Positions 1 to 56,927 of a DNA stretch of 56,927 bases are shown here, one piece after another (position 1 is the first letter of the stretch; every line of letters begins with the position of its first letter). Origin of the DNA: Candidatus Staskawiczbacteria bacterium (GTDB lineage: Bacteria > Patescibacteriota > Minisyncoccia > Minisyncoccales > Staskawiczbacteraceae); assembly GCA_023245145.1 (NCBI GenBank), contig JAHFKW010000004.1:37318-94244 (forward strand), written 5' to 3'. The notes below the pieces were generated by a model that was not told the DNA's origin, made no database searches, and saw nothing but the letters and a program-made list of their open reading frames with translations. Made by a program: the position numbers and the translations under genes.

Positions 1-960
1 CCACGCTTTATCAAAATTTTCAAACCAGGCCATCAAAGTTTTGTCATAATCCGCCCCAAAATTATGCCAATCTTCCACGATAAATAATCCCTCAACACAT
101 TTACCGATCTGTGCCATAGATGGCAACATTCCATTGGGAAAAATATACTTTTCAATCCAAGGATCCATAGGCATTGTCCCATTTCCCATGCCAATGGTAT
201 GCAGTAAAAACAATCCATCTTCCTTTAAAAGTTGTCTCGCTTTTTTAAAATAAGTGGCATAATTTTTAGTGCCCACATGTTCAAACATTCCCAGCGAAAC
301 AATATAATCAAATCGCCCCGTCAATGCACGATAATCCATTAACTTAATTTCAAGAGGCAATCCCCGGCACAATTCCTTTGCCAATTTCACCTGTTCTTTG
401 GAAACCGTCACACCCACCCCTTCAATGCCATACTTTTTTGCTGCAAATTTTAAAAAACTGCCCCAACCACAGCCGATATCTAAAACCCTGTCACCCTTTT
501 TCAGTTTTAATTTTCTACAAACTAAATCTAACTTAGCCTCTTGAGCCTCATCTAAGTTTTGGGCGTCGTCAGTCCAATACGCACAGGTATATACCATGCG
601 TTTATCCAGCATGGCTTTATACAAATCATTACCCACATCATAGTGTTTTTCTCCCACTTCAAAGGCCTTTTTAAAACTGCCGACATTAAATAATTTAAAC
701 TTTAACAACGTTAAAAGTGTTGACAGAGATAGTGTAAATTTTTTTCCCAAGCTAGCTGATAATATTTTATAGATAAATTGATCAACATTTTTTGCATCCC
801 ACCACCCATCCATATATGATTCACCCAGCGCCATAGAGCCATCGCGCAACACTCGTGTATAAAACTTTTCATTGAAAATTTGTATATCAAAACCATTGGG
901 GCCATTGATAGTAATTCCCGCTTTTTGTAATAACTTTTCGGTTTCTTTTTTTGCAGACAT
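1..960 (-). CDS. cfa: Cyclopropane-fatty-acyl-phospholipid synthase, C-terminus cut by window edge
   Basis: SAM-dependent methyltransferase that adds a methylene bridge to unsaturated acyl chains of membrane phospholipids. The frame is open from ATG at 960 to base 1, giving 320 residues of an enzyme usually near 380. Visible family signatures are GESYMDGWW (about residues 46-54), YDVGNDLY (107-114), the SAM-binding loop VLDIGCGWGS (159-168), and FGADYDKTLMAW near the cut end. The N-terminal domain of full-length CFA synthases is present. It lies downstream of tRNA-Thr. The identification is secure; only the last ~60 residues are missing because the window ends. Confidence 0.93.
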   Translation of the reverse strand, partial: MSAKKETEKLLQKAGITINGPNGFDIQIFNEKFYTRVLRDGSMALGESYMDGWWDAKNVDQFIYKILSASLGKKFTLSLSTLLTLLKFKLFNVGSFKKAFEVGEKHYDVGNDLYKAMLDKRMVYTCAYWTDDAQNLDEAQEAKLDLVCRKLKLKKGDRVLDIGCGWGSFLKFAAKKYGIEGVGVTVSKEQVKLAKELCRGLPLEIKLMDYRALTGRFDYIVSLGMFEHVGTKNYATYFKKARQLLKEDGLFLLHTIGMGNGTMPMDPWIEKYIFPNGMLPSMAQIGKCVEGLFIVEDWHNFGADYDKTLMAWFENFDKAW

Positions 961-970
961 GGAATTGTGA

Positions 971-1041
971 GCCACTTCCGGGACTTGAACCCGGGACCTA
1001 CTGTTTACGATACAGTCGCTCTACCGCTGAGCTAAAGTGGC
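971..1041 (-). tRNA. tRNA-Thr (anticodon CGU)
   Basis: The 71-nt cloverleaf folds fully: acceptor GCCACTT pairs with AAGTGGC, D-stem GCTC/GAGC, anticodon stem ACTGT/ACAGT with loop ATCGTAA (anticodon CGU, reading ACG), and T-arm CCGGG-TTCAAGT-CCCGG. The 3' CCA is not encoded. It sits between an ftsB-like gene and cfa. Confidence 0.96.
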
Positions 1042-1049
1042 AGACTAAA

Positions 1050-1451
1050 TTACTTTTTAAACCAACCGCTAATCCAATTCAGCCAGGATTGTAGAATATT
1101 TTGGTGGTACAATCCATCTTGTGAATTTTTATTATCCGACACAACAAAAGAAATTATTTTTTCTCCGGGTTTTTGCAAATCCAATTCTTCCCTAGCCACT
1201 TTTTCTATATACTTTTCGTCATTCACCCTCAAAATTCCTTCCTGCAAATTATCATTTTTACGTTTTGTTTCCTGTATTTTATTTTTTAAACTTTCTACTT
1301 GTGCGTTAAGTTCTACTTTTTTCTTATAAATCCGAACATTGGCCATCATTAAAAAAATACAGGCAGATATTATAATTGCTCCTCCCGATATCAAAATAAT
1401 GTTTTTGGCTAATCGAGTCTTTTGTTTTTTTTTAAAATCTGGTAAACTCAT
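1050..1451 (-). CDS. FtsB/DivIC-like septum formation initiator
   Basis: Small bitopic protein (133 aa) with a basic cytoplasmic N-terminus, one transmembrane segment at about residues 16-38, and a coiled coil (about 40-80, rich in K/E/N/Q with heptad leucines and valines) ending in a YIEKVAREELDLQKPGE motif, which is the hallmark of the FtsB/DivIC family. These proteins scaffold FtsL and FtsQ/DivIB in the divisome. A tail of about 30 residues rich in W and K is unusual. It lies just upstream of tRNA-Thr. FtsB versus DivIC cannot be separated from sequence alone. Confidence 0.85.
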   Translation of the reverse strand: MSLPDFKKKQKTRLAKNIILISGGAIIISACIFLMMANVRIYKKKVELNAQVESLKNKIQETKRKNDNLQEGILRVNDEKYIEKVAREELDLQKPGEKIISFVVSDNKNSQDGLYHQNILQSWLNWISGWFKK

Positions 1452-1454
1452 GAT

Positions 1455-1562
1455 ATGAAACTGAAACTAAAAAAAATTATCAACATCGTCTGGATTATCC
1501 TCATCAGCTTAATCACGTTAAGCTTGATTATTTTTTCCGTAGGTATAGGTTTTATTAAATAA
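1455..1562 (+). CDS. Possible 35-aa membrane peptide
   Basis: A short ATG-to-TAA frame fills the gap between two minus-strand genes and encodes a basic N-terminus (MKLKLKK) followed by about 26 hydrophobic residues, a plausible single membrane span. It is divergent from the ftsB-like gene. No convincing Shine-Dalgarno is seen, so it may be fortuitous. Confidence 0.2.
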   Translation: MKLKLKKIINIVWIILISLITLSLIIFSVGIGFIK

Positions 1563-1565
1563 CTA

Positions 1566-2114
1566 TTAAGAAACAGAGATACTCTTAATGGCACTTTCAT
1601 AAGTGGAGAGGATTTTTTTTGCCGTATTCACATCTAGGCTATAACTAATATCATACACAATGGAATTCCTGATGCCGTGTGATGCTACTACTTCATCAAA
1701 ATTCTGAATAATTTTTCTACCGGTTTTTTGTAACAATTCCTCCAAAGTATCACCTTCAAAACCTTTTTCTTCCAATACTTGATACAAAAAATCATCTGCC
1801 TCAATAATGGCTAATTTATATTCCGATTCGGTGCCGGCCTTAATGCCTTTGGTAATTATATTCCACCTCCTGTTTATCTCTCGCAAACCAAATGACTGCC
1901 AAGATAGAAATTCAATAGTATCTTGTAAAAATTGATACTGAATATAACTTGAGTTTATGTAAAAATAAATAATGGCGCAAAAAAAGAAAACGGTAAAAGC
2001 AATAAAAACCAGCTTGACGCCAAACAGCTGATCCTGAATAATGGGGCTGGAAATAAAATAGATAAACTCTCTTATTCCCAATAAATCGTAGATGTATTCC
2101 CAAGTTATAATCAT
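1566..2114 (-). CDS. Conserved-type membrane protein of unknown function
   Basis: 182 aa with one strong hydrophobic segment at about residues 32-52, flanked by a short N-terminal amphipathic part and a soluble C-terminal domain of about 125 residues that is mostly helical (acidic/basic, LEELLQKTGRK). No catalytic motif is recognised. It starts with ATG ten bases after gatA and ends upstream of ftsB, so it is probably cotranscribed with gatCA. No function is assigned. Confidence 0.75.
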   Translation of the reverse strand: MIITWEYIYDLLGIREFIYFISSPIIQDQLFGVKLVFIAFTVFFFCAIIYFYINSSYIQYQFLQDTIEFLSWQSFGLREINRRWNIITKGIKAGTESEYKLAIIEADDFLYQVLEEKGFEGDTLEELLQKTGRKIIQNFDEVVASHGIRNSIVYDISYSLDVNTAKKILSTYESAIKSISVS

Positions 2115-2123
2115 ACTTTATTA

Positions 2124-3539
2124 TTATAACATTTTTTCCATTAATTCCGCCACTGCTAAGACTTTATTTTCTTCAAAATGATTGCCAATTATTTGCAGGC
2201 CAATTGGCAACCCTCCAATCTTGCCTGCGGGCAGTGAAATGGCCGGAATCCCTGCCAAATTCACCGAAACCGTATAAATATCCACCAAATACATAGCCAA
2301 AGGATCACTTGCCTTTTCGCCCACTTTAAACGCCGGCGAGGGCGCTACCGGACTAAAAATGACATCCACTTTTTTAAAAGCTTTGGAAAAGTCTTGCTTA
2401 ATTAACTCGCGCACTTGCTGAGCTTTTTTATAATAAGCATCATAGTATCCACTGGACAAACTATAGGTGCCCAACATAATTCGGCGCTTGGGCTCTGATC
2501 CAAAACCTTCTCCCCTGGTTTTTGTGTAAACTTGTGACAAGTTTTCAGCTTCTTTTGAAAAACCATATTTTATTCCGTCGTAACGCGCCAAGTTACTGGA
2601 AGCCTCGGAAGTTAGTGTAATGTAATACGTTGCCACAGCGTACTGCAAATTTGGTAAACTGATGGGAATTATTTTTGCACCAGCCTCTTTGGCTTTTTCA
2701 GTCGTATGGTTAATTATTTTTTCAACTTCGGGGTCCAATCCTTTGGCAAAATATTCTTTCGGAATTCCAATTTTTAGTCCTTTTAAATTGATAACAGAAT
2801 CTTTAAAATTATAATCTGCACTAGTTGCGTCAAGGGCATCATTTCCGGATATGGCTTGAAAAATAATTTTACAATCTTCAACTGTTTTGGCAAACGGACC
2901 AATTTGGTCCAGCGAAGAAGCTAATGCCATTAAGCCACTACGGGAAACCGCGCCATAGGTCGGTTTTAATCCCACCACGCCACAAAAAGAGGCTGGCAAC
3001 CTAATTGAGCCACCCGTGTCGGAACCCAATGAAAATACGGCTGATTTAGCCGACACCGAAGCGGCTGATCCGCCGGAGCTCCCCCCTGCCACTCGCGTTA
3101 AATCATGCGGATTTTTACTCACTTTATAAGCCGAATTTTCCGTGCTGGCACCCATGGCAAATTCATCCAGATTGGTTTTGCCTAAAATTACCGCTCCCTG
3201 TTTTTTTAATTTGGTAATGACCGTGGCATCATATGGGGCAAAATAATTTTCCAAAATTTTTGAAGCACTGGTAGCCTTTTGTCCTTCCACCAAAATGGCA
3301 TCTTTAATACTGCATGGTACGCCCATCAACATTGGAAAGTTTTCTTGCGTGGCAATTATTTTATCCGCCGCTTCGGCTTGCCCAAGTGCCAATTCTTCGG
3401 TAACCAGCAAATACGCCCCGATTTTTGGGTCAATGGCTTTAATGTGCTCTAAATAGGCCTTGGTTACCTCGGTTGAAGTAAACTGCTTTTTTTTAAAGCC
3501 TTCATGGAGCTCGGTAATAGTTAAATCAATCAAACTCAT
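2124..3539 (-). CDS. gatA: Aspartyl/glutamyl-tRNA amidotransferase subunit A
   Basis: Amidase subunit of GatCAB, which liberates ammonia from glutamine to convert Glu-tRNA-Gln and/or Asp-tRNA-Asn to the amidated forms. At 471 aa it is near family length. The amidase signature is visible: the catalytic Lys in CSIKDA, the glycine/serine stretch GGSSGGSAASV, and the nucleophile serine in SDTGGSIR, followed by GVVGLKPTYG. It overlaps gatC by 4 nt (ATGA), indicating translational coupling. gatB is not in this window and must be elsewhere. Confidence 0.97.
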   Translation of the reverse strand: MSLIDLTITELHEGFKKKQFTSTEVTKAYLEHIKAIDPKIGAYLLVTEELALGQAEAADKIIATQENFPMLMGVPCSIKDAILVEGQKATSASKILENYFAPYDATVITKLKKQGAVILGKTNLDEFAMGASTENSAYKVSKNPHDLTRVAGGSSGGSAASVSAKSAVFSLGSDTGGSIRLPASFCGVVGLKPTYGAVSRSGLMALASSLDQIGPFAKTVEDCKIIFQAISGNDALDATSADYNFKDSVINLKGLKIGIPKEYFAKGLDPEVEKIINHTTEKAKEAGAKIIPISLPNLQYAVATYYITLTSEASSNLARYDGIKYGFSKEAENLSQVYTKTRGEGFGSEPKRRIMLGTYSLSSGYYDAYYKKAQQVRELIKQDFSKAFKKVDVIFSPVAPSPAFKVGEKASDPLAMYLVDIYTVSVNLAGIPAISLPAGKIGGLPIGLQIIGNHFEENKVLAVAELMEKML

Positions 3540-3838
3540 AAAATGGATTTTACTTTTACGTAATTGTCTTGTTTATCGGGCGCTGACGCAACCAAATTAT
3601 TGGCCAGACTCGCCACCTGTGGCATGGCCTTATCAACTCGAGTCACCTTTTTGATTCCTACATTCTTGAGAATGTTAGAATGTTTCGCCTTACTTACTTT
3701 TGGCACTTTCGCCTTTTTCAGTAAATCAAAATAGCCCAAAATCGCCGACAAATCTTTTTGCATTTTATGGGTTTCATCTTCGGTTAACTCCAATCTCGCC
3801 AATTTAGCGATATGTAGCACTTCTTCTTTACTGAGCAT
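3536..3838 (-). CDS. gatC: Aspartyl/glutamyl-tRNA amidotransferase subunit C
   Basis: Small GatC subunit that wraps GatA and stabilises the GatCAB complex. The N-terminus MLSKEEVLHIAKLARLEL is the family start. An upstream in-frame ATG at 3874 would run into mreB, so the start at 3838 is chosen (100 aa). It overlaps gatA by 4 nt and begins 8 bp after mreB, forming an mreB-gatC-gatA run. Confidence 0.93.
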   Translation of the reverse strand: MLSKEEVLHIAKLARLELTEDETHKMQKDLSAILGYFDLLKKAKVPKVSKAKHSNILKNVGIKKVTRVDKAMPQVASLANNLVASAPDKQDNYVKVKSIL

Positions 3839-3845
3839 GCAATAA

Positions 3846-4910
3846 TTATATATCAAACTCGTCGTCCTTGGCAATCAACGCCCCCAGCATTTCCATATTT
3901 TCCAGCGCAATGCCACAACCGCGCACCACGGAAGTTAATGGATCATCAATAATTTTACAAGGCATTTTAGTTTCTCGTGCAATAAGCTGATCTAATCCTC
4001 GCAGTAAACTTCCTCCACCCGCCAAATAAATTCCGTTAGTCATCACATCGCTCAATAATTCCGGTGGCGTTTCCTCAATTGTCACTTTAATGGCCGCCAC
4101 GATTTGTTTAACCGAGCGCTCAAGCGCCCGCTGAATATCATCATTAAACACTACTACTTCTTCGGGCAACCCCGTCACCAAATTTCGTCCGCGCATGGGC
4201 ATTTCTTTTTTATCCTTAAGTGGTAAAGCTGATCCAATATTTATTTTTATGAATTCGGCTGTGCGCTCCCCGATTAATAATTTATACTCTTTTTGAGCAA
4301 ATTGAATAATATCGTCATTAAGTTTATCTCCGGCTATTTTTAAACTTTTAAAAGCCACAATCCCTCCGAGTGAAATAACAGCTACTTCTGTAGTACCGCC
4401 GCCAATATCTACAATAAAATTTCCACCAGCTTCTTGGATGGGTAATTTGGCGCCAATGGCTGACGCCAACGGTTCTTCAATTAAAAAAACTGTCCTGGCA
4501 CCGGCATTTTTGGCCGCATCAATCACCGCCTTTCTTTCCACCTCTGTTACTCCGCACGGAATACCAATAATCACCCGCGGAGTATATCCAAACCCAAACC
4601 ATTTTTTACTACCTGCCACCGCTTTTTCAATAAAATATTTTAACATTTGCTCGGTGACTTCAAAATCTGAAATCACGCCGTTGACCAATGGCCGGGTGGC
4701 TGTTATATAAGAGGGAGTTCTGCCTACCATTTTCTTGGCCTCTTCTCCAATAGCTAAAATTTGTCCAGTTTTGTTATTAACCGCCACCACCGACGGCTCG
4801 TTGATAATAATTCCCCTGTCTTTTACATACACTAAAGAATTGGCCGTTCCCAAATCAATGGCCATATCCATGGTCAGAAATGAAAATAGTTTTTTAAACG
4901 GGTTAAACAT
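3846..4910 (-). CDS. mreB: Rod shape-determining protein MreB
   Basis: Actin-like ATPase that forms membrane-associated filaments organising lateral cell-wall synthesis. 354 aa with the phosphate-1 loop AIDLGTANSLVYV, phosphate-2 FIVDIGGGTTEVAVISLGG and the adenosine region AGGGSLLRGLDQLI, all typical of MreB. A short N-terminal amphipathic segment (MFNPFKKLFSFLT) may bind the membrane. It overlaps proS by 8 nt. A second, distinct mreB is at 9635-10642. Confidence 0.95.
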   Translation of the reverse strand: MFNPFKKLFSFLTMDMAIDLGTANSLVYVKDRGIIINEPSVVAVNNKTGQILAIGEEAKKMVGRTPSYITATRPLVNGVISDFEVTEQMLKYFIEKAVAGSKKWFGFGYTPRVIIGIPCGVTEVERKAVIDAAKNAGARTVFLIEEPLASAIGAKLPIQEAGGNFIVDIGGGTTEVAVISLGGIVAFKSLKIAGDKLNDDIIQFAQKEYKLLIGERTAEFIKINIGSALPLKDKKEMPMRGRNLVTGLPEEVVVFNDDIQRALERSVKQIVAAIKVTIEETPPELLSDVMTNGIYLAGGGSLLRGLDQLIARETKMPCKIIDDPLTSVVRGCGIALENMEMLGALIAKDDEFDI

Positions 4911-6132
4911 GTTTTAGAATTTCTTTGATTTTGATGAGCTTGACAGCATCTTTGCTCCTCTCTTTTAGTTCTACTGAATTTTTCTCAAGAGTTTTTTCAG
5001 ACACTACCAGACGCAGGGGAATTCCCAACAAATCTGATTCGGCAAACTTTTCCCCAGCGGTTTTATTCTCCCTATCGTCCCATAATACTTCAACACCCTC
5101 ACCATGTAAAGTCTTGTAAATTTTATCGGCCGATGTTTTAACTTTTGGTCCACCTAAATGAATTAAGTGAACTTTAAACGGCGCCACACTTTTTGGCCAA
5201 ATAATTCCCCTATCGTCGTGACTAGCTTCTACAATCGCTCCCATTAACCGACCAAGACCGATGCCATAGCAACCCATCAGCACTGGTTTATCGTGTCCAT
5301 CCCTATCAGTAAACTTTAAGTCAAACGGAGTTGAGAATTTAGTACCAAGCTTAAAGATATTTCCCACTTCAACCGATTTTTTCTCATCAAATTCAGTGTT
5401 CCCACATTTTGGGCAGGTTGGATTTTCTCCTTTTATTTCTTTGTTAATCGCAATGCTACATTTTTTGCAAATATAAATTAAATCCTCTCCTGCATTGGTA
5501 AGCATTTGGAACTCATCGGAATATTTGGAAAAACTTCCGCCACTTGCTAATGTCCGATAAACCTTTATTCCAGTTTCTTTAAAAATATTCTTATAGGCTT
5601 TAGCGCAAATTTCGTAATATTTATCCAAATCGCCTTGATTGGCGTGAAAAGAGTATAAGTCTTTCATTAAAAATTCCCGCGTTCTTAAGATGCCCGACTT
5701 GGCGCGTAACTCATCCCTGAATTTATTTTGTATTTGAAATACATAAAAAGGCAAGTCTCTGTATGAGAAGACGATTTTTTTTGCCAGTGGCGCTACCACT
5801 TCCTCGTGGCTCAAACCAAGTCCGTATTCTTTGTCGCCCGATCCTTTTAGTTTAAAAAGTACATCCACACTATCCCATCGACCAGTTTTTACCCAATTCT
5901 CTTTCGGACTCAAAGAGGGCATCAGTATTTCCTGTCCGCCAATTTCTTCCATATTCTTCCTGATTATCTGCTCAATATTTTTTAACACCCTAAATCCGAG
6001 TGGTAAAAAACTGTACACACCGGCCATGAGTTGATCCACATATCCCGCTCGCACCAAAAGATCGTGGCTCACCGACTCCGCATTAGCACTTTTGTTTTTA
6101 TTGGCTTTGTAGAATAGTTTTGATTGTTGCAT
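4903..6132 (-). CDS. proS: Prolyl-tRNA synthetase, short form without editing insertion
   Basis: Charges tRNA-Pro. At 409 aa it is much shorter than typical bacterial ProRS (about 570 aa): the class II catalytic motifs are present (motif 2 FRDELRAKSGILRTREFLMKD, motif 3 CYGIGLGRLMGA) and the anticodon-binding domain follows (VHLIHLGG to the C-terminus), but the INS editing domain is absent. In its place is a four-cysteine segment (CKKC and CPKC, about residues 223-246) that looks like a zinc ribbon leading into VEVGNIFKLGTKFS. It is cotranscribed with rseP and mreB. Confidence 0.95.
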   Translation of the reverse strand: MQQSKLFYKANKNKSANAESVSHDLLVRAGYVDQLMAGVYSFLPLGFRVLKNIEQIIRKNMEEIGGQEILMPSLSPKENWVKTGRWDSVDVLFKLKGSGDKEYGLGLSHEEVVAPLAKKIVFSYRDLPFYVFQIQNKFRDELRAKSGILRTREFLMKDLYSFHANQGDLDKYYEICAKAYKNIFKETGIKVYRTLASGGSFSKYSDEFQMLTNAGEDLIYICKKCSIAINKEIKGENPTCPKCGNTEFDEKKSVEVGNIFKLGTKFSTPFDLKFTDRDGHDKPVLMGCYGIGLGRLMGAIVEASHDDRGIIWPKSVAPFKVHLIHLGGPKVKTSADKIYKTLHGEGVEVLWDDRENKTAGEKFAESDLLGIPLRLVVSEKTLEKNSVELKERSKDAVKLIKIKEILKHV

Positions 6133-6172
6133 GGTTAGAATAATTAGAAATTAGTAATTAGAATAATTCAGA
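6133..6172. repeat. Intergenic TTCTAATT-type spacer repeat
   Basis: The 40-bp gap between rseP and proS consists almost entirely of iterated TTAGAATAATTAGAAATTAG-like words. The same words fill the gaps at 34319-34335, 35376-35400 and, at length, 42702-42820. No promoter is evident here. Confidence 0.6.
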
Positions 6173-7288
6173 TTAAAATCCTCCTTTCCAAAACTCCATC
6201 ACCCGCGGGATGTCAAATTTGATGGTGACAAAAATGGACATAGTAATTAACAAAATGAAAAAAATAATGGTTAACGACTGCTCCACTTTGACTGACACGG
6301 GTTTTTTGCGCGCCCATTCAATGATTAAAAATAATAATTTTCCGCCATCCAAGGCCGGAATTGGGAACAAATTAAAAATAGCAATTAAAACAGAAATAGA
6401 GCCGATAAAATACAAGAAAAAACCAGGGCCGTAATCCACCGCTCGCGCCAAAAAAATAATAATGCCCACGGGGCCAGCCAACTCGGCACCACTTGGTGCG
6501 CCTTTACCCGAGAATAAATTAGACGCCACGCCGTAAATTCCTTCCAAGGCCTGCCAAGTTACCTGACCGGTGTACGCAACTCCTTTCACTGGCGCTTCAT
6601 AAAAACGGGATTTAACAATCACATTAGCTACCCGCTCCAACACCACGCCCGTGGGACCTTCTGTGTCAGGATACTCAAGGCGCGGAGTTAAGGATAAAAA
6701 TACCTCTTTACCTTTACGATGTGCCGTTATAATCAATGATTTACCCTTGTTGCTTTCAATAAACTTTTGAAAATCAGAAATTTTATTGACGGTCAGATTT
6801 TGGTTTTGGTTTTGCAAGCTACTAATGACATCCCCCACCTTTAGTCCAGCTACTTGGGCTGGTGAACCCTTTTGTACCGCCACAATTTGCACACTGGTGT
6901 TGGAAATTCCGGCCACATCTTGATCTCCCACTGGAACCCGTGCTCCAATTAAAAACACTACCGAAAAAATAATCATGGAAGCCAACCAAAATGCCATTAC
7001 TCCGCCGAGCACAATTAACATGCGTTTATACATCGCTAACTTAGCAAAACTTTTCAAATCATCCACCCCGCCTTCTTCTCCATAAATTTTCACAAAAGCT
7101 CCCAACGGCACCATGTTTACAGAATAAAATGTATCACCAAATTGTTTGCCAAATAATCGTGGTGGATATCCAATACCAAATTCTTCCACCTTCACGCCAA
7201 ATTTTTTGGCAATCACAAAATGCCCGAATTCATGAATAATCATCAAGGCAATTAGACTTAAAAATGCGATAATTAAAGTGAGAATCAT
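6173..7288 (-). CDS. rseP: RseP-type intramembrane zinc metalloprotease (site-2 protease)
   Basis: Membrane-embedded M50 protease that cleaves substrates within the membrane, such as anti-sigma factors or signal-peptide remnants. 371 aa with HEFGH at residues 19-23 (zinc ligands and catalytic Glu), one PDZ domain at roughly 115-200 (KGSPAQVAGLKVGDVI), and the third zinc ligand motif NLFPIPALDGG near 310, plus about four transmembrane segments. It starts 3 bp after frr, in the order frr-rseP-proS. The classical dxr/cdsA/bamA neighbours are absent. Confidence 0.93.
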   Translation of the reverse strand: MILTLIIAFLSLIALMIIHEFGHFVIAKKFGVKVEEFGIGYPPRLFGKQFGDTFYSVNMVPLGAFVKIYGEEGGVDDLKSFAKLAMYKRMLIVLGGVMAFWLASMIIFSVVFLIGARVPVGDQDVAGISNTSVQIVAVQKGSPAQVAGLKVGDVISSLQNQNQNLTVNKISDFQKFIESNKGKSLIITAHRKGKEVFLSLTPRLEYPDTEGPTGVVLERVANVIVKSRFYEAPVKGVAYTGQVTWQALEGIYGVASNLFSGKGAPSGAELAGPVGIIIFLARAVDYGPGFFLYFIGSISVLIAIFNLFPIPALDGGKLLFLIIEWARKKPVSVKVEQSLTIIFFILLITMSIFVTIKFDIPRVMEFWKGGF

Positions 7289-7291
7289 AAT

Positions 7292-7846
7292 TTAGGCAAC
7301 TTCTTTTGACTTTCTATCTACCAACTCTTTGACTTTTTTCCCATACTCATCAATCAGTTTTTGTAATTCATCTTTACCTTTAAATTTATCGTCTTCTGTC
7401 AAGGTTTTAGCTTTCTCGGCACCCTGAATTTTTTTCCAAGCTTCTTCACGCAAATGACGCATGGTTTGATGCGTTTCCTCCGCTTTTTGGTTTAAGATTT
7501 TTACTAAACTATTCCGGTATTCTTCCGTCAACGTTGGCAGACTTAAACGAATCAAATCTTTGTCCACCGCTGCAGACATACCCAAACCCGCCTTTAAAAT
7601 GGCTTGCTCAATGGGCTGAATATATGAACCATCCCAAGGCTGAATAATTAATTGGTTGGTTTGCGGAGCCGAAATAGACGCCAATTGTTTTAGGGTAAAT
7701 TTCTGGCCGAAAGCGTCCACTTCCACATCTTCCACTAGGGCCGGCGTGGCACGCGAAGTTCTAATTTTTGCTAATTCTCCCTCCAAAAATTTAAGGGCTT
7801 TTTCAAATTCCGGTTTTACGTTTTCAATAAATGGTTTTAAGCTCAT
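7292..7846 (-). CDS. frr: Ribosome recycling factor
   Basis: RRF works with EF-G to split post-termination ribosomes. 184 aa, the family length, with LAKIRTSRATPALVEDVEVD, SLPTLTEEYRNSLVKILNQKAEE and the closing three-helix-bundle segment. It lies between holB and rseP with 3-4 bp spacers, consistent with cotranscription. tsf and pyrH, its usual neighbours, are not present. Confidence 0.96.
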   Translation of the reverse strand: MSLKPFIENVKPEFEKALKFLEGELAKIRTSRATPALVEDVEVDAFGQKFTLKQLASISAPQTNQLIIQPWDGSYIQPIEQAILKAGLGMSAAVDKDLIRLSLPTLTEEYRNSLVKILNQKAEETHQTMRHLREEAWKKIQGAEKAKTLTEDDKFKGKDELQKLIDEYGKKVKELVDRKSKEVA

Positions 7847-7850
7847 ATTG

Positions 7851-8537
7851 TTAATAGTTAACTGCTAATAATAATATTTCTAGGGCCAATTTGGTGTTGA
7901 GATTTGAAACTTGGGCTTGGCACTCTAAATCCAGCGTTAATTTTAATGCTTCTTTATATTTGACAATATCTTTTCTAAAATGATTCTGCAAGGCGGTCAA
8001 GATATGTTGAAAATTCTCTCCCTCTAAATTGGCGCTTTTTACATACTTAAACTTTTCTGCTAAATCCAGATCAAGAATTCTGTGCAAATCCGCGTCAAGT
8101 TCCGCTTCAATCCTTAAATTTCCCAAGAAATTGATAGTCTGACAACGCGAAGTAATCGTTGGTAACAACATTTCGGGTTTATTTGTCAGCAACATAATCA
8201 GCGTCTTGCCTTTTGGTTCTTCTAAACTTTTTAAAAAACAATCTTGCGCATCGTTGGTCATTCTTTCGGCATCTTCGATGATAACGGTTTTCAGATCGCC
8301 GTTATAGGATTTATAAGCCAAAAAATCCTGAATTTCCCTCACCTGCTTGATGATAATACTGCCATCTTCGGCTCGCGTCGTCATGACATCCGGAAATTTA
8401 CAACCAATCAGATCCACAAATTCTTTTGTAAAACTCTTAATCCCCACCCCATCTCTGCCCGCAAAAATATAGGCATGCCCCAAATTCCCCGATTCAAATT
8501 TACCCTCTAAAAACTCCCATTGTTTTTGGTATTGCAT
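7851..8537 (-). CDS. holB: DNA polymerase III delta-prime-like clamp-loader subunit
   Basis: AAA+ clamp-loader family protein that helps open the sliding clamp. The start at ATG 8537 (MQYQKQWEFLEGKF) is preferred to GTG 8564. Visible features are HAYIFAGRDGVGIKS (a Walker A position lacking the canonical GKT), VIIEDAERM (Walker B region), AQDCFLKSLEEP and the SRC motif TITSRCQTI. The degenerate Walker A fits delta-prime, which usually does not hydrolyse ATP. The protein is short (228 aa), with a reduced collar domain. First gene of the holB-frr-rseP-proS run. Confidence 0.8.
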   Translation of the reverse strand: MQYQKQWEFLEGKFESGNLGHAYIFAGRDGVGIKSFTKEFVDLIGCKFPDVMTTRAEDGSIIIKQVREIQDFLAYKSYNGDLKTVIIEDAERMTNDAQDCFLKSLEEPKGKTLIMLLTNKPEMLLPTITSRCQTINFLGNLRIEAELDADLHRILDLDLAEKFKYVKSANLEGENFQHILTALQNHFRKDIVKYKEALKLTLDLECQAQVSNLNTKLALEILLLAVNY

Positions 8538-8576
8538 CGCAGTTATCTTATCAAAACTCGGCACGCAATAAAAGAG

Positions 8577-8604
8577 TTGACAAATTAAATTTATAATATA
8601 TCAT
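8577..8604 (+). promoter_or_regulatory. Sigma70-type promoter of the 8647 gene
   Basis: TTGACA (8577-8582), 16-nt spacer, TATCAT (8599-8604) on the plus strand, about 42 nt upstream of the ATG. It is typical of the strong, private promoters carried by accessory genes in this window. Confidence 0.65.
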
Positions 8605-8646
8605 AGACAACGTATCCAAAAACACACATCATAGAGGTATTCAGTC

Positions 8647-8877
8647 ATGGAACGCTTAGTACTCTACTTGGTTATCTTAGCAGGAAATGCTTTCGTCACT
8701 CTTTATTTCGCCAACTCCCTGGCCGATACGATCTTAACCGCACCTGATAAAACACTGATAATCAGAACAGTGATGTGGGGCTGGTGGACTTTCGTCTCAA
8801 TATTGCCCCTCATTACGTTTCCCATATGTTGTTGTCTGAGAGATATAAAGAAGGTTATCAGGACAAATAAGGAGTAG
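8647..8877 (+). CDS. Small two-span membrane protein, unknown
   Basis: 76 aa with two hydrophobic segments (about residues 5-28 and 41-63), an ICCCL cysteine triplet at the end of the second, and a basic C-terminus (RDIKKVIRTNKE). It is monocistronic, divergent from holB, with its own promoter (8577-8604) and terminator (8888-8927). No family is recognised. It belongs to a set of self-contained accessory genes scattered between housekeeping operons in this window. Confidence 0.65.
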   Translation: MERLVLYLVILAGNAFVTLYFANSLADTILTAPDKTLIIRTVMWGWWTFVSILPLITFPICCCLRDIKKVIRTNKE

Positions 8878-8887
8878 CAACAAACAA

Positions 8888-8927
8888 AAACCCCCGACGT
8901 GCGTGACGCCGAGGGTTTCTTTTTTTA
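8888..8927 (+). terminator. Rho-independent terminator of the 8647 gene
   Basis: GC-rich hairpin AAACCCCCGACGT / ACGCCGAGGGTTT with a small loop, then CTTTTTTT. It lies 11 bp after the stop codon. Confidence 0.8.
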
Positions 8928-8945
8928 CCATTACACCATAAAAAT

Positions 8946-8983
8946 GGTATGATAGTTTACAAAGCTTCGTTTTTTACACTACC
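8946..8983. repeat. Composite 38-bp dyad site, left copy
   Basis: GGTA and TACC ends are equidistant (18.5 bp) from the centre of AAGCTT at 8962-8967. The left arm reads GGTATGATA and the right arm ACACTACC. Additional right-arm words follow inside the element at 8987-8994 (AACACTACC-like) and 9006-9013 (AACACTAT), resembling arm-type binding sites. Confidence 0.7.
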
Positions 8984-9009
8984 GTAACACTACCAATAAA
9001 TTAGCAACA

Positions 9010-9534
9010 CTATGTGAGTTTTTCGATTAAAAAGATTTTTACGTATCCGTCTAGATTGTGTATTTGCAAAAGATCTTCGGTTTGACGAAAAACATCGTAA
9101 GGCGTAACCCAAGCGCTCTGCTGAAACAATTCATAGCCCATGTTTTTTAAAACGCTTCTCAAAAGTCCGCGGGCCTTGGGGTGCTTTTGTGGAATATCAA
9201 AAATCACCATAATCCATTTTCTATCTTTTCGTCTTGGCCTTTCTTCAGACGTCCATTTTGAAACCAGTGCCTTGGAAATACCCTTTTTCGTCAATAGTAT
9301 TGCCTGTTTGCCCTCTAAGTTTTTTACCTTAATATAGTTGTTCTGTTTGAGATAATATACGAGCTGACTAAACTTTCGCTTATTTTTATCTCTGCGGTAC
9401 TTTTGAAAAACCGGGTGCTCGTTTCCCGTCAACATATAAATTCGATGATATCTATCAGCCAGCAACATATCGGCCACCTCTCCTGTCATGCAGAGAATAT
9501 CAAGTAGAAATTGATCGGTAATAGGTAATTTCAT
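9010..9534 (-). CDS. Cas2/PaaX-like protein (winged helix plus Cas2-like ferredoxin fold)
   Basis: 174 aa. The N-terminal half (about 1-95) is basic and helix-rich, like the winged-helix DNA-binding domain of PaaX regulators; the C-terminal half (about 105-174) has WIMVIFDIP, ARGLLRSVLKNMGYELFQQSAWV and YVKIFLI, the beta-alpha-beta pattern of the Cas2-like domain with the conserved Asp after the first strand. No cas1, other cas gene or CRISPR array is present. It sits between two 38-bp dyads, one at its own promoter. It could be an autoregulator, a nuclease, or part of the mobility of its own unit. The fold assignment is fairly safe; the function is unknown. Confidence 0.8.
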   Translation of the reverse strand: MKLPITDQFLLDILCMTGEVADMLLADRYHRIYMLTGNEHPVFQKYRRDKNKRKFSQLVYYLKQNNYIKVKNLEGKQAILLTKKGISKALVSKWTSEERPRRKDRKWIMVIFDIPQKHPKARGLLRSVLKNMGYELFQQSAWVTPYDVFRQTEDLLQIHNLDGYVKIFLIEKLT

Positions 9535-9543
9535 AAATAATAT

Positions 9544-9581
9544 GGTAGTGTCTTTTACAAAGCTTCGTTTTTTATCATACC
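9544..9581. repeat. Composite 38-bp dyad site, right copy, overlapping the Cas2-like gene's promoter region
   Basis: GGTAGTGT on the left and TATCATACC on the right, around the same core as 8946-8983 and in the same orientation. On the minus strand TATGAT (within this site) can serve as a -10 with TTGTTT 17 nt upstream, placing the dyad across the start region of the 9010-9534 gene, so it could also be an operator. Confidence 0.65.
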
Positions 9582-9603
9582 ATAATGATAAATTGCAAAC
9601 AAC

Positions 9604-9634
9604 AAAAAATCCGCCCTTTAGCGGATTCTTTTTT
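9604..9634. terminator. Bidirectional terminator after the second mreB
   Basis: AATCCGC (9608-9614) and GCGGATT (9621-9627) form a 7-bp stem flanked by A-run and T-run, so it can terminate both murA-mreB transcription on the minus strand and any plus-strand readthrough. Confidence 0.8.
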
Positions 9635-10642
9635 TTATTTCTTGCTCATCACCACCTTCTTATACTCCTCCAAATGTTCCAGCACCGTTCCTGTCCCCTT
9701 GATAACGCAAAACAGAGGCTCTTCGGCAATAAAACACGGTACGCCGGTTTGCTGGGCCACCAGTTCGTTAATTTTTGGTAAAAGCGCTCCCCCACCCGCC
9801 ATAATAATTCCTTTATTCATAATATCGGCTGACAATTCCGGCGGAGTTTCAGCCAATACCTGTTTGGCTGATTGAATAATTTCAGACAGAGTATCGGAAA
9901 TGGCTTCACAGACTTCATTGTTGGAAATTTTAATGTTTCGTGGCAAGCCTAAAATCAAATCTCGACCCTGAATTTCCATAAACTTTAATTCTTTTTGCGG
10001 CAGTGCTGTGCCCACTTTTATTTTAATTTCTTCGGCTGACTGCGTACCAATCGCCAAATTGTATTTTTTCTTGATATATTCGGCAATCGCCGCATCAATT
10101 TTGTCTCCCGCCACGCGAGCCGAATGAGCCGTTACAATTCCACCCAAAGAAATCACGGCCACTTCGGATGTGCCACCACCAATGTTAATAATCATATGAC
10201 CTGAAGAAGAATTAATGGGAATTCCGGCCCCAATGGCGGCCAAAATCGGCTCTTTAGCAACGTAGGCTTCACGAGCCCCTGCGGAAAGCGCCGCTTCAAT
10301 TACAGCTCGTTTTTCGGTGCTGGAAATACCGGCCGGTACCGAAATAACCAATTCGGGCTTAAAGATTCGCCAATGTTTGGTGGATTTGGAAATAAAATGA
10401 CGCATCATGGCTTGGGTAACTTTGTAATCAGCAATCACGCCGTCTTTTAACGGGCGATAGACTTTAATGTCAGCCGGAGTTCTGCCAATCATTTCTTTGG
10501 CGGCTTGGCCCACTGCCAAAATACGTTTGTCAGACAAAGAAACAGCCACCACTGATGGCTCACTTAATACAACTCCCTTTCCCCGAACATACACCAAAGA
10601 GTTACACGTTCCAAGATCAATCGCTATTTTATTGTTGAACAT
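9635..10642 (-). CDS. mreB: Second MreB/Mbl-family actin-like protein
   Basis: 335 aa with IAIDLGTCNSLVYVRG (phosphate 1), MIINIGGGTSEVAVISLGG (phosphate 2) and IIMAGGGALLPKI (adenosine). It is clearly MreB family but diverged from the copy at 3846-4910. It lacks that copy's N-terminal amphipathic extension and ends in a basic tail KKVVMSKK. It follows murA by 9 bp, so the pair couples peptidoglycan precursor synthesis with the cytoskeleton. mreC, mreD and rodA are not adjacent. Confidence 0.93.
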   Translation of the reverse strand: MFNNKIAIDLGTCNSLVYVRGKGVVLSEPSVVAVSLSDKRILAVGQAAKEMIGRTPADIKVYRPLKDGVIADYKVTQAMMRHFISKSTKHWRIFKPELVISVPAGISSTEKRAVIEAALSAGAREAYVAKEPILAAIGAGIPINSSSGHMIINIGGGTSEVAVISLGGIVTAHSARVAGDKIDAAIAEYIKKKYNLAIGTQSAEEIKIKVGTALPQKELKFMEIQGRDLILGLPRNIKISNNEVCEAISDTLSEIIQSAKQVLAETPPELSADIMNKGIIMAGGGALLPKINELVAQQTGVPCFIAEEPLFCVIKGTGTVLEHLEEYKKVVMSKK

Positions 10643-10651
10643 TTTTTATAA

Positions 10652-11911
10652 TTAAGAAGTTACGCGCTTTATGTCGGCGCCGATGGCCTGCAATCTCTCT
10701 TCTATTCTCTCATATCCGCGGTCAATATGGAAGATGTCATGAATAGTAGTTTTTCCATTAGCCATCAATCCCGCCACAATCAACACTGCTCCCGCCCGCA
10801 CATCCAAGGATTTTACCTCCACTCCATCCAATACTTTGGGTCCAAACACAAAGGCTCGGTGCGGATCCACAATTTCAATATCCCCACCCATTTTACGAAG
10901 CTCATGCGCCCAGCCCAACCGATTTTCATACAACGGATCATGAATTAAACTTTTTCCCTGCGCACGCGCCAAAAGTGGAATGATAATCGGCAACAAATCT
11001 GTGGGAAATCCGGGATGGGGCAACGCCTGGACTTTTAGAGGTTTTAAAAATGGAGAATAAAAAACCGTCACCGAATTTTCTCCCCGATCAAAATTCACGC
11101 CCATTTCTTCCAGTTTGTGTAAAAACATATCCAAATATTCAAAATTAATGTTTTTGACCACCACTTTTCCGGGGGTCAGCGCACCAATCACAATAAACGT
11201 GCCTGCTTCTAAATTATCGGGTTCCACAAAATGTTCACAACCATGCAATTTTTCCACGCCTTCAATAATAATAGTGTGACTGTCTTTCCAGTTTATTTGT
11301 GCGCCCATGGCCGTAAGCATTTTAGCCGTATCCTGCACAGATAGTTCCGCCGCGGCACCTTTAATTATCGTTTTACCTTTGGCCAGCACCGCCGCCATCA
11401 TCACCGCCTGCGTAGCCGTGGGCGAAAACTCTCCCAGCATAATGTCGTGACCCACCAATTCATCTCGCCAAATATGATACACTTCACCTTCACGCTCAAT
11501 ATGAGCGCCAATTTTTTTAAGCGCTTCCAGTTGCACCGTGATTGGTCGTAATCCAATCACATCTCCGCCCGGAGAAGAAATTTTAAAATCTTTTAATCGA
11601 GCCAACATACTGCCAAACAACGCCACCGACATTCGGGTTTTTGAGACTTTTTCCAAATTAATATTTTGAGCATTAATGATTTCTGCCTTCAATTTTAACC
11701 TTCTTTCGGCCAGCCATTCGGTTTTAACTCCCAAACTTTCCAGCACTTCAATAGTGGCCTTAATATCAGCAATTAACGGTAAATTATCAATAATCACTTC
11801 GTCCGTGGTCAACAAAACCGCCGCCAAACACGGCCCCGCGGCATTTTTAGAGCCACGTACCTCAATCTCTCCTCTTAATTCCTTATTGCCGTTGATGATA
11901 AACTTCTCCAT
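10652..11911 (-). CDS. murA: UDP-N-acetylglucosamine 1-carboxyvinyltransferase (MurA) with Asp at the catalytic Cys position
   Basis: First committed step of peptidoglycan synthesis: transfers enolpyruvate from PEP to UDP-GlcNAc. The start at ATG 11911 (MEKFIINGNKELRG) matches the family; the upstream GTG/ATG frame would add MLHVPCK. Lys22 in GSKNAAGP and the RP motif are present. The loop that normally reads GGCxIGxRP here reads PGGDVIGLRP, with Asp117 replacing the catalytic Cys. Cys-to-Asp forms are active in other bacteria and intrinsically insensitive to fosfomycin. Upstream is a CATGAAAC-type repeat, downstream the second mreB. Confidence 0.96.
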   Translation of the reverse strand: MEKFIINGNKELRGEIEVRGSKNAAGPCLAAVLLTTDEVIIDNLPLIADIKATIEVLESLGVKTEWLAERRLKLKAEIINAQNINLEKVSKTRMSVALFGSMLARLKDFKISSPGGDVIGLRPITVQLEALKKIGAHIEREGEVYHIWRDELVGHDIMLGEFSPTATQAVMMAAVLAKGKTIIKGAAAELSVQDTAKMLTAMGAQINWKDSHTIIIEGVEKLHGCEHFVEPDNLEAGTFIVIGALTPGKVVVKNINFEYLDMFLHKLEEMGVNFDRGENSVTVFYSPFLKPLKVQALPHPGFPTDLLPIIIPLLARAQGKSLIHDPLYENRLGWAHELRKMGGDIEIVDPHRAFVFGPKVLDGVEVKSLDVRAGAVLIVAGLMANGKTTIHDIFHIDRGYERIEERLQAIGADIKRVTS

Positions 11912-11915
11912 TTTG

Positions 11916-11990
11916 CATGGAACATGCAACATGAAACATGAAACAGGCGAATTATCGTTGCTTCATGCTTTATGCTTCATGTTTTATGAT
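11916..11990. repeat. CATGAAAC-type intergenic inverted-repeat element, copy 1
   Basis: Left arm is tandem AACATGAAACATGAAAC-like words, right arm GTTGCTTCATGCTTTATG plus CTTCATG, which pair into a long hairpin. Copies lie at 27181-27253 and 32036-32114. It occupies the murA upstream region. Confidence 0.8.
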
Positions 11991-12024
11991 ATCTATATTA
12001 TGCGATTTTATTTTCCATGTCAAT

Positions 12025-12053
12025 TTGACATTATAAACTAAAACTGGTAGTAT
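12025..12053 (+). promoter_or_regulatory. Sigma70-type promoter of the Nudix gene
   Basis: TTGACA (12025-12030), 17-nt spacer, TAGTAT (12048-12053), then a ~60-nt leader and AAGGAG (12106-12111) ahead of GTG 12118/ATG 12121. Confidence 0.65.
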
Positions 12054-12117
12054 ATCAAGTACCTAGCCGTGGGACTTTCCCCGGTGAGCAATACAGTTAT
12101 TTGACAAGGAGAATGCA

Positions 12118-12661
12118 GTGATGGCACGTCCAAAACGCACGATTAGTTTCACAGTCGGAGTCTTCGGGATTCCGGCCAGAATTGATGCGGAGGGTAACGT
12201 TCGCATCAAGGTTAACGTCCGCACCGACCAATCCAGACAACTAGATCTCGCCAAACTTGATTCCAGCTCAACCGTTTTGCTGGTTGATTGCCCAGGCGGA
12301 GCAATCGGCCATGAAGACGTGGCCATTGACGACGCCGCGCTCGCTCGGGAAATAGCGGAAGAAACCGGGGGGATGCACCATGACTTCCAAGGGCGAATTC
12401 CGCCCTCCGTTCGCTCTCCTTACCAAGGATGCTGAGCTTCCTGGCGATCTGGCTTTCTGGAAGCCGATCGTGCTCCACGGCGAACCCAAGCCCTCCGACG
12501 AAGCACTTGATCACCCCTGGGTTACCCGAGCCGAGCTGGAAGCAGGCACCACATACCGCGCCGTCTCCGGCTTAGGATTGGCTGGCCGCACAGGTAAAAT
12601 GATGGTCGCCGCTTTGGACTTCTACGATGCCAACAAGGATAAGCCTGAATTTTTCTCGTAA
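12118..12661 (+). pseudogene. Nudix hydrolase interrupted by a +1 frameshift at a G6 run
   Basis: The first frame (12118-12435) carries CPGGAIGHE and ALAREIAEETGG, a recognisable though slightly expanded Nudix box. The second frame (12380-12661) continues with the expected downstream part (GEFRPPFALLTKDAELPGDLAFW, ALDHPWVTRAELE). Removing one G from the six-G run at 12367-12372 joins the two into one protein of about 180 residues. It is therefore a sequencing indel, a real frameshift, or slippage-dependent expression. GTG or ATG 12121 may be the start. Codon use is more GC-rich than in its neighbours, and it has its own promoter and terminator. Confidence 0.75.
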
Positions 12662-12676
12662 AGTCAGACCCCCAAG

Positions 12677-12717
12677 GCCCACCCGGACTTACAACCGTGC
12701 GTGGGCTTCTTTTTTTC
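12677..12717 (+). terminator. Rho-independent terminator of the Nudix unit
   Basis: GCCCAC (12677-12682) pairs with GTGGGC (12701-12706), followed by TTCTTTTTTT. Confidence 0.85.
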
Positions 12718-12741
12718 CCATTTTATGATAATGTAAAGCCC

Positions 12742-13602
12742 ATGACCAAACGAACCCGACTCATTATTTTGTTAATCTGCGTGACACTGTTTTTGATAAT
12801 CGCACCCTATTTGGTGCTTTATTCACTTGGTTATCGGGTAGATTTTAGTAATCAAAAAATCGTAGCTACGGGTGGTATTTATATAAAAACAGAACCAACC
12901 GGCGTCAATATAACTATTGATCAAACTATAAAAGAAACTACGGGATATTTTTATAATTCGGTGTTTATACAAAATCTAACCCCAACCATTCACACGGTTG
13001 ATATTAAAAAAGAGGGATATGTTGATTATCAAAAGAGTTTAGTAGTTGAAGAAAAAGCAGTCACCAAGCTGGAAAACGTTATTTTATTTAAAAAAGATAT
13101 TGCATTTACGGCTCTTCTTGATGTACCGGCCAGCATCAAAGTAGCGCCCAAAGATGCGACGCTGTCATGGCTTAACCCAAAAGATTTAACAGAAACTTTT
13201 TACGTAAAAAAAAATAGCATCTATTCCACCAAATCCGTCTTGGCCTTGGTCAAAAATATTCCCGTGGGCATCTTGAGCCTGAGCCAACATATGGTCATTT
13301 CTCCCGACAGCCAACATATGGCTTATTACACCGATCATGACATTTTTCTCATCCGCGAAGACAAAAAAATTCACCTATATTATTCCTCCCAAAAAATTAC
13401 CAGCCTCTTTTGGATTAACAACGACTACCTGACTTTTTCTGATAATGAAAAGCTGATTATCTCTGAAATTGACGTACGGGGAAACATTAACAGCATCACT
13501 TTGTCTCAAACCACCGATGAAATGTTCTTCAATCAACAAGATAAAAAACTTTACCTAATAAAAAACGAAGCACTCCTAATTTCAGAGCGCCTCGTGCCAT
13601 AA
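12742..13602 (+). CDS. Membrane-anchored PEGA-domain protein
   Basis: The start at ATG 12742 (MTKRTRLIILL) is chosen over an upstream frame inside the preceding terminator. One transmembrane segment (about 6-30) is followed by an extracellular PEGA-like beta domain (IYIKTEPTGVNITID to HTVDIKKEGYVDYQKSL, about 45-105) and a region of roughly 175 residues with WD-like beta strands (HMVISPDSQHMAYYTDHDIFLI), perhaps a small propeller. It is probably a surface or periplasmic binding protein. It converges on rpsI with only 6 bp between the genes and no clear terminator. Confidence 0.7.
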   Translation: MTKRTRLIILLICVTLFLIIAPYLVLYSLGYRVDFSNQKIVATGGIYIKTEPTGVNITIDQTIKETTGYFYNSVFIQNLTPTIHTVDIKKEGYVDYQKSLVVEEKAVTKLENVILFKKDIAFTALLDVPASIKVAPKDATLSWLNPKDLTETFYVKKNSIYSTKSVLALVKNIPVGILSLSQHMVISPDSQHMAYYTDHDIFLIREDKKIHLYYSSQKITSLFWINNDYLTFSDNEKLIISEIDVRGNINSITLSQTTDEMFFNQQDKKLYLIKNEALLISERLVP

Positions 13603-13608
13603 TTTTGT

Positions 13609-14148
13609 TTACCTCTTCGCCCACTGCGGAGCTTTTCTGGCTCTCTTTAATCCAAACTTCTTTCTTTCTCGCATGCGTGGATCTCGAGTCAAGTATCCCA
13701 CTTTTCTTAGTCTCTTTTTAAAATTATTGTTGAAATCAACTAAGACTCTGGCGGTGCCGTGCCTGACCGCTTCTGCTTGCGCACTCCTGCCACCACCACT
13801 AACAATCACTGTCACTTTAAACTTATCTAATGCCTTCATTTTGCGCATAGAAGCTGTTACGGTTTGCTGGTCTTGAACCATGGTGAAATATTCCTGATAA
13901 GGTTTATTGTTAACCAAAAACTGCTTCTCTCCTCTGGTAAAAAGCCTCACCCGGGCCACAGCTGTTTTCCTTCTGCCAGTCGCTTCAAAATATTTATCCG
14001 GTTTGGCAGCCAATTCTTTTTCAATGGATATAGGAAGATCTCCGTCCATGTCATCGTCCATATCAATAGGCGTCGCCATTATTTTGGCAACCTTTATTTC
14101 TTCATCCCCAGCTGTAGCAACTACTTTTTTAATTTCTTTTTTTACCAT
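13609..14148 (-). CDS. rpsI: 30S ribosomal protein S9
   Basis: 179 aa, including a roughly 45-residue acidic N-terminal extension (MATPIDMDDDMDGDLP) not seen in typical S9 of about 130 aa. The body has the canonical FEATGRRKTAVARVRLF start, GGGRSAQAEAVRHGTARVL and the C-terminal tail GLKRARKAPQWAKR that reaches the P-site tRNA. Its ATG overlaps the rplM stop by one base. Confidence 0.97.
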   Translation of the reverse strand: MVKKEIKKVVATAGDEEIKVAKIMATPIDMDDDMDGDLPISIEKELAAKPDKYFEATGRRKTAVARVRLFTRGEKQFLVNNKPYQEYFTMVQDQQTVTASMRKMKALDKFKVTVIVSGGGRSAQAEAVRHGTARVLVDFNNNFKKRLRKVGYLTRDPRMRERKKFGLKRARKAPQWAKR

Positions 14149-14513
14149 TATTTATCAAATCTTAATCTTTTTATTTGTCTGGCTCTTAATTTATTTTTGG
14201 TCAGCATTCCCATCACCGCTTTCTTAAATACCTCCGAGTAACCTTTTTTCTGAATCAACTCCTTCATGGTAGCTTGCTTTAAACCACCAAGATACAACGT
14301 ATGATGGTAGTATATCTTATTTTTTAATTTATTACCTGTAAATTTTAATTTATCAACATTTTTAATGGTGACATAATCGCCGATGTCTTTGTAGGCTTCA
14401 AACCCCACTTTATTTTTGCCCCTTAGTAATACAACCACTTCGGCCGCTAGCCTACCTAATACTTTGTCAGTCGCATCAATAAAATGATTTTCCCGTTTTA
14501 TTATTTCTTCCAT
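14148..14513 (-). CDS. rplM: 50S ribosomal protein L13
   Basis: 121 aa, shorter than the usual ~142. Shows IDATDKVLGRLAAEVVVLLRGK, the typical L13 N-terminus, and YYHHTLYLGGLKQAT and AVMGMLTKNKLRARQIKRL near the end. Paired with rpsI as in nearly all bacteria. Confidence 0.96.
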   Translation of the reverse strand: MEEIIKRENHFIDATDKVLGRLAAEVVVLLRGKNKVGFEAYKDIGDYVTIKNVDKLKFTGNKLKNKIYYHHTLYLGGLKQATMKELIQKKGYSEVFKKAVMGMLTKNKLRARQIKRLRFDK

Positions 14514-14532
14514 AAACTTGATAACTTTATAA

Positions 14533-14883
14533 CTACTTAACTAGCTCTATTATCGCCATTCTGGCACCGTCTGATTTCCTTGGCCCCATTTTAATAATTC
14601 TGGTATACCCACCCTGACGAGCTACAAATATTGGTGCGATATCATTAACCAATTTTTTGACCGTAGGCGAAGACAATTCCATAGACAATATTCTCCTATT
14701 CGCCACTGAATTATCTTTGGCTCGAGTAATCATTTTTTCAGCAACCTTTCTTAGCTCTTTGGCCTTAGCTTCCGTCGTTTGGATTTTTTCATGCAAAAAG
14801 AGACTGGTGGCCAAGGTTCTTAATAATGCCACCCGCTGACTCTTTGGTCTAGATAAAATATTTCCTTTATTTCTTTTTCGCAT
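14533..14883 (-). CDS. rplQ: 50S ribosomal protein L17
   Basis: 116 aa with MRKRNKGNILSRPKSQRVALLRTLATSLFLHEKIQTT, the L17 signature, and GGYTRIIKMGPRKSDGARMAIIELV at the C-terminus. It overlaps the 3' end of rpoA by 17 nt. Confidence 0.97.
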   Translation of the reverse strand: MRKRNKGNILSRPKSQRVALLRTLATSLFLHEKIQTTEAKAKELRKVAEKMITRAKDNSVANRRILSMELSSPTVKKLVNDIAPIFVARQGGYTRIIKMGPRKSDGARMAIIELVK

Positions 14884-15646
14884 TTTTTTTAGTTGCTTTT
14901 TTAACTTCTTTAGCCACGCCAGAACTTTTAACTGTGGTGGTTTTTACTGTTTCATCTTCACCGGCTGATTTACCTTCAAAAATAATATTAAAATGTTTCA
15001 GGATAATATCTACGGCTTCATAAAAAGCTTCTTCGGGGCTGATAGTGCCATCGGTTTCTATTTCTAAAGACAGTTTATCAAAATCAGTTCTATCTCCGAC
15101 ACGCATATTTTCAACACTAAAATTCACATTCTTAATTGGAGTAAATATCGCATCCAACATAATGGCACCAATTTCTGGTTTTTTAATTTTGCGATGGTCT
15201 TTTGGTTCATAACCAACGCCTTTTTCTAATGTAATTTCAATTTCCAACTCTGTTTTCTTATCCGTAATCGTAGCAATGTGTTGCTTTGGGTTCGCCAGTT
15301 TGACTTGAGGAGAGAGCTTAAAATCATCTCCGGTAACTTCTGTTTCTCCCTTTACTGCTAGACTGACTTTTTGACTGACACCTTCGTATATTTTAAATCT
15401 TAGATTTTTAAGATTAAGCAATATTGCAATAACATCTTCCAAAACACCTGTTATGGTAGAAAATTCGTGGGCAGCACCTTTTATTTTTACTTCGGTTACA
15501 GCTACTCCCCCCAATGAGGACAGCAAGACTCTTCGTAAGGTATTACCAATCGTTACCCCATAACCGGGATACAAGCCATCCATTTCAAACACGGCCTTGT
15601 TTTTATCTTTTTTAGTAACCTTTGGCGCAAGTGGCAATGAAATCAT
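14867..15646 (-). CDS. rpoA: RNA polymerase alpha subunit lacking the C-terminal domain
   Basis: 259 aa. The N-terminal assembly domain is intact (GYGVTIGNTLRRVLLSSLGG, FSTITGVLEDVIAILLNLK, PEEAFYEAVDIILKHF). The flexible linker is then followed only by a short Lys/Thr-rich tail (KEVKKATKKNAKKK). The alpha-CTD, normally ~80 residues that bind UP elements and activators, is missing. The ORF ends naturally and overlaps rplQ, so this is not a sequence break. Alpha-CTD-dependent activation is therefore not expected in this organism. Confidence 0.97.
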   Translation of the reverse strand: MISLPLAPKVTKKDKNKAVFEMDGLYPGYGVTIGNTLRRVLLSSLGGVAVTEVKIKGAAHEFSTITGVLEDVIAILLNLKNLRFKIYEGVSQKVSLAVKGETEVTGDDFKLSPQVKLANPKQHIATITDKKTELEIEITLEKGVGYEPKDHRKIKKPEIGAIMLDAIFTPIKNVNFSVENMRVGDRTDFDKLSLEIETDGTISPEEAFYEAVDIILKHFNIIFEGKSAGEDETVKTTTVKSSGVAKEVKKATKKNAKKK

Positions 15647-15661
15647 AAGTTTTTATTTTAA

Positions 15662-16258
15662 TTATCGTGAATAAAACTCAAAAATTAATGAAATTTCGAC
15701 CGGTGGAGCAACCTCTGCCAAGCTTGGTTCACCCACCGCTTTAGCTTCAACTTTTTCCTTATTTAAATTAAGCCAGGTATGCGTCTCTCTTTTTTTTAAT
15801 TCAACAAGTAAATCTTTAAATATCGGTTTTTTCTTTTTAGTTTCTTTTAAAGTAATAATGTCTCCCTTTTTTACTTGGTAAGATGGAATATTCACCGGCT
15901 TTCCATTAACCAAAAAATAGGAATGATTAACCATTTGCCGGCTCATGGCGCGCGTTTTAGCTAACCCAAGTCTAAACACCACATTATCCAATCTCTTTTC
16001 TAAATATTTAATAAGTTCATCCGACACATTTTCAATTCGTCCCATTTTACCCAGTGCATTTAAAACATATTTTTTAAATTGTTTTTCACTCAAACCGTAG
16101 AGCCTTTTTAAAGTCTGCTTCTCCACCAAAGATTTTTTGTATTCTGAAACCGCGCCACTTCGCTTTTTTCTTTCACCGGGCGCACGCGAAGGCTCCTTAC
16201 TGGTAAAAGGATTAATTGGGCCCATGCCTTTAGATTGTGATTTTTTTTCTTCTGCCAT
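15662..16258 (-). CDS. rpsD: 30S ribosomal protein S4
   Basis: 198 aa, primary 16S rRNA binder. The S4 RNA-binding domain is clear (LEKRLDNVVFRLGLAKTRAMSRQMVNHSYFLVNGKPVNIPSYQVKKGDII). The N-terminus is atypical: it lacks the usual zinc-binding/RYxGP start and instead has a basic linker (GPINPFTSKEPSRAPGERKKR). Located between rpsK and rpoA as in the alpha operon. Confidence 0.96.
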   Translation of the reverse strand: MAEEKKSQSKGMGPINPFTSKEPSRAPGERKKRSGAVSEYKKSLVEKQTLKRLYGLSEKQFKKYVLNALGKMGRIENVSDELIKYLEKRLDNVVFRLGLAKTRAMSRQMVNHSYFLVNGKPVNIPSYQVKKGDIITLKETKKKKPIFKDLLVELKKRETHTWLNLNKEKVEAKAVGEPSLAEVAPPVEISLIFEFYSR

Positions 16259-16292
16259 TTTTTGAATATTTCAATATATAGATATATAAAAA

Positions 16293-16745
16293 TTAAACCC
16301 TTCTCACTTTTTTCGGCCTAACTCCATTATGTGGAATGGGCGTCATATCTTTAATGGAGACTACATTCAGGCCCTGATTCACTATAGTTCTAACGGCCGA
16401 TTCTCTGCCCGCACCTATACCCTTGATAAATACCTCCACCTTTTCTACTCCTAACTTTTTACAAGTATTTACAATGGCTTCCGCAACACGAGAAGCAGCA
16501 AAAGAAGTGGCTTTTTTGGCTCCCTTAAATCCCACCGCACCGGCTGATTTTGTAACCAGCACCCCACCCTTTGCATCGGTCAGCGTAATAATAGTGTTAT
16601 TATAAGAAGAAGAAACATAGACGCGAACCTCCGCCACTTTCAAGGAAGATTTGACCTTTACTTCCTTACCTAAAACCGCCTCAATCTTTTCTGATTCTTT
16701 AATCGCCTGCTCTTGATTTTCAGTTGTAACTTGTTTTTTTCCCAT
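16293..16745 (-). CDS. rpsK: 30S ribosomal protein S11
   Basis: 150 aa with a ~35-residue charged N-terminal extension before the S11 core (VYVSSSYNNTIITLTDAKGGVL, FKGAKKATSFAASRVAEA, GAGRESAVRTI, DMTPIPHNGVRPKKVRRV). It forms the platform of the 30S subunit with S6/S18. Confidence 0.96.
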   Translation of the reverse strand: MGKKQVTTENQEQAIKESEKIEAVLGKEVKVKSSLKVAEVRVYVSSSYNNTIITLTDAKGGVLVTKSAGAVGFKGAKKATSFAASRVAEAIVNTCKKLGVEKVEVFIKGIGAGRESAVRTIVNQGLNVVSIKDMTPIPHNGVRPKKVRRV

Positions 16746-16783
16746 ATCCTCGATATTTCAATATTTAAATATTTAAATCTTCT

Positions 16784-17173
16784 TTATGTCGGGCTGGCGG
16801 ATGGCTTTCTACCAGAGCCCATGGTTTTTCTTACATTGCCACGTACGGTTCGATTATTAGTCTTTGTTCTTTGTCCGCGAGTTGGTAGCTTTTTGGAATG
16901 TCTTGTTCCTCGCCAAGCACCAATATCTTTTAATCGCTTAATATTAATCATCACCTGTCTGCGTAAATCTCCTTCAATTTTAGTCACTTTTTCAATGCCG
17001 TCTTTTAAAGCATTCACTTCTTCGGCGGTTAAATCCTTGGCCAATTTATTGGGGTCAATCTTAGTATCCGCTAAAATTTTCTTACTTAAAGAATTCCCCA
17101 CTCCGTAAATGTAAGTGATGGCAATGGCAATTCTTTTATTTTCTGGGATGGTAACTCCCGCAATTCTTGGCAT
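16784..17173 (-). CDS. rpsM: 30S ribosomal protein S13
   Basis: The start at ATG 17173 (MPRIAGVTIPENKRI) is the family start; the longer in-frame extension overlaps rpmJ. The 129-aa protein contains TYIYGVGNSLSKKIL, GDLRRQVMINIKRLKDIGAWRGTRH and GQRTKTNNRTVRGNVRKTMGSGRK. It lies 5 bp downstream of rpmJ. Confidence 0.96.
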   Translation of the reverse strand: MPRIAGVTIPENKRIAIAITYIYGVGNSLSKKILADTKIDPNKLAKDLTAEEVNALKDGIEKVTKIEGDLRRQVMINIKRLKDIGAWRGTRHSKKLPTRGQRTKTNNRTVRGNVRKTMGSGRKPSASPT

Positions 17174-17178
17174 AGGTT

Positions 17179-17295
17179 TTATCCTTGTCTTTGTTTGTGT
17201 TTTGGATTTTTTTTGCAAATAACGTAAAGCGTTCCGTCTCTTTTGACGATCTGACAATCATTGCACATTGGTTTTACGCTTGGTCTGACTTTCAT
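17179..17295 (-). CDS. rpmJ: 50S ribosomal protein L36
   Basis: 38-aa gene: [20 protein letters not shown] followed by [18 protein letters not shown]. Zinc ligands C11, C14, C27 and H32 fit the zinc-binding (C+) form of L36. It sits between infA and rpsM, its standard place. Confidence 0.95.
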
Positions 17296-17297
17296 AG

Positions 17298-17567
17298 TTA
17301 CTTTAATCGATAAACTATTCTCGCTTTTTTATCGTCGTACGGGCTCATTTCCAGCGTCACTCTGTCACCCGTTAAAATTTTAATCCTATTTAAGCGCATT
17401 TTACCCGACAAAAATCCCATCACTTCCCTTCCGTCTGCTAATAATACCCTAAAAAAGGCATTTGGTAAAGCCTCGATAACCCTGCCTTCCAATTTAATCG
17501 CTTTGGATTTATCTTGGGGAATTTCCGCGGGTTTTCGCTCGTTATTTACTAGTACAATCTCGTCCAT
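17298..17567 (-). CDS. infA: Translation initiation factor IF-1
   Basis: 89 aa OB-fold protein occupying the ribosomal A site during initiation. Shows [63 protein letters not shown], all typical, with a ~20-residue N-terminal extension. First gene of the infA-rpmJ-rpsM-rpsK-rpsD-rpoA-rplQ-rplM-rpsI run. Confidence 0.97.
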
Positions 17568-17579
17568 TTGTATAATAAG

Positions 17580-17608
17580 ATGTTATCAAATTAATGCCAA
17601 TTCGTCAA
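17580..17608 (-). promoter_or_regulatory. Promoter of the infA-rpsI operon
   Basis: On the minus strand TTGACG (17603-17608), 17-nt spacer, TAACAT (17580-17585). A second -10 (TATAAT, 17620-17625) lies just upstream without a good -35. Confidence 0.5.
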
Positions 17609-17642
17609 CACTATGGCTTATTATACCCCATTTTTAATCAAT

Positions 17643-17668
17643 AAAAAAGCCCAACCAAGTGATTGGGC
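17643..17668 (-). terminator. Terminator of the 17695 gene
   Basis: On the minus strand GCCCAA and TTGGGC (17649-17668) form a stem followed by TTTTTTATT. It separates this accessory gene from the infA promoter. Confidence 0.85.
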
Positions 17669-17694
17669 CAAAAGAATGACGCAGGCCATGAGTC

Positions 17695-18087
17695 CTAGCC
17701 AATCAACAAATCCGCTACGGACTCATAGAGTCTTGATCGCTCACCTTCCGCCGAGGAAGCGTGAATGACAACCATGACCTGAATTTTACCGACACCTTTC
17801 CAATGTTCCCTGATGAGACCATAAACGATGTCTTTGAGGGCCTGAAGCGCCCCGTCAAAATCCCTTCCCTCCTTGATGGTGATGCTGCTCGCGTTGTAAC
17901 TGACGAACGGTTCTTGGCCCACAGCAGGATCTGTCTCCTGGACATACATTTCTGCGGGCCCCATGGTGCCCACTGGGACACCGAAAAACTTTGCGACCAC
18001 TTCTTTCTCCAAGCGCGACCTCAATTGGTCGAGCGCGAGTTTGAGTTTAAGTGGAGCGTCCTTAATCGTCACAGCTTTGAATTTCAT
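17695..18087 (-). CDS. Accessory protein of unknown function
   Basis: 130 aa from ATG 18087 (MKFKAVTIKDAPLKLKL), chosen because AAAGGA lies 9 nt upstream; a longer frame starts at 18123. It is a mixed alpha/beta soluble protein with no recognised motif; the C-terminal half (KIQVMVVIHASSAEGERSRLYESVADLLIG) looks like a strand-turn-helix. GC-rich codon use, private promoter (18154-18182) and terminator mark it as one of the autonomous accessory genes. Confidence 0.7.
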   Translation of the reverse strand: MKFKAVTIKDAPLKLKLALDQLRSRLEKEVVAKFFGVPVGTMGPAEMYVQETDPAVGQEPFVSYNASSITIKEGRDFDGALQALKDIVYGLIREHWKGVGKIQVMVVIHASSAEGERSRLYESVADLLIG

Positions 18088-18153
18088 GACAGTTTTTCCT
18101 TTGCAAGAAGATTGAATTTTCAAGGGACTAACAATGACCCTCGACCTACTAGA

Positions 18154-18182
18154 ATACTATATGTATTTATTGAAAAAGTCAA
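18154..18182 (-). promoter_or_regulatory. Sigma70-type promoter of the 17695-18087 gene
   Basis: TTGACT (18177-18182), 17-nt spacer, TAGTAT (18154-18159) on the minus strand, about 65 nt upstream of the ATG. Confidence 0.65.
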
Positions 18183-18337
18183 TAGCAACGTAGCAAAAAA
18201 ACAAAAAACGCCGGTTTGGCGCTTAATAAAACTGGTGAGCTCGATTTAAAAATTCAGACCAACCACTATAAAATTCTCCACTTGACACGCGATTATAATC
18301 TGCTATACTTAATTTACTTTTGGGGTTACCCACCGAT

Positions 18338-18354
18338 CCCCCGCTTAGCGGGGG
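18338..18354. repeat. Palindrome containing a stop codon
   Basis: CCCCCGCTTAGCGGGGG is a perfect 17-nt palindrome. On the minus strand its centre supplies the TAA that ends the MazF-like gene, so the last residues (HPR) come from the palindrome. Confidence 0.6.
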
Positions 18355-18752
18355 TGATGATGAGAAAGCTCGAGCAACGTCTCGAGTTTTTCTTTTACTT
18401 TGTCAAAATCCGAATCATCAAGAGCTGCAAGTCGTCGCTGAAAACGATTTGCATTAAACATTCTTATTTGGTACAGCAACACATATCTCTTTTCACCATG
18501 AACCGTCACATCAACAAACCATGTGCCAACTTTCTCTTTAGTAGAAAGTGGCATACCAATAAAGTTAGTGCTTGATAACTTTTTCAATATCAGCACGGGT
18601 CTTTGATAATCTTTGCCTTTCCCACAAGATTCAGTTTGTATGTTGACCCCAACAGAGCACCACCAAATATCGCCAGATTTAAACAGATATTTCTCTTTTT
18701 TATTCTCCAAGTCCTTCTTTCGTAAATTCCAATTATCAAAATCCTTATTCAT
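18345..18752 (-). CDS. MazF/PemK-like toxin-family protein
   Basis: 135 aa. After an N-terminal charged helix (about 1-22), the MazF/PemK fold is suggested by FKSGDIWWCSVGVN, GKGKDYQRPVLILKKL, NFIGMPLSTK and VLLYQIRMFNANRFQRRLAAL. Family members are sequence-specific endoribonucleases. It follows the membrane protein at 18758 by 5 bp, and no antitoxin gene is visible next to it, so it may be orphaned, neutralised in trans, or domesticated. Its stop codon lies inside a perfect palindrome (18338-18354). Confidence 0.75.
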   Translation of the reverse strand: MNKDFDNWNLRKKDLENKKEKYLFKSGDIWWCSVGVNIQTESCGKGKDYQRPVLILKKLSSTNFIGMPLSTKEKVGTWFVDVTVHGEKRYVLLYQIRMFNANRFQRRLAALDDSDFDKVKEKLETLLELSHHHPR

Positions 18753-18757
18753 ACCTC

Positions 18758-20014
18758 CTAAAAGTTAAACCCTATGTTAATCCTATCCTTATTGCTTGGC
18801 GCCTTGTGCACCCAAAATGGCCAGAAAGAAATTTCGCTACGAGTCACTGCCCCGCCATATTTTTGGTCAATCATCTGTTTAATCTGGCTGGCCGACAAGC
18901 GACTGGAAAATTCCACCACCTCATTTTTTTGAATATCCAAATATGTTCCAAAACTTACTTTAATAACCAAGCTCTCTGTTCCGCCCGCCATGTCCACCGC
19001 CTCGGCAGAATATTGCACATCCAAACTTTTTTCCAAATATTCTTTTCCTTCGGGCAATTGGGCCAACAAATCACTTTTTACAAAAGAGGTAATGTCGGAT
19101 TTTTTAAACACCAACGCCGACACGCGCACCTTAGCTGTTTCATTAAAATTATCCGCAATGCTATCGGCTTTTACGCTGGCCGTAGCCCCCACCACGTTTT
19201 TAGTAATAGCATTATCCAGTAAAATATAGTCAGCCGAAATCTTACTTCGCAAAGCTACTTCGGCATCCGCCAAGACTTTTTTGGTCAGCACTTCTTTAGC
19301 ATTGGCAATGTCCGCATTAGTGACTTTCTTGACATCACCTGTATATCCGCCTTCCATGGCTGATGTTGACTCCGCCCAAATGCTGTAATAATACGAAGTT
19401 CCCGATAATTTGGGAACCGAAAATTTGGATGCACCAATGTTGTAGGCCGGTCCGCTTTCTTCGGCTTGAACTTTAACACTAATAGACCCGGCAGTTTTAC
19501 CCGACATAGCCGGAACCATAACTTTATCCAGCGTCACGAAATACTTTCCTGAATCCGACAAAAAGTGCGTGCCAACTTTTAAAGACAGTGGCGAAGATGG
19601 ACTAATTTTATTATAAATCTTAATGGTGCCGGTGGCCTTGCCATCGTTGGAGGCGCTACCCGAGGCCGGGAAATTTTGCGTGGCTTCTTTGGATTCTTCC
19701 ACATACATCGCCGGAATTATCTTTTTGGCAATATCCACCGTATTGAATTTTTTACTAGCCGTGATTTTTTCTTGAAAAGAAATAGTGTCAATTTTTGGCC
19801 AAATTTGAATATCGGCTTTGGGTAAAGTATTAAAGAAATAAATTCCCAAAAGCAACACCACCACCCCTCCTCCCATCATCAATTCTATCAATGGAAATCG
19901 CCTTTCCGGAGTGCTTGGCTTTGATTCTATTTTAACCACCGGCACCACTTTTGAGGCTATCTTTCTTTTTTTAACCAACTTTGGCGGTTTAATGTCGTAG
20001 ATTTTTTTAGGCAT
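18758..20014 (-). CDS. Membrane-anchored protein with baseplate-J-like region
   Basis: 418 aa. A basic cytoplasmic N-terminus (about 1-42) is followed by one transmembrane span (about 44-63) and a long extracellular beta-rich part. ATGTIKIYNKISPSSPLSLKVGTHFLSDSGKYF, then SVKVQAEESGPAYNIG, resembles the baseplate J/gp47-type domain found in many CPR membrane proteins. The role is unknown; a structural or secretion-related surface function is possible. It is followed at 5 bp by the MazF-like gene. Confidence 0.6.
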   Translation of the reverse strand: MPKKIYDIKPPKLVKKRKIASKVVPVVKIESKPSTPERRFPLIELMMGGGVVVLLLGIYFFNTLPKADIQIWPKIDTISFQEKITASKKFNTVDIAKKIIPAMYVEESKEATQNFPASGSASNDGKATGTIKIYNKISPSSPLSLKVGTHFLSDSGKYFVTLDKVMVPAMSGKTAGSISVKVQAEESGPAYNIGASKFSVPKLSGTSYYYSIWAESTSAMEGGYTGDVKKVTNADIANAKEVLTKKVLADAEVALRSKISADYILLDNAITKNVVGATASVKADSIADNFNETAKVRVSALVFKKSDITSFVKSDLLAQLPEGKEYLEKSLDVQYSAEAVDMAGGTESLVIKVSFGTYLDIQKNEVVEFSSRLSASQIKQMIDQKYGGAVTRSEISFWPFWVHKAPSNKDRINIGFNF

Positions 20015-20026
20015 ACATTAAAAAAA

Positions 20027-21640
20027 TTACCTTAAAACTGCTTTTATTCTGCGCACTCCCTGACTTGAGGCTTCCTCTTTTAAGATTTTAAATTGACCCA
20101 ATTCTTTGGTATTGCCAACATGTGGACCTCCACAAAATTCCTTACTGACCACGCCATCTTTGCTCTGCCCCGCCGAAGCCTTGGCGAAGGAGGGTCCTTC
20201 TATAAAATATACACTGACCGTATTTCCGTATTTTACACCAAATTCCATTTCAGCTCCAATTTTTTGCGCCTCTTTTAATGGCATCTCTCTCTGAATTACA
20301 TTCAATCCAGCATCAATGTTTAATTGTACCATACTTTCCAGTTTTTGTTTTTCCACATCTGTCAATTTTCTGTCAAACGAAAAATCCAGACGCAATCTTT
20401 CCTGATTAATGTTACTACCCCTTTGTTTCACTTCTTTTCCAAACATTTCTTGGAGCGCGGCCAACAGCAAATGATGCGCGGTGTGTAATTTTACGGTCGC
20501 CGGTTCATGATCTGCCAATCCCCCCTTAAACATGCCAGCCGAAGCCGTACGTGAAAGTTCTTGGTGTTGCTTGAGCAGTGCATCAAATTCTGGCTGATTA
20601 AAATTTTTAATTTTGTCACGCAACACATCCACTGGCAGACCATACGTTTCGTACAAAGAAAAAATTTCTTGGGCGTCCATATCTTCTTTAACATGTTTTA
20701 AACCCTCTTTCATGGCCACTGTAAAAGCCTTAAATTCTGCTTCAACCACATTTTTCACTACTTGAAAATTATCTAAAGAAAAACCAGGATACATCATAAT
20801 CCGGCGCATTAACCTTCGCAAAACATACCCCTGATTTTTATTGGAGGGCCGAGCACCATCTAAAATCAAGGCTACAATGGCCCGGGTATGGTCTTTTATT
20901 ATCCGCTCTTCTTTGGTACTGGCACCGCCCTGCCTCTCCGGCAGGCGGGCAAAAATATCCGTGTCAAAAACCGTTGGCACGTTTTGTATTACCATTGCCA
21001 ATCTTTCCAACCCCATGCCGGTATCAATACCTTTTATTTCTAACGGTTTTAAGGTTTTATCTTTTTGTTGGTAAAACTCATTAAATACCAAATTCCAAAT
21101 TTCAATTCCACTCACATATATTTCCGTAGTTGGTCCGCAAGGCCCTTCGTCACCGGTCGGACCCCAAAAATTGTCAGCTCGCCCACATTTTTTAATAGTA
21201 ATATTTTTATCAAGTGACTGCCAAATATCAAATGATTCTTGATCAAATGGCACACCTTCCGTACCTTCAAAAACAGTGACGTAATCAATCTTAAGCCCCA
21301 ATTCTTTAGTGACAAATTCATGAGCATAACTAATAGCTTCTTTTTTCCAGTATCCGCCAAATGAAAAATTTCCCAACATTTCAAAAAAGGTCAGGTGGCG
21401 TTCGTCCCCCACTTCTTCAATGTCTGAAGTTCGAATGCACTTTTGACAACTGGCTACATTTTTACCCCAAGGCGATTCTTCACCCAAATAATAGGGCTTA
21501 AATTGTTGCATACCGGCGGTTGTAAAAAGCACCGAAGGGTCAGTTGGCAGAAGCGAAGAACTGGGCACAATTTTGTGTCCCCCATTCTCTTTTTTAGAAA
21601 AAAAATCTAAAAATGATTGCCGTAATTCGTTTGAATTCAT
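20027..21640 (-). CDS. alaS: Alanyl-tRNA synthetase, minimal form with two palindrome insertions
   Basis: Start ATG 21640 (MNSNELRQSFLDFF), giving 537 aa against about 875 for typical AlaRS. The class II catalytic core (PSVLFTTAGMQQFKPYYLG, TSDIEEVGDERHLTFFEMLGNFSFG, GIDTGMGLERLAMV) and the editing domain (HTAHHLLLAAL, CGGPHV zinc motif) are present. The C-Ala domain is absent. Two repeat-derived segments are inserted in frame: ARLPERQGG near residue 232, and PSFAKASAGQSKDG just before the editing-site CGGPH. Confidence 0.96.
   Translation of the reverse strand: MNSNELRQSFLDFFSKKENGGHKIVPSSSLLPTDPSVLFTTAGMQQFKPYYLGEESPWGKNVASCQKCIRTSDIEEVGDERHLTFFEMLGNFSFGGYWKKEAISYAHEFVTKELGLKIDYVTVFEGTEGVPFDQESFDIWQSLDKNITIKKCGRADNFWGPTGDEGPCGPTTEIYVSGIEIWNLVFNEFYQQKDKTLKPLEIKGIDTGMGLERLAMVIQNVPTVFDTDIFARLPERQGGASTKEERIIKDHTRAIVALILDGARPSNKNQGYVLRRLMRRIMMYPGFSLDNFQVVKNVVEAEFKAFTVAMKEGLKHVKEDMDAQEIFSLYETYGLPVDVLRDKIKNFNQPEFDALLKQHQELSRTASAGMFKGGLADHEPATVKLHTAHHLLLAALQEMFGKEVKQRGSNINQERLRLDFSFDRKLTDVEKQKLESMVQLNIDAGLNVIQREMPLKEAQKIGAEMEFGVKYGNTVSVYFIEGPSFAKASAGQSKDGVVSKEFCGGPHVGNTKELGQFKILKEEASSQGVRRIKAVLR
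20167..20196. repeat. In-frame palindromic element in alaS (FAKASAG type)
   Basis: Core GCCGAAGCCTTGGCGAAGG. The same core occurs in rpmC (31411-31434), rpsC (32454-32480) and the surface protein (51829-51861). Here it is translated as SFAKASAG immediately upstream of the editing-domain cysteine motif. Confidence 0.85.
20925..20950. repeat. In-frame palindromic element in alaS (GCCTGCC/GGCAGGC type)
   Basis: TGCC-tctcc-GGCA hairpin core with GC-rich flanks, translated as ARLPERQGG within the catalytic domain. A related copy is intergenic at 25802-25826. Confidence 0.7.
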
Positions 21641-21669
21641 GGCGTAATTATAAAACAAAAAATTCATTT

Positions 21670-21705
21670 CCGCAACAACAAAAAACACCATTTTAGGTGT
21701 TTTAT
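21670..21705 (-). terminator. Terminator upstream of alaS
   Basis: On the minus strand AACACC-TAAAAT-GGTGTT followed by TTTTGTTG, closing the transcription unit that begins at the 22493-22521 promoter. It is flanked on both sides by T/A runs, so it could act both ways. Confidence 0.75.
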
Positions 21706-21847
21706 TTTTAATTCCCTTCTCTCAAACCACAAACATTTTGTGGGCTGGGAGAAGTGGGTGTTGGAGTTGCATGACTGTGAAACTCCAACACCCCCTCGAA
21801 TGGACCAGATAGGAATTGAACCTATCGGCATTTTCGTGCTAAAAGCA

Positions 21848-21937
21848 CTACTTGCCGTCACACCCGGACTGGCCCAACTTACAAAGGCCATGGTTCCTCA
21901 TCTTGCCACAAGGTATTTTACGTCGTCTACCGGCCAT
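21848..21937 (-). CDS. Possible 29-aa cysteine-rich basic peptide
   Basis: ATG 21937 to TAG 21850, with AGGAAGG about 11 nt upstream. It encodes a basic start (MAGRRRKIPCGK) and three cysteines (residues 10, 19, 26). It lies inside the structured transcript between the 104-aa ORF and the T-arm. Coding status is uncertain. Confidence 0.25.
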   Translation of the reverse strand: MAGRRRKIPCGKMRNHGLCKLGQSGCDGK

Positions 21938-21978
21938 CTCGATCGACGCCTTCCTAATTTTCTCCAGGAGGAGAGGAG

Positions 21979-22293
21979 TTACCACCCGACCACCTCCTCG
22001 GATACTCGGCTATAACCGAGTTGCCCCAACTTGTGCGCGATGAACTGGAGTGAGCAACTCCAGTTCACACCAGCCATGGTGGAGAAATCTCCACCATACT
22101 GATTGCCGGGCACCTCACTTCGCCCTTCGGTGGCGGGAATAAACCCGCTCAGACGCTCGAACCAGTAACGGCTGAGCGAGATCTCACGGCCGTCGGTCGT
22201 GAGAGCGAAAAAGCTCTCAACGTCCCGACAGTGAGAATTTTTGGCTCCGCAGTGAATCCTGGTCCACTTACGAACTGCGATGATGTCGGCCAT
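21979..22293 (-). CDS. Possible 104-aa accessory protein in the structured transcript
   Basis: ATG 22293 preceded by GAAGGGGGAATATC, almost the same leader as the 25455 gene (GAGGGAGAATATC), which supports translation. The sequence (MADIIAVRKWTRIHCGAKNSH to the end) matches no family I recognise. Against it, the frame coincides with seven strong hairpins, so RNA structure rather than protein may be what is conserved. Confidence 0.4.
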   Translation of the reverse strand: MADIIAVRKWTRIHCGAKNSHCRDVESFFALTTDGREISLSRYWFERLSGFIPATEGRSEVPGNQYGGDFSTMAGVNWSCSLQFIAHKLGQLGYSRVSEEVVGW

Positions 22294-22492
22294 GATATTC
22301 CCCCTTCAAGCAATAAAGAGACATACACATCCCCACTGGCGATATACCAGCGGCAAACATATACATTCCCTTCTTCCAGCCCACCAACCGTGGCCACAGC
22401 CAGGCGCCCCAGAAAGAGCCTTACTGACGGACTGAAAGAAAGGTAGGATTTTCAAGGTTCGTTCAAAAACTATCTCTTTATCCTATACCTTC

Positions 22493-22521
22493 ATTATACA
22501 CCCATCAAGCAACCTTGTCAA
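22493..22521 (-). promoter_or_regulatory. Perfect consensus sigma70 promoter
   Basis: TTGACA (22516-22521), 17-nt spacer, TATAAT (22493-22498) on the minus strand: exact consensus at both boxes and ideal spacing, the strongest promoter in the window. Transcription should begin near 22486. Confidence 0.85.
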
Positions 22522-22540
22522 GCCCACGCGGTTTTACACC

Positions 22541-22576
22541 CAAAAACAGCCGTTTTGCCTAGGCAAACGGACTGTT
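22541..22576 (-). terminator. Terminator of map-tpiA
   Basis: On the minus strand AAACAGTCCGTTT and AAACGGCTGTTT form a long stem around GCCTAGGC, followed by TTTT. It is 7 bp after the tpiA stop. Confidence 0.85.
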
Positions 22577-22582
22577 TAGTCA

Positions 22583-23320
22583 TTAAGAACCCTTTTCTAC
22601 AATCTTTATAAATTCTTCTGCATTCAGTGACGCGCCGCCAACCAAGAGGCCGTCCACCACTTCCAAATATTCTTGAGCATTATCAGCTTTCACACTTCCA
22701 CCGTACAACACTCTCACATCCCCTACTAAATTTTTTATCGTTTCCATAGCTTTTTTTACATCTTCCGGCCGGCAGTTTTTTCCAGTGCCAATCGCCCACA
22801 CGGGCTCGTAAGCTACAATTAATCCTGAAGCCTGAAGCCTGAAACCTGAAACCCCTGCAAGCTGTTCCCTCAAAACCTCCTCCCTATTTTCGCCTTCGTT
22901 TTCACCAACACACAAAATTGGCGTCATGCCAACCTCCAAAACTGCCTGCAGTTTTTTGGCGACATCTTCATTGGTTTCACCAAAATATTTCCTTCTTTCG
23001 GAATGACCAACAATTACATATTTCACATTCGAACTTTTCAACATTGCCGGCGAAATTTCTCCCGTAAACGCTCCTTTATTTTCCCAAAACACATTTTGAG
23101 CACCCAATTTCAATCTTGAATACTGCCGCCCATGAAATTGGGCGAGCCTCGCCCCTCTTGGGGCGGGAAATTTTAAACTTGAAACATAAATAAACGGTGG
23201 GCAAATCACCACTTCGGCTTTAGCGTCTTTTACGCCGGCTTTGATGGCATCAAAAAGTTCCAACGCCTCTTTCTGGCTGGCCGGATTCATCTTCCAGTTT
23301 CCAATAATTATTTTGTTCAT
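22583..23320 (-). CDS. tpiA: Triosephosphate isomerase with two repeat-derived insertions
   Basis: Interconverts DHAP and glyceraldehyde-3-phosphate. 245 aa with the N-terminal GNWKMNP (Lys12), catalytic His in VIVGHSERR, catalytic Glu in AYEPVWAIGTG and the phosphate loops LYGGSVK and GLLVGGASL. Two extra segments stand out: FPAPRGARLAQFHGRQYSR just before KLGAQNVFWE (DNA 23103-23167, dense palindromes), and GVSGFRLQASG before LIVAYEP (DNA 22824-22851, tandem CCTGAAR words). Both sit in surface loops, so activity is probably retained. Confidence 0.96.
   Translation of the reverse strand: MNKIIIGNWKMNPASQKEALELFDAIKAGVKDAKAEVVICPPFIYVSSLKFPAPRGARLAQFHGRQYSRLKLGAQNVFWENKGAFTGEISPAMLKSSNVKYVIVGHSERRKYFGETNEDVAKKLQAVLEVGMTPILCVGENEGENREEVLREQLAGVSGFRLQASGLIVAYEPVWAIGTGKNCRPEDVKKAMETIKNLVGDVRVLYGGSVKADNAQEYLEVVDGLLVGGASLNAEEFIKIVEKGS
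22824..22851. repeat. Tandem heptads inside tpiA
   Basis: Four consecutive CCTGAAR words in frame, coding for the loop SGFRLQASG. Confidence 0.75.
23103..23167. repeat. Palindrome cluster inside tpiA
   Basis: CCCAATTTCA (23103-23112) pairs with TGAAATTGGG (23133-23142); GGGCGAG-C-CTCGCCC and CGCCCC-TCTT-GGGGCG follow. The segment is translated as about 19 residues absent from ordinary TIM sequences. Confidence 0.75.
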
Positions 23321-23332
23321 ATGTTTTATTTA

Positions 23333-24079
23333 TTATACCTCCGTCAACACTTTACATCCATCTTTCGTAATCACCAACGTATGTTCAAAGTGAGCGGCTA
23401 AAAGCCCATCGCGAGTGGCAAAACCGTATCCGTCTTTGGCCTTACGAATTTGCCATGTGCCTTGGGTTACCATGGGCTCAATGCAAATCACCATCCCCTC
23501 TTTTAATTCAACACCCTTATGACGCTGACCATAGTTTGGAATTTGCGGATCTTCATGCACCTCCTTGCCAATACCATGACCACACAAATCCCGTACCACG
23601 CCAAACCCTTGGTCTTCCACAAAACGCTGAATGGTATGCCCTAAGTCCCCCACTGTCACCCCCGCCCGCGCTTTTTTTAATCCAAGTCGCAAAGCTTTTT
23701 TGGTCACTTCTTTTAACCTTCTGGCTTCAAAACTAACTTCCCCCACGGCCACCGTCACAGCCATATCGGTGTTGTATCCTTTCCATTTTACGCCCAAATC
23801 CAGGCCTACCAAATCCCCATTTTTTAACATATATTTGGATGGATAACCATGCACAATGACATCATTAACCGAAGCACACAGTGAATACGGAAAACCTTCG
23901 TAGCCCTTAAAAGCCGGTTTGGCACCCGCAGCCAAAATGAGAGCCTCGGCGGCTCTGTCTAATTGCAAAGTGGTAATTCCCGCCACCGCCATTTTTTCAA
24001 TTTCTTTAAGTACGGTAGCCAGAATTTTTCCACCTTCGGCCATAATGGCAATTTCTTGTGGAGTTTTAATTAAGTTCAT
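23333..24079 (-). CDS. map: Methionine aminopeptidase type I
   Basis: Removes N-terminal Met. 248 aa, family length. Metal ligands are visible: VGLDLGVKWKGYNTDMAVTV (two Asp), GHGIGKEVHEDPQIPNYG (His), ICIEPMV (Glu) and FEHTLVIT (Glu). It overlaps the upstream kinase by 4 nt; the order adk-kinase-map-tpiA extends the usual spc-region adk-map pair. Confidence 0.97.
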   Translation of the reverse strand: MNLIKTPQEIAIMAEGGKILATVLKEIEKMAVAGITTLQLDRAAEALILAAGAKPAFKGYEGFPYSLCASVNDVIVHGYPSKYMLKNGDLVGLDLGVKWKGYNTDMAVTVAVGEVSFEARRLKEVTKKALRLGLKKARAGVTVGDLGHTIQRFVEDQGFGVVRDLCGHGIGKEVHEDPQIPNYGQRHKGVELKEGMVICIEPMVTQGTWQIRKAKDGYGFATRDGLLAAHFEHTLVITKDGCKVLTEV

Positions 24080-24657
24080 TCGTTGGTTATTTTTGATAAA
24101 ATGTTATTGACTTGCATTATCGCATCTTCCAGTTTTCCCGTATTTATAATCGTAAAATCTGCCATAGCAATTGGCCCGCCTTTTTCAATATTTTCTATTT
24201 CAGAATAATCACGTTTTTTTGAATCGTCTTTTAATATTGATCTAAAACGATTATCTACATCATTGCTAGCGGTTCTATTTTCCAATCTCTCATATCTTAA
24301 TGTCGGCGGAGCGTATATGGCGAGCACATACATATTGCTACCATATTTTTCTTTCAGTATTTTATACTCTGTCCAACTGTAGAGTCCATCCCCCACCACA
24401 TTTGACGTTTCAAGGAATGTATCAAATTGGGAAATATTTAATATAGCCATCGCCCCCATACCATGCTCATTTCTTAATCGCTCACGGACTATTTTTTCAT
24501 TTGTTTCGTTAACTTCCAGTTCTTCTATTTTTATTTCATCTATGACAACCTGTCCAAATCGCACATATTCAAAACCTTTTTTGACTAGTTCATCGGCAAC
24601 AATACTTTTTCCAGAGCCAGCCATTCCCACGGTAAAAATAATCTTATTTTTCATCAC
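24076..24657 (-). CDS. P-loop nucleotide/CoA-type kinase
   Basis: 193 aa with Walker A FTVGMAGSGKSIVADEL at the N-terminus, a lid-like R-rich segment (RYERLENR, RFRSILKDD) and DFTIINTGKLEDAIMQV near the end, the layout of dephospho-CoA kinase or AAA_18-type nucleoside kinases. The exact substrate is unclear. It overlaps adk by 14 nt and map by 4 nt, indicating tight coupling. Confidence 0.75.
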   Translation of the reverse strand: MMKNKIIFTVGMAGSGKSIVADELVKKGFEYVRFGQVVIDEIKIEELEVNETNEKIVRERLRNEHGMGAMAILNISQFDTFLETSNVVGDGLYSWTEYKILKEKYGSNMYVLAIYAPPTLRYERLENRTASNDVDNRFRSILKDDSKKRDYSEIENIEKGGPIAMADFTIINTGKLEDAIMQVNNILSKITNE

Positions 24658-25348
24658 GTCCTATCGCCTTTAAAATACTTTCGTGCACTTCTGCTACCGA
24701 TTTTTCTCCATCCACTTTTTTTACGTTAAAATTGTTATTTTCAAAATACTCAAACAGCGGCAAAGTTCTATCTCGGTATTGCTGAAGGCGCACCTTAATA
24801 GTTTCTGCATTATCTAAATCTTTGCGCCTTATTAATTGAGAACCATCCAAAGGACAAAGTTCTAAGTTCTCCGTTTCTTGGTTAAATAAAATAGAGTGAC
24901 GCATCAGCTCGCAAATTTTGCGGTGGGTGTTTCTAAATACTGTAACTTCGGCACTAATTTCAATCATGGCAATGTGGATATTTTCTTTGCCATACAACCT
25001 TTCCAACACCGGCATTTCTTTTTCGGCTTCGTACAATGTCCTCGGAGAGCCAGACACAATAAAACTCTCACCATCTTCAGCCAGATGCTTAAACTCTTCC
25101 AGTATTAACTCTGTGATAAATGGCGGACTCGTCAGAGCACCCGTTTTCCAATTGGCTATTTCTTTACCCACATTATAATCTTGGCCTTCAACCGTAAACG
25201 TTTTACTTTTGTCTTCATTCTTAAAACAACGCTCTAATACCTTACTTGATTCAAGATGATAGTATCCCAATTTTTCAGACAATAATTCTGATTGCGTGCC
25301 CTTGCCCGCCCCCGGAGCACCGAATATGATGACAACTTGTTTGCTCAT
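24644..25348 (-). CDS. adk: Adenylate kinase-family protein
   Basis: 234 aa. P-loop IIFGAPGAGKGTQSELLSEKLGYYHLESS and the GSPRTLYEAEK motif (the family's GFPR motif with a Ser at the second position) identify adenylate kinase. The LID region lacks a four-cysteine zinc site but has CPLDGSQLIRRKDLD, and the C-terminal VRLQQYRDRTLPLFEYF is typical. Located after secY in gene order, as in most bacteria, but separated from it by a plus-strand accessory gene. Confidence 0.9.
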   Translation of the reverse strand: MSKQVVIIFGAPGAGKGTQSELLSEKLGYYHLESSKVLERCFKNEDKSKTFTVEGQDYNVGKEIANWKTGALTSPPFITELILEEFKHLAEDGESFIVSGSPRTLYEAEKEMPVLERLYGKENIHIAMIEISAEVTVFRNTHRKICELMRHSILFNQETENLELCPLDGSQLIRRKDLDNAETIKVRLQQYRDRTLPLFEYFENNNFNVKKVDGEKSVAEVHESILKAIGRDEK

Positions 25349-25386
25349 GAGATTATTGTATCAAAATTAGTTAGCCTGAGCAACTA

Positions 25387-25414
25387 TTGACTTATCACTA
25401 ACTTAGTGTAGTGT
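25387..25414 (+). promoter_or_regulatory. Promoter of the 25455 gene
   Basis: TTGACT (25387-25392), 16-nt spacer, TAGTGT (25409-25414), then GAGGGAGA before the ATG. Confidence 0.5.
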
Positions 25415-25454
25415 ATTAGTTAGAGTAAAACCTTTTCAACTGAGGGAGAATATC

Positions 25455-25676
25455 ATGTCGATCGTAGTCATTGGTAAAGGAGGAGGCAATATTTCTCATG
25501 TAGAAATGGACGAGATTCACAGGAAACTACTGGTTTATGAGAAAAACCCCATTGGAAATAAACTGATGGAGGAAATCTCAAAAGAAACTGGCATTTCGGT
25601 CGAGAGACTTGAGCTGTACCAGACTGTTTTCTGGTACGCTCTTGAAAGAGGCTGGCGACCACCAACACAAATTTAA
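25455..25676 (+). CDS. Small accessory protein, unknown
   Basis: 73 aa, soluble, glycine-rich start (VVIGKGGGNISH) followed by helices (EMDEIHRKLLVYE, KLMEEISKETGISVERLELYQTVFWYALERG). No family recognised; the helical part could be DNA- or protein-binding. Good Shine-Dalgarno (GAGGGAGA), private promoter and terminator, and it interrupts the secY-adk linkage, so it is likely a later insertion. Confidence 0.65.
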   Translation: MSIVVIGKGGGNISHVEMDEIHRKLLVYEKNPIGNKLMEEISKETGISVERLELYQTVFWYALERGWRPPTQI

Positions 25677-25702
25677 CCTCCACGCCCACATCGCATGGTC
25701 AA

Positions 25703-25732
25703 AGAGCGGACTCGCCCCCGCTCTCTTTTTTT
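25703..25732 (+). terminator. Terminator of the 25455 gene
   Basis: AGAGCGG (25703-25709) pairs with CCGCTCT (25718-25724), followed by a seven-T run. Confidence 0.85.
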
Positions 25733-25801
25733 ACAAAAAAGCTATCAACAAAAGTTGTCTGGGTTTTCCCAAGCTTGGAGATTTACAGACACAAAAAAAT
25801 C

Positions 25802-25826
25802 CCTGCCTCATCGGCAGGCAGGCAGG
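25802..25826. repeat. Intergenic GC-rich palindromic element
   Basis: CCTGCC-TCATC-GGCAGG with an extra GCAGG repeat. It resembles the alaS insertion at 20925-20950, but sits in the 220-bp gap downstream of secY. Nothing else is seen in 25733-25897 apart from AT-rich sequence. Confidence 0.6.
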
Positions 25827-25897
25827 TGCCTTTCGGCGGAATTTAAATATTCAAAAATTTATAAATTGATTGAAAATTCAGTTTTTAATCTGACAGA

Positions 25898-27175
25898 TTA
25901 AAAACTGTCGTACTCCCTCATTTGGAGTTGCGCGTTAATGGTGCGCATCGTTTCCAATACTACTGAAACAATAATTAAAAGTGATGTGCCTCCAATTAAA
26001 AAGGTAAATCCGGTCACGCCCGTCGCCCCAGCCACAATGTTTGGCAATATTGCAATCAAACCCAGAGAAATAGCCCCCACAAACAAAACGCGGTTTAAAA
26101 TATGTCCCAAAAAAGCAATTGTAGATTCCCCTGGCCGAACGCCCTGAATAAACCCACCCATTTTTTGTAAATTTTCAGCGATTTGTTTTGGATCAAATGT
26201 AACGGCGGTGTAAAAATAGGTAAAAACAATAACCAAAATAAAGTATAATCCGCCATGGATCCATTGGTTGTTAAAAAACGCGGCGGTGGCGGTGGCAACG
26301 TTACCCACAAGGCCCTGTACTCCGCCCAAAAAGCCGGCGATCATACCCGGAAACAGTAAAATACTCAATGCAAAAATAATTGGAATAACTCCGGCCGGAT
26401 TGACGCTTAAGGGCAAATAGGTAGATTGTCCGCCAAACATTTTATTACCCCGCACACGCTTGGCGTAGGAAACCGGAATATTCCTGCGAGCCTCGGTAAT
26501 CAAAACCACACCGGCAATAATGACAACCGATAACACAAAGAATAAAATATATGAAGGAATTTGCGAAGGATTCCAACTAATGAAGGTTTGAAAAATATTC
26601 GTTGGCAGACTGGCCACAATACCGGCAAAAATTAATAACGAAATGCCATTGCCCATACCCTGCTCACTAATCAGTTCACCAATCCACATTAAAAACATGG
26701 AACCGGCAATAATGGTAATTATAGAAGCAATCATTAAGGGTAATGATAAACCGGTAATAACTCCCTGTCTCTGAAATAAAGTTAAAATACCGTAGCCTTC
26801 AAATCCGGCCAAAGGAATGGTTAAAAGCCTACCATACTGATTAAATTTCTGCCGACCCGTTTCTCCTTCTTCTTTGTACAATCTTTCCAAAGCGGGAAAA
26901 ATCATCGTCAACAGCTGTAAAATAATAGTGGCGGTAATGTAAGGACCAAGTCCCAAAAGCACAATGGAAAATTTACTTAAGGCGCCACCCGAAAAAATGT
27001 TAAGTAATCCAAAAACTTGATTTTGATCAAAAAATCTCCTTAAATTTTCAGAACCAATACCCGGAATTGGCACATTGGCCGCAATTCTAAACACCACAAA
27101 AAGAATCAAGATAATAATGGTTTTATTTCTTAAATCTTTATTTTTAAAAAGTAATGTAATTTTATCGTACCACAT
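25898..27175 (-). CDS. secY: Preprotein translocase subunit SecY
   Basis: Channel subunit of SecYEG. 425 aa with about ten transmembrane segments. Signatures: VFRIAANVPIPGIG, LGLGPYITATIILQLLTMIFPALE, GNGISLLIFAGIVASLP, ARRNIPVSYAKRVRGNKMFGGQSTYLPLSVNPAGVIPIIFA and the C-terminal INAQLQMREYD. Last gene of the S10-spc cluster here. Confidence 0.97.
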   Translation of the reverse strand: MWYDKITLLFKNKDLRNKTIIILILFVVFRIAANVPIPGIGSENLRRFFDQNQVFGLLNIFSGGALSKFSIVLLGLGPYITATIILQLLTMIFPALERLYKEEGETGRQKFNQYGRLLTIPLAGFEGYGILTLFQRQGVITGLSLPLMIASIITIIAGSMFLMWIGELISEQGMGNGISLLIFAGIVASLPTNIFQTFISWNPSQIPSYILFFVLSVVIIAGVVLITEARRNIPVSYAKRVRGNKMFGGQSTYLPLSVNPAGVIPIIFALSILLFPGMIAGFLGGVQGLVGNVATATAAFFNNQWIHGGLYFILVIVFTYFYTAVTFDPKQIAENLQKMGGFIQGVRPGESTIAFLGHILNRVLFVGAISLGLIAILPNIVAGATGVTGFTFLIGGTSLLIIVSVVLETMRTINAQLQMREYDSF

Positions 27176-27180
27176 ATTTT

Positions 27181-27253
27181 ATGGAGCATGGAACATGAAA
27201 CATGAAACAAACTACGTCGGTTGCTTCATGCTTTATGCTTCATGTTTTATGAT
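27181..27253. repeat. CATGAAAC-type intergenic inverted-repeat element, copy 2
   Basis: Between rplO and secY. Left arm AACATGAAACATGAAAC, right arm GTTGCTTCATGCTTTATG plus CTTCATG: a long imperfect hairpin nearly identical to the copies at 11916 and 32036. Confidence 0.8.
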
Positions 27254-27642
27254 TTCACCGTGCCACCGGCCTTTTCAATGATCGCTTTGGCCGATTGAGA
27301 AAGTGCCACACCCTTGACGTGGAATTTCTTAGTTACCGCTCCCGTGCCCAAAATTTTAACCTGGCCGACATTTTGAGAAGTTATTTTTGATCCATCAGCA
27401 AATTTCTTTTCTAGCGATGCCAAATTTACCGTGGCTATTTTTTTACCAAAACGTTCAGCCCGATATCCTTTTAATTTTGGATAACGCTTAATTAATTCGC
27501 GAATAATCGGCGCCAATTTCCTGCCGGCACGAGCGGTTTGCCCCTTGCCTCCTTTACCGGAATAAGTTCCTTTCTTTCCTCCTCGGCCGACAATTTTACG
27601 ATCAGCACTCTTATGATTTGGCTTTAATTGATGTGTTTGCAT
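27247..27642 (-). CDS. rplO: 50S ribosomal protein L15
   Basis: 131 aa. VGRGGKKGTYSGKGGKGQTARAG is the glycine/lysine-rich N-terminal extension entering the rRNA core; VKILGTGAVTKKFHVKGVALSQSAKAIIEKAGG is the C-terminal globular part. It directly follows rpsE with a 25-bp spacer, so rpmD (L30) is absent. Confidence 0.97.
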   Translation of the reverse strand: MQTHQLKPNHKSADRKIVGRGGKKGTYSGKGGKGQTARAGRKLAPIIRELIKRYPKLKGYRAERFGKKIATVNLASLEKKFADGSKITSQNVGQVKILGTGAVTKKFHVKGVALSQSAKAIIEKAGGTVKS

Positions 27643-27667
27643 AATTTTAGATTCTAGATTCTAGATA

Positions 27668-28210
27668 CTAGCTTCTCACCCTAAGCTTTTTCAATGCTTC
27701 CATGGTCGCTCTGGCGTTGTTTAATTTATTTTTTGACCCGGATAAAATTTTAGAAGAAATGTTTTTTATTCCTGCCAATTCACAAATGGACCTGACAGCC
27801 CCGCCAGCCACCAATCCGCGTCCCATACTTTGGGGCTTTAACATAATCATCGCCGGTCCCACCTTAGCTTCCACTTGGTGCGGAATGGTTCCATTGATAA
27901 TTACTACGTTAATCATATCCTTTTTTGCGCGTCTTGTCGCTTTATCAATGGCCTGCGAAACATCTTTTCCCTTATCAATGCCAATCCCAATTTTACTTTT
28001 TTTATCCCCAGCAATCACCACCGCTCTAAAACTCATCCTCTTTCCGCCACCAGTCACACGTGTCACACGAGCCAAATCCAACAACTTGGTATCAAATCCA
28101 TCATTTAAATCACCTTTGCGTGACCCAAATTTTCTCACTGGCCGAAAACCATCAGAGTTTCGCTCGGTTTTTACTGCTGGCGTAATATTTTCTTTTTTAA
28201 CTTCTTCCAT
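27668..28210 (-). CDS. rpsE: 30S ribosomal protein S5
   Basis: 180 aa with VTRVTGGGKRMSFRAVVIAGDKKSKIGIGIDKGKDVSQAIDKATRRAKKDM (S5 dsRBD) and GRGLVAGGAVRSICELAGIKNISSKILGS-type C-terminus. An N-terminal extension of ~45 residues precedes the core. Confidence 0.97.
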   Translation of the reverse strand: MEEVKKENITPAVKTERNSDGFRPVRKFGSRKGDLNDGFDTKLLDLARVTRVTGGGKRMSFRAVVIAGDKKSKIGIGIDKGKDVSQAIDKATRRAKKDMINVVIINGTIPHQVEAKVGPAMIMLKPQSMGRGLVAGGAVRSICELAGIKNISSKILSGSKNKLNNARATMEALKKLRVRS

Positions 28211-28237
28211 AACTTTATAACTTGATAACTTTTAAAT

Positions 28238-28579
28238 TTAAAACTTCAAGCCTCCTTCGCGCGCTCCATCCGCCACCGCCTTAACTCTACCATGGTACAC
28301 AAATCCTCCTCGATCAAACACGACTGCTTCAATCTTTTTGGCCAACGCCTCTTTGGCAATTAATTTTCCAATTTCGGTGGCATTACCAGTTTTTTTACCT
28401 TTCTTAAATTTTAAATCCGAGACCTGTACTAATACTTTGGCTTTATCGTCATCAATCAATTGAGCATACATATACTTAGCGGATTTAAAGACCGAAAGTC
28501 TGGGCCGTAAAGCCGTACCAACAATCTTGGCCCTAATCCGTTTGTGAATCCTTTTTCTTTTTATTTGCTTATTCAACAT
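28238..28579 (-). CDS. rplR: 50S ribosomal protein L18
   Basis: 113 aa with KRIRAKIVGTALRPRLSVFKSAKYMYAQLIDD and FDRGGFVYHGRVKAVADGAREGGLKF; binds 5S rRNA with L5. Spacers on both sides contain ACTTGATA-type words. Confidence 0.97.
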   Translation of the reverse strand: MLNKQIKRKRIHKRIRAKIVGTALRPRLSVFKSAKYMYAQLIDDDKAKVLVQVSDLKFKKGKKTGNATEIGKLIAKEALAKKIEAVVFDRGGFVYHGRVKAVADGAREGGLKF

Positions 28580-28604
28580 ACTTGGTAAACTTTTAACTTT
28601 ATAA

Positions 28605-29156
28605 CTATTTCTTCGTTGCTACCACTTTCTTACCTTCTTTTCTCCTTACTTTTTCACCTTGGTATTTAATTCCCTTTCCTTTATATGGTTCAACCGGTTT
28701 GGCTTTTCTAATTTCAGCCGAAATTTGCCCCACCAACTCTTTATTAATTCCGGAAACCGTAATCAAGTTTTTTTCCACAGCAAACGTAATTCCCTCGGGC
28801 TTTTTAATTTTTACCTGATTAACAAATCCTAAATTCATTACTAGCTCATCCCCCACTACATTAGCCTTAAATCCCACCCCTTCAATTTCCAATTTCTTTT
28901 CAAATCCTTTTGAAACACCTTCCACCATGTTGGCAATCAAGGCGCGATATAATCCCCACAGCCCGCGTACCTTATTATCCAATTCTTTTTTATTGGGCGC
29001 CACCGAAACTTTCCCATCCAAAATTTCCACTTTGATATTGCGGTGCACATCGGTTCTTAATTCCCCCTTTGGACCCTTAGCCAAAACTGCTTGGCCGTTG
29101 ATGGTCAGCGTAACCCCCTGTGGAATTTCAATTAATTTTTTACCGATTCTTGACAT
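28605..29156 (-). CDS. rplF: 50S ribosomal protein L6
   Basis: 183 aa with SRIGKKLIEIPQGVTLTI, two L6 repeats, and the signature KPVEPYKGKGIKYQGEKVRRKEGKK near the C-terminus. Confidence 0.97.
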   Translation of the reverse strand: MSRIGKKLIEIPQGVTLTINGQAVLAKGPKGELRTDVHRNIKVEILDGKVSVAPNKKELDNKVRGLWGLYRALIANMVEGVSKGFEKKLEIEGVGFKANVVGDELVMNLGFVNQVKIKKPEGITFAVEKNLITVSGINKELVGQISAEIRKAKPVEPYKGKGIKYQGEKVRRKEGKKVVATKK

Positions 29157-29179
29157 AATCTTGCATTATATACTATTTA

Positions 29180-29569
29180 TTACCAAACTTCAAGGAGTAC
29201 TTCTCCGCCCAGTTTGGCTTTTCTGGCCTGATTATTGGTCATTAAACCTTTTGGCGTAGATACGATTGAAATACCAAACCCCCCTCTCACTTTTTTGAAT
29301 TCATTAAAACCTGCGTAAATTCTTTGTCCGGGCTTGGAAACTCTTCTAGCATCCTCTATGGCTGGCACCCCGGTGTTATATTTTAAACCCAACTTTAACA
29401 TCTTTACTTTTCCCTTAGCCACTTTTTTCACATCAGTCAAAAACCCTTCGGCTACTAAAAGTGTGGCGATTTCATATTTTAATTTTGAGAAAAACAACAC
29501 CACCTCTGTTTTTTCAACAGCCCCCGCATTCCTAATTTGATTTAACATGTCTGTAATTGGATCTGTCAT
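29180..29569 (-). CDS. rpsH: 30S ribosomal protein S8
   Basis: 129 aa, starts TDPITDMLNQIRNA and ends with GGFGISIVSTPKGLMTNNQARKAKLGGEVLLEVW, a canonical S8 signature. In E. coli S8 is the translational repressor of spc; no mimic site could be identified by eye here. Confidence 0.97.
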   Translation of the reverse strand: MTDPITDMLNQIRNAGAVEKTEVVLFFSKLKYEIATLLVAEGFLTDVKKVAKGKVKMLKLGLKYNTGVPAIEDARRVSKPGQRIYAGFNEFKKVRGGFGISIVSTPKGLMTNNQARKAKLGGEVLLEVW

Positions 29570-29576
29570 ACGAAGT

Positions 29577-29646
29577 TTAATGTTATCAAGTTATAAAGTT
29601 TTAAAGTTCGGACTTGATGAACTTGATAACTTGATAACTTTTAACT
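29577..29646. repeat. ACTTGATA-type intergenic inverted-repeat element
   Basis: Tandem words GTTATCAAGTTATAAAG on one side and ACTTGATAACTTGATAACTT on the other form a hairpin between rpsZ and rpsH. Related sequence fills 28211-28237, 35983-36016 and 43943-44020. Confidence 0.7.
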
Positions 29647-29650
29647 ATTT

Positions 29651-29836
29651 TTACCAGCTTGATTTTGTTACGCCGGGAATTTCACCCTTGTTGGCTAATT
29701 CTCTAAAACAAATTCTACACAGCCCAAACGCTCTCATAAATCCGTGCCTTCTACCACACTTAAAACACCGGTTCACCTTTCGGCTGGAGAACTTTGGTTT
29801 TCTTTTTGCGCTTGCAACTTGTGATGCTTTTGCCAT
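29651..29836 (-). CDS. rpsZ: 30S ribosomal protein S14, zinc-binding type
   Basis: 61 aa with [25 protein letters not shown] (C-X2-C...C-X2-C), the zinc-binding short form of S14, ending [11 protein letters not shown]. Located between rplE and rpsH. Confidence 0.97.
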
Positions 29837-29869
29837 AATCTGAAATTTAAATATTTAAATATTTAAATA

Positions 29870-30427
29870 TTACTTTTTTATTGGAAAACCCATTAATCTG
29901 AATAATGCTAACCCCTGTTCATGATTTTTAGCGTTAGTTGAAACGGTCACCTGCAATCCAATAATAGTTTTTTCTTTGTCAGTAAAAATTTCCGGGAAGT
30001 TAATATGTTCACGAAATCCAATGTTTAAATTTCCACCCTGATCCACAGACACAATATTCAATCCCTGAAAATCTCTTGATTTTGGTAGTGATAAATAAAT
30101 TAATCGCTCCAAGAAGTCCCACATTCTGCCCTTTCGTAAAGTAACCATCGCCGCAATTTCCAAACCTTCACGTAATTTAAACCCAGCAATGGACTTTTTT
30201 GACTTAACCAAGTTTGGCTTCTGGCCAGAGATTAATGCTAAATCCTGTGAAATTAAATTTATCATTTTTTCTCTTTCGCTGGAAGTTTTAGTAACCGCCT
30301 GTTTTCCAAACGAGGAATTAATGGTGACTTTGGTAATGCGGGGCACCGACATTGGATTCTTAAATCCAAATTGTTTCATCATTGCGCCAATCACCTCGGT
30401 ATTAAATTTTTTCTGTAACTTATCCAT
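29870..30427 (-). CDS. rplE: 50S ribosomal protein L5
   Basis: Start at ATG 30427 (MDKLQKKFNTEVIGAMMKQF); an upstream in-frame start would run into rplX. 185 aa with KNPMSVPRITKVTINSSFG, LRKGRMWDFLERLI and FPEIFTDKEKTIIGLQVTVSTNAKN. It overlaps the end of rplX's context by 1-2 nt spacing, a coupled pair. Confidence 0.96.
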   Translation of the reverse strand: MDKLQKKFNTEVIGAMMKQFGFKNPMSVPRITKVTINSSFGKQAVTKTSSEREKMINLISQDLALISGQKPNLVKSKKSIAGFKLREGLEIAAMVTLRKGRMWDFLERLIYLSLPKSRDFQGLNIVSVDQGGNLNIGFREHINFPEIFTDKEKTIIGLQVTVSTNAKNHEQGLALFRLMGFPIKK

Positions 30428-30428
30428 G

Positions 30429-30734
30429 TTATACTTCTGATTTACATTTTTTACAAATCCTAAACTTTTTTTGACCTTCTGTCTTGTATCCAATCCTAGC
30501 TGCTTTTCCACACTTTGGACACAAAAATTTTACATTACTGCTTTGAATCGGAGTCGCCACTTTTACCATTTGGCCGGCCTCACCCTGTTTTTTGGGTTTT
30601 ACCGCCTTATTTTTTAAATTAATTCCTTCAACCAAAATCATCTTTTCGCTTGGCATGGACTTTAAAATCTTAGCAGTTCTGCCTTTGTCTTTGCCTGAAA
30701 TCACTAAAATTGTATCTCCTTTTTTTATTTTCAT
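30429..30734 (-). CDS. rplX: 50S ribosomal protein L24
   Basis: 101 aa. KKGDTILVISGKDKGRTAKILKSMP is the KOW motif; the C-terminus has two CxxC pairs (CPKCGKAAR and CKKCKSEV), a zinc knuckle present in many L24. It overlaps rplN by 4 nt. Confidence 0.97.
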   Translation of the reverse strand: MKIKKGDTILVISGKDKGRTAKILKSMPSEKMILVEGINLKNKAVKPKKQGEAGQMVKVATPIQSSNVKFLCPKCGKAARIGYKTEGQKKFRICKKCKSEV

Positions 30735-31099
30735 AATAATTCTGCTGCCATTTGGGCAATTTCGTCAAAACCTTTATCTTTAACCTCTTTGGCAATCGGT
30801 CCAAATACTCTGCCCCCTTTTGGTAATTTTCCCTCTGCTAATACTACCACTGCATTGTCATCAAATCTAATATAGGATCCATCGGCGCGCCTGAATTCCT
30901 TTCGCTGGCGCACAACAACGGCTTTTACTACTTCGTGTTTTTTTACCAATTTTCTAGGCGATGCTTTTTTGACCGTGCCCACAATTATGTCTCCCAATTG
31001 ACCGTATCTTTTACCGCTTCCGCCGGGAACATTAATACACTGGATAATTTGTGCTCCACTATTGTCTGCCACTATTACCATACTTCTTAACTGTATCAT
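30731..31099 (-). CDS. rplN: 50S ribosomal protein L14
   Basis: 122 aa with MIQLRSMVIVADNSGAQIIQCINV, KASPRKLVKKHEVVKAVVVR and GSYIRFDDNAVVVL; family length and full conservation. Confidence 0.97.
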   Translation of the reverse strand: MIQLRSMVIVADNSGAQIIQCINVPGGSGKRYGQLGDIIVGTVKKASPRKLVKKHEVVKAVVVRQRKEFRRADGSYIRFDDNAVVVLAEGKLPKGGRVFGPIAKEVKDKGFDEIAQMAAELL

Positions 31100-31118
31100 A
31101 TTGTAAATATTTCAATAT

Positions 31119-31352
31119 TTAAACTTTAGCAATCACTTTAAAATGCTTGTCTTTGGAAATGGGTGCGCATTCTTCAATAATAACCACGTCCCCCATCTTA
31201 TACTCCTTCTTTTCATCATGGGCCTTAAACTTTTTATGGACTTTATATCTCCTTTTGTATTTTGGATGTTCTTTAACTCTTTCAACTTTAACAACAACGG
31301 TTTTTGCCATCTTATCTGAAACCACGATTCCTTGTAATTTTTTCTTAGACAT
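31119..31352 (-). CDS. rpsQ: 30S ribosomal protein S17
   Basis: 77 aa OB-fold protein: KLQGIVVSDKMAKTVVVKVERVKEHPKYKRR and YKMGDVVIIEECAPISKDKHFKVI. One bp after rpmC. Confidence 0.97.
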   Translation of the reverse strand: MSKKKLQGIVVSDKMAKTVVVKVERVKEHPKYKRRYKVHKKFKAHDEKKEYKMGDVVIIEECAPISKDKHFKVIAKV

Positions 31353-31353
31353 A

Positions 31354-31614
31354 TTATTTTGCTTGGCTCGCCGACTTCGTCTGGCCAGAGGCAGACTCCG
31401 TCGAGCCGACGGCCGAAGCCTTGGCGAAGGCGGCAGACTCTTTAATTATAGTTAAAGACCTTGCGATTTCTTTTTTAATATTACTGATTTCTTTGACGTT
31501 TTTTAATTGATTGCTAGAAAACTTAAACCTAAGGTCATGTAACTTTTTTCTAAGTTCGCTTACCAGCTTTTCTAATTCTTGAGTATTTTTTTTTCTTAAT
31601 TCTACTGTTTTCAT
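31354..31614 (-). CDS. rpmC: 50S ribosomal protein L29 with repeat-derived C-terminal tail
   Basis: 86 aa. Residues 1-59 form the normal L29 helical hairpin (ELRKKNTQELEKLVSELRKKLHDLRFKF, KKEIARSLTII). The last 25 or so residues (AAFAKASAVGSTESASGQTK and on) are encoded by the palindromic element at 31411-31434 and further GC-rich inverted sequence at 31366-31410. The tail replaces the ordinary C-terminus without shifting the neighbouring rpsQ. Confidence 0.95.
   Translation of the reverse strand: MKTVELRKKNTQELEKLVSELRKKLHDLRFKFSSNQLKNVKEISNIKKEIARSLTIIKESAAFAKASAVGSTESASGQTKSASQAK
31366..31434. repeat. Palindromic elements forming the L29 tail
   Basis: Core GCCGAAGCCTTGGCGAAGG at 31412-31430, flanked by a second GC-rich inverted segment (GACTTCGTCTGGCCAGA, CAGACTCCGTCGAGCCGAC). 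Confidence 0.75.
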
Positions 31615-31619
31615 AATTT

Positions 31620-32036
31620 CTAAATTTCTCGTTTAACAAACTTGGTCTTAATTGGCAACTTAATGGCTGCTCCTCGTAAAGCCTCTCTCGCTACTTCTTC
31701 TTTTAATCCATCTACTTCAAAAATAATCCTTCCCGGCTTAATGGGGTAAACATAGTGATGAACAGCACCCTTACCTCCTCCCAATGGTACTTCTTCTCCT
31801 TTTGATGTCACCGGCTTGTCTGGAAAAATTCTCACCCATACTTTTCCTCCCTTTTTCATATAACGAATAATATATCTTCGAGACGCTTCAATCTGACGTG
31901 CCGTAATCCACTTGGTGTCCATCGCTTTTAATCCAAAACTGCCAAAATTTAATTGGGTTGCTCGTGTTTCCACTCCCTTGGTCACCCCTCGGTGCCATTT
32001 TCGGTGCTTAACTTTTTTGGGCATCATTAAACTCAT
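31620..32036 (-). CDS. rplP: 50S ribosomal protein L16
   Basis: Start set at ATG 32036 (MSLMMPKKVKHRKWHRG); ATG 32027 or 32024 are also possible, and the longer frame to 32063 lies in an intergenic repeat. 138 aa with GVETRATQLNFGSFGLKAMDTKWITARQIEASRR and PLGGGKGAVHHYVYPIKPGRIIFEVDG. Confidence 0.95.
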   Translation of the reverse strand: MSLMMPKKVKHRKWHRGVTKGVETRATQLNFGSFGLKAMDTKWITARQIEASRRYIIRYMKKGGKVWVRIFPDKPVTSKGEEVPLGGGKGAVHHYVYPIKPGRIIFEVDGLKEEVAREALRGAAIKLPIKTKFVKREI

Positions 32037-32114
32037 ATTCATGGAACATGAATCATGAAACATGAAACAAAAACGTTTTCGTTTGCTTCATGCTTTATGC
32101 TTCATGCTTTATGT
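32036..32114. repeat. CATGAAAC-type intergenic inverted-repeat element, copy 3
   Basis: Between rpsC and rplP. Left arm AACATGAATCATGAAACATG, right arm GCTTCATGCTTTATGCTTCATG region, forming a long hairpin directly upstream of the rplP start, so it occupies the ribosome-binding region. Confidence 0.8.
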
Positions 32115-32780
32115 AAACTTATCTCCTTTATATAACCACACTTTCACCCCGATTACACCATATGTACACAAAGCTTCATTGTGGGCATAATCAATGTCGG
32201 CTCTAATCGTTTGCCTTGGCATCCGGCCTTGTGTCAACCATTCCCTTCTAGCAATTTCATTTCCGTTTAATCGACCGGAAACCTCCATTCTAATACCTTT
32301 TATTTCTTTATTCTGCATCACCCGCTCCATACTTCTTTTTAAGACTTGTCTGAAAGGAATTCTTTTTTCAATTTGCTGAGCAGCCATTTGCCCCACCAGA
32401 GCAGCAGAAGTAAATGGGTTTTTTATTTCTTTAATATCAATTTTAACTTGTCTTGCCGAAGCCTTGGCGGAGGCGGGTTTACGCTTTGCCATTCTAGTTA
32501 GCTTTTGATCAATTCCCTTTTTTAAAATTTCCACTCCTTCTCCCCCTCGGCCAATAATAATTCCCGGGCGGGCGGTTTCAATGATAATATTTAATTTATT
32601 GGCTGAATGTTCAATTTGAATATTAGCCACCGATGCCTCTTTTAATGTTTCCCTTAAATAATCTTTTATTAAAAAATCTTCTTCCAAATATTGTTGCATC
32701 TTTGTACCATAAAACCCTCGGATATTAAAATCTTCCATTCCTTTAATTCTAAATGCTTTTGGGTGAACTTTATGTGTCAT
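32109..32780 (-). CDS. rpsC: 30S ribosomal protein S3 with a palindrome insertion
   Basis: 223 aa with HKVHPKAFRIKGMEDF, KH domain ARPGIIIGRGGEGVEILKKGI, and C-terminal GRLNGNEIARREWLTQGRMPRQTIRADIDYA. In the loop after the KH domain the segment KPASAKASARQ is encoded by the palindromic element at 32454-32480; the surrounding protein is otherwise canonical. Confidence 0.97.
   Translation of the reverse strand: MTHKVHPKAFRIKGMEDFNIRGFYGTKMQQYLEEDFLIKDYLRETLKEASVANIQIEHSANKLNIIIETARPGIIIGRGGEGVEILKKGIDQKLTRMAKRKPASAKASARQVKIDIKEIKNPFTSAALVGQMAAQQIEKRIPFRQVLKRSMERVMQNKEIKGIRMEVSGRLNGNEIARREWLTQGRMPRQTIRADIDYAHNEALCTYGVIGVKVWLYKGDKFT
32454..32480. repeat. In-frame palindromic element in rpsC
   Basis: GCCGAAGCCTTGGCGGAGG core with AGGCGGGTTT flank; same family and same translation frame (PASAKASA) as in alaS, and it shares the GGAGGCGGGTTT flank with rplW. 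Confidence 0.85.
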
Positions 32781-33136
32781 TATTTATTTTTACTTTTTAC
32801 TTCTTTTTTTTCTGATAATGTCAACTGAATATGTGAAGTTCTTTTCATAATCGGATAAGCCCTACCCCGGCTCATTGGAAAACTTCTTTTTAGCGTTGGT
32901 CCTTCGTCTGCAGTAATTTTGGAAATATATAAATTCTTTTCATTCAATTTTAAATCATTCACTGCCGAAGCTACGGCGCTGTTAAGTAACTTTAAAACCG
33001 GCTCCGCCGCTCGCTTTACCGTAAATTCCAGAAGCGCGCGAGCTTTGTCCACATCCTTACCTCGAATCACGTCAATTAATTGACGAGATTTTCTGGGTGT
33101 AATTCTGATATTATTTAACTGAACTTTAACTTCCAT
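32780..33136 (-). CDS. rplV: 50S ribosomal protein L22
   Basis: 118 aa with NIRITPRKSRQLIDVIRGKDVDKARALLEF and the exit-tunnel loop GPTLKRSFPMSRGRAYPIMKRTSHI. Overlaps rpsC by one base. Confidence 0.97.
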   Translation of the reverse strand: MEVKVQLNNIRITPRKSRQLIDVIRGKDVDKARALLEFTVKRAAEPVLKLLNSAVASAVNDLKLNEKNLYISKITADEGPTLKRSFPMSRGRAYPIMKRTSHIQLTLSEKKEVKSKNK

Positions 33137-33145
33137 ATCTTTATA

Positions 33146-33481
33146 TTATTTTTTTGGCCCGGCGGCTGGCGCTGTTGCGGCAGGACCCGGCTTTACTTCG
33201 GCGCCCGCTTCAATATCGCGCTGCATTTTTCCTCCATGCCTGTGAAATTTGGTTGTAGCGGAAAATTCTCCCAATTTATGGCCCACCATATCTTCGGCTA
33301 CAAATACCGGTACAAATTCTTTTCCGTTATGCACTCCAAAAGTATAACCTACCATTTCCGGAGAAATCGTAGAATATCTGGCCCAAGTCTTGATAACCAC
33401 TTTGTCTTCTTTCCTTAACTTCAAGACTTTCTCCATTAATTTTGAATCTACAAATGGCCCTTTGCGTAAACTTCTTGACAT
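33146..33481 (-). CDS. rpsS: 30S ribosomal protein S19
   Basis: 111 aa with [19 protein letters not shown] and [33 protein letters not shown]; an Ala/Pro-rich C-terminal tail ([14 protein letters not shown]) extends beyond the usual ~92 residues. Confidence 0.97.
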
Positions 33482-33487
33482 AAAATG

Positions 33488-34318
33488 TTATTTCTTTTTG
33501 CGTCGTTGAATAATATATTTATTCGTCCACTTTTTTCTATAGCGTGTCTTAACTCCCAAAGCATGTTTTCCCCATGGGGTTTTTGGATATTTAAGCCCAA
33601 TCGGCTGTCTACCTTCTCCTCCTCCGTGCGGATGATCTACCGGATTCATGGCAGAACCCCTGACATGAGGCCTGCGTCCTTTTAAGCGTGATTTTCCGGC
33701 TTTACCTATGGTATAATATCGATTTTCCTGATTTGAAACCATACCAACCGTCGCAAAACATTCTGACTTTACTTTTCTAACTTCACCGGAGGGCATTTTT
33801 AAATTAGTGAAAACGGTTTCATGTGCCAAAACCTGTGCAGAGCTTCCGGCTGACCTAACCGCAATGCCTCCACGACCGGGCTCTAATTCAATATTATATA
33901 CATTCGTACCAACCGGAATACTTTTCAACATCATGCGATTGCCGGGTTTTAATTCAGCTTTTAATGAAAAAATAGTTTCGTCCCCCACTTTTAAATCTTG
34001 CGGTGCAATAACATACTGCCTCACCTTATCATGATATTCAATTAATGCAATAAAAGCAGTCCGATTTGGGTCATATTCTAAGGCAATCACCTTGGCCGGC
34101 ATGTCCATTTTTGTTTGGGCAAATTCAACTATTCTATACAATTTTTTAACCCCTCCGCCCTTATGCCTGGTCGTGATTCGGCCGGTGGCTTTTGATCTTC
34201 CGTTACTTCTTCGCAAAGCCAAAACCAAACTCTTCTCGGGTCTTTTTTTTGTCAGCTGGGAAAAATCAATACCAGTCATTCCGCGCCTTGATGGAGTTGT
34301 TGGTTTATATATTTTCAT
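33488..34318 (-). CDS. rplB: 50S ribosomal protein L2
   Basis: 276 aa with GRITTRHKGGGVKKLYRI, the peptidyl-transferase region GSAMNPVDHPHGGGEGRQPIG and TPWGKHALGVKTR. Confidence 0.97.
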   Translation of the reverse strand: MKIYKPTTPSRRGMTGIDFSQLTKKRPEKSLVLALRRSNGRSKATGRITTRHKGGGVKKLYRIVEFAQTKMDMPAKVIALEYDPNRTAFIALIEYHDKVRQYVIAPQDLKVGDETIFSLKAELKPGNRMMLKSIPVGTNVYNIELEPGRGGIAVRSAGSSAQVLAHETVFTNLKMPSGEVRKVKSECFATVGMVSNQENRYYTIGKAGKSRLKGRRPHVRGSAMNPVDHPHGGGEGRQPIGLKYPKTPWGKHALGVKTRYRKKWTNKYIIQRRKKK

Positions 34319-34327
34319 TTAGTATAA

Positions 34328-34744
34328 TTAGAATAATTCAATCTTTTGTCCTTCTTTTATAGTCACAATGGCTTTATGATATGCCTTCTTAAAACCTTCG
34401 GTTCTGCCTAATCGCCTCTTTTTATGCGGAATGCGCACCATATTTACCGAAAGCACATTAACCCCATATGCTCCTTCAATGGCCTTTTTAATTTCTGGTT
34501 TATTGGCATGATTATAGACCGTAAACGTATATTTGTTTTTTTCTGATAAATAATTAGCTTTTTCTGAAATGTGGGGGGCTTTTACAACTTGATATGAAAA
34601 TTTCTTCGCCTCGCTGGAGTTTCGCTTTGGCGAAACGGAGGCGGGTTTATCCTTTATTTCTTTTACAACCGAAACATTCTGGGCTTTTTTTTCTTTAGCT
34701 TTGTCTTTTTCTTTTTTATTTTTTAAAAAATCTAACAGTGCCAT
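34328..34744 (-). CDS. rplW: 50S ribosomal protein L23 with N-terminal extension and palindrome insertion
   Basis: 138 aa against ~95 usual. The canonical core begins at VVKAPHISEKANYLSEKNKYTFTV and ends RRLGRTEGFKKAYHKAIVTI. The ~50-residue Lys-rich extension contains DKPASVSPKRNSSEAKK, encoded by the hairpin at 34606-34647. L23 lies at the exit tunnel, so the extension is likely solvent-exposed. Confidence 0.96.
   Translation of the reverse strand: MALLDFLKNKKEKDKAKEKKAQNVSVVKEIKDKPASVSPKRNSSEAKKFSYQVVKAPHISEKANYLSEKNKYTFTVYNHANKPEIKKAIEGAYGVNVLSVNMVRIPHKKRRLGRTEGFKKAYHKAIVTIKEGQKIELF
34606..34647. repeat. In-frame palindromic element in rplW
   Basis: GTTTCGC-TTTG-GCGAAAC perfect hairpin within CGCCTC...GGAGGCG, sharing the GGAGGCGGGTTT flank with the rpsC copy. 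Confidence 0.8.
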
Positions 34745-34745
34745 A

Positions 34746-35375
34746 TTATTTTGTTACAAAAATTTTCTCTATATCTTGAATTCCGGCTTTCGATATAATC
34801 ACATATTTGTGATTCAATAAATCCACCACATTCAAATTTCGGGTTTCGGCCACGCCAGTTTTAGCAATGTTTCTGGCCGACATAAAGACATTATTACCTT
34901 CACTGTTAATCAGTAATCGCGAAGATGAACCGACCGGTAATTTTTTAATCAAACTGGCCATATCCTTAGTTTTTGGTTTGTCTATCTTTAATTCATCCAA
35001 CACCACAACTAAATTATTTTTAGCTTTGCTGGACAACACCATAAACATGGCTTTTCTACGCATTTTGGTTGGCACGGTTTTTTCGTATACTTTTTCATTG
35101 GTTGGACCACCTGTTACTCCCCCACCTTTCCAAAGCGGTGATCGACTTGAACCTGCGCGAGCCCTACCTGTTCCTTTTTGTCGCCAAGGTTTTCGACCTC
35201 CTCCACGAACTTCGCTTCTATCTTTGGTATGCGCAGAAACTTGTCTTTTATTGGCCGTTTGCGAAATAAACACTTGGTGCACCAAATCAGCGTTCATAGG
35301 AACCTCAAATATTTCTTTTGGCAGAGTCATTTCACTTGCCTCTTTACCTTCTTGTGTATAAACTACCGTTTTCAT
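34746..35375 (-). CDS. rplD: 50S ribosomal protein L4
   Basis: 209 aa with the tunnel loop KPWRQKGTGRARAGSSRSPLWKGGGVTGGP and conserved ARNIAKTGVAETRNLNVVDLLNH. Autoregulation of S10 operons by L4 is known in some bacteria; not testable here. Confidence 0.97.
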   Translation of the reverse strand: MKTVVYTQEGKEASEMTLPKEIFEVPMNADLVHQVFISQTANKRQVSAHTKDRSEVRGGGRKPWRQKGTGRARAGSSRSPLWKGGGVTGGPTNEKVYEKTVPTKMRRKAMFMVLSSKAKNNLVVVLDELKIDKPKTKDMASLIKKLPVGSSSRLLINSEGNNVFMSARNIAKTGVAETRNLNVVDLLNHKYVIISKAGIQDIEKIFVTK

Positions 35376-35385
35376 ATTCTATTTT

Positions 35386-35982
35386 CTAACTTCTAATTTC
35401 TAGTAATGTTCCCCTATGCCCAGGTACAGCTCCTTTAATGGCCAGTACATTATTTTCTAAATCCACTTTAGCAATCATCAAATTTTTAACCGTAACTCTA
35501 TCGGTTCCCATTCGGCCAGGCATTTTTCTGCCCTTAATAGTGTGTTGTGGAAATCGTTGTCCGATAGAACCAATCGTCCTGGCTTCGTGTTTCATACCAT
35601 GACTAGAATTTCTCCCCGACATACCATGCCGTTTTACTCCTCCCTGAAATCCTTTTCCCTTTGAAGTACCAATCACTGTCACCACATCCCCTTCCTTAAA
35701 TTCAGTCACATTGAATTCATCGCCAACGTTTTTTATAAATTGGGAATTAGGAATTAGAAATTCCCGCAGGTGTCGGTATTCTTTACCCTTCATAGATTTT
35801 CCAATTTTATTTTTCTTGGTAATTTTCACAAATCCGATTTGCAATGCATCATACCCTTCTTTGGCTTGCGTTTTTTTCTGTAAAACTGTGCACGGACCGG
35901 CAAAAACCAAAGTCACCGGAATCACTTTTCCTTCAGAGAATACCTGGGACATTTCAATTTTTTTACCTAATATAAATTTCAT
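35386..35982 (-). CDS. rplC: 50S ribosomal protein L3
   Basis: 198 aa with KKIEMSQVFSEGKVIPVTLV, VIGTSKGKGFQGGVKRHG and the finger GRKMPGRMGTDRVTVKNL. The segment REFLIPNSQFIKN is encoded across a GGGAATT...AATTCCC palindrome (35742-35765), made of the same TTAGGAATTAG words that fill nearby intergenic gaps. Confidence 0.96.
   Translation of the reverse strand: MKFILGKKIEMSQVFSEGKVIPVTLVFAGPCTVLQKKTQAKEGYDALQIGFVKITKKNKIGKSMKGKEYRHLREFLIPNSQFIKNVGDEFNVTEFKEGDVVTVIGTSKGKGFQGGVKRHGMSGRNSSHGMKHEARTIGSIGQRFPQHTIKGRKMPGRMGTDRVTVKNLMIAKVDLENNVLAIKGAVPGHRGTLLEIRS
35742..35765. repeat. In-frame palindrome in rplC
   Basis: GGGAATT and AATTCCC arms around AGGAATTAGA, translated as FLIPNSQF. Confidence 0.55.
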
Positions 35983-36014
35983 ACTTTATAACCTGATAAA
36001 CTTGATAACTTTTA

Positions 36015-36095
36015 ACTAAAAATGGGCTATCGCCCATTTTTCTGGCAATGTTGTTACCGGGCACAATATTGTGTCCCAGAAGTTAACAATTGTCT
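36015..36095 (-). promoter_or_regulatory. Structured leader/attenuator between rpsJ and rplC
   Basis: On the minus strand after rpsJ: a nested hairpin (TGTTA 36052-36056 with TAACA 36084-36088 enclosing CACAAT/ATTGTG), then AAAAATGGGC-GATA-GCCCATTTTT (36018-36041), a terminator-shaped hairpin with a T-run. It can reduce readthrough from tuf-rpsJ into the L3-SecY genes or act as an attenuator. Confidence 0.65.
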
Positions 36096-36109
36096 AATAT
36101 GTTATACTA

Positions 36110-36487
36110 TTAAATTTTGATAGAAATGTCAACACCCGATGGCAAATTCAAGTCCCTCAATGCTTCAATAATTTCTTGATTGGGACTTAAAACATCAATC
36201 ACTCTTTTGTGGACTCTCATTTCAAATTGCTCTCTAGCATTTTTGTGAACAAAAGTTGAACGATTAACGGTGTATTTTAATACTTCTGTCGGCAGAGGCA
36301 CTGGTCCGATAATTTCAACTCCACTGCGATTGGCAATATCAATTATCTGTCTGACGGAACTATCAATAATCTTATGATCATACGCTTTTAATTTAATGCG
36401 CAATTTAGGCATCAAAGCACCCTCAACCTCTTTGGGTGTTTCTATTTTTGGCGCTTTTTTGGTTGAAGGTACTTTGGTTGTTGCCAT
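36110..36487 (-). CDS. rpsJ: 30S ribosomal protein S10
   Basis: 125 aa; core [24 protein letters not shown] and [39 protein letters not shown], with a ~25-residue Lys/Pro-rich N-terminal extension. Four bp after tuf. Confidence 0.97.
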
Positions 36488-36491
36488 ACGT

Positions 36492-37685
36492 TTATTTGAT
36501 AATCTTGGTTACCACACCGGCTCCCACGGTTTTACCTCCTTCTCGGATAGCAAATTTGCCCTGCTCTTCCAATGCTACCGGCACAATCAGTTTTACCACT
36601 AATTTAGCAGTATCGCCCGGCATTACCATTTCGGTTCCAGCCGGCAAAGTGACATCTCCGGTAATATCAGAGGTTCGGATATAGAATTGCGGTTTGTAGC
36701 CGGTAAAAAATGGAGTTGCTCTTCCACCTTCATCTTTAGACAAAATATAGCATTCTGTCTCAAACTCGGTGTGAGGAGTAATGGACCCAGTTTTGGCCAA
36801 CACTTGACCTCGTTCAATATCTTCTTTCTTTAAACCTCTCAATAAAATTCCCACGTTGTCTCCGGCTTGTCCCCTGTCCAAAGATTTTTGGAACATTTCC
36901 ACCGAAACAGCGACAGATTTTTGAGTTGGTCTAATTCCTACGATTTCCACTTCATCGTTAGCATTAATCACTCCTCTTTCGATTCTACCGGTGGCCACAG
37001 TTCCTCGTCCTTCAATAGAAAAAACGTCTTCAATGGCCATAGCGAAAGGCTTATCTAATTCTCGCAAAGGTTCTGGGATATAATTGTCACAAGCATCCAA
37101 TAAATCAATGATTGGCTTGGCAGCTGCATCATCCACGGATGTGGCGGCCAAAGCTTTAGTGCTAGAACCACGGATAATTGGCGTTGTATCCCCCGGGAAA
37201 CCATATTTTTTCAATAATTCACGAACTTCTGATTCCACCAAATCCAAAATTTCAGGGTCATCCACCATATCACACTTATTCATGTACACCAAAAGTGATG
37301 GTAATCCAACCTGTTTGGCCAGCAAAATGTGTTCTTTGGTTTGAGGCATAGGTCCATCTGGAGCAGATACCACCAAAATTCCACCGTCCATTTGGGCGGC
37401 TCCGGTGATCATGTTTTTAATGTAGTCGGCGTGTCCAGGGCAATCAATCAAAGCATAGTGACGTTTTGGAGTTTCGCATTCCAAGTGGGTGATAGAAATC
37501 GTCACCCCTCTGGCTTTTTCTTCCGGAGACTTGTCAATCTGGTCAACATTTTCTCCAGACGACATTAAACCACGCAACTTTGAGATGTGCATGATAGCCG
37601 CTGAAGTGGTGGTTTTTCCATGGTCAACGTGACCAATGGTACCGATATTTACGTGCGGTTTTGTTCGCTCAAATTTCTCTGCCAT
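36492..37685 (-). CDS. tuf: Elongation factor Tu
   Basis: GTPase delivering aminoacyl-tRNA. 397 aa with GHVDHGKTT (G1), [43 protein letters not shown] (G2/G3), NKCD (G4), and the domain II/III signatures including C-terminal [15 protein letters not shown]. Only one copy is present in the window; it heads tuf-rpsJ under its own promoter. Confidence 0.98.
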
Positions 37686-37763
37686 TTTGCTTTTTATTGC
37701 CCAACGATTAAGCCAGTTTGGACAACGTTAATTAATTTTTAATATTATTTTACAATACTCACT

Positions 37764-37792
37764 ATATTATTCTATTTGTGGTTAATAGTCAA
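37764..37792 (-). promoter_or_regulatory. Promoter of tuf-rpsJ
   Basis: TTGACT (37787-37792), 17-nt spacer, TAATAT (37764-37769) on the minus strand, leaving a leader of ~75 nt. Confidence 0.65.
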
Positions 37793-37804
37793 CACCCCAT
37801 AAGC

Positions 37805-37830
37805 AAAAAACGCTAATCTTGGCGTTTTTT
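37805..37830. terminator. Bidirectional terminator upstream of tuf
   Basis: AAAAAACGC and GCGTTTTTT form the stem with a short loop; on the minus strand it ends the 38259-37842 gene pair. Confidence 0.75.
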
Positions 37831-37841
37831 ATTAGTAATTA

Positions 37842-38096
37842 CTAAATTTCGAGGGCTTTTTCAAGAACCCTAACTCTCTTTTCAAGACTTTGAGGGTCAC
37901 TAATTTTTACTTCTATTTCATCCAACTTTGCTTCAACCTTCCCCAACCTATCATCCATTTTTTTTACTTGATCCTCAATTTTTTCTACCTGTTCTTTTGT
38001 GGCAACCTTTTCAAAACTATCATTCATCATTTTGGCAGTGGGGAAAATATCAGCCATTGCCTTGATTATTTTTTCTAAATCTTTATTATCAAACAT
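37842..38096 (-). CDS. Small coiled-coil protein, unknown
   Basis: 84 aa; residues ~28-80 (EKVATKEQVEKIEDQVKKMDDRLGKVEAKLDEIEVKI) form a continuous heptad coiled coil. No function recognised. It overlaps the 38089 gene by 8 nt. Confidence 0.65.
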   Translation of the reverse strand: MFDNKDLEKIIKAMADIFPTAKMMNDSFEKVATKEQVEKIEDQVKKMDDRLGKVEAKLDEIEVKISDPQSLEKRVRVLEKALEI

Positions 38097-38259
38097 CTTT
38101 TTTTTCTTCTTTAATAACTTTGTGTTTCTTTAAAAAAGCTACAATGGGAGTCGCACAAGGATAGCAAGCCTCAATTTTGTTATGAAAAAATCCAATACCT
38201 GCCACGATGTATTCCCCCTTAGTATCTTTTTTACAAATATCGCATTTCGTAATGTTCAT
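38089..38259 (-). CDS. Small zinc-ribbon-like protein
   Basis: 56 aa from ATG 38259 (MNITKCDICKKDTKGEYI); the longer frame adds ten residues. Two cysteine pairs, CDIC near the start and CYPC in the middle, fit a small zinc-binding fold. Partner and role unknown; it is coupled to the coiled-coil gene. Confidence 0.6.
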   Translation of the reverse strand: MNITKCDICKKDTKGEYIVAGIGFFHNKIEACYPCATPIVAFLKKHKVIKEEKKDV

Positions 38260-38327
38260 ACATCTATAATATTCCTTTCCAAAAACCATGTCAAACCCTT
38301 CGATAAAAACTCAGGGCAAGCAAAATT

Positions 38328-38678
38328 CTAAAAAATAATGGGTTTTCTATTGATAAATATAGACTCAACCCAGCGCGCATTATCTTCTTTTCCTTCAGAA
38401 AATATTACCATAATCAAACGACTTCCAACGTAAAAATTTAATTGTGATGATTTTCCAACTGCTATTCGTCCTAGCACTTGCCTGCTGCTCAGTTTTGCCA
38501 TAATAGTTTCATAAATTCTAGCATACAATCCCTCTGCATTTTTCCGATAATTTTCTATAATTTCATTTTCAGACCAAATTCCACTATCGCTATACAGATC
38601 AACAAACGAATCTTTATAGTGGACGATAAACAAATATAAATCCGTATATGCCTGTTGAGTAAAAATTACTTCGGGCAT
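38328..38678 (-). CDS. RelE/ParE-like toxin
   Basis: 116 aa. EVIFTQQAYTDLYLFIVHYKD at the start and the beta-sheet KLSSRQVLGRIAVGKSSQLNFYVGSRLIMVIFSEGKEDNARWVESIFI resemble the RelE/ParE toxin fold (basic, compact, C-terminal strand-rich). It starts 4 bp after a 48-aa gene, the usual antitoxin-toxin arrangement. The family call is moderate because identity is low. Confidence 0.55.
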   Translation of the reverse strand: MPEVIFTQQAYTDLYLFIVHYKDSFVDLYSDSGIWSENEIIENYRKNAEGLYARIYETIMAKLSSRQVLGRIAVGKSSQLNFYVGSRLIMVIFSEGKEDNARWVESIFINRKPIIF

Positions 38679-38682
38679 GTTA

Positions 38683-38829
38683 TTACACTTTTAGCTTAGC
38701 ATTTTTCTTCCAAGCTAACCTCAACTCCATCCTCAATTTTTCAGCCGACTCATTAATGTGCTTTCTCATTAATACATCGAATTCTTTGGCAGTATAACCA
38801 ACTCTTTTTTGAGGTGTATCTTTTTTCAT
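38683..38829 (-). CDS. Small basic protein, candidate antitoxin
   Basis: 48-aa gene from ATG 38829 to TAA 38683: begins MKKDTPQKRVGYTAKEF and continues as a predicted helix (DVLMRKHINESAEKLRMEL, then RLAWKKNAKLKV). It is preceded by its own promoter (38851-38878) and followed at 4 bp by the toxin-like gene. No N-terminal DNA-binding fold is obvious, so antitoxin status rests on position. Confidence 0.6.
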   Translation of the reverse strand: MKKDTPQKRVGYTAKEFDVLMRKHINESAEKLRMELRLAWKKNAKLKV

Positions 38830-38850
38830 GTTTTTTATTTTATTAACTTT

Positions 38851-38878
38851 ATTCTACCACCTCAAAAACGTGTGTCAA
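38851..38878 (-). promoter_or_regulatory. Promoter of the toxin-antitoxin pair
   Basis: TTGACA (38873-38878), 16-nt spacer, TAGAAT (38851-38856) on the minus strand, ~22 nt upstream of the antitoxin ATG. Confidence 0.65.
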
Positions 38879-38918
38879 ATCCTTCGACGTGGCTCAGGAC
38901 CAGCTCTCCGACCAGGGC

Positions 38919-38958
38919 AGGTTTGCTAAATATGGTATATTGTGTTATGATTTTGGTG
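38919..38958 (+). promoter_or_regulatory. Promoter of the 39000 gene (shared cassette promoter, copy 1)
   Basis: TTGCTA, 17-nt spacer, TATGAT; the stretch TATTGTGTTATGATTTTGGT (38938-38957) recurs at 39396-39415 with one base changed. Confidence 0.65.
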
Positions 38959-38999
38959 CCAAACAAACTCACACTCCATCACAAGTTTAGGAGGCATTC

Positions 39000-39254
39000 A
39001 TGAATGTGCCAGGAGCAAGAGAGGTGTACTGCAAAGCGGCCTGGAGCACCCTAGAAAAAATCATCGACAGGAAACGGTTTAGAAATGTAGGGTTCATTTA
39101 CAGGGCAAAAGCCATTGAATGCATATTGCATGGTTGTAGCCCAAAACCTGTTCTTGCCCTACTTTCAAACATCAATTCCGAGAGAGATGTGGTACGTTCA
39201 AAAATCGCACTCAATAGCCCAGAAGCATTGCGAAGAAGGATACTGAACATATAG
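39000..39254 (+). CDS. Accessory cassette protein, unknown
   Basis: 84 aa, helical and basic (MNVPGAREVYCKAAWSTLEK to EALRRRILNI). Perfect AGGAGG Shine-Dalgarno five bases before ATG. No family recognised. It is bounded by the shared promoter and a terminator that is nearly the same as the one after the 39453 gene. Confidence 0.65.
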   Translation: MNVPGAREVYCKAAWSTLEKIIDRKRFRNVGFIYRAKAIECILHGCSPKPVLALLSNINSERDVVRSKIALNSPEALRRRILNI

Positions 39255-39267
39255 ATCCTTTTCGTCC

Positions 39268-39302
39268 AAGCCCGCGCGGTCGATCGCCGGGCTTCTTTTT
39301 TT
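39268..39302 (+). terminator. Terminator of the 39000 gene
   Basis: AAGCCCG (39268-39274) with CGGGCTT (39288-39294), then CTTTTTTT. The loop GCGCGGTCGATCGC shares GCGCG and ATCGC with the next cassette terminator. Confidence 0.85.
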
Positions 39303-39378
39303 ATTATTTTTGAAAGTAAGAAAATATACTACATTTCTTAAAGCTTTTGTATTTGTAGTATAATGTTGAACCCGTAGG

Positions 39379-39416
39379 ACTAGCGGAATATATTATATTG
39401 TGCTATGATTTTGGTG
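39379..39416 (+). promoter_or_regulatory. Promoter of the 39453 gene (shared cassette promoter, copy 2)
   Basis: TATTGTGCTATGATTTTGGT (39396-39415), TATGAT as -10, weak -35 TAGCGG at 17 nt. Confidence 0.6.
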
Positions 39417-39452
39417 GTTAGAAATTATCCAACACCGAGGGAGAGAAAGAAA

Positions 39453-39755
39453 ATGAAACCTACTGGAAAAAAAGAGCACTTTGACATTCTGGGCGCCCAA
39501 AAACAGGGGAAATCGCTGCTGATTATCGGGACCAAGTGCAGAAGACTGGAAATCGAATTTTTAGCGGTGGAATGGAAGGTTACCACAACTCATCGCGAAA
39601 AGGATCCGTATGGATATAGGTACCCAAGGGTTCTTCTTGATTATAATAGCAGTGGACGCATCGCAAACTGCAGAATAACGGGCCCACGTCACCTTCTGGA
39701 AAAACTACTCGAAGGACTGGGCTTTGCGATAACAAATGATAGCACTTTGGATTAA
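39453..39755 (+). CDS. Accessory cassette protein, unknown
   Basis: 100 aa from ATG 39453 (MKPTGKKEHFDILGAQ), chosen because GAGGGAGAG is just upstream; the frame extends to 39405. Alternating strands and helices (LLIIGTKCRRLEIEFLAVEWKV, ITGPRHLLEKLLEGLGFAI); no motif recognised. Same promoter and terminator style as the 39000 gene. Confidence 0.65.
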   Translation: MKPTGKKEHFDILGAQKQGKSLLIIGTKCRRLEIEFLAVEWKVTTTHREKDPYGYRYPRVLLDYNSSGRIANCRITGPRHLLEKLLEGLGFAITNDSTLD

Positions 39756-39762
39756 AAGAAGT

Positions 39763-39799
39763 GCTTAGCCCGCGCGACATCGCCGGGCTTCTTTTTTTA
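39763..39799 (+). terminator. Terminator of the 39453 gene
   Basis: AGCCCG (39767-39772) with CGGGCT (39784-39789), then TCTTTTTTT. Confidence 0.85.
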
Positions 39800-39817
39800 T
39801 ATAAAAATGCAGCGAGA

Positions 39818-39938
39818 CAGTTTCAGGAGCTTGGCATAACGGAGGCGCACCGTTGTGTGCGCCGAGTTAGAGGCACGTTTTGAATCGCATATACTAACTC
39901 GCGATTCAAAACGATGACGTGCCAAGCGATGGAAACTG
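39818..39938. other. Nested inverted-repeat element downstream of fusA
   Basis: Outer arms CAGTTTC (39818-39824) and GAAACTG (39932-39938) enclose GCTTGGCA/TGCCAAGC, a GGCGCAC-GTGCGCC hairpin and a GTTTTGAATCGC-GCGATTCAAAAC hairpin (12-bp arms). GGCACG/CGTGCC is an alternative pairing that competes with GCTTGGCA/TGCCAAGC. It fills the gap between a plus-strand terminator and the fusA stop, so it is either a fusA 3'UTR structure, a small RNA, or a mobile palindrome. Confidence 0.7.
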
Positions 39939-39950
39939 CCGAGCAAAACC

Positions 39951-42026
39951 TTACTGCCTCTTTCCCTCAATAATCTGCTGGGCTACGTTGCTAGGCACGG
40001 GCTCATACCTATCAAATTGCATAGTAAAGCTGGCTCGGCCCTCCGTTAGGGAACGTAAGGCGGTTGCATATCCAAACATTTCGCTCAAAGGCACTGACGC
40101 ATCTAAGACTTTCATACCCACTCTTTCTTTAGTTTCTTCAATTTTTCCTCTGCGAGATGACAAATCAGAAATAACCGTTCCAAAAAAATCTTCCGGGGTA
40201 ATGACTTCGCATTTCATAATCGGCTCTAAAATTACGGGCTTGGCGGCTTTGGCAGCGTGTTGCAAGGCCATTGACCCCGCAATTTTAAAGGCAAATTCAG
40301 ATGAGTCAACTTCGTGATATGACCCATCAAATAAAGTCACTTCCACGTCCACCAACGGATAGCCAGCCACCACACCCTTGTCCATGGCTTCAATAACTCC
40401 CTTTTCCGTCGGCTTAATAAATTCTTTGGGCACACTGCCTCCTTTAATTTCATCAATAAATTCAAAACCAGCTCCTCTTTCTTTCGGTTTAACCCGAAGC
40501 CAAACGTGTCCATATTGCCCTTTTCCACCAGACTGCCTGACATACTTTTCTTCCGCTTCAGCTTCCATAGTAATGGTTTCCCGGTAGGCCACTTGTGGTT
40601 TGCCAAAATTGGCATCCACGTTAAATTCACGACGCAATCTATCCGCAATAATATCCAAATGCAATTCTCCCATACCGGAAATAATGGTTTCGCCCGTTTC
40701 AATGTCTTCTTTAATTCTAAAGGTTGGGTCTTCTTGGGTTAACTTCCTGATAGACGCAATCAGTTTTTCTTGGTCAGCTTTAGTTTTTGGCTCCACGCGC
40801 ATGGCAATCACCGGTTCGGGGAAAGAAATTTTTTCCAAAATAATTGGTTTATCCACATCACATAATGTGTGACCGGTAACAGTGTCTTTTAATCCAACCG
40901 TGGCTCCAATTTCGCCGGCATAAATTACATCTAGTTCTTCTCGAGAATTTGATTTCATGCGCAAAATTCGAGCGATTCTTTCTTTTTCGCCTGTCACTGA
41001 ATTGAGTAAATACGTTCCCTTGTTTAACACACCCGAATAAACTCTAAAAAAGGTTAACTGCCCCACAAACGGATCAGTGGCCACTTTAAACACCAAAGCC
41101 GAAAATGGCTCGTCGTCAGAAAACTTTCTTTCAATTTCAGCGCCCGTTTTTGGGTCAGTGCCTTTGACCATGCCAATATCTAAAGGTGAAGGTAAATAGT
41201 CCACTACGCCATCCAAAACCAATTGCGTACCTTTGTTTTTTAAAGCTGAACCGCAAAAGACAGGCACCAATTTAAAAGCCAAACAAGCTTTTCGCATTAC
41301 TACCATCAATTCTTCAACCGAAATATCCTGACCTTCCAAAAGTTTATTAGTTAACGTGTCGTCTTCTCCGGCAATTCTATCCACCATCTTTTCGCGCCAA
41401 GCCTTAGCTTTTTCCAAGTATTCAGCTGGAATTTCTTTTTCCACCACATCTTTACCCTTATCTCCTTCAAAATAAATAGCTTTCATTTTTAACAAATCAA
41501 TAATGGCTGACAAATTTTCTTCTTCACCAATTGGGTAGTTCATCGCCACGGCGTTGGGAGTTAGTTTAACTAAAATGGATTGAAAAGATTTTTCAAAACT
41601 GCCCCCCATTCGGTCCAATTTATTAATAAAGCAAATTCGCGGCGTGCCATATTTATCAGCCTGACGCCACACGGTTTCAGATTGAGGTTCAACCCCAGCT
41701 ACTCCGTCAAACACCACCACGGCACCATCTAAAACACGCAGTGATCTTTGGACTTCAGCCGTAAAATCAATGTGGCCAGGCGTGTCAATTAAGTTCATTT
41801 GAATCCCCTTCCAGTGCATGGTAATCGCCGCGGCGGTAATCGTAATTCCCCTTTCTCTTTCTTGTGGCATCCAATCCATCACTGTATCACCTTCGTGCAC
41901 TTCTCCGATTTTATGTGAAACTCCGGTATAAAAAAGCAACCTTTCAGAGACGGTTGTTTTACCCGCATCAATGTGGGCGATAATTCCAAAGTTTCGTAAT
42001 TTTTCGAGGTTGTATTGTCTGGACAT
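39951..42026 (-). CDS. fusA: Elongation factor G
   Basis: GTPase for translocation and, with RRF, recycling. 691 aa with GIIAHIDAGKTTVSERLLFYTG, RERGITITAAAITMHWKG, DTPGHIDFTAEVQRSLRVLDG, NKLDR, and domain IV GGKGQYGHVWL. Separated from rpsG by a terminator and a structured leader (42027-42229), unlike the usual str operon. Confidence 0.98.
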   Translation of the reverse strand: MSRQYNLEKLRNFGIIAHIDAGKTTVSERLLFYTGVSHKIGEVHEGDTVMDWMPQERERGITITAAAITMHWKGIQMNLIDTPGHIDFTAEVQRSLRVLDGAVVVFDGVAGVEPQSETVWRQADKYGTPRICFINKLDRMGGSFEKSFQSILVKLTPNAVAMNYPIGEEENLSAIIDLLKMKAIYFEGDKGKDVVEKEIPAEYLEKAKAWREKMVDRIAGEDDTLTNKLLEGQDISVEELMVVMRKACLAFKLVPVFCGSALKNKGTQLVLDGVVDYLPSPLDIGMVKGTDPKTGAEIERKFSDDEPFSALVFKVATDPFVGQLTFFRVYSGVLNKGTYLLNSVTGEKERIARILRMKSNSREELDVIYAGEIGATVGLKDTVTGHTLCDVDKPIILEKISFPEPVIAMRVEPKTKADQEKLIASIRKLTQEDPTFRIKEDIETGETIISGMGELHLDIIADRLRREFNVDANFGKPQVAYRETITMEAEAEEKYVRQSGGKGQYGHVWLRVKPKERGAGFEFIDEIKGGSVPKEFIKPTEKGVIEAMDKGVVAGYPLVDVEVTLFDGSYHEVDSSEFAFKIAGSMALQHAAKAAKPVILEPIMKCEVITPEDFFGTVISDLSSRRGKIEETKERVGMKVLDASVPLSEMFGYATALRSLTEGRASFTMQFDRYEPVPSNVAQQIIEGKRQ

Positions 42027-42054
42027 AAAATGATTAGATTTTTTATTATTACTA

Positions 42055-42138
42055 TTGACAAAGGCTTTTATTCGCGTATACTGAAGCTATAAATGGCTTC
42101 GGCCTCCGAGGCCCTCCGCAAGGGGGGCCGTTTTGTTT
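42055..42138 (+). ncRNA. Candidate small RNA antisense to the fusA leader
   Basis: Complete plus-strand unit: TTGACA (42055-42060), 16-nt spacer, TATACT (42077-42082), expected start near 42089, then GGCC-TCCGA-GGCC and a terminator GGCCCTCC-GCAA-GGGGGGCC (42110-42129) with TTTTGTTT. Product ~50 nt with no ORF. It lies opposite the fusA 5' leader. Confidence 0.55.
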
Positions 42139-42181
42139 ACAAAAATTTCTTAACTTTGTCTAGGTTGTATTGACGAGACAT
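42137..42181 (-). CDS. 14-codon upstream ORF resembling the EF-G N-terminus
   Basis: ATG 42181 to TAA 42137 encodes MSRQYNLDKVKKFL. fusA begins MSRQYNLEKLRNFG. Identity is 9 of 14 residues, although several codons differ (TCT/TCC, CGT/AGA, CTA/CTC). It lies 111 bp upstream of fusA, after the rpsG terminator. It may be a leader peptide, or the remnant of a previous fusA start displaced by insertion of the 42027-42136 segment. Confidence 0.55.
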   Translation of the reverse strand: MSRQYNLDKVKKFL

Positions 42182-42189
42182 AGTTTTAT

Positions 42190-42220
42190 AAAAAAATATG
42201 GACAGCAGACGCCATCCATA
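42190..42220 (-). terminator. Terminator after rpsG
   Basis: TATGGA/TCCATA arms (42197-42202, 42215-42220) with inner pairing, then TTTTTTTAT on the minus strand. It separates rpsL-rpsG from fusA. Confidence 0.75.
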
Positions 42221-42229
42221 TATTAAATA

Positions 42230-42700
42230 TTATTTTTGGCGAGCAAAATGCGCGAAAGCTTTGTTGGCTTCGGCCATGCGGTGCATGTCAGCTTTCTTTT
42301 TCATAGCTGCGCCTTCGTTCTTGGAAACGTTAATTAACTCTTGACCTAATTTTTCAGCCATACTTTTACCTTTGGCAGCACGTGCTCCATCAATAATCCA
42401 TTTTAAAGCCAAAAACATTTTTCTTTCCGGCCTAATTTCCATGGGCACCTGATACGTGGCGCCTCCAATTCTTTTGGGTTTGACTTCCAGTAATGGCGAA
42501 GCATTTTCCACGGCGGATTTAAAAAGCTCCATTGGCTCTTGTTTGGTTTTTTCTTTAATCAAATCAAAAGCACCGTATACAATAGTACGCGCGGTGGATT
42601 TTTTGCCGTCCTGCATCACTTTATTAATTAATTGCGCCACGGCTACGTCGTTGTAAACTGAATCCGGTGCAATAATATGTTTTTTAAAAGCTCTCCTCAT
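42230..42700 (-). CDS. rpsG: 30S ribosomal protein S7
   Basis: 156 aa with [59 protein letters not shown] and the C-terminal [23 protein letters not shown]. Confidence 0.97.
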
Positions 42701-42701
42701 G

Positions 42702-42820
42702 TGAATTATTCTAATTATACTAATTACTCTAATTATTCTAAATAATGCCCAATTTTTAAATTTCTAATTTCACTCTTAATATTTGATTAGGTTAATTAGA
42801 ATAATTAGGTTAATTAGACA
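42702..42820. repeat. Intergenic TTCTAATT-type repeat between rpsL and rpsG
   Basis: Tandem TTCTAATTATACTAATTACT words on one side and GGTTAATTAGAATAATTAGG words on the other give an AT-rich inverted repeat of ~100 bp. Confidence 0.7.
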
Positions 42821-43237
42821 TTATGCGGCCTTCGGCCGTTTGGCGCCGTACCTTGACCTTCCCTGCTTTCTGTTTTCCACGCCTGTGGTATCTAAAACTC
42901 CTCTGACAATATGATATCGTACTCCCGGTAAATCCTTAACTCTTCCTCCCCTGATTAATACCACGCTGTGTTCTTGTAAATTATGTCCTTCTCCGGGAAT
43001 GTAAGCCGTCACTTCCATACCATTAGACAACTTTACCCTGGCTACTTTTCTAAGCGCCGAATTCGGTTTTCTGGGCGTTTGAGTAAACACTTTCAAGCAG
43101 ACTCCCCTTTTAAACGGTGATGGATAGGTTGAAGGCCTGTTTTTTAAAACATTAAATCCGTAATGCAAAGCCACGCCCTTCTTTTTTTTAGGAATCGCTT
43201 TTCTTGGCCGTTTAATAAGTTGATGAATCGTTGGCAT
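42821..43237 (-). CDS. rpsL: 30S ribosomal protein S12
   Basis: 138 aa decoding-centre protein with [36 protein letters not shown] (Lys of the streptomycin region) and [35 protein letters not shown]. Confidence 0.97.
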
Positions 43238-43245
43238 GAGAGAAT

Positions 43246-43272
43246 GTTAGCAAAAAAATAATCAGCTGTCAA
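43246..43272 (-). promoter_or_regulatory. Promoter of rpsL-rpsG
   Basis: TTGACA (43267-43272), 15-16-nt spacer, TAACAT (43246-43251) on the minus strand, very close to the rpsL ATG, giving a leader of only a few bases. Confidence 0.55.
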
Positions 43273-43890
43273 CTAGATTCCGACAATAATACGGAATAGG
43301 TATTCAGTGGCGACCGATAAAAAGTCCAGTGCATTGAAAAATAATAAAGCCAATAGAATGTAAAAACCATACCGTTGCAAGAAGTTTTTAACAACGAAAA
43401 GTCGGTCGGGGATAAACGTAAACAAAATCCAATGCCCATCTAACGGTGGAACGGGAATCAAGTTAAACAAACCAAGCATTAAATTCGTCAGCACAATGAT
43501 AATAAAAAACTGAATGATTGGAGCGCCAAATGGCAAACCGCTAAAACGAACAACTAAACCAAAAATAACGGCTAAAGAAAAGTTTGACAAAGGGCCGGCA
43601 ATAGCCACTTTAAGACTCCCCCATTTTTGATCCCGAAAATTATACGGATTAACGGGAACGGGCTTGGCCCAGCCGACTAAAAAAGGAGCGCCGGTGATAA
43701 ATAACACCAGTGGTAAAATGATGGAACCAAACAAATCAATATGTTTAATGGGATTTAAAGTCAGACGACCAGCGTATTTGGCGGTTGGGTCGCCCAAAGC
43801 CTCTGCCACAAAACCGTGGGCCAATTCATGAATAATAACCGAAAACAATAAAATAATAAGAGAAAAAATTGTAATCAGAGTGTCTTGCAT
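43273..43890 (-). CDS. M50-family membrane metalloprotease (site-2 protease type)
   Basis: 205 aa, about five transmembrane segments. HELAH at residues 21-25 and NLIPVPPLDGHWI near 143-155 supply the zinc site of the SpoIVFB/Rv-type S2P family; no PDZ domain, unlike rseP at 6173. Substrate unknown. It stands upstream of rpsL in transcription order. Confidence 0.85.
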   Translation of the reverse strand: MQDTLITIFSLIILLFSVIIHELAHGFVAEALGDPTAKYAGRLTLNPIKHIDLFGSIILPLVLFITGAPFLVGWAKPVPVNPYNFRDQKWGSLKVAIAGPLSNFSLAVIFGLVVRFSGLPFGAPIIQFFIIIVLTNLMLGLFNLIPVPPLDGHWILFTFIPDRLFVVKNFLQRYGFYILLALLFFNALDFLSVATEYLFRIIVGI

Positions 43891-43942
43891 GTCTTATTTT
43901 TACTACATATTGCAAAAAAGATAAAGAAGTGATATAAGTATA

Positions 43943-44020
43943 GTTATCAAGTTCATAAAGTTCATCAAGTTATAAAGTCGACGAACTTTAAAACTTTATA
44001 ACTTTAAACTTTTAACTACG
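43943..44020. repeat. ACTTGATA-type inverted repeat upstream of rpmB
   Basis: GTTATCAAGTTCATAAAGTT and AAGTTATAAAG words on one side, CTTTAAAACTTTATAACTTT on the other, centred on GTCGAC. It covers the region where the rpmB promoter and leader are expected (TATAAGTATAG lies just upstream). Confidence 0.7.
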
Positions 44021-44022
44021 TT

Positions 44023-44208
44023 ATGGCAAGCAAAATATGCACAATCTGTGCTAAAAAATCATCTATGGGCTGGACGTTAGTAAAACTGCGAGGAAAGTTT
44101 AACCCCACCCAAAAAGTACGCCGATACCCCAATTTACAATGGGCGCGTTTTGGTGGCAAGAGAGTCTTAGCCTGTGCCAAATGCATTAAAGCCATGGCAA
44201 AGGTGTAA
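44023..44208 (+). CDS. rpmB: 50S ribosomal protein L28
   Basis: 61 aa with KICTICAKKSSMGWT, FNPTQKVRRYPNLQWARF and VLACAKCIKAM: the four-cysteine form of L28. One of the few housekeeping genes on the plus strand. Confidence 0.93.
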   Translation: MASKICTICAKKSSMGWTLVKLRGKFNPTQKVRRYPNLQWARFGGKRVLACAKCIKAMAKV

Positions 44209-44229
44209 AGAGACAGTGCCTCACCAAAA

Positions 44230-44258
44230 CCAAAAAAACGCCTAAGGCGTTTTTTTGG
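44230..44258. terminator. Bidirectional terminator between rpmB and the O-antigen ligase gene
   Basis: CCAAAAAAACGCC and GGCGTTTTTTTGG form a 13-bp stem that serves both converging genes; the TAG stop of the minus-strand gene lies in its loop. Confidence 0.9.
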
Positions 44259-46554
44259 TAACTGGATCATCTGCCAAAATTGATGTTAACGCCGCCTTGC
44301 CGGCCCTTAAATTATCTACAATCTTTTGGATATTTTTATTATCAGGATTTGCCTCAAGTAATTTTAAGAATACCTCCAAGGCCTTATTTTTTTGACCAAG
44401 CCAATCATAGGTTATGCCAGAATAATAAAGTGCTTCAGCATAATTGGGAGATATCAGCAAAGCAGTTTGAAAATTATCTTGGGCTTTTTGCCAATATTTA
44501 TCTTGATAGTATACTAAACCTATTTGAAAATATAGCGCAGAATCACCCGGAGCATATTTTTTAACTTTATCAAAGGCCAGTGCTTCGGCTTCAAAGTCAC
44601 CGGTTAACCTGGCCAAGAGTGCTAATTGAAAATAGGCCGGAGCATAATCTGCTTTCACACCAATGGCATTCATAAAACTATTTTTAGCTGAAACAAAATC
44701 CTGCGACGCCACATGCAAACTGCCTTGTTGCAAAAAAAGGTAGGGATTGGCGGGACTTAAAGCAATCGCCTTGTCATACGACTGACTAGCGCATTCTGAT
44801 GCGTCAGCTATAAGACCGGCTAAATTTCTACAAATATACCCTTTGGCTGACCAATTCTCAACATTAATGGGATTTATAGCCAAGGCGGTATTAATGGCAA
44901 TAACGGAGTCGCGGGCCAGCGCCTGAACTGATTTTTTAATTTCGGGATTTTTGGCGGCATCTGGCATCAAAACCTCTTGTTGTAATTTTGCAAGTGAAAA
45001 CAAAGCCAACTGATTAAAATACCGATCTGCCCGTGAATTTTGATTAATAGCCTTTTTAACATAATCAATTGCGCGGTCTTTTTCGTTTAAAGCGAAGGCT
45101 TGACTGGCTTTATAATAATATACATCTGCAACATAACGCTGACCGGCAAGCACTAAAAATCCAGCACCAAAAATAAACAAGGCAGTTAAGACGCTTGTAA
45201 CCAACAGGCTGACAAGAGAATGAGGCAAAATAACAAACGTTTTACGACTGTCAAACACCAATGATACCAATGCACCCATAGAGAAAAATAACACCACGGC
45301 GATAGTTACATTAAAATTATACAAAAAATAACTAACTATTTGAGCTGAAAATGAAGCCGTAAGACCAATTGATAATGGCATAACCCATGATTGATACTGA
45401 CCAAGTTCATCGGATTTGGATTTAATTTTTTGCCACCCACCCGCCAAAAGCTTTTTCATGCTGGCAATGAACAATAACATCATGGCTGTCAAAAAAGCTA
45501 AAACGGCTAAAGTTCCTGATGAAACAACATCCGTTAAAAATCCGGAAGCTCCAAAGGTAAAGTTAATATTCCAAAACTCTCTTTGGTTAAAGTTTTTACT
45601 TTTGTACTTTAAAAATCCGTAAATAAAATTACCCGGACCAAAGCCAAAAATTGGATTTTCCTTGAGCATCAGGGCATCAATATCGACAGTATCTTTTTGG
45701 GGCAAGTTAACCTCTATCGGTTTTTGATGAAACAAAGATATACCAGGATTAACTACGATAAAGAATAAAGCTACCATGACGAAGAAAATCGGTAAAGCTA
45801 AAAACCGAGCATCAAATACATCCTTTTGAATTATCCAGAAAAAGACTATGAGGGCTGAACCTAAAAGCGCCACCCACCAAAGAAATGTGGAATTAAGCGC
45901 CACCAATATCATTAAAGTTAAAACCGCATTGAAGAAAAATAAAATCCGATGCCACTTTTGGTCAATCATGAAAAACACCAACGACAAAGGGAGTAACGAC
46001 GCAGCCAGAATACCAAGACTTCCCGGCGACCCCACGGTATTAAAACCAACATTTTGAGCAAAAACAAGGGGCAAACTATAAAGCCCGGCTAACTGCAATA
46101 CTCCATACAGACATGCTAAGGTACTGGAAATTTCCAGCAAAACCAGTGAAATGATTACCTCTTTTTTTGAAAAATGACTACTGATTAAAAAGTATATTAA
46201 CACAACACACAAGAGCGAAACAAAACTTTGTTGAGGATTAGATGCCGTCCCCCAAAAACTGTCATTTCTGGTAAGCGACAACATGGTGGAGACAAAAGAA
46301 GCCAATAATAATATACCCAGAGCCAACGTAACTTTATTTAAAGACAGGGTGAGCTTAGCCGATATAAGTGCTTTTGCCAGCCAAGCAAACATAGCTAAAA
46401 AAACCAGCCCTATTAACAATAGCTGTTTATTGGTTTCAAGAAAATTTTGAGTGAGAGGGAGAAAAAAGAGGGGCGTCAAAAAAATTAATGCATAAAGACT
46501 ATACCTAATTACTCTGTCGCATAATACTATGGCGCGCGCTTTTTTTTCAAACAT
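44242..46554 (-). CDS. O-antigen ligase/polymerase-like membrane protein with C-terminal TPR repeats
   Basis: 770 aa. The N-terminal ~470 residues hold about twelve transmembrane segments with a large loop containing ENPIFGFGPGNFIYGFLKYK, the region typical of the Wzy/WaaL-type O-antigen ligase family. The C-terminal ~290 residues form TPR-like repeats (ALAINPINVENWSAKGYICR, SLHVASQDFVSAKNSFMNAIG, ALYYSGITYDWLGQKNKALEVFLKLLEANPDN). It probably transfers or polymerises a surface glycan, and may modify the adjacent giant surface proteins; the context supports this but does not prove it. Confidence 0.8.
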   Translation of the reverse strand: MFEKKARAIVLCDRVIRYSLYALIFLTPLFFLPLTQNFLETNKQLLLIGLVFLAMFAWLAKALISAKLTLSLNKVTLALGILLLASFVSTMLSLTRNDSFWGTASNPQQSFVSLLCVVLIYFLISSHFSKKEVIISLVLLEISSTLACLYGVLQLAGLYSLPLVFAQNVGFNTVGSPGSLGILAASLLPLSLVFFMIDQKWHRILFFFNAVLTLMILVALNSTFLWWVALLGSALIVFFWIIQKDVFDARFLALPIFFVMVALFFIVVNPGISLFHQKPIEVNLPQKDTVDIDALMLKENPIFGFGPGNFIYGFLKYKSKNFNQREFWNINFTFGASGFLTDVVSSGTLAVLAFLTAMMLLFIASMKKLLAGGWQKIKSKSDELGQYQSWVMPLSIGLTASFSAQIVSYFLYNFNVTIAVVLFFSMGALVSLVFDSRKTFVILPHSLVSLLVTSVLTALFIFGAGFLVLAGQRYVADVYYYKASQAFALNEKDRAIDYVKKAINQNSRADRYFNQLALFSLAKLQQEVLMPDAAKNPEIKKSVQALARDSVIAINTALAINPINVENWSAKGYICRNLAGLIADASECASQSYDKAIALSPANPYLFLQQGSLHVASQDFVSAKNSFMNAIGVKADYAPAYFQLALLARLTGDFEAEALAFDKVKKYAPGDSALYFQIGLVYYQDKYWQKAQDNFQTALLISPNYAEALYYSGITYDWLGQKNKALEVFLKLLEANPDNKNIQKIVDNLRAGKAALTSILADDPVTKKTP

Positions 46555-46579
46555 TAGATTTTTATTTTAAGTTTATAAT

Positions 46580-49500
46580 TTATTTAAAAATGGTATTGCC
46601 TTTTACTCTAATCCCGCCCTTAAAATTAAACGTCGGGGTCAGACCACTACTTAAGGTTAAAGTATAGGTTACGCTGTGAGTAGTTAAGGAAGTATCTTTA
46701 TTGCTCCAAACATCCTGACAGGCAAAATAAATAGTTTTTGAGCCGTTACTGCCCAAACTTGGCATAGTGCAAGACCCGGCGCTTGAGCCGTCTCCCGTAC
46801 AATCGGCGCCGGACATACTATCGTAACTGGCATTGGTGGTTGAAGCTTTGCAATCGCCCGGCTCGTCCAAGGAATATGTAATAGTGGGCGTGGCGGTACG
46901 AATAGTGGAACTGGTGGCTGGATTAAAACTGGAAGGAACTGGCGCGGTGGCGTCAGGAGTGTTGATGGCAGGGGTGACGGTGTAGGTATCTAACGCAACT
47001 CCCGCATTAGTGATTCTGAAGGTGTAGGCATGGCCAGCTGCCCCTGATTGCAAAATCAAAGAATATTCATCTTCGGTATTATAAGCATTGGTTAATGAGA
47101 TTGAACTAGTGTCAGAGCCAGTATCCTTACCCTGTCCAGCCATAAATGTTCCCACGGCGGTTAATCTTGAAGTGGTCGCATCGCCATCGGTAAAATTAGA
47201 AGAATTAGAAAGTCGAACATTATTGGTGCCGGTGGTAATCTGGGTCCAACTGCCCGAATCCTCTTTAAATTCCAAGCGACGAGTAATACTACCAGCAACG
47301 GTACCAGTGTTGGCCGTTTCAATTCTTAATCTAAAAGTAGTAGCAATACCAACATCATAATTAGTGTCTTCGGCAGCCAGTGGGTTGGCAGTGTTTAATC
47401 CAGCCGGTACCAAATTGTCGCTATAAAAACGGAAATGTTTTTGATCGTAAGTGGGAGAAGCAAAAATCCAATGCGGAGCTGATTCTCCGTCATCATTACC
47501 ACCAGCGTTGGTGCAACTGGTACAAGTGGCGCTACTGGTGGAAGTTTGGGAATCTTTGACATCCAAATAGTTGGCGGTGGCGGCGCTGGTTAAATCTAAG
47601 GTAAACTTGGTGCCGGCACTGGAAGATACAAGCTTAAGTTCGTCGTTGCTGTCTAAACCATCCAGGTTGAACGTGTTGGAAATAGTGTAAGTGGTGGTGT
47701 GGGTGAAAGTCAGGGTTTGATCTGAACTATTGTTGGTGGCTTCCTGCTTGGTGAGGTTGTAGAAAGTGGTGGTACCAGTGATGGACTGGTCAGTGCCGTC
47801 CAAGGTGACGGTGCCGGAGCGGGCGGTGAAAGTGCCGGAGTTGGACCAGTTGCCGGCGAGAGTGATGGCATAGTTACTACCTGACTTAGTGTCTAGCGTT
47901 CCGGCGGTGATGGTGAGATTGTTGTCTACATCGAGAGCATCTTGGAGGGTGTAGGTGCCACCGCTACCGTTTTGGGTTAGCTTGTAAAATGAAGAACCGC
48001 CCGAGGTAATTGTAGCAGAGCCGGAGGTTGAAGTAAGCGTGACAGTGGTAACTCTAGCAGTAAACGTGCCAGCGTTGCTCCAGTTACCACCGACAGTTAA
48101 GCTATAACCCGACCCCGTAACAGCATCCAAAATTCCAGCAGTGATAGTAAGATTATTATTAGCAGTAGTATTTCCTCCTAATTCGTACGTTTCCGAAGCA
48201 TTATTTACCGTTAAATTATAGTATGTAAGATTCTTGACGGTGGTATTGCCTCCTGAATTATTGCCAGTGTAAATGACGGTAGAAGTTGATGCTGTGAAGG
48301 TGCCACTATTATGAAAGGGTATGCCGTCAGTGCCTGCAAGCGTAATGGTACGTGAGCTTGCGTTTAGCGTTGAACCACTGGCGATGACTAAATTATATGA
48401 AGCGGTCAAATCGTCTTGCAGAGTGTAGGTCCCTCCAGAACCTTGTATTTGGATGTCATAGAAGGCTGAACCTCCTGAAGTAAGCGTAGCGCCAGCAGAA
48501 GTACTATTTAAATTAACGAGGCTCGTTCGAGCAGTAAACGTACCAGCATTAGACCAATTACCGCCGACATTCAAAGTGTAGGTACTTACCGCATCTAGCG
48601 TGCCAGCGGTAATGGTGAGGTTATTGTTGAGGGCAGTAGAACCCGCTAAAACATATGTTTCCGAAGCGTTGTTGATCGTTACGTTATAATATGTCACATT
48701 TTGGTTAATCGTGGTATTGCCACCCGAGTTGTTACCGGTGTAGGCTACCGTTCCGGTGCTAGCGGTGAAGGTGCCACCACTGGAAGGGAATGGAGTACCG
48801 GTGGTACCAGATAAGGTGAGGGTGACTGAACCACCATTGAGAGTGCCAGTGGTAATGGTTAAAACATCCGAGACGGTGGTGGCGTCTTGCAAGGTCCAGC
48901 CTCCTCCACTACCGTCGAAGGTGAGGTCATAAAAGCTTGAGCCTCCAGTGGTAATGGTTTTACCAGTGGCCGTGGCGTTAAAGGTAACCGTGCCACTACG
49001 GGCGGTAAACGTTCCAGCATTTGACCAGTTGCCACCGACCGAAATGGCGCTATTGGTCCCCGATTTGGTATCCAGTGTTCCAGCGGTAATTGTTAAATTA
49101 CCACTGGTAGTTAAGGCACCTTGAAGTTCAAATGTACCTCCACTTCCATTAAAAGTAATATTGCCCACAGTTTTGCCGTTAGTAGTAATAGCAGTGGTCC
49201 CCGATGTGCCGGTGAAAGTAATAGCAGAAGTAGTACCACTTCCCAACGTGTAGGTCATACCCGAAGCGAGTTTAAAGGTTACCCCACCACCGCCGACAGT
49301 AAGAGTAACTGAAGAGTTATGAGTTAAAGTGTTTACATAGCCCGTCATGTCCAGCGAATTTATGGTAATATTAGCCGATAGTGTTGAATTACTAGCGCCC
49401 CCACCCACACCATCAAAGAACACATCACAGGTACTGTCGGGAACCGAAGCATTATTTGATCCGTTGGAAGAGGTTGCCCAGTTCGTGTTTCCAGTGGCGC

Positions 49501-52165
49501 TCCAGTTGGCGGATGAACCACTTCCCACCCAGTATCTATTGCAAGGCACGGCGGTAAATACCCACCCGCTACCGGCATTAGTGTTGGCTTGGTTGTCGGT
49601 TGAATGGGTGCCGGCGTACCAAGTTGAGCTTGGAGTTGCTACCGAATGCTGAATATTTAAATAATCGCTGGAAATAGTCCCTCCACCGGATTTTACAAGG
49701 GCGTGAGTGGCGGTGGTGTCACTGTTGATGCTAATTAAATTACCCGCAGTTCCGGAGACGGTGAAAGTGGTTACCGTAGTAGTAGTTCCGGCGGTAAATA
49801 AAATAGAGTGGGCGGCAGAACCGTCATCTTTGAAATCAGCGAAGGTGTTACTTCCAGTTAAACTATTGGAGCCGGTGCTGGAGCCTCGGGAGAACCAAAT
49901 ATTGTTGTAGGTTTTACCTCCACCATAGAAAGAAGTACTAGAGTTACTGGTAGAGGTAACTTTTATGGTTGAGGTGTTGGCAGTAAGAGTTAAACCGGTA
50001 GTTGTGGAAGTGTCCCAAAAATTGCCAATACTTAAAAAAGTCCACGTACCCGAACCCATGGTAATGGTGCGAGTGTTAGAGTTGGATGAGGACAAAGTAT
50101 TGTATGCAGTGAAGTTGTTGTTATTGGCATTGAAGGTGCCATTGTTTAATGTAAAAATACCTCCACAAATAAAATTATCGCTCAACGTAAGCGTTCCCCC
50201 TATCATTTGCTCGGTTACATCACCCAAAGTTTTTGTGGCGGAGGTTATAGTATAAGAACTTCTGCCTTCAAACACCAAGTCATCAGTATCGGCAGTGATT
50301 GTCATTCCGGAAATAAGCGTGAGACTACCATACATGGTACCTGCTATACCAGAACCACCCGAAGATGCACTAATGTCCCAAGTTGGGGTGTTGGTTGCCC
50401 CGGTCCAAACAATGGTTTTACCAATACGAGGCATGTCGGCAGTTACAGTTTGACTGCCGGCAGAAAAAGAATTGGCATCAAAGGTGGCGTTGTCTTGAGG
50501 TAAGGGAACGCGACCCGAATCAGCGGAGCCTCCGCTAGAGCTTGCCCATTCGGCCGATGTTGACCAATTTCCCGCTCCCCCAACCCAATAATTTGTCTGG
50601 GCAGTAGTAAAAGTAATGCCCGAGTTTCCACCGGCGTCTCCGCAAAGGCCGGTAATAGCCGAACAATCGTAGCTTTCGACTAGGGTAATATCCTGGAGGT
50701 CAACGTTTTGCCAATTAGAAATGACTCCCGTATTGGTAATGGTGCGAGCTGTGCCCAGAGTACTGCTTTTTACTAAGAGCCTATCGGTGGTGGTACTACT
50801 ACCGGACAGGGCAAAGGTGTAAGTTACTGTTTGGTCGGCAGAAAGTATTAAACTATCGGTTTTAACGGCGCTAGCCGTTCTATCTAGCTGGTTAAAGGTG
50901 TTGACCCCCGTTATTGTGACGCTACCAGATCCATGCATGATTACAGCACCATAGGTTTGATCACCCCCTGCAAATGTAGAATCCGTACCGTTAAAATATA
51001 TAGCACTAGTGCTACCGCTAAAGGTGAGATTGGTTGCATCCAGATTCCAAGCCGTTCCCACTCCGGCAATATTAATTGCAGAATTTCCAAGAGTGAGACT
51101 TCTAACAAACCCACTACTCGAGTTTAATTTACCAATATATAAAGTATAGCCGTTAGTATTAAAAGTTCCTTTAGTGAGGGTAACCGTAGCGGTGGCATCG
51201 GTACTGAAGCCACTTGTAAGTATCCAAGAACCATTGGAACTAGCGTTGAAGGTGATGTTTCCCACTGTTGCACTGCTAAAGTTAATAGTTTGCTGGTCAA
51301 CAGAAGTGGAAATAAATGAAATGGCCGAGCTAGTGGCACTACCTAAAAGATAGACACCACTAAAAATGAGCGCATTACTATTGGCTCCGGTCGTGCCATC
51401 GCCAATTGAAAGTGTGACATTGGCATTATGAGTCAGTGTGTTCAGATAACCAGTCATATCTAAACTGCGGATGGTGATATCTGCAGAAAGGGTTGAGTCG
51501 CTAGCACCGCCCCCAACACCATCAAAAAATACATCGGTGGTGGTGGTTGGTACTGAAGCATTGTTTGAACCATTAGAAGTAGCTGACCAGTTGGTATTGC
51601 CCGTGGCGCTCCAGTTGGCAGTTGACCCACCACCTACCCAGTATCGCGAGGCATTGTGAAATTGAAGTCCGTCCTGAATGTAAGAATGGCTACCGGAAAT
51701 AATAAATTCATACCATTGTTTTGGGTCCTTGATTTTTTTAATGCTGGTGATTTTAATCTCTTTTAAATTTTCGTCATAGATATTATCTTGGACTTTTAAT
51801 TCAAAAACATGAACTAAACGCTGGCTAGCCCCGCCTTCGCCAAGGCTTCGGCGGGCGCGCCAAACAGATTGATTTTTCCAAAGTTTATAAGTGTTGTTGA
51901 TTAAGTAAAAATTATATGGATCTTGGTATTGGTAGGTACTGTCGCTGACGACATCTATTCTTTCAATGGTGTTTACCACATTTTTTCCGGATTCAAAATC
52001 ATAGGCGCTGACTTGATCACCCACTTTTACTTCAGAGATGTTTTTATAACCGGTCGGGGTTAAAATTTGACTTACAGAATCGGCACTGGCAAATAGTGGC
52101 AAGGCAAAAAAACCCGTTATGAAAAATAGTGAAAGATATAAAATTTTTAACTTAGTGGTGGTCAT
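46580..52165 (-). CDS. Giant secreted surface protein with N-terminal Hint domain
   Basis: 1861 aa. Signal peptide 1-28 (ends LFASA). Residues ~30-172 look like a Hint (Hedgehog/intein) domain: ILTPTGYKNISEVKVGDQVSAYD, EIKITSIKKIKD, SGSHSYIQDGLQFHNA, ending in His170-Asn171-Ala172, the usual C-terminal cleavage motif. A palindrome insertion (RARRSLGEGG) lies at ~103-112. The rest is Gly/Ser/Thr/Asn-rich beta repeats (two copies of a YWVGGG...NWSATGNTNW module and many GNWSNAGTFTA units, probably beta-helical) and a C-terminal Ig-like region. It likely forms an adhesin or pilus-like surface layer. Two bp after the next gene, so cotranscribed. Confidence 0.8.
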   Translation of the reverse strand: MTTTKLKILYLSLFFITGFFALPLFASADSVSQILTPTGYKNISEVKVGDQVSAYDFESGKNVVNTIERIDVVSDSTYQYQDPYNFYLINNTYKLWKNQSVWRARRSLGEGGASQRLVHVFELKVQDNIYDENLKEIKITSIKKIKDPKQWYEFIISGSHSYIQDGLQFHNASRYWVGGGSTANWSATGNTNWSATSNGSNNASVPTTTTDVFFDGVGGGASDSTLSADITIRSLDMTGYLNTLTHNANVTLSIGDGTTGANSNALIFSGVYLLGSATSSAISFISTSVDQQTINFSSATVGNITFNASSNGSWILTSGFSTDATATVTLTKGTFNTNGYTLYIGKLNSSSGFVRSLTLGNSAINIAGVGTAWNLDATNLTFSGSTSAIYFNGTDSTFAGGDQTYGAVIMHGSGSVTITGVNTFNQLDRTASAVKTDSLILSADQTVTYTFALSGSSTTTDRLLVKSSTLGTARTITNTGVISNWQNVDLQDITLVESYDCSAITGLCGDAGGNSGITFTTAQTNYWVGGAGNWSTSAEWASSSGGSADSGRVPLPQDNATFDANSFSAGSQTVTADMPRIGKTIVWTGATNTPTWDISASSGGSGIAGTMYGSLTLISGMTITADTDDLVFEGRSSYTITSATKTLGDVTEQMIGGTLTLSDNFICGGIFTLNNGTFNANNNNFTAYNTLSSSNSNTRTITMGSGTWTFLSIGNFWDTSTTTGLTLTANTSTIKVTSTSNSSTSFYGGGKTYNNIWFSRGSSTGSNSLTGSNTFADFKDDGSAAHSILFTAGTTTTVTTFTVSGTAGNLISINSDTTATHALVKSGGGTISSDYLNIQHSVATPSSTWYAGTHSTDNQANTNAGSGWVFTAVPCNRYWVGSGSSANWSATGNTNWATSSNGSNNASVPDSTCDVFFDGVGGGASNSTLSANITINSLDMTGYVNTLTHNSSVTLTVGGGGVTFKLASGMTYTLGSGTTSAITFTGTSGTTAITTNGKTVGNITFNGSGGTFELQGALTTSGNLTITAGTLDTKSGTNSAISVGGNWSNAGTFTARSGTVTFNATATGKTITTGGSSFYDLTFDGSGGGWTLQDATTVSDVLTITTGTLNGGSVTLTLSGTTGTPFPSSGGTFTASTGTVAYTGNNSGGNTTINQNVTYYNVTINNASETYVLAGSTALNNNLTITAGTLDAVSTYTLNVGGNWSNAGTFTARTSLVNLNSTSAGATLTSGGSAFYDIQIQGSGGTYTLQDDLTASYNLVIASGSTLNASSRTITLAGTDGIPFHNSGTFTASTSTVIYTGNNSGGNTTVKNLTYYNLTVNNASETYELGGNTTANNNLTITAGILDAVTGSGYSLTVGGNWSNAGTFTARVTTVTLTSTSGSATITSGGSSFYKLTQNGSGGTYTLQDALDVDNNLTITAGTLDTKSGSNYAITLAGNWSNSGTFTARSGTVTLDGTDQSITGTTTFYNLTKQEATNNSSDQTLTFTHTTTYTISNTFNLDGLDSNDELKLVSSSAGTKFTLDLTSAATANYLDVKDSQTSTSSATCTSCTNAGGNDDGESAPHWIFASPTYDQKHFRFYSDNLVPAGLNTANPLAAEDTNYDVGIATTFRLRIETANTGTVAGSITRRLEFKEDSGSWTQITTGTNNVRLSNSSNFTDGDATTSRLTAVGTFMAGQGKDTGSDTSSISLTNAYNTEDEYSLILQSGAAGHAYTFRITNAGVALDTYTVTPAINTPDATAPVPSSFNPATSSTIRTATPTITYSLDEPGDCKASTTNASYDSMSGADCTGDGSSAGSCTMPSLGSNGSKTIYFACQDVWSNKDTSLTTHSVTYTLTLSSGLTPTFNFKGGIRVKGNTIFK
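51829..51861. repeat. In-frame palindromic element within the Hint domain
   Basis: CCGCCTTCGCCAAGGCTTCG core, reverse orientation to alaS, translated as ARRSLGEGG. It sits where Hint/intein domains tolerate insertions. Confidence 0.8.
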
Positions 52166-52167
52166 TG

Positions 52168-55100
52168 TTATTTTGTGATAAAAATAAAACGATTAATTAA
52201 GGATTTTGCGCTGGCATTACTGGCAGACTGAAAAGAATCAATCAATGATGCCATTTTTGATATATTTTGAAATAGTTGTTGAACGCCACCCTCAAATAAT
52301 CCGGCTGGATTGAATATCCATATTTGATTAAAAGAATCCAATAGTGAAACTAATGACTGACGAGCCTCTTTATCAAATTGCTGAATTATTTCTAGGGAAA
52401 TAGATACATCCTGAATAATTACTTTTCCCAAAGCAATGCTAGAATGATTTAGTCCACCCACAAAGTTTATTATAAATGTTGTCGGATTAAAAATCCAGAC
52501 GTATTGTATCGGTTCATATACCTGCAAAATCACCAATTGTCCCGCAAAGTGAGTAAAGTCTTTGGCCCTTTGTATTAAAGCGGCCGATGAATTTTCAAGA
52601 AGGTTAACCGGAATAATAGATTCAGCTGGCACCGGTGAAGGCTCAACCGGCGCTATCGGCTCAACAACATTCTCTTGTGATTTTTCTACTGGCACCTCTT
52701 CTACTGGGTTTTCTTTGATTGGTGCTTCTTCTTTGACCTCTTGTGGAATTTCCGGTGCCGAGTTAACTGATTGTTGTTGCTCCAATTGTTGTTCAACTTG
52801 AGATTTTACTTCCTGCTCTATTTGATTTTGAGCCTGCTGGGTTACCTGTGATACCACTTCGCTGGCAGCCTGGGTGGCAGCTTGCGTCGCCGCTTGATTG
52901 GCAGCAATTTCAACTGCTTTTTGCACAGTTTCTTTGGCCTGTTGTTCTAAATTAGTATCTGCCACCGCCACCTGGACCGATCCGCACTCGCCTTTAGCTT
53001 TTTGCCAATCACCATTTTTAATCCAAGTACAATACACATCCCCACTTTCCGAATCCACCATTTCCAGTTTTTCTATTCTAGCAGTTTTAACACTTAATTT
53101 ATCAACCACCAAGTCTTTCATGCTAGTGACACCATTTTTAACACTAATACCCAAAGAAAATAATGCATTGGTTACTTTCTCCAATAGAGTTTCTATGCTT
53201 GAATCTGTGCTTGAGTTTAAGGCGGCCAGTTCCGCAGGGGTCATAGCACCAGTTTGACCTTTTAATTCTTTAAGTAATTCGGCTTTAACACTGCCCCATT
53301 TTACCCAAACACCGTGAAGAGCCTTGTCTTCAAAAGTTTGGTTAATCATTCCCAGCACAATATCTCCTTCTTGAATTTGATCTCCGGAAATAGGATCTAT
53401 AGTTTCAAAATCCGGAATTTGAAAACCGGCGGTCTGGGCCACATAATGCCAGGCGCTACCATAACGAAAATACAGTCTGCCATTGGTTGAATCAATTACT
53501 AAAGAACCATTGGCATCCGACTCGGAAGCCGCTCCGGCCTTGACTCTGGTTACCAATGTTCCCGCCGTACTGCCCCCCAAAGTTAATGTGCCGGTGGTTG
53601 AAAGATTCAAAGAACCAAAATCAATGGCAGTGACACCAGTACCGGAAGTTACTGCTACCGTATTGGCTGAAGTTTCAAAATCAAACTTTAAACTTTCATT
53701 GTTGCTACCGCCCGACCCACCAAACACTAACGTGCCTGTACTACCTAAAATAGTAGCATCACCGGTAATCGCTGAAGTTAAGTTGATTTGTCCGCCAGTA
53801 GTTGCGGAAGTGGTGGCAATGGTTAAATCTCCGTTGCTGGCAGTAGTGAAAGCCGAATAATTTGAAGAATCATATTTTAAAGTAGCTTGTGCTCCACCAG
53901 TATTGGTTAACGCCACAGAAGTTCCGGTAGCAGCTCCTAAAACTGGCGTGACAAAAGTGGGTGTGGTGGCAAACGCTAAAGCTCCACTACCCGTCTCGTC
54001 GGAAATCACTCCTGCCAATTCGGAACTGCTGGTGGCAGCGAAAGCACTTAATTTATTGGCGGTGTAGGCCACGGTTCCACCAGCACCAAAAGCTACCGAT
54101 GAGCTATCGGTACCAGTGAAGGTAAGAGTATTGGAAGCAGTTAAGGTTTTACTATTGGCAATCGTTAAAGTACCAGTACTTGAAGTAACAGCCAGTCCAT
54201 TAATGCTGGTGGCGGTGGCGGCTCCAAGAACGGGGGTGGTGAAAGTGGGGCTAGTGGCAAAGACCAAAAGACCCGAGCCAGTTTCGTCCGTCACTGCCGA
54301 AGCTAGGTTGGCACTGGATGGAGTGGCTAGAAAGGTGGCTACTCCCGTTCCTAATCCACTGACTCCGGTGGAAATCGGTAATCCGGTGGCGTTGGTCAGT
54401 GTACCCGAGGTAGGAGTACCTAAGATAGGGGTAACAAAGGTGGGGCTGGTGGCAAAGACAGCGGCGCCACTCCCCGTTTCATCAGATAAGGAGGTAGCTA
54501 GGGCGGAGGAAGTGATGGAACCGGTGGCGGTGCCGTAAAGAGTTCCACTGGTTGGCAAGGTGACGTTGGTGGTGGCGGTGGAAGTTAGGGTGGTGGAAAA
54601 GTTACCACTCAAAATTAAAGCGGCAGAAGAGTTGTTGGGGATGGTAAGAGTACCGGCGGTGGAGGTAATGGTCAGTCCGTTAATGCTGGTGGCGGTGGCA
54701 GCTCCCAGGACCGGGGTGACAAGGGTGGGCGAGGTGGAAAAGACTAAGTTGGTGGAGGTGGTGCCGGTGGTTCCCGCCGCTGAATATCCCGTAATGTTAT
54801 TAAATGCCGTAATACTAGCCGAAGAAGCATTGGTTCCACCATTGGCCACAGGTAAAACTCCCGACACATCCGCTGTTAAACTGACAGCGGAAGAAGAAAG
54901 TACGCCACCGGAGCTTAAGTGACCAATGCCACTACCAAGTCCGCTGAAAGTAATTGTTCCCGAAGAAGTAATTCCTGTGGCGGCGGCGATAGCTCCTGAA
55001 GAATTCACCTGAAAGGCATCGCTAGCGCCCACGGTCAAAAGGGCTGTTGGTGAAGTGTCTCCAATGCCCACATTTCCGGCATTTACAATCAAACCGTAGT

Positions 55101-56927
55101 TAGCGGTGGTGGCTCCGCTGGCATTTAAGTACAAACCCACATTAGTTCCGGAGGTAGCGTTGGTGTGCGTGTTGGAAATTTGAGCACCATAGGTGGTGAT
55201 GGCGTTGGTTGCGTTGGCACCGGCAGTGAGAATATTGAGGGCAGTTTGACTGGCTGCGGCGGCGGTACCGGAAACTTGGAGGTCAACTAACAATCCCGAT
55301 GTTAATGATGAAGAGGCAACGTAAAGACCCGTGCCAGTGGTGAGTGTGTTGGCGGAAAGACTTAATGCTCCCGAAGTAGTAGTTCCTGTAATATTTTTTG
55401 ATAATTGAGTGAAATTGCCATTCAGGCTCATACCGCCTTGGTACAAATTATTAGCAGAGAATGGGATGTAATCGGTTTTACCGGAGGTCATAACGCGGTT
55501 AGTGCCAGTACCAGCCACTGCTACAAATAGACCGTTGCCATAGGTGACGTAATACCATTCGTTCGCCTCGGCGGCGGAGCGGGCGGTCCAGGTGATTCCA
55601 TCGGGGGAGGTCATAACGCGGTTGGTGCCGGTTCTGGCAACCGCTACGAATAGGCCGTTACCGTAAGTGACGGAGTACCATATATTTGACTCGGCGGCGG
55701 AGCGGGCGGTCCAGGTGATTCCATCGGGGGAGGTCATAACGCGGTTGGTGCCAGAATCCGCAACTGCTACGAATAAACCGTTGCCGTAAACAATAGAGAA
55801 CCATTCATTTGCCTCGGCGGCGGAGCGGGCGGTCCAAGTGATTCCATCGGGGCTGGTTTGGACACGATTGGTACCAGATTGAGCTACAGCCACGAAGAGA
55901 CCATTACCGTAGGTAACTGAAAACCACGCATTTGCCTCGGCGGCGGAGCGGGCGGTCCAGGTGATTCCATCGGGGCTGGTCATAATAGGGTTAGTGCCAT
56001 CAGCAGAAACTGCCACGAATAATCCATTGCCATATGTGACTGAGTACCAAGAATTTGCCTCGGCGGCGGAGCGGGCGGTCCAGGTGATTCCATCGGGGCT
56101 GGTTTGGACACGATTGGTACCACTAGTGGCAACCGCTACGAATAGGCCGTTACCGTAAGTGACGGAGTACCATATATTTGCCTCCGCCGCGCTTCGGGCG
56201 GTCCAAGAGGCCCCTTTGGTAATAAGTGTTCCGGAAATAATAGGATCTGTTAATGTCGGACTCGTACCAAATACCAAAGCTCCACTCCCCGTTTCATCAG
56301 ATAAGGAAGTAGCTAGGGCGGAGGAAGTGATGGAACCGGTGGCGGTGCCGTAAAGAGTTCCACTGGTTGGCAAGGTGACGTTGGTGGTGGCGGTGGAAGT
56401 TAGGGTGGTGGAAAAGTTACCACTCAAAATTAAAGCGGCAGAAGAGTTGTTGGGGATGGTAAGAGTACCGGCGGTGGAGGTAATGGTCAGTCCGTTAATG
56501 CTGGTGGCGGTGGCAGCTCCCAGGACCGGGGTGACAAGGGTGGGCGAGGTGGAAAAGACTAAGTTGGTGGAGGTGGTGCCGGTGGTTCCCGCCGCTGAAT
56601 ATCCCGTAATGTTATTAAATGCCGTAATACTAGCCGAAGAAGCATTGGTTCCACCATTGGCCACAGGTAAAACTCCCGACACATCCGCTGTTAAACTGAC
56701 AGCGGAAGAAGAAAGTACGCCACCGGAGCTTAAGTGACCAATGCCACTACCAAGTCCGCTGAAAGTAATTGTTCCCGAAGAAGTAATTCCTGTGGCGGCG
56801 GCGATAGCTCCTGAAGAATTCACCTGAAAGGCATCGCTAGCGCCCACGGTCAAAAGGGCTGTTGGTGAAGTGTCTCCAATGCCCACATTTCCGGCATTTA
56901 CAATCAAACCGTAGTTAGCGGTGGTGG
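52168..56927 (-). CDS. Giant repeat protein, N-terminus beyond the window
   Basis: More than 1580 aa, open at the right edge. Phage tail-fibre-like low-complexity repeats (GSGALVFGTSPTL, VLGAATATSINGLTIT) occur throughout. Six ~41-aa modules (WTARSAAEAN.WYSVTYGNGLFVAVA..GTNR.TSPDGIT) at 55480-56210 resemble beta-propeller blades. A C-terminal region has one apparent collar/tail segment (LYFRYGSAWHYVAQTAGF), a coiled coil (EQQAKETVQKAVEIAANQAA), an E/P/V-rich linker and a C-terminal domain with aromatic IWIFNP motifs that may associate with the membrane. Probably an extracellular fibre or adhesin made with its neighbour. Confidence 0.75.
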   Translation of the reverse strand, partial: TTANYGLIVNAGNVGIGDTSPTALLTVGASDAFQVNSSGAIAAATGITSSGTITFSGLGSGIGHLSSGGVLSSSAVSLTADVSGVLPVANGGTNASSASITAFNNITGYSAAGTTGTTSTNLVFSTSPTLVTPVLGAATATSINGLTITSTAGTLTIPNNSSAALILSGNFSTTLTSTATTNVTLPTSGTLYGTATGSITSSALATSLSDETGSGALVFGTSPTLTDPIISGTLITKGASWTARSAAEANIWYSVTYGNGLFVAVATSGTNRVQTSPDGITWTARSAAEANSWYSVTYGNGLFVAVSADGTNPIMTSPDGITWTARSAAEANAWFSVTYGNGLFVAVAQSGTNRVQTSPDGITWTARSAAEANEWFSIVYGNGLFVAVADSGTNRVMTSPDGITWTARSAAESNIWYSVTYGNGLFVAVARTGTNRVMTSPDGITWTARSAAEANEWYYVTYGNGLFVAVAGTGTNRVMTSGKTDYIPFSANNLYQGGMSLNGNFTQLSKNITGTTTSGALSLSANTLTTGTGLYVASSSLTSGLLVDLQVSGTAAAASQTALNILTAGANATNAITTYGAQISNTHTNATSGTNVGLYLNASGATTANYGLIVNAGNVGIGDTSPTALLTVGASDAFQVNSSGAIAAATGITSSGTITFSGLGSGIGHLSSGGVLSSSAVSLTADVSGVLPVANGGTNASSASITAFNNITGYSAAGTTGTTSTNLVFSTSPTLVTPVLGAATATSINGLTITSTAGTLTIPNNSSAALILSGNFSTTLTSTATTNVTLPTSGTLYGTATGSITSSALATSLSDETGSGAAVFATSPTFVTPILGTPTSGTLTNATGLPISTGVSGLGTGVATFLATPSSANLASAVTDETGSGLLVFATSPTFTTPVLGAATATSINGLAVTSSTGTLTIANSKTLTASNTLTFTGTDSSSVAFGAGGTVAYTANKLSAFAATSSSELAGVISDETGSGALAFATTPTFVTPVLGAATGTSVALTNTGGAQATLKYDSSNYSAFTTASNGDLTIATTSATTGGQINLTSAITGDATILGSTGTLVFGGSGGSNNESLKFDFETSANTVAVTSGTGVTAIDFGSLNLSTTGTLTLGGSTAGTLVTRVKAGAASESDANGSLVIDSTNGRLYFRYGSAWHYVAQTAGFQIPDFETIDPISGDQIQEGDIVLGMINQTFEDKALHGVWVKWGSVKAELLKELKGQTGAMTPAELAALNSSTDSSIETLLEKVTNALFSLGISVKNGVTSMKDLVVDKLSVKTARIEKLEMVDSESGDVYCTWIKNGDWQKAKGECGSVQVAVADTNLEQQAKETVQKAVEIAANQAATQAATQAASEVVSQVTQQAQNQIEQEVKSQVEQQLEQQQSVNSAPEIPQEVKEEAPIKENPVEEVPVEKSQENVVEPIAPVEPSPVPAESIIPVNLLENSSAALIQRAKDFTHFAGQLVILQVYEPIQYVWIFNPTTFIINFVGGLNHSSIALGKVIIQDVSISLEIIQQFDKEARQSLVSLLDSFNQIWIFNPAGLFEGGVQQLFQNISKMASLIDSFQSASNASAKSLINRFIFITK
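54467..55112. repeat. 640-bp direct repeat, internal copy
   Basis: Matches 56282-56927 at an offset of 1815 bp; by eye only one base differs (G at 54493, A at 56308). The repeat continues to the window edge. It encodes the NGLTITSTAGTLTIP to NAGNVGIGDTSP region. Confidence 0.9.
56282..56927. repeat. 640-bp direct repeat, edge copy
   Basis: Second copy of 54467-55112, cut by the window end, so the true repeat is longer. Confidence 0.9.

Follow-up and report, generated by a model that had tools for sequence, protein, structure and literature searches.

A 640-bp segment of the window (by which we mean the whole stretch of 56,927 nucleotides analyzed here) looks like a candidate for a previously undescribed minimal mobile gene unit, because the same package, one gene held between two sister palindromes, recurs in many places with differing palindromes and is accompanied by stray palindrome copies. 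We judge the chances to be about even that the segment belongs to a family of mobile units, each a single gene bounded by palindromes, with a REP/RAYT-like organization, in which a PaaX/Cas2-like protein binds its own palindromes. The features of the unit, together with a gene-less (solo) dyad found elsewhere in the window, are as follows:

8946..8983, minus strand: downstream dyad, directly after the gene stop (Y-core-X' in gene orientation)
8957..8976, plus strand: core copy 1, a 20-bp direct repeat
8987..8994, minus strand: extra Y half-site, ACACTACC, adjoining the downstream dyad
9010..9534, minus strand: gene for a 174-aa winged-helix plus Cas2-like (PaaX_M) protein
9544..9581, minus strand: upstream dyad, in the promoter region (X-core-Y' in gene orientation)
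9555..9574, plus strand: core copy 2, a 20-bp direct repeat
25755..25792, plus strand: solo dyad of the C8-copy family, in the convergent-gene space adjoining secY

The original prediction, of two 38-bp sites sharing a core in direct orientation 598 bp apart, proved exact on re-reading. The 20-bp core TTACAAAGCTTCGTTTTTTA occurs twice on the plus strand with zero mismatches and a start-to-start spacing of 598 bp, where 0.02 matches would be expected in the window even at up to three mismatches. The left site reads GGTATGATA-gt-core-cactacc and the right site GGTAGTGT-ctt-core-tcatacc. The predicted inverted repeats were borne out as well, over 11 bp for the outer arms X/X' (ATGGTATGATA/TATCATACCAT) and over 8 bp for the inner arms Y/Y', and the additional Y-like word beside the left site is present. 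Since the core is nearly palindromic, with AAGCTT at its center, both 38-bp sites are dyads over their whole length. No integrase or recombinase gene lies inside the unit, whose contents are the winged-helix Cas2-like gene alone. Nearby, the window carries two MreB-like genes (3846-4910 and 9635-10642) about 5 kb apart, a pair that is kept in most of the genus.

That this sole gene encodes a winged-helix, Cas2-like protein in a genome without cas1, as had been claimed, agrees with our searches. The C-terminal half of the protein matched Pfam PaaX_M, a Cas2-like domain (E 1.5e-15), and nothing else in Pfam was found. In NCBIfam, weak matches to Cas2 and PaaX both fell under the cut-off, with 20.8 bits for CRISPR Cas2 (TIGR01573, cut-off 24.5) and 18.7 bits for the full-length PaaX equivalog (TIGR02277, cut-off 264.55). 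An AlphaFold2 model made with 49 family members (pLDDT 82, residues 19-32 poor) predicted a winged helix plus a Cas2-like fold. Using this model, the best Foldseek match was PaaX of Escherichia coli W (E 3.7e-4), the nearest solved full-length relative, and several solved Cas2 chains matched the C-terminal domain weakly. The Cas2-like domain has a conserved Asp after beta-1 and a Q-x-S-V-W/F motif. Residues invariant in the family include D104, F112, R122, L129, Q138, and S140, with D113 almost invariant, and we take these to be the Cas2 pattern. No transposase active site was recognized in the protein. It shares with PaaX the order of a winged helix followed by a Cas2-like domain, but has 174 aa compared to the 279 positions of the PaaX model and belongs to a multicopy family whose genes lie between paired dyads and which also has free dyads. 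With CRISPR Cas2 it shares the Cas2-like domain, but it carries an extra N-terminal winged helix and no CRISPR array is found at the unit. We rejected a CRISPR remnant, since the window's genome (G000) has no match to cas1; a Cas1 match was present in 4 of 58 relatives.

Homologs were found in 33 of the 58 related genomes, at 0 to 12 copies per genome, in a sample of mostly incomplete genomes with one per species. G000 (625,768 bp, 99% complete) holds three further copies, 47-56% identical, and each of its four copies is bracketed by its own, differing dyads, HindIII-centered in three and NotI-centered in the fourth. A scan of GTDB genomes confirmed at least 481 relatives; among the matches listed, nearly all were from Patescibacteria, the nearest being from Candidatus Staskawiczbacteria. 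The notion of phage cargo was discarded, as no relative was confirmed in IMG/VR.

We analyzed the dyads around 53 family copies. Measured to its center, the upstream dyad was 24-105 bp ahead of the start codon, and its sister was centered 14-128 bp past the stop, although a few of these 53 automatic upstream/downstream pairings are not true pairs. A matched pair (at least 24 of 40 bases) was present in 47 of the 53 copies. Dyad similarity was 0.83 within a copy and only 0.44 between copies; i.e., the palindromes are copy-specific. In a test across Patescibacteria that took in 43 further copies from distant classes, the upstream/downstream match exceeded the 99% level of mismatched pairs in 72 of 95 copies, or about three quarters. 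As a control, 478 genes of 130-260 aa were scanned; 10 passed the pair threshold, and six of these were members of this same Cas2-like family.

The internal profile of the dyads bears on whether they act as DNA or as RNA. Complementarity at the three central pairs was 0.90, 0.91, and 0.98, dipped to 0.6 at 6-7 bp off center, and climbed again to 0.83-0.90 at 14-18 bp. A hairpin loop would be free to vary, yet here the center is the best-paired part, which argues for a DNA dyad, with the profile of one bound by protein. It is therefore very improbable, in our estimate, that the dyads work as hairpins in the RNA, one at either end of the message, stabilizing it, terminating it, or offering a substrate to a Cas2/VapD-like RNase, even though nucleases do occur within the Cas2/VapD superfamily (PMC10491678) and mismatches in the stems, read on the sense strand, comprise 89 G.T compared to 54 A.C. 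No Rfam family reached its gathering score at the dyads, and a T-run followed the downstream dyad in only 9 of 47 copies. This scarcity of T-runs, together with the mismatched-pair, gene, and shuffle controls, led us to reject an origin of the dyads by chance or as terminators.

A -10-like box followed the upstream dyad in 37 of 47 copies and the downstream dyad in 19 of 47. PaaX is known to repress its own promoter, and its operator, TGATTC(N27)GAATCA, is a dyad of ~39 bp (PMC9493321), which the family dyads resemble in length and in their outer half-sites. Autoregulation from the upstream dyad is likely on account of the -10-like boxes and this likeness to PaaX, and the protein would thus probably repress its own promoter from there. 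Judged by its sequence, the downstream dyad would not usually be either a promoter or a terminator. Dyad similarity correlated with protein similarity (Mantel r 0.45, 0 of 2,000 permutations), also within a close group (0.24, 11 of 2,000), as expected if each protein reads its own dyad. Together, the relatives of the protein, the geometry of the sites, and this covariation suggest that the protein most likely binds its own pair of ~38-bp dyads.

Much of this would also suit a plain autorepressor of the PaaX type that has one operator over its promoter, another behind its stop, and a few more elsewhere, and whose gene comes and goes by natural transformation and homologous recombination rather than by machinery that an element encodes. 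This is the main alternative, and we regard it as a serious contender of clearly lower probability. PaaX is the closest fold, and the dyad geometry, self-repression, -10-like boxes, and dyad-protein correlation would all follow. What such a repressor leaves unexplained is the dyad after the stop, which is present even where the next gene is convergent, as in the window. The operator role that had been offered as an alternative to mobility thus fits the upstream dyad, but neither the post-stop dyad nor the solo dyads in convergent spaces and coding sequence described below.

Comparison of conserved gene junctions showed that the unit moves, or comes and goes, as dyad-gene-dyad, as seen from presence and absence, non-orthologous occupancy, and solo dyads. 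The genus keeps the mreB-holB junction, and wherever its sequence is readable beyond mreB, G000 alone has the unit there. At dprA-topA, a unit is found in G003, G009, G010, and G012, with the place vacant in G001, G005, G006, and G008; at mutM-holA, one is found in G001, G003, and G007, with the place vacant in G000, G006, and G010. The vacant junctions bear no dyad. At a junction between two Zn-ribbon paralogs, the unit is complete in G019, and a solo dyad, related in type, is present in G021. A single clade for the five dprA units was rejected (AU p 0.0014). The dprA unit of G012 (L020) clusters with L041, a unit at another place in G009 (support 87/96), and the dprA place of G009 holds L012. 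Similarly, the dprA unit of G032 (L011) and L016, elsewhere in G026, are sisters (100/99) and have a rare GCACCTGC-type core in common. The autorepressor alternative accounts neither for such unrelated lineages at one place nor for 0 to 12 diverged copies per genome.

Against a mobile unit, several observations must be weighed, besides the failure to recognize a transposase active site and the fact that the nearest solved full-length relative, PaaX, is a repressor. Units are co-directional with their upstream gene in 38 cases and opposed in 8 (46 readable cases), a bias not expected from random insertion, and for some members vertical inheritance at a fixed place is a good fit, namely the comEC pair and mutM-holA, where a one-clade test was not rejected; nor was it for femAB. 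Moreover, near-identical full units at two places were not found, and no recent transposition is seen, since copies are old and, within a genome, only ~45-60% identical. In L040 and L010, the Cas2-like unit is followed, ahead of topA, by a partial repeat of the dprA 3' end. We do not take this duplicated tail for an integration signature, because neighbor-gene duplications also flank unrelated inserted genes: in G000, MazF/PemK-like and NYN-like genes (identified by eye; L126:15495-15902 and L129:6386-6946) are flanked by duplicated starts of neighboring genes, as if insertion duplicated a piece of the next gene. Partial duplications at other inserted genes also suit an autorepressor gene spread by ordinary recombination. 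As for the predicted mobile unit of gene plus dyads, the discrete package between conserved neighbors, its recurrence elsewhere, and the free dyads hold up, but the crossed arms on which that proposal also drew occur in few copies.

We then searched for solo dyads with the resident dyads as queries, requiring at least 28 of 38 positions. Seven matched resident copies in G000 and three in G021 (six copies; 382 kb read), where shuffled queries gave an expectation of ~0.1. Across genomes, G000 queries had no match in G021 or in G004 (no copy; 400 kb), and G021 queries none in G000 or G004. Raw palindrome totals were abandoned as a discriminator, since they could not tell genomes that have the gene from those that lack it, a distinction achieved solely by matching to resident copies. 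Weaker solo members, recognized by similarity plus palindromy, were also present. With gene names read by eye from translations, the solo dyads lay where convergent genes meet (efp, secY), behind groEL, ahead of glmS, and within the coding sequence of rlmN. The few that lie shortly upstream of genes (glmS, pcd-like) could serve as further operators of an autorepressor, but those between convergent genes and within rlmN, uvrA, and miaA are not explained by it.

The dyad in the rlmN coding sequence (G021, L144 ~3656-3693), one of the ten solo sites, is a near-perfect palindrome, and near-perfect unit-type palindromes also lie in the holB coding sequence of G003 and G010 (L065, L066); the uvrA site is weaker (25 of 38, plus palindrome). 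The uvrA and miaA dyads sit in a variable linker and the proteins are not lengthened, which speaks against a net insertion of the dyads into these two genes. In-frame palindromes inside conserved protein genes are known as Rickettsia palindromic elements (PMC10969869). The dyads inside rlmN, uvrA, miaA, and holB are alike in this respect but are ~38 bp rather than ~150 bp long and correspond to palindromes that flank a resident gene.

Solo dyads of the C8 and window types occur side by side at two places in G000, L101:13115-13196 (C9) and L086:9201-9291 (C3). The same genome has two solo-dyad families, GTGCGAG..TGTAGTATA and AGTAAAGCTTTACT, without a resident Cas2-like gene of their type, and one of the two occurs inside miaA. 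Their sites are:

L088:10229-10266: solo dyad of a family without resident gene
L090:1436-1473: solo dyad of a family without resident gene
L094:4163-4200: solo dyad of a family without resident gene
L084:14233-14270: solo dyad of a family without resident gene
L087:6068-6105: solo dyad of a family without resident gene

Alongside the third of these, L094:3000-5235 (C4) holds a reverse transcriptase-like gene with repeated variable segments, resembling a diversity-generating retroelement.

The original prediction had further read the two sites of the window as attL and attR, half-exchanged products of attB and attP. When we compared the arms across copies, 36 informative positions favored symmetry within each site, 23 favored direct copies, and 12 the crossed pattern. 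Arms were clearly crossed in the window copy and L038 and partly so in L025 and L059, while most copies have two dyads that are each symmetric on their own. Since the crossed pattern is found in few copies, the attL/attR scheme is not general, and we rejected it as a family-wide rule. In its favor, the Y-core-Y' site that it predicts does exist, as a perfect gene-less dyad in G000 (C9:72,859-72,896; GGTAGTGTAAAAAACGAAG|CTTTGTTTTTTACACTACC). The corresponding X-core-X' empty site was searched for and not found, a symmetric attB-like dyad was absent from the empty mreB-holB, dprA-topA, and mutM-holA junctions, and neither a target duplication nor a precise excision product could be defined.

The closest parallel in organization is with REP/RAYT systems (REPtrons, with Y1 transposases related to IS200/IS605), in which one gene is bracketed by two palindromes, particular to each copy of the gene, and sister palindromes are scattered gene-less (PMC2817692). 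Here, too, the Cas2-like gene is flanked by two palindromes of one family and gene-less palindromes are dispersed, if in low numbers. The differences are that the protein is winged-helix plus Cas2-like and not HUH/Y1 (PF01797); that the palindromes are AT-rich, complementary through the center, and without a GTAG head; and that free copies number ~7-12 in G000, not hundreds. Because the defining Y1 transposase is missing from both protein and genome, the unit is not a member of REP/RAYT, and a RAYT in the window's genome was dismissed for want of any Y1 match. Alternatively, a different enzyme might move the palindromes, either an HUH transposase of the IS200/RAYT type or a tyrosine recombinase of the host, with the Cas2-like gene as cargo or regulator. 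The REP/RAYT-like organization, the Y1 transposases in 34 of 58 relatives, and the direct orientation of the cores, which suits a recombinase, are compatible with this idea. We nevertheless consider it improbable: Y1 matches are absent not only from G000 but also from G024, which has nine copies, G003, and G012, and between copies the palindromes change together with the Cas2-like protein, the gene inside being always the same.

Returning to the palindrome-bounded mobile unit, the free dyads could, by analogy with REPs and RAYT transposases, be targets, scars, or gene-less copies. The Cas2-like protein may itself help to cut or pair DNA, and host recombination is a possible route for the unit. 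That the protein takes part in moving the unit is suggested with less certainty than its binding to the dyads and its self-repression. We would go further only tentatively, to a reading that we think rather unlikely, in which a new class of minimal element has the winged-helix Cas2-like protein as its only enzyme, and this protein recognizes the palindromes on either side of its gene and drives both unit insertion and dispersal of the free palindromes, a Cas2-based parallel to RAYT and REP. Such an element might possibly be a relative of the ancestral pairing of Cas2 with palindromic repeats in CRISPR.

In the open-access library that we searched, we found no report that links PaaX/Cas2-like genes with palindromes. 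Proteins of this kind are numerous in Patescibacteria and are easily taken for orphan Cas2 or PaaX; recognizing that they are enclosed by copy-specific palindromes, of which stray ones also occur in the genome, assigns them a role that can be tested. A mobile reading would place a Cas2-fold protein among the suspected DNA-moving enzymes, and the finding is relevant to the question of how Cas2 and palindromic repeats came to act together. The small CPR genomes, supposedly poor in mobile elements, would then carry minimal units of their own.
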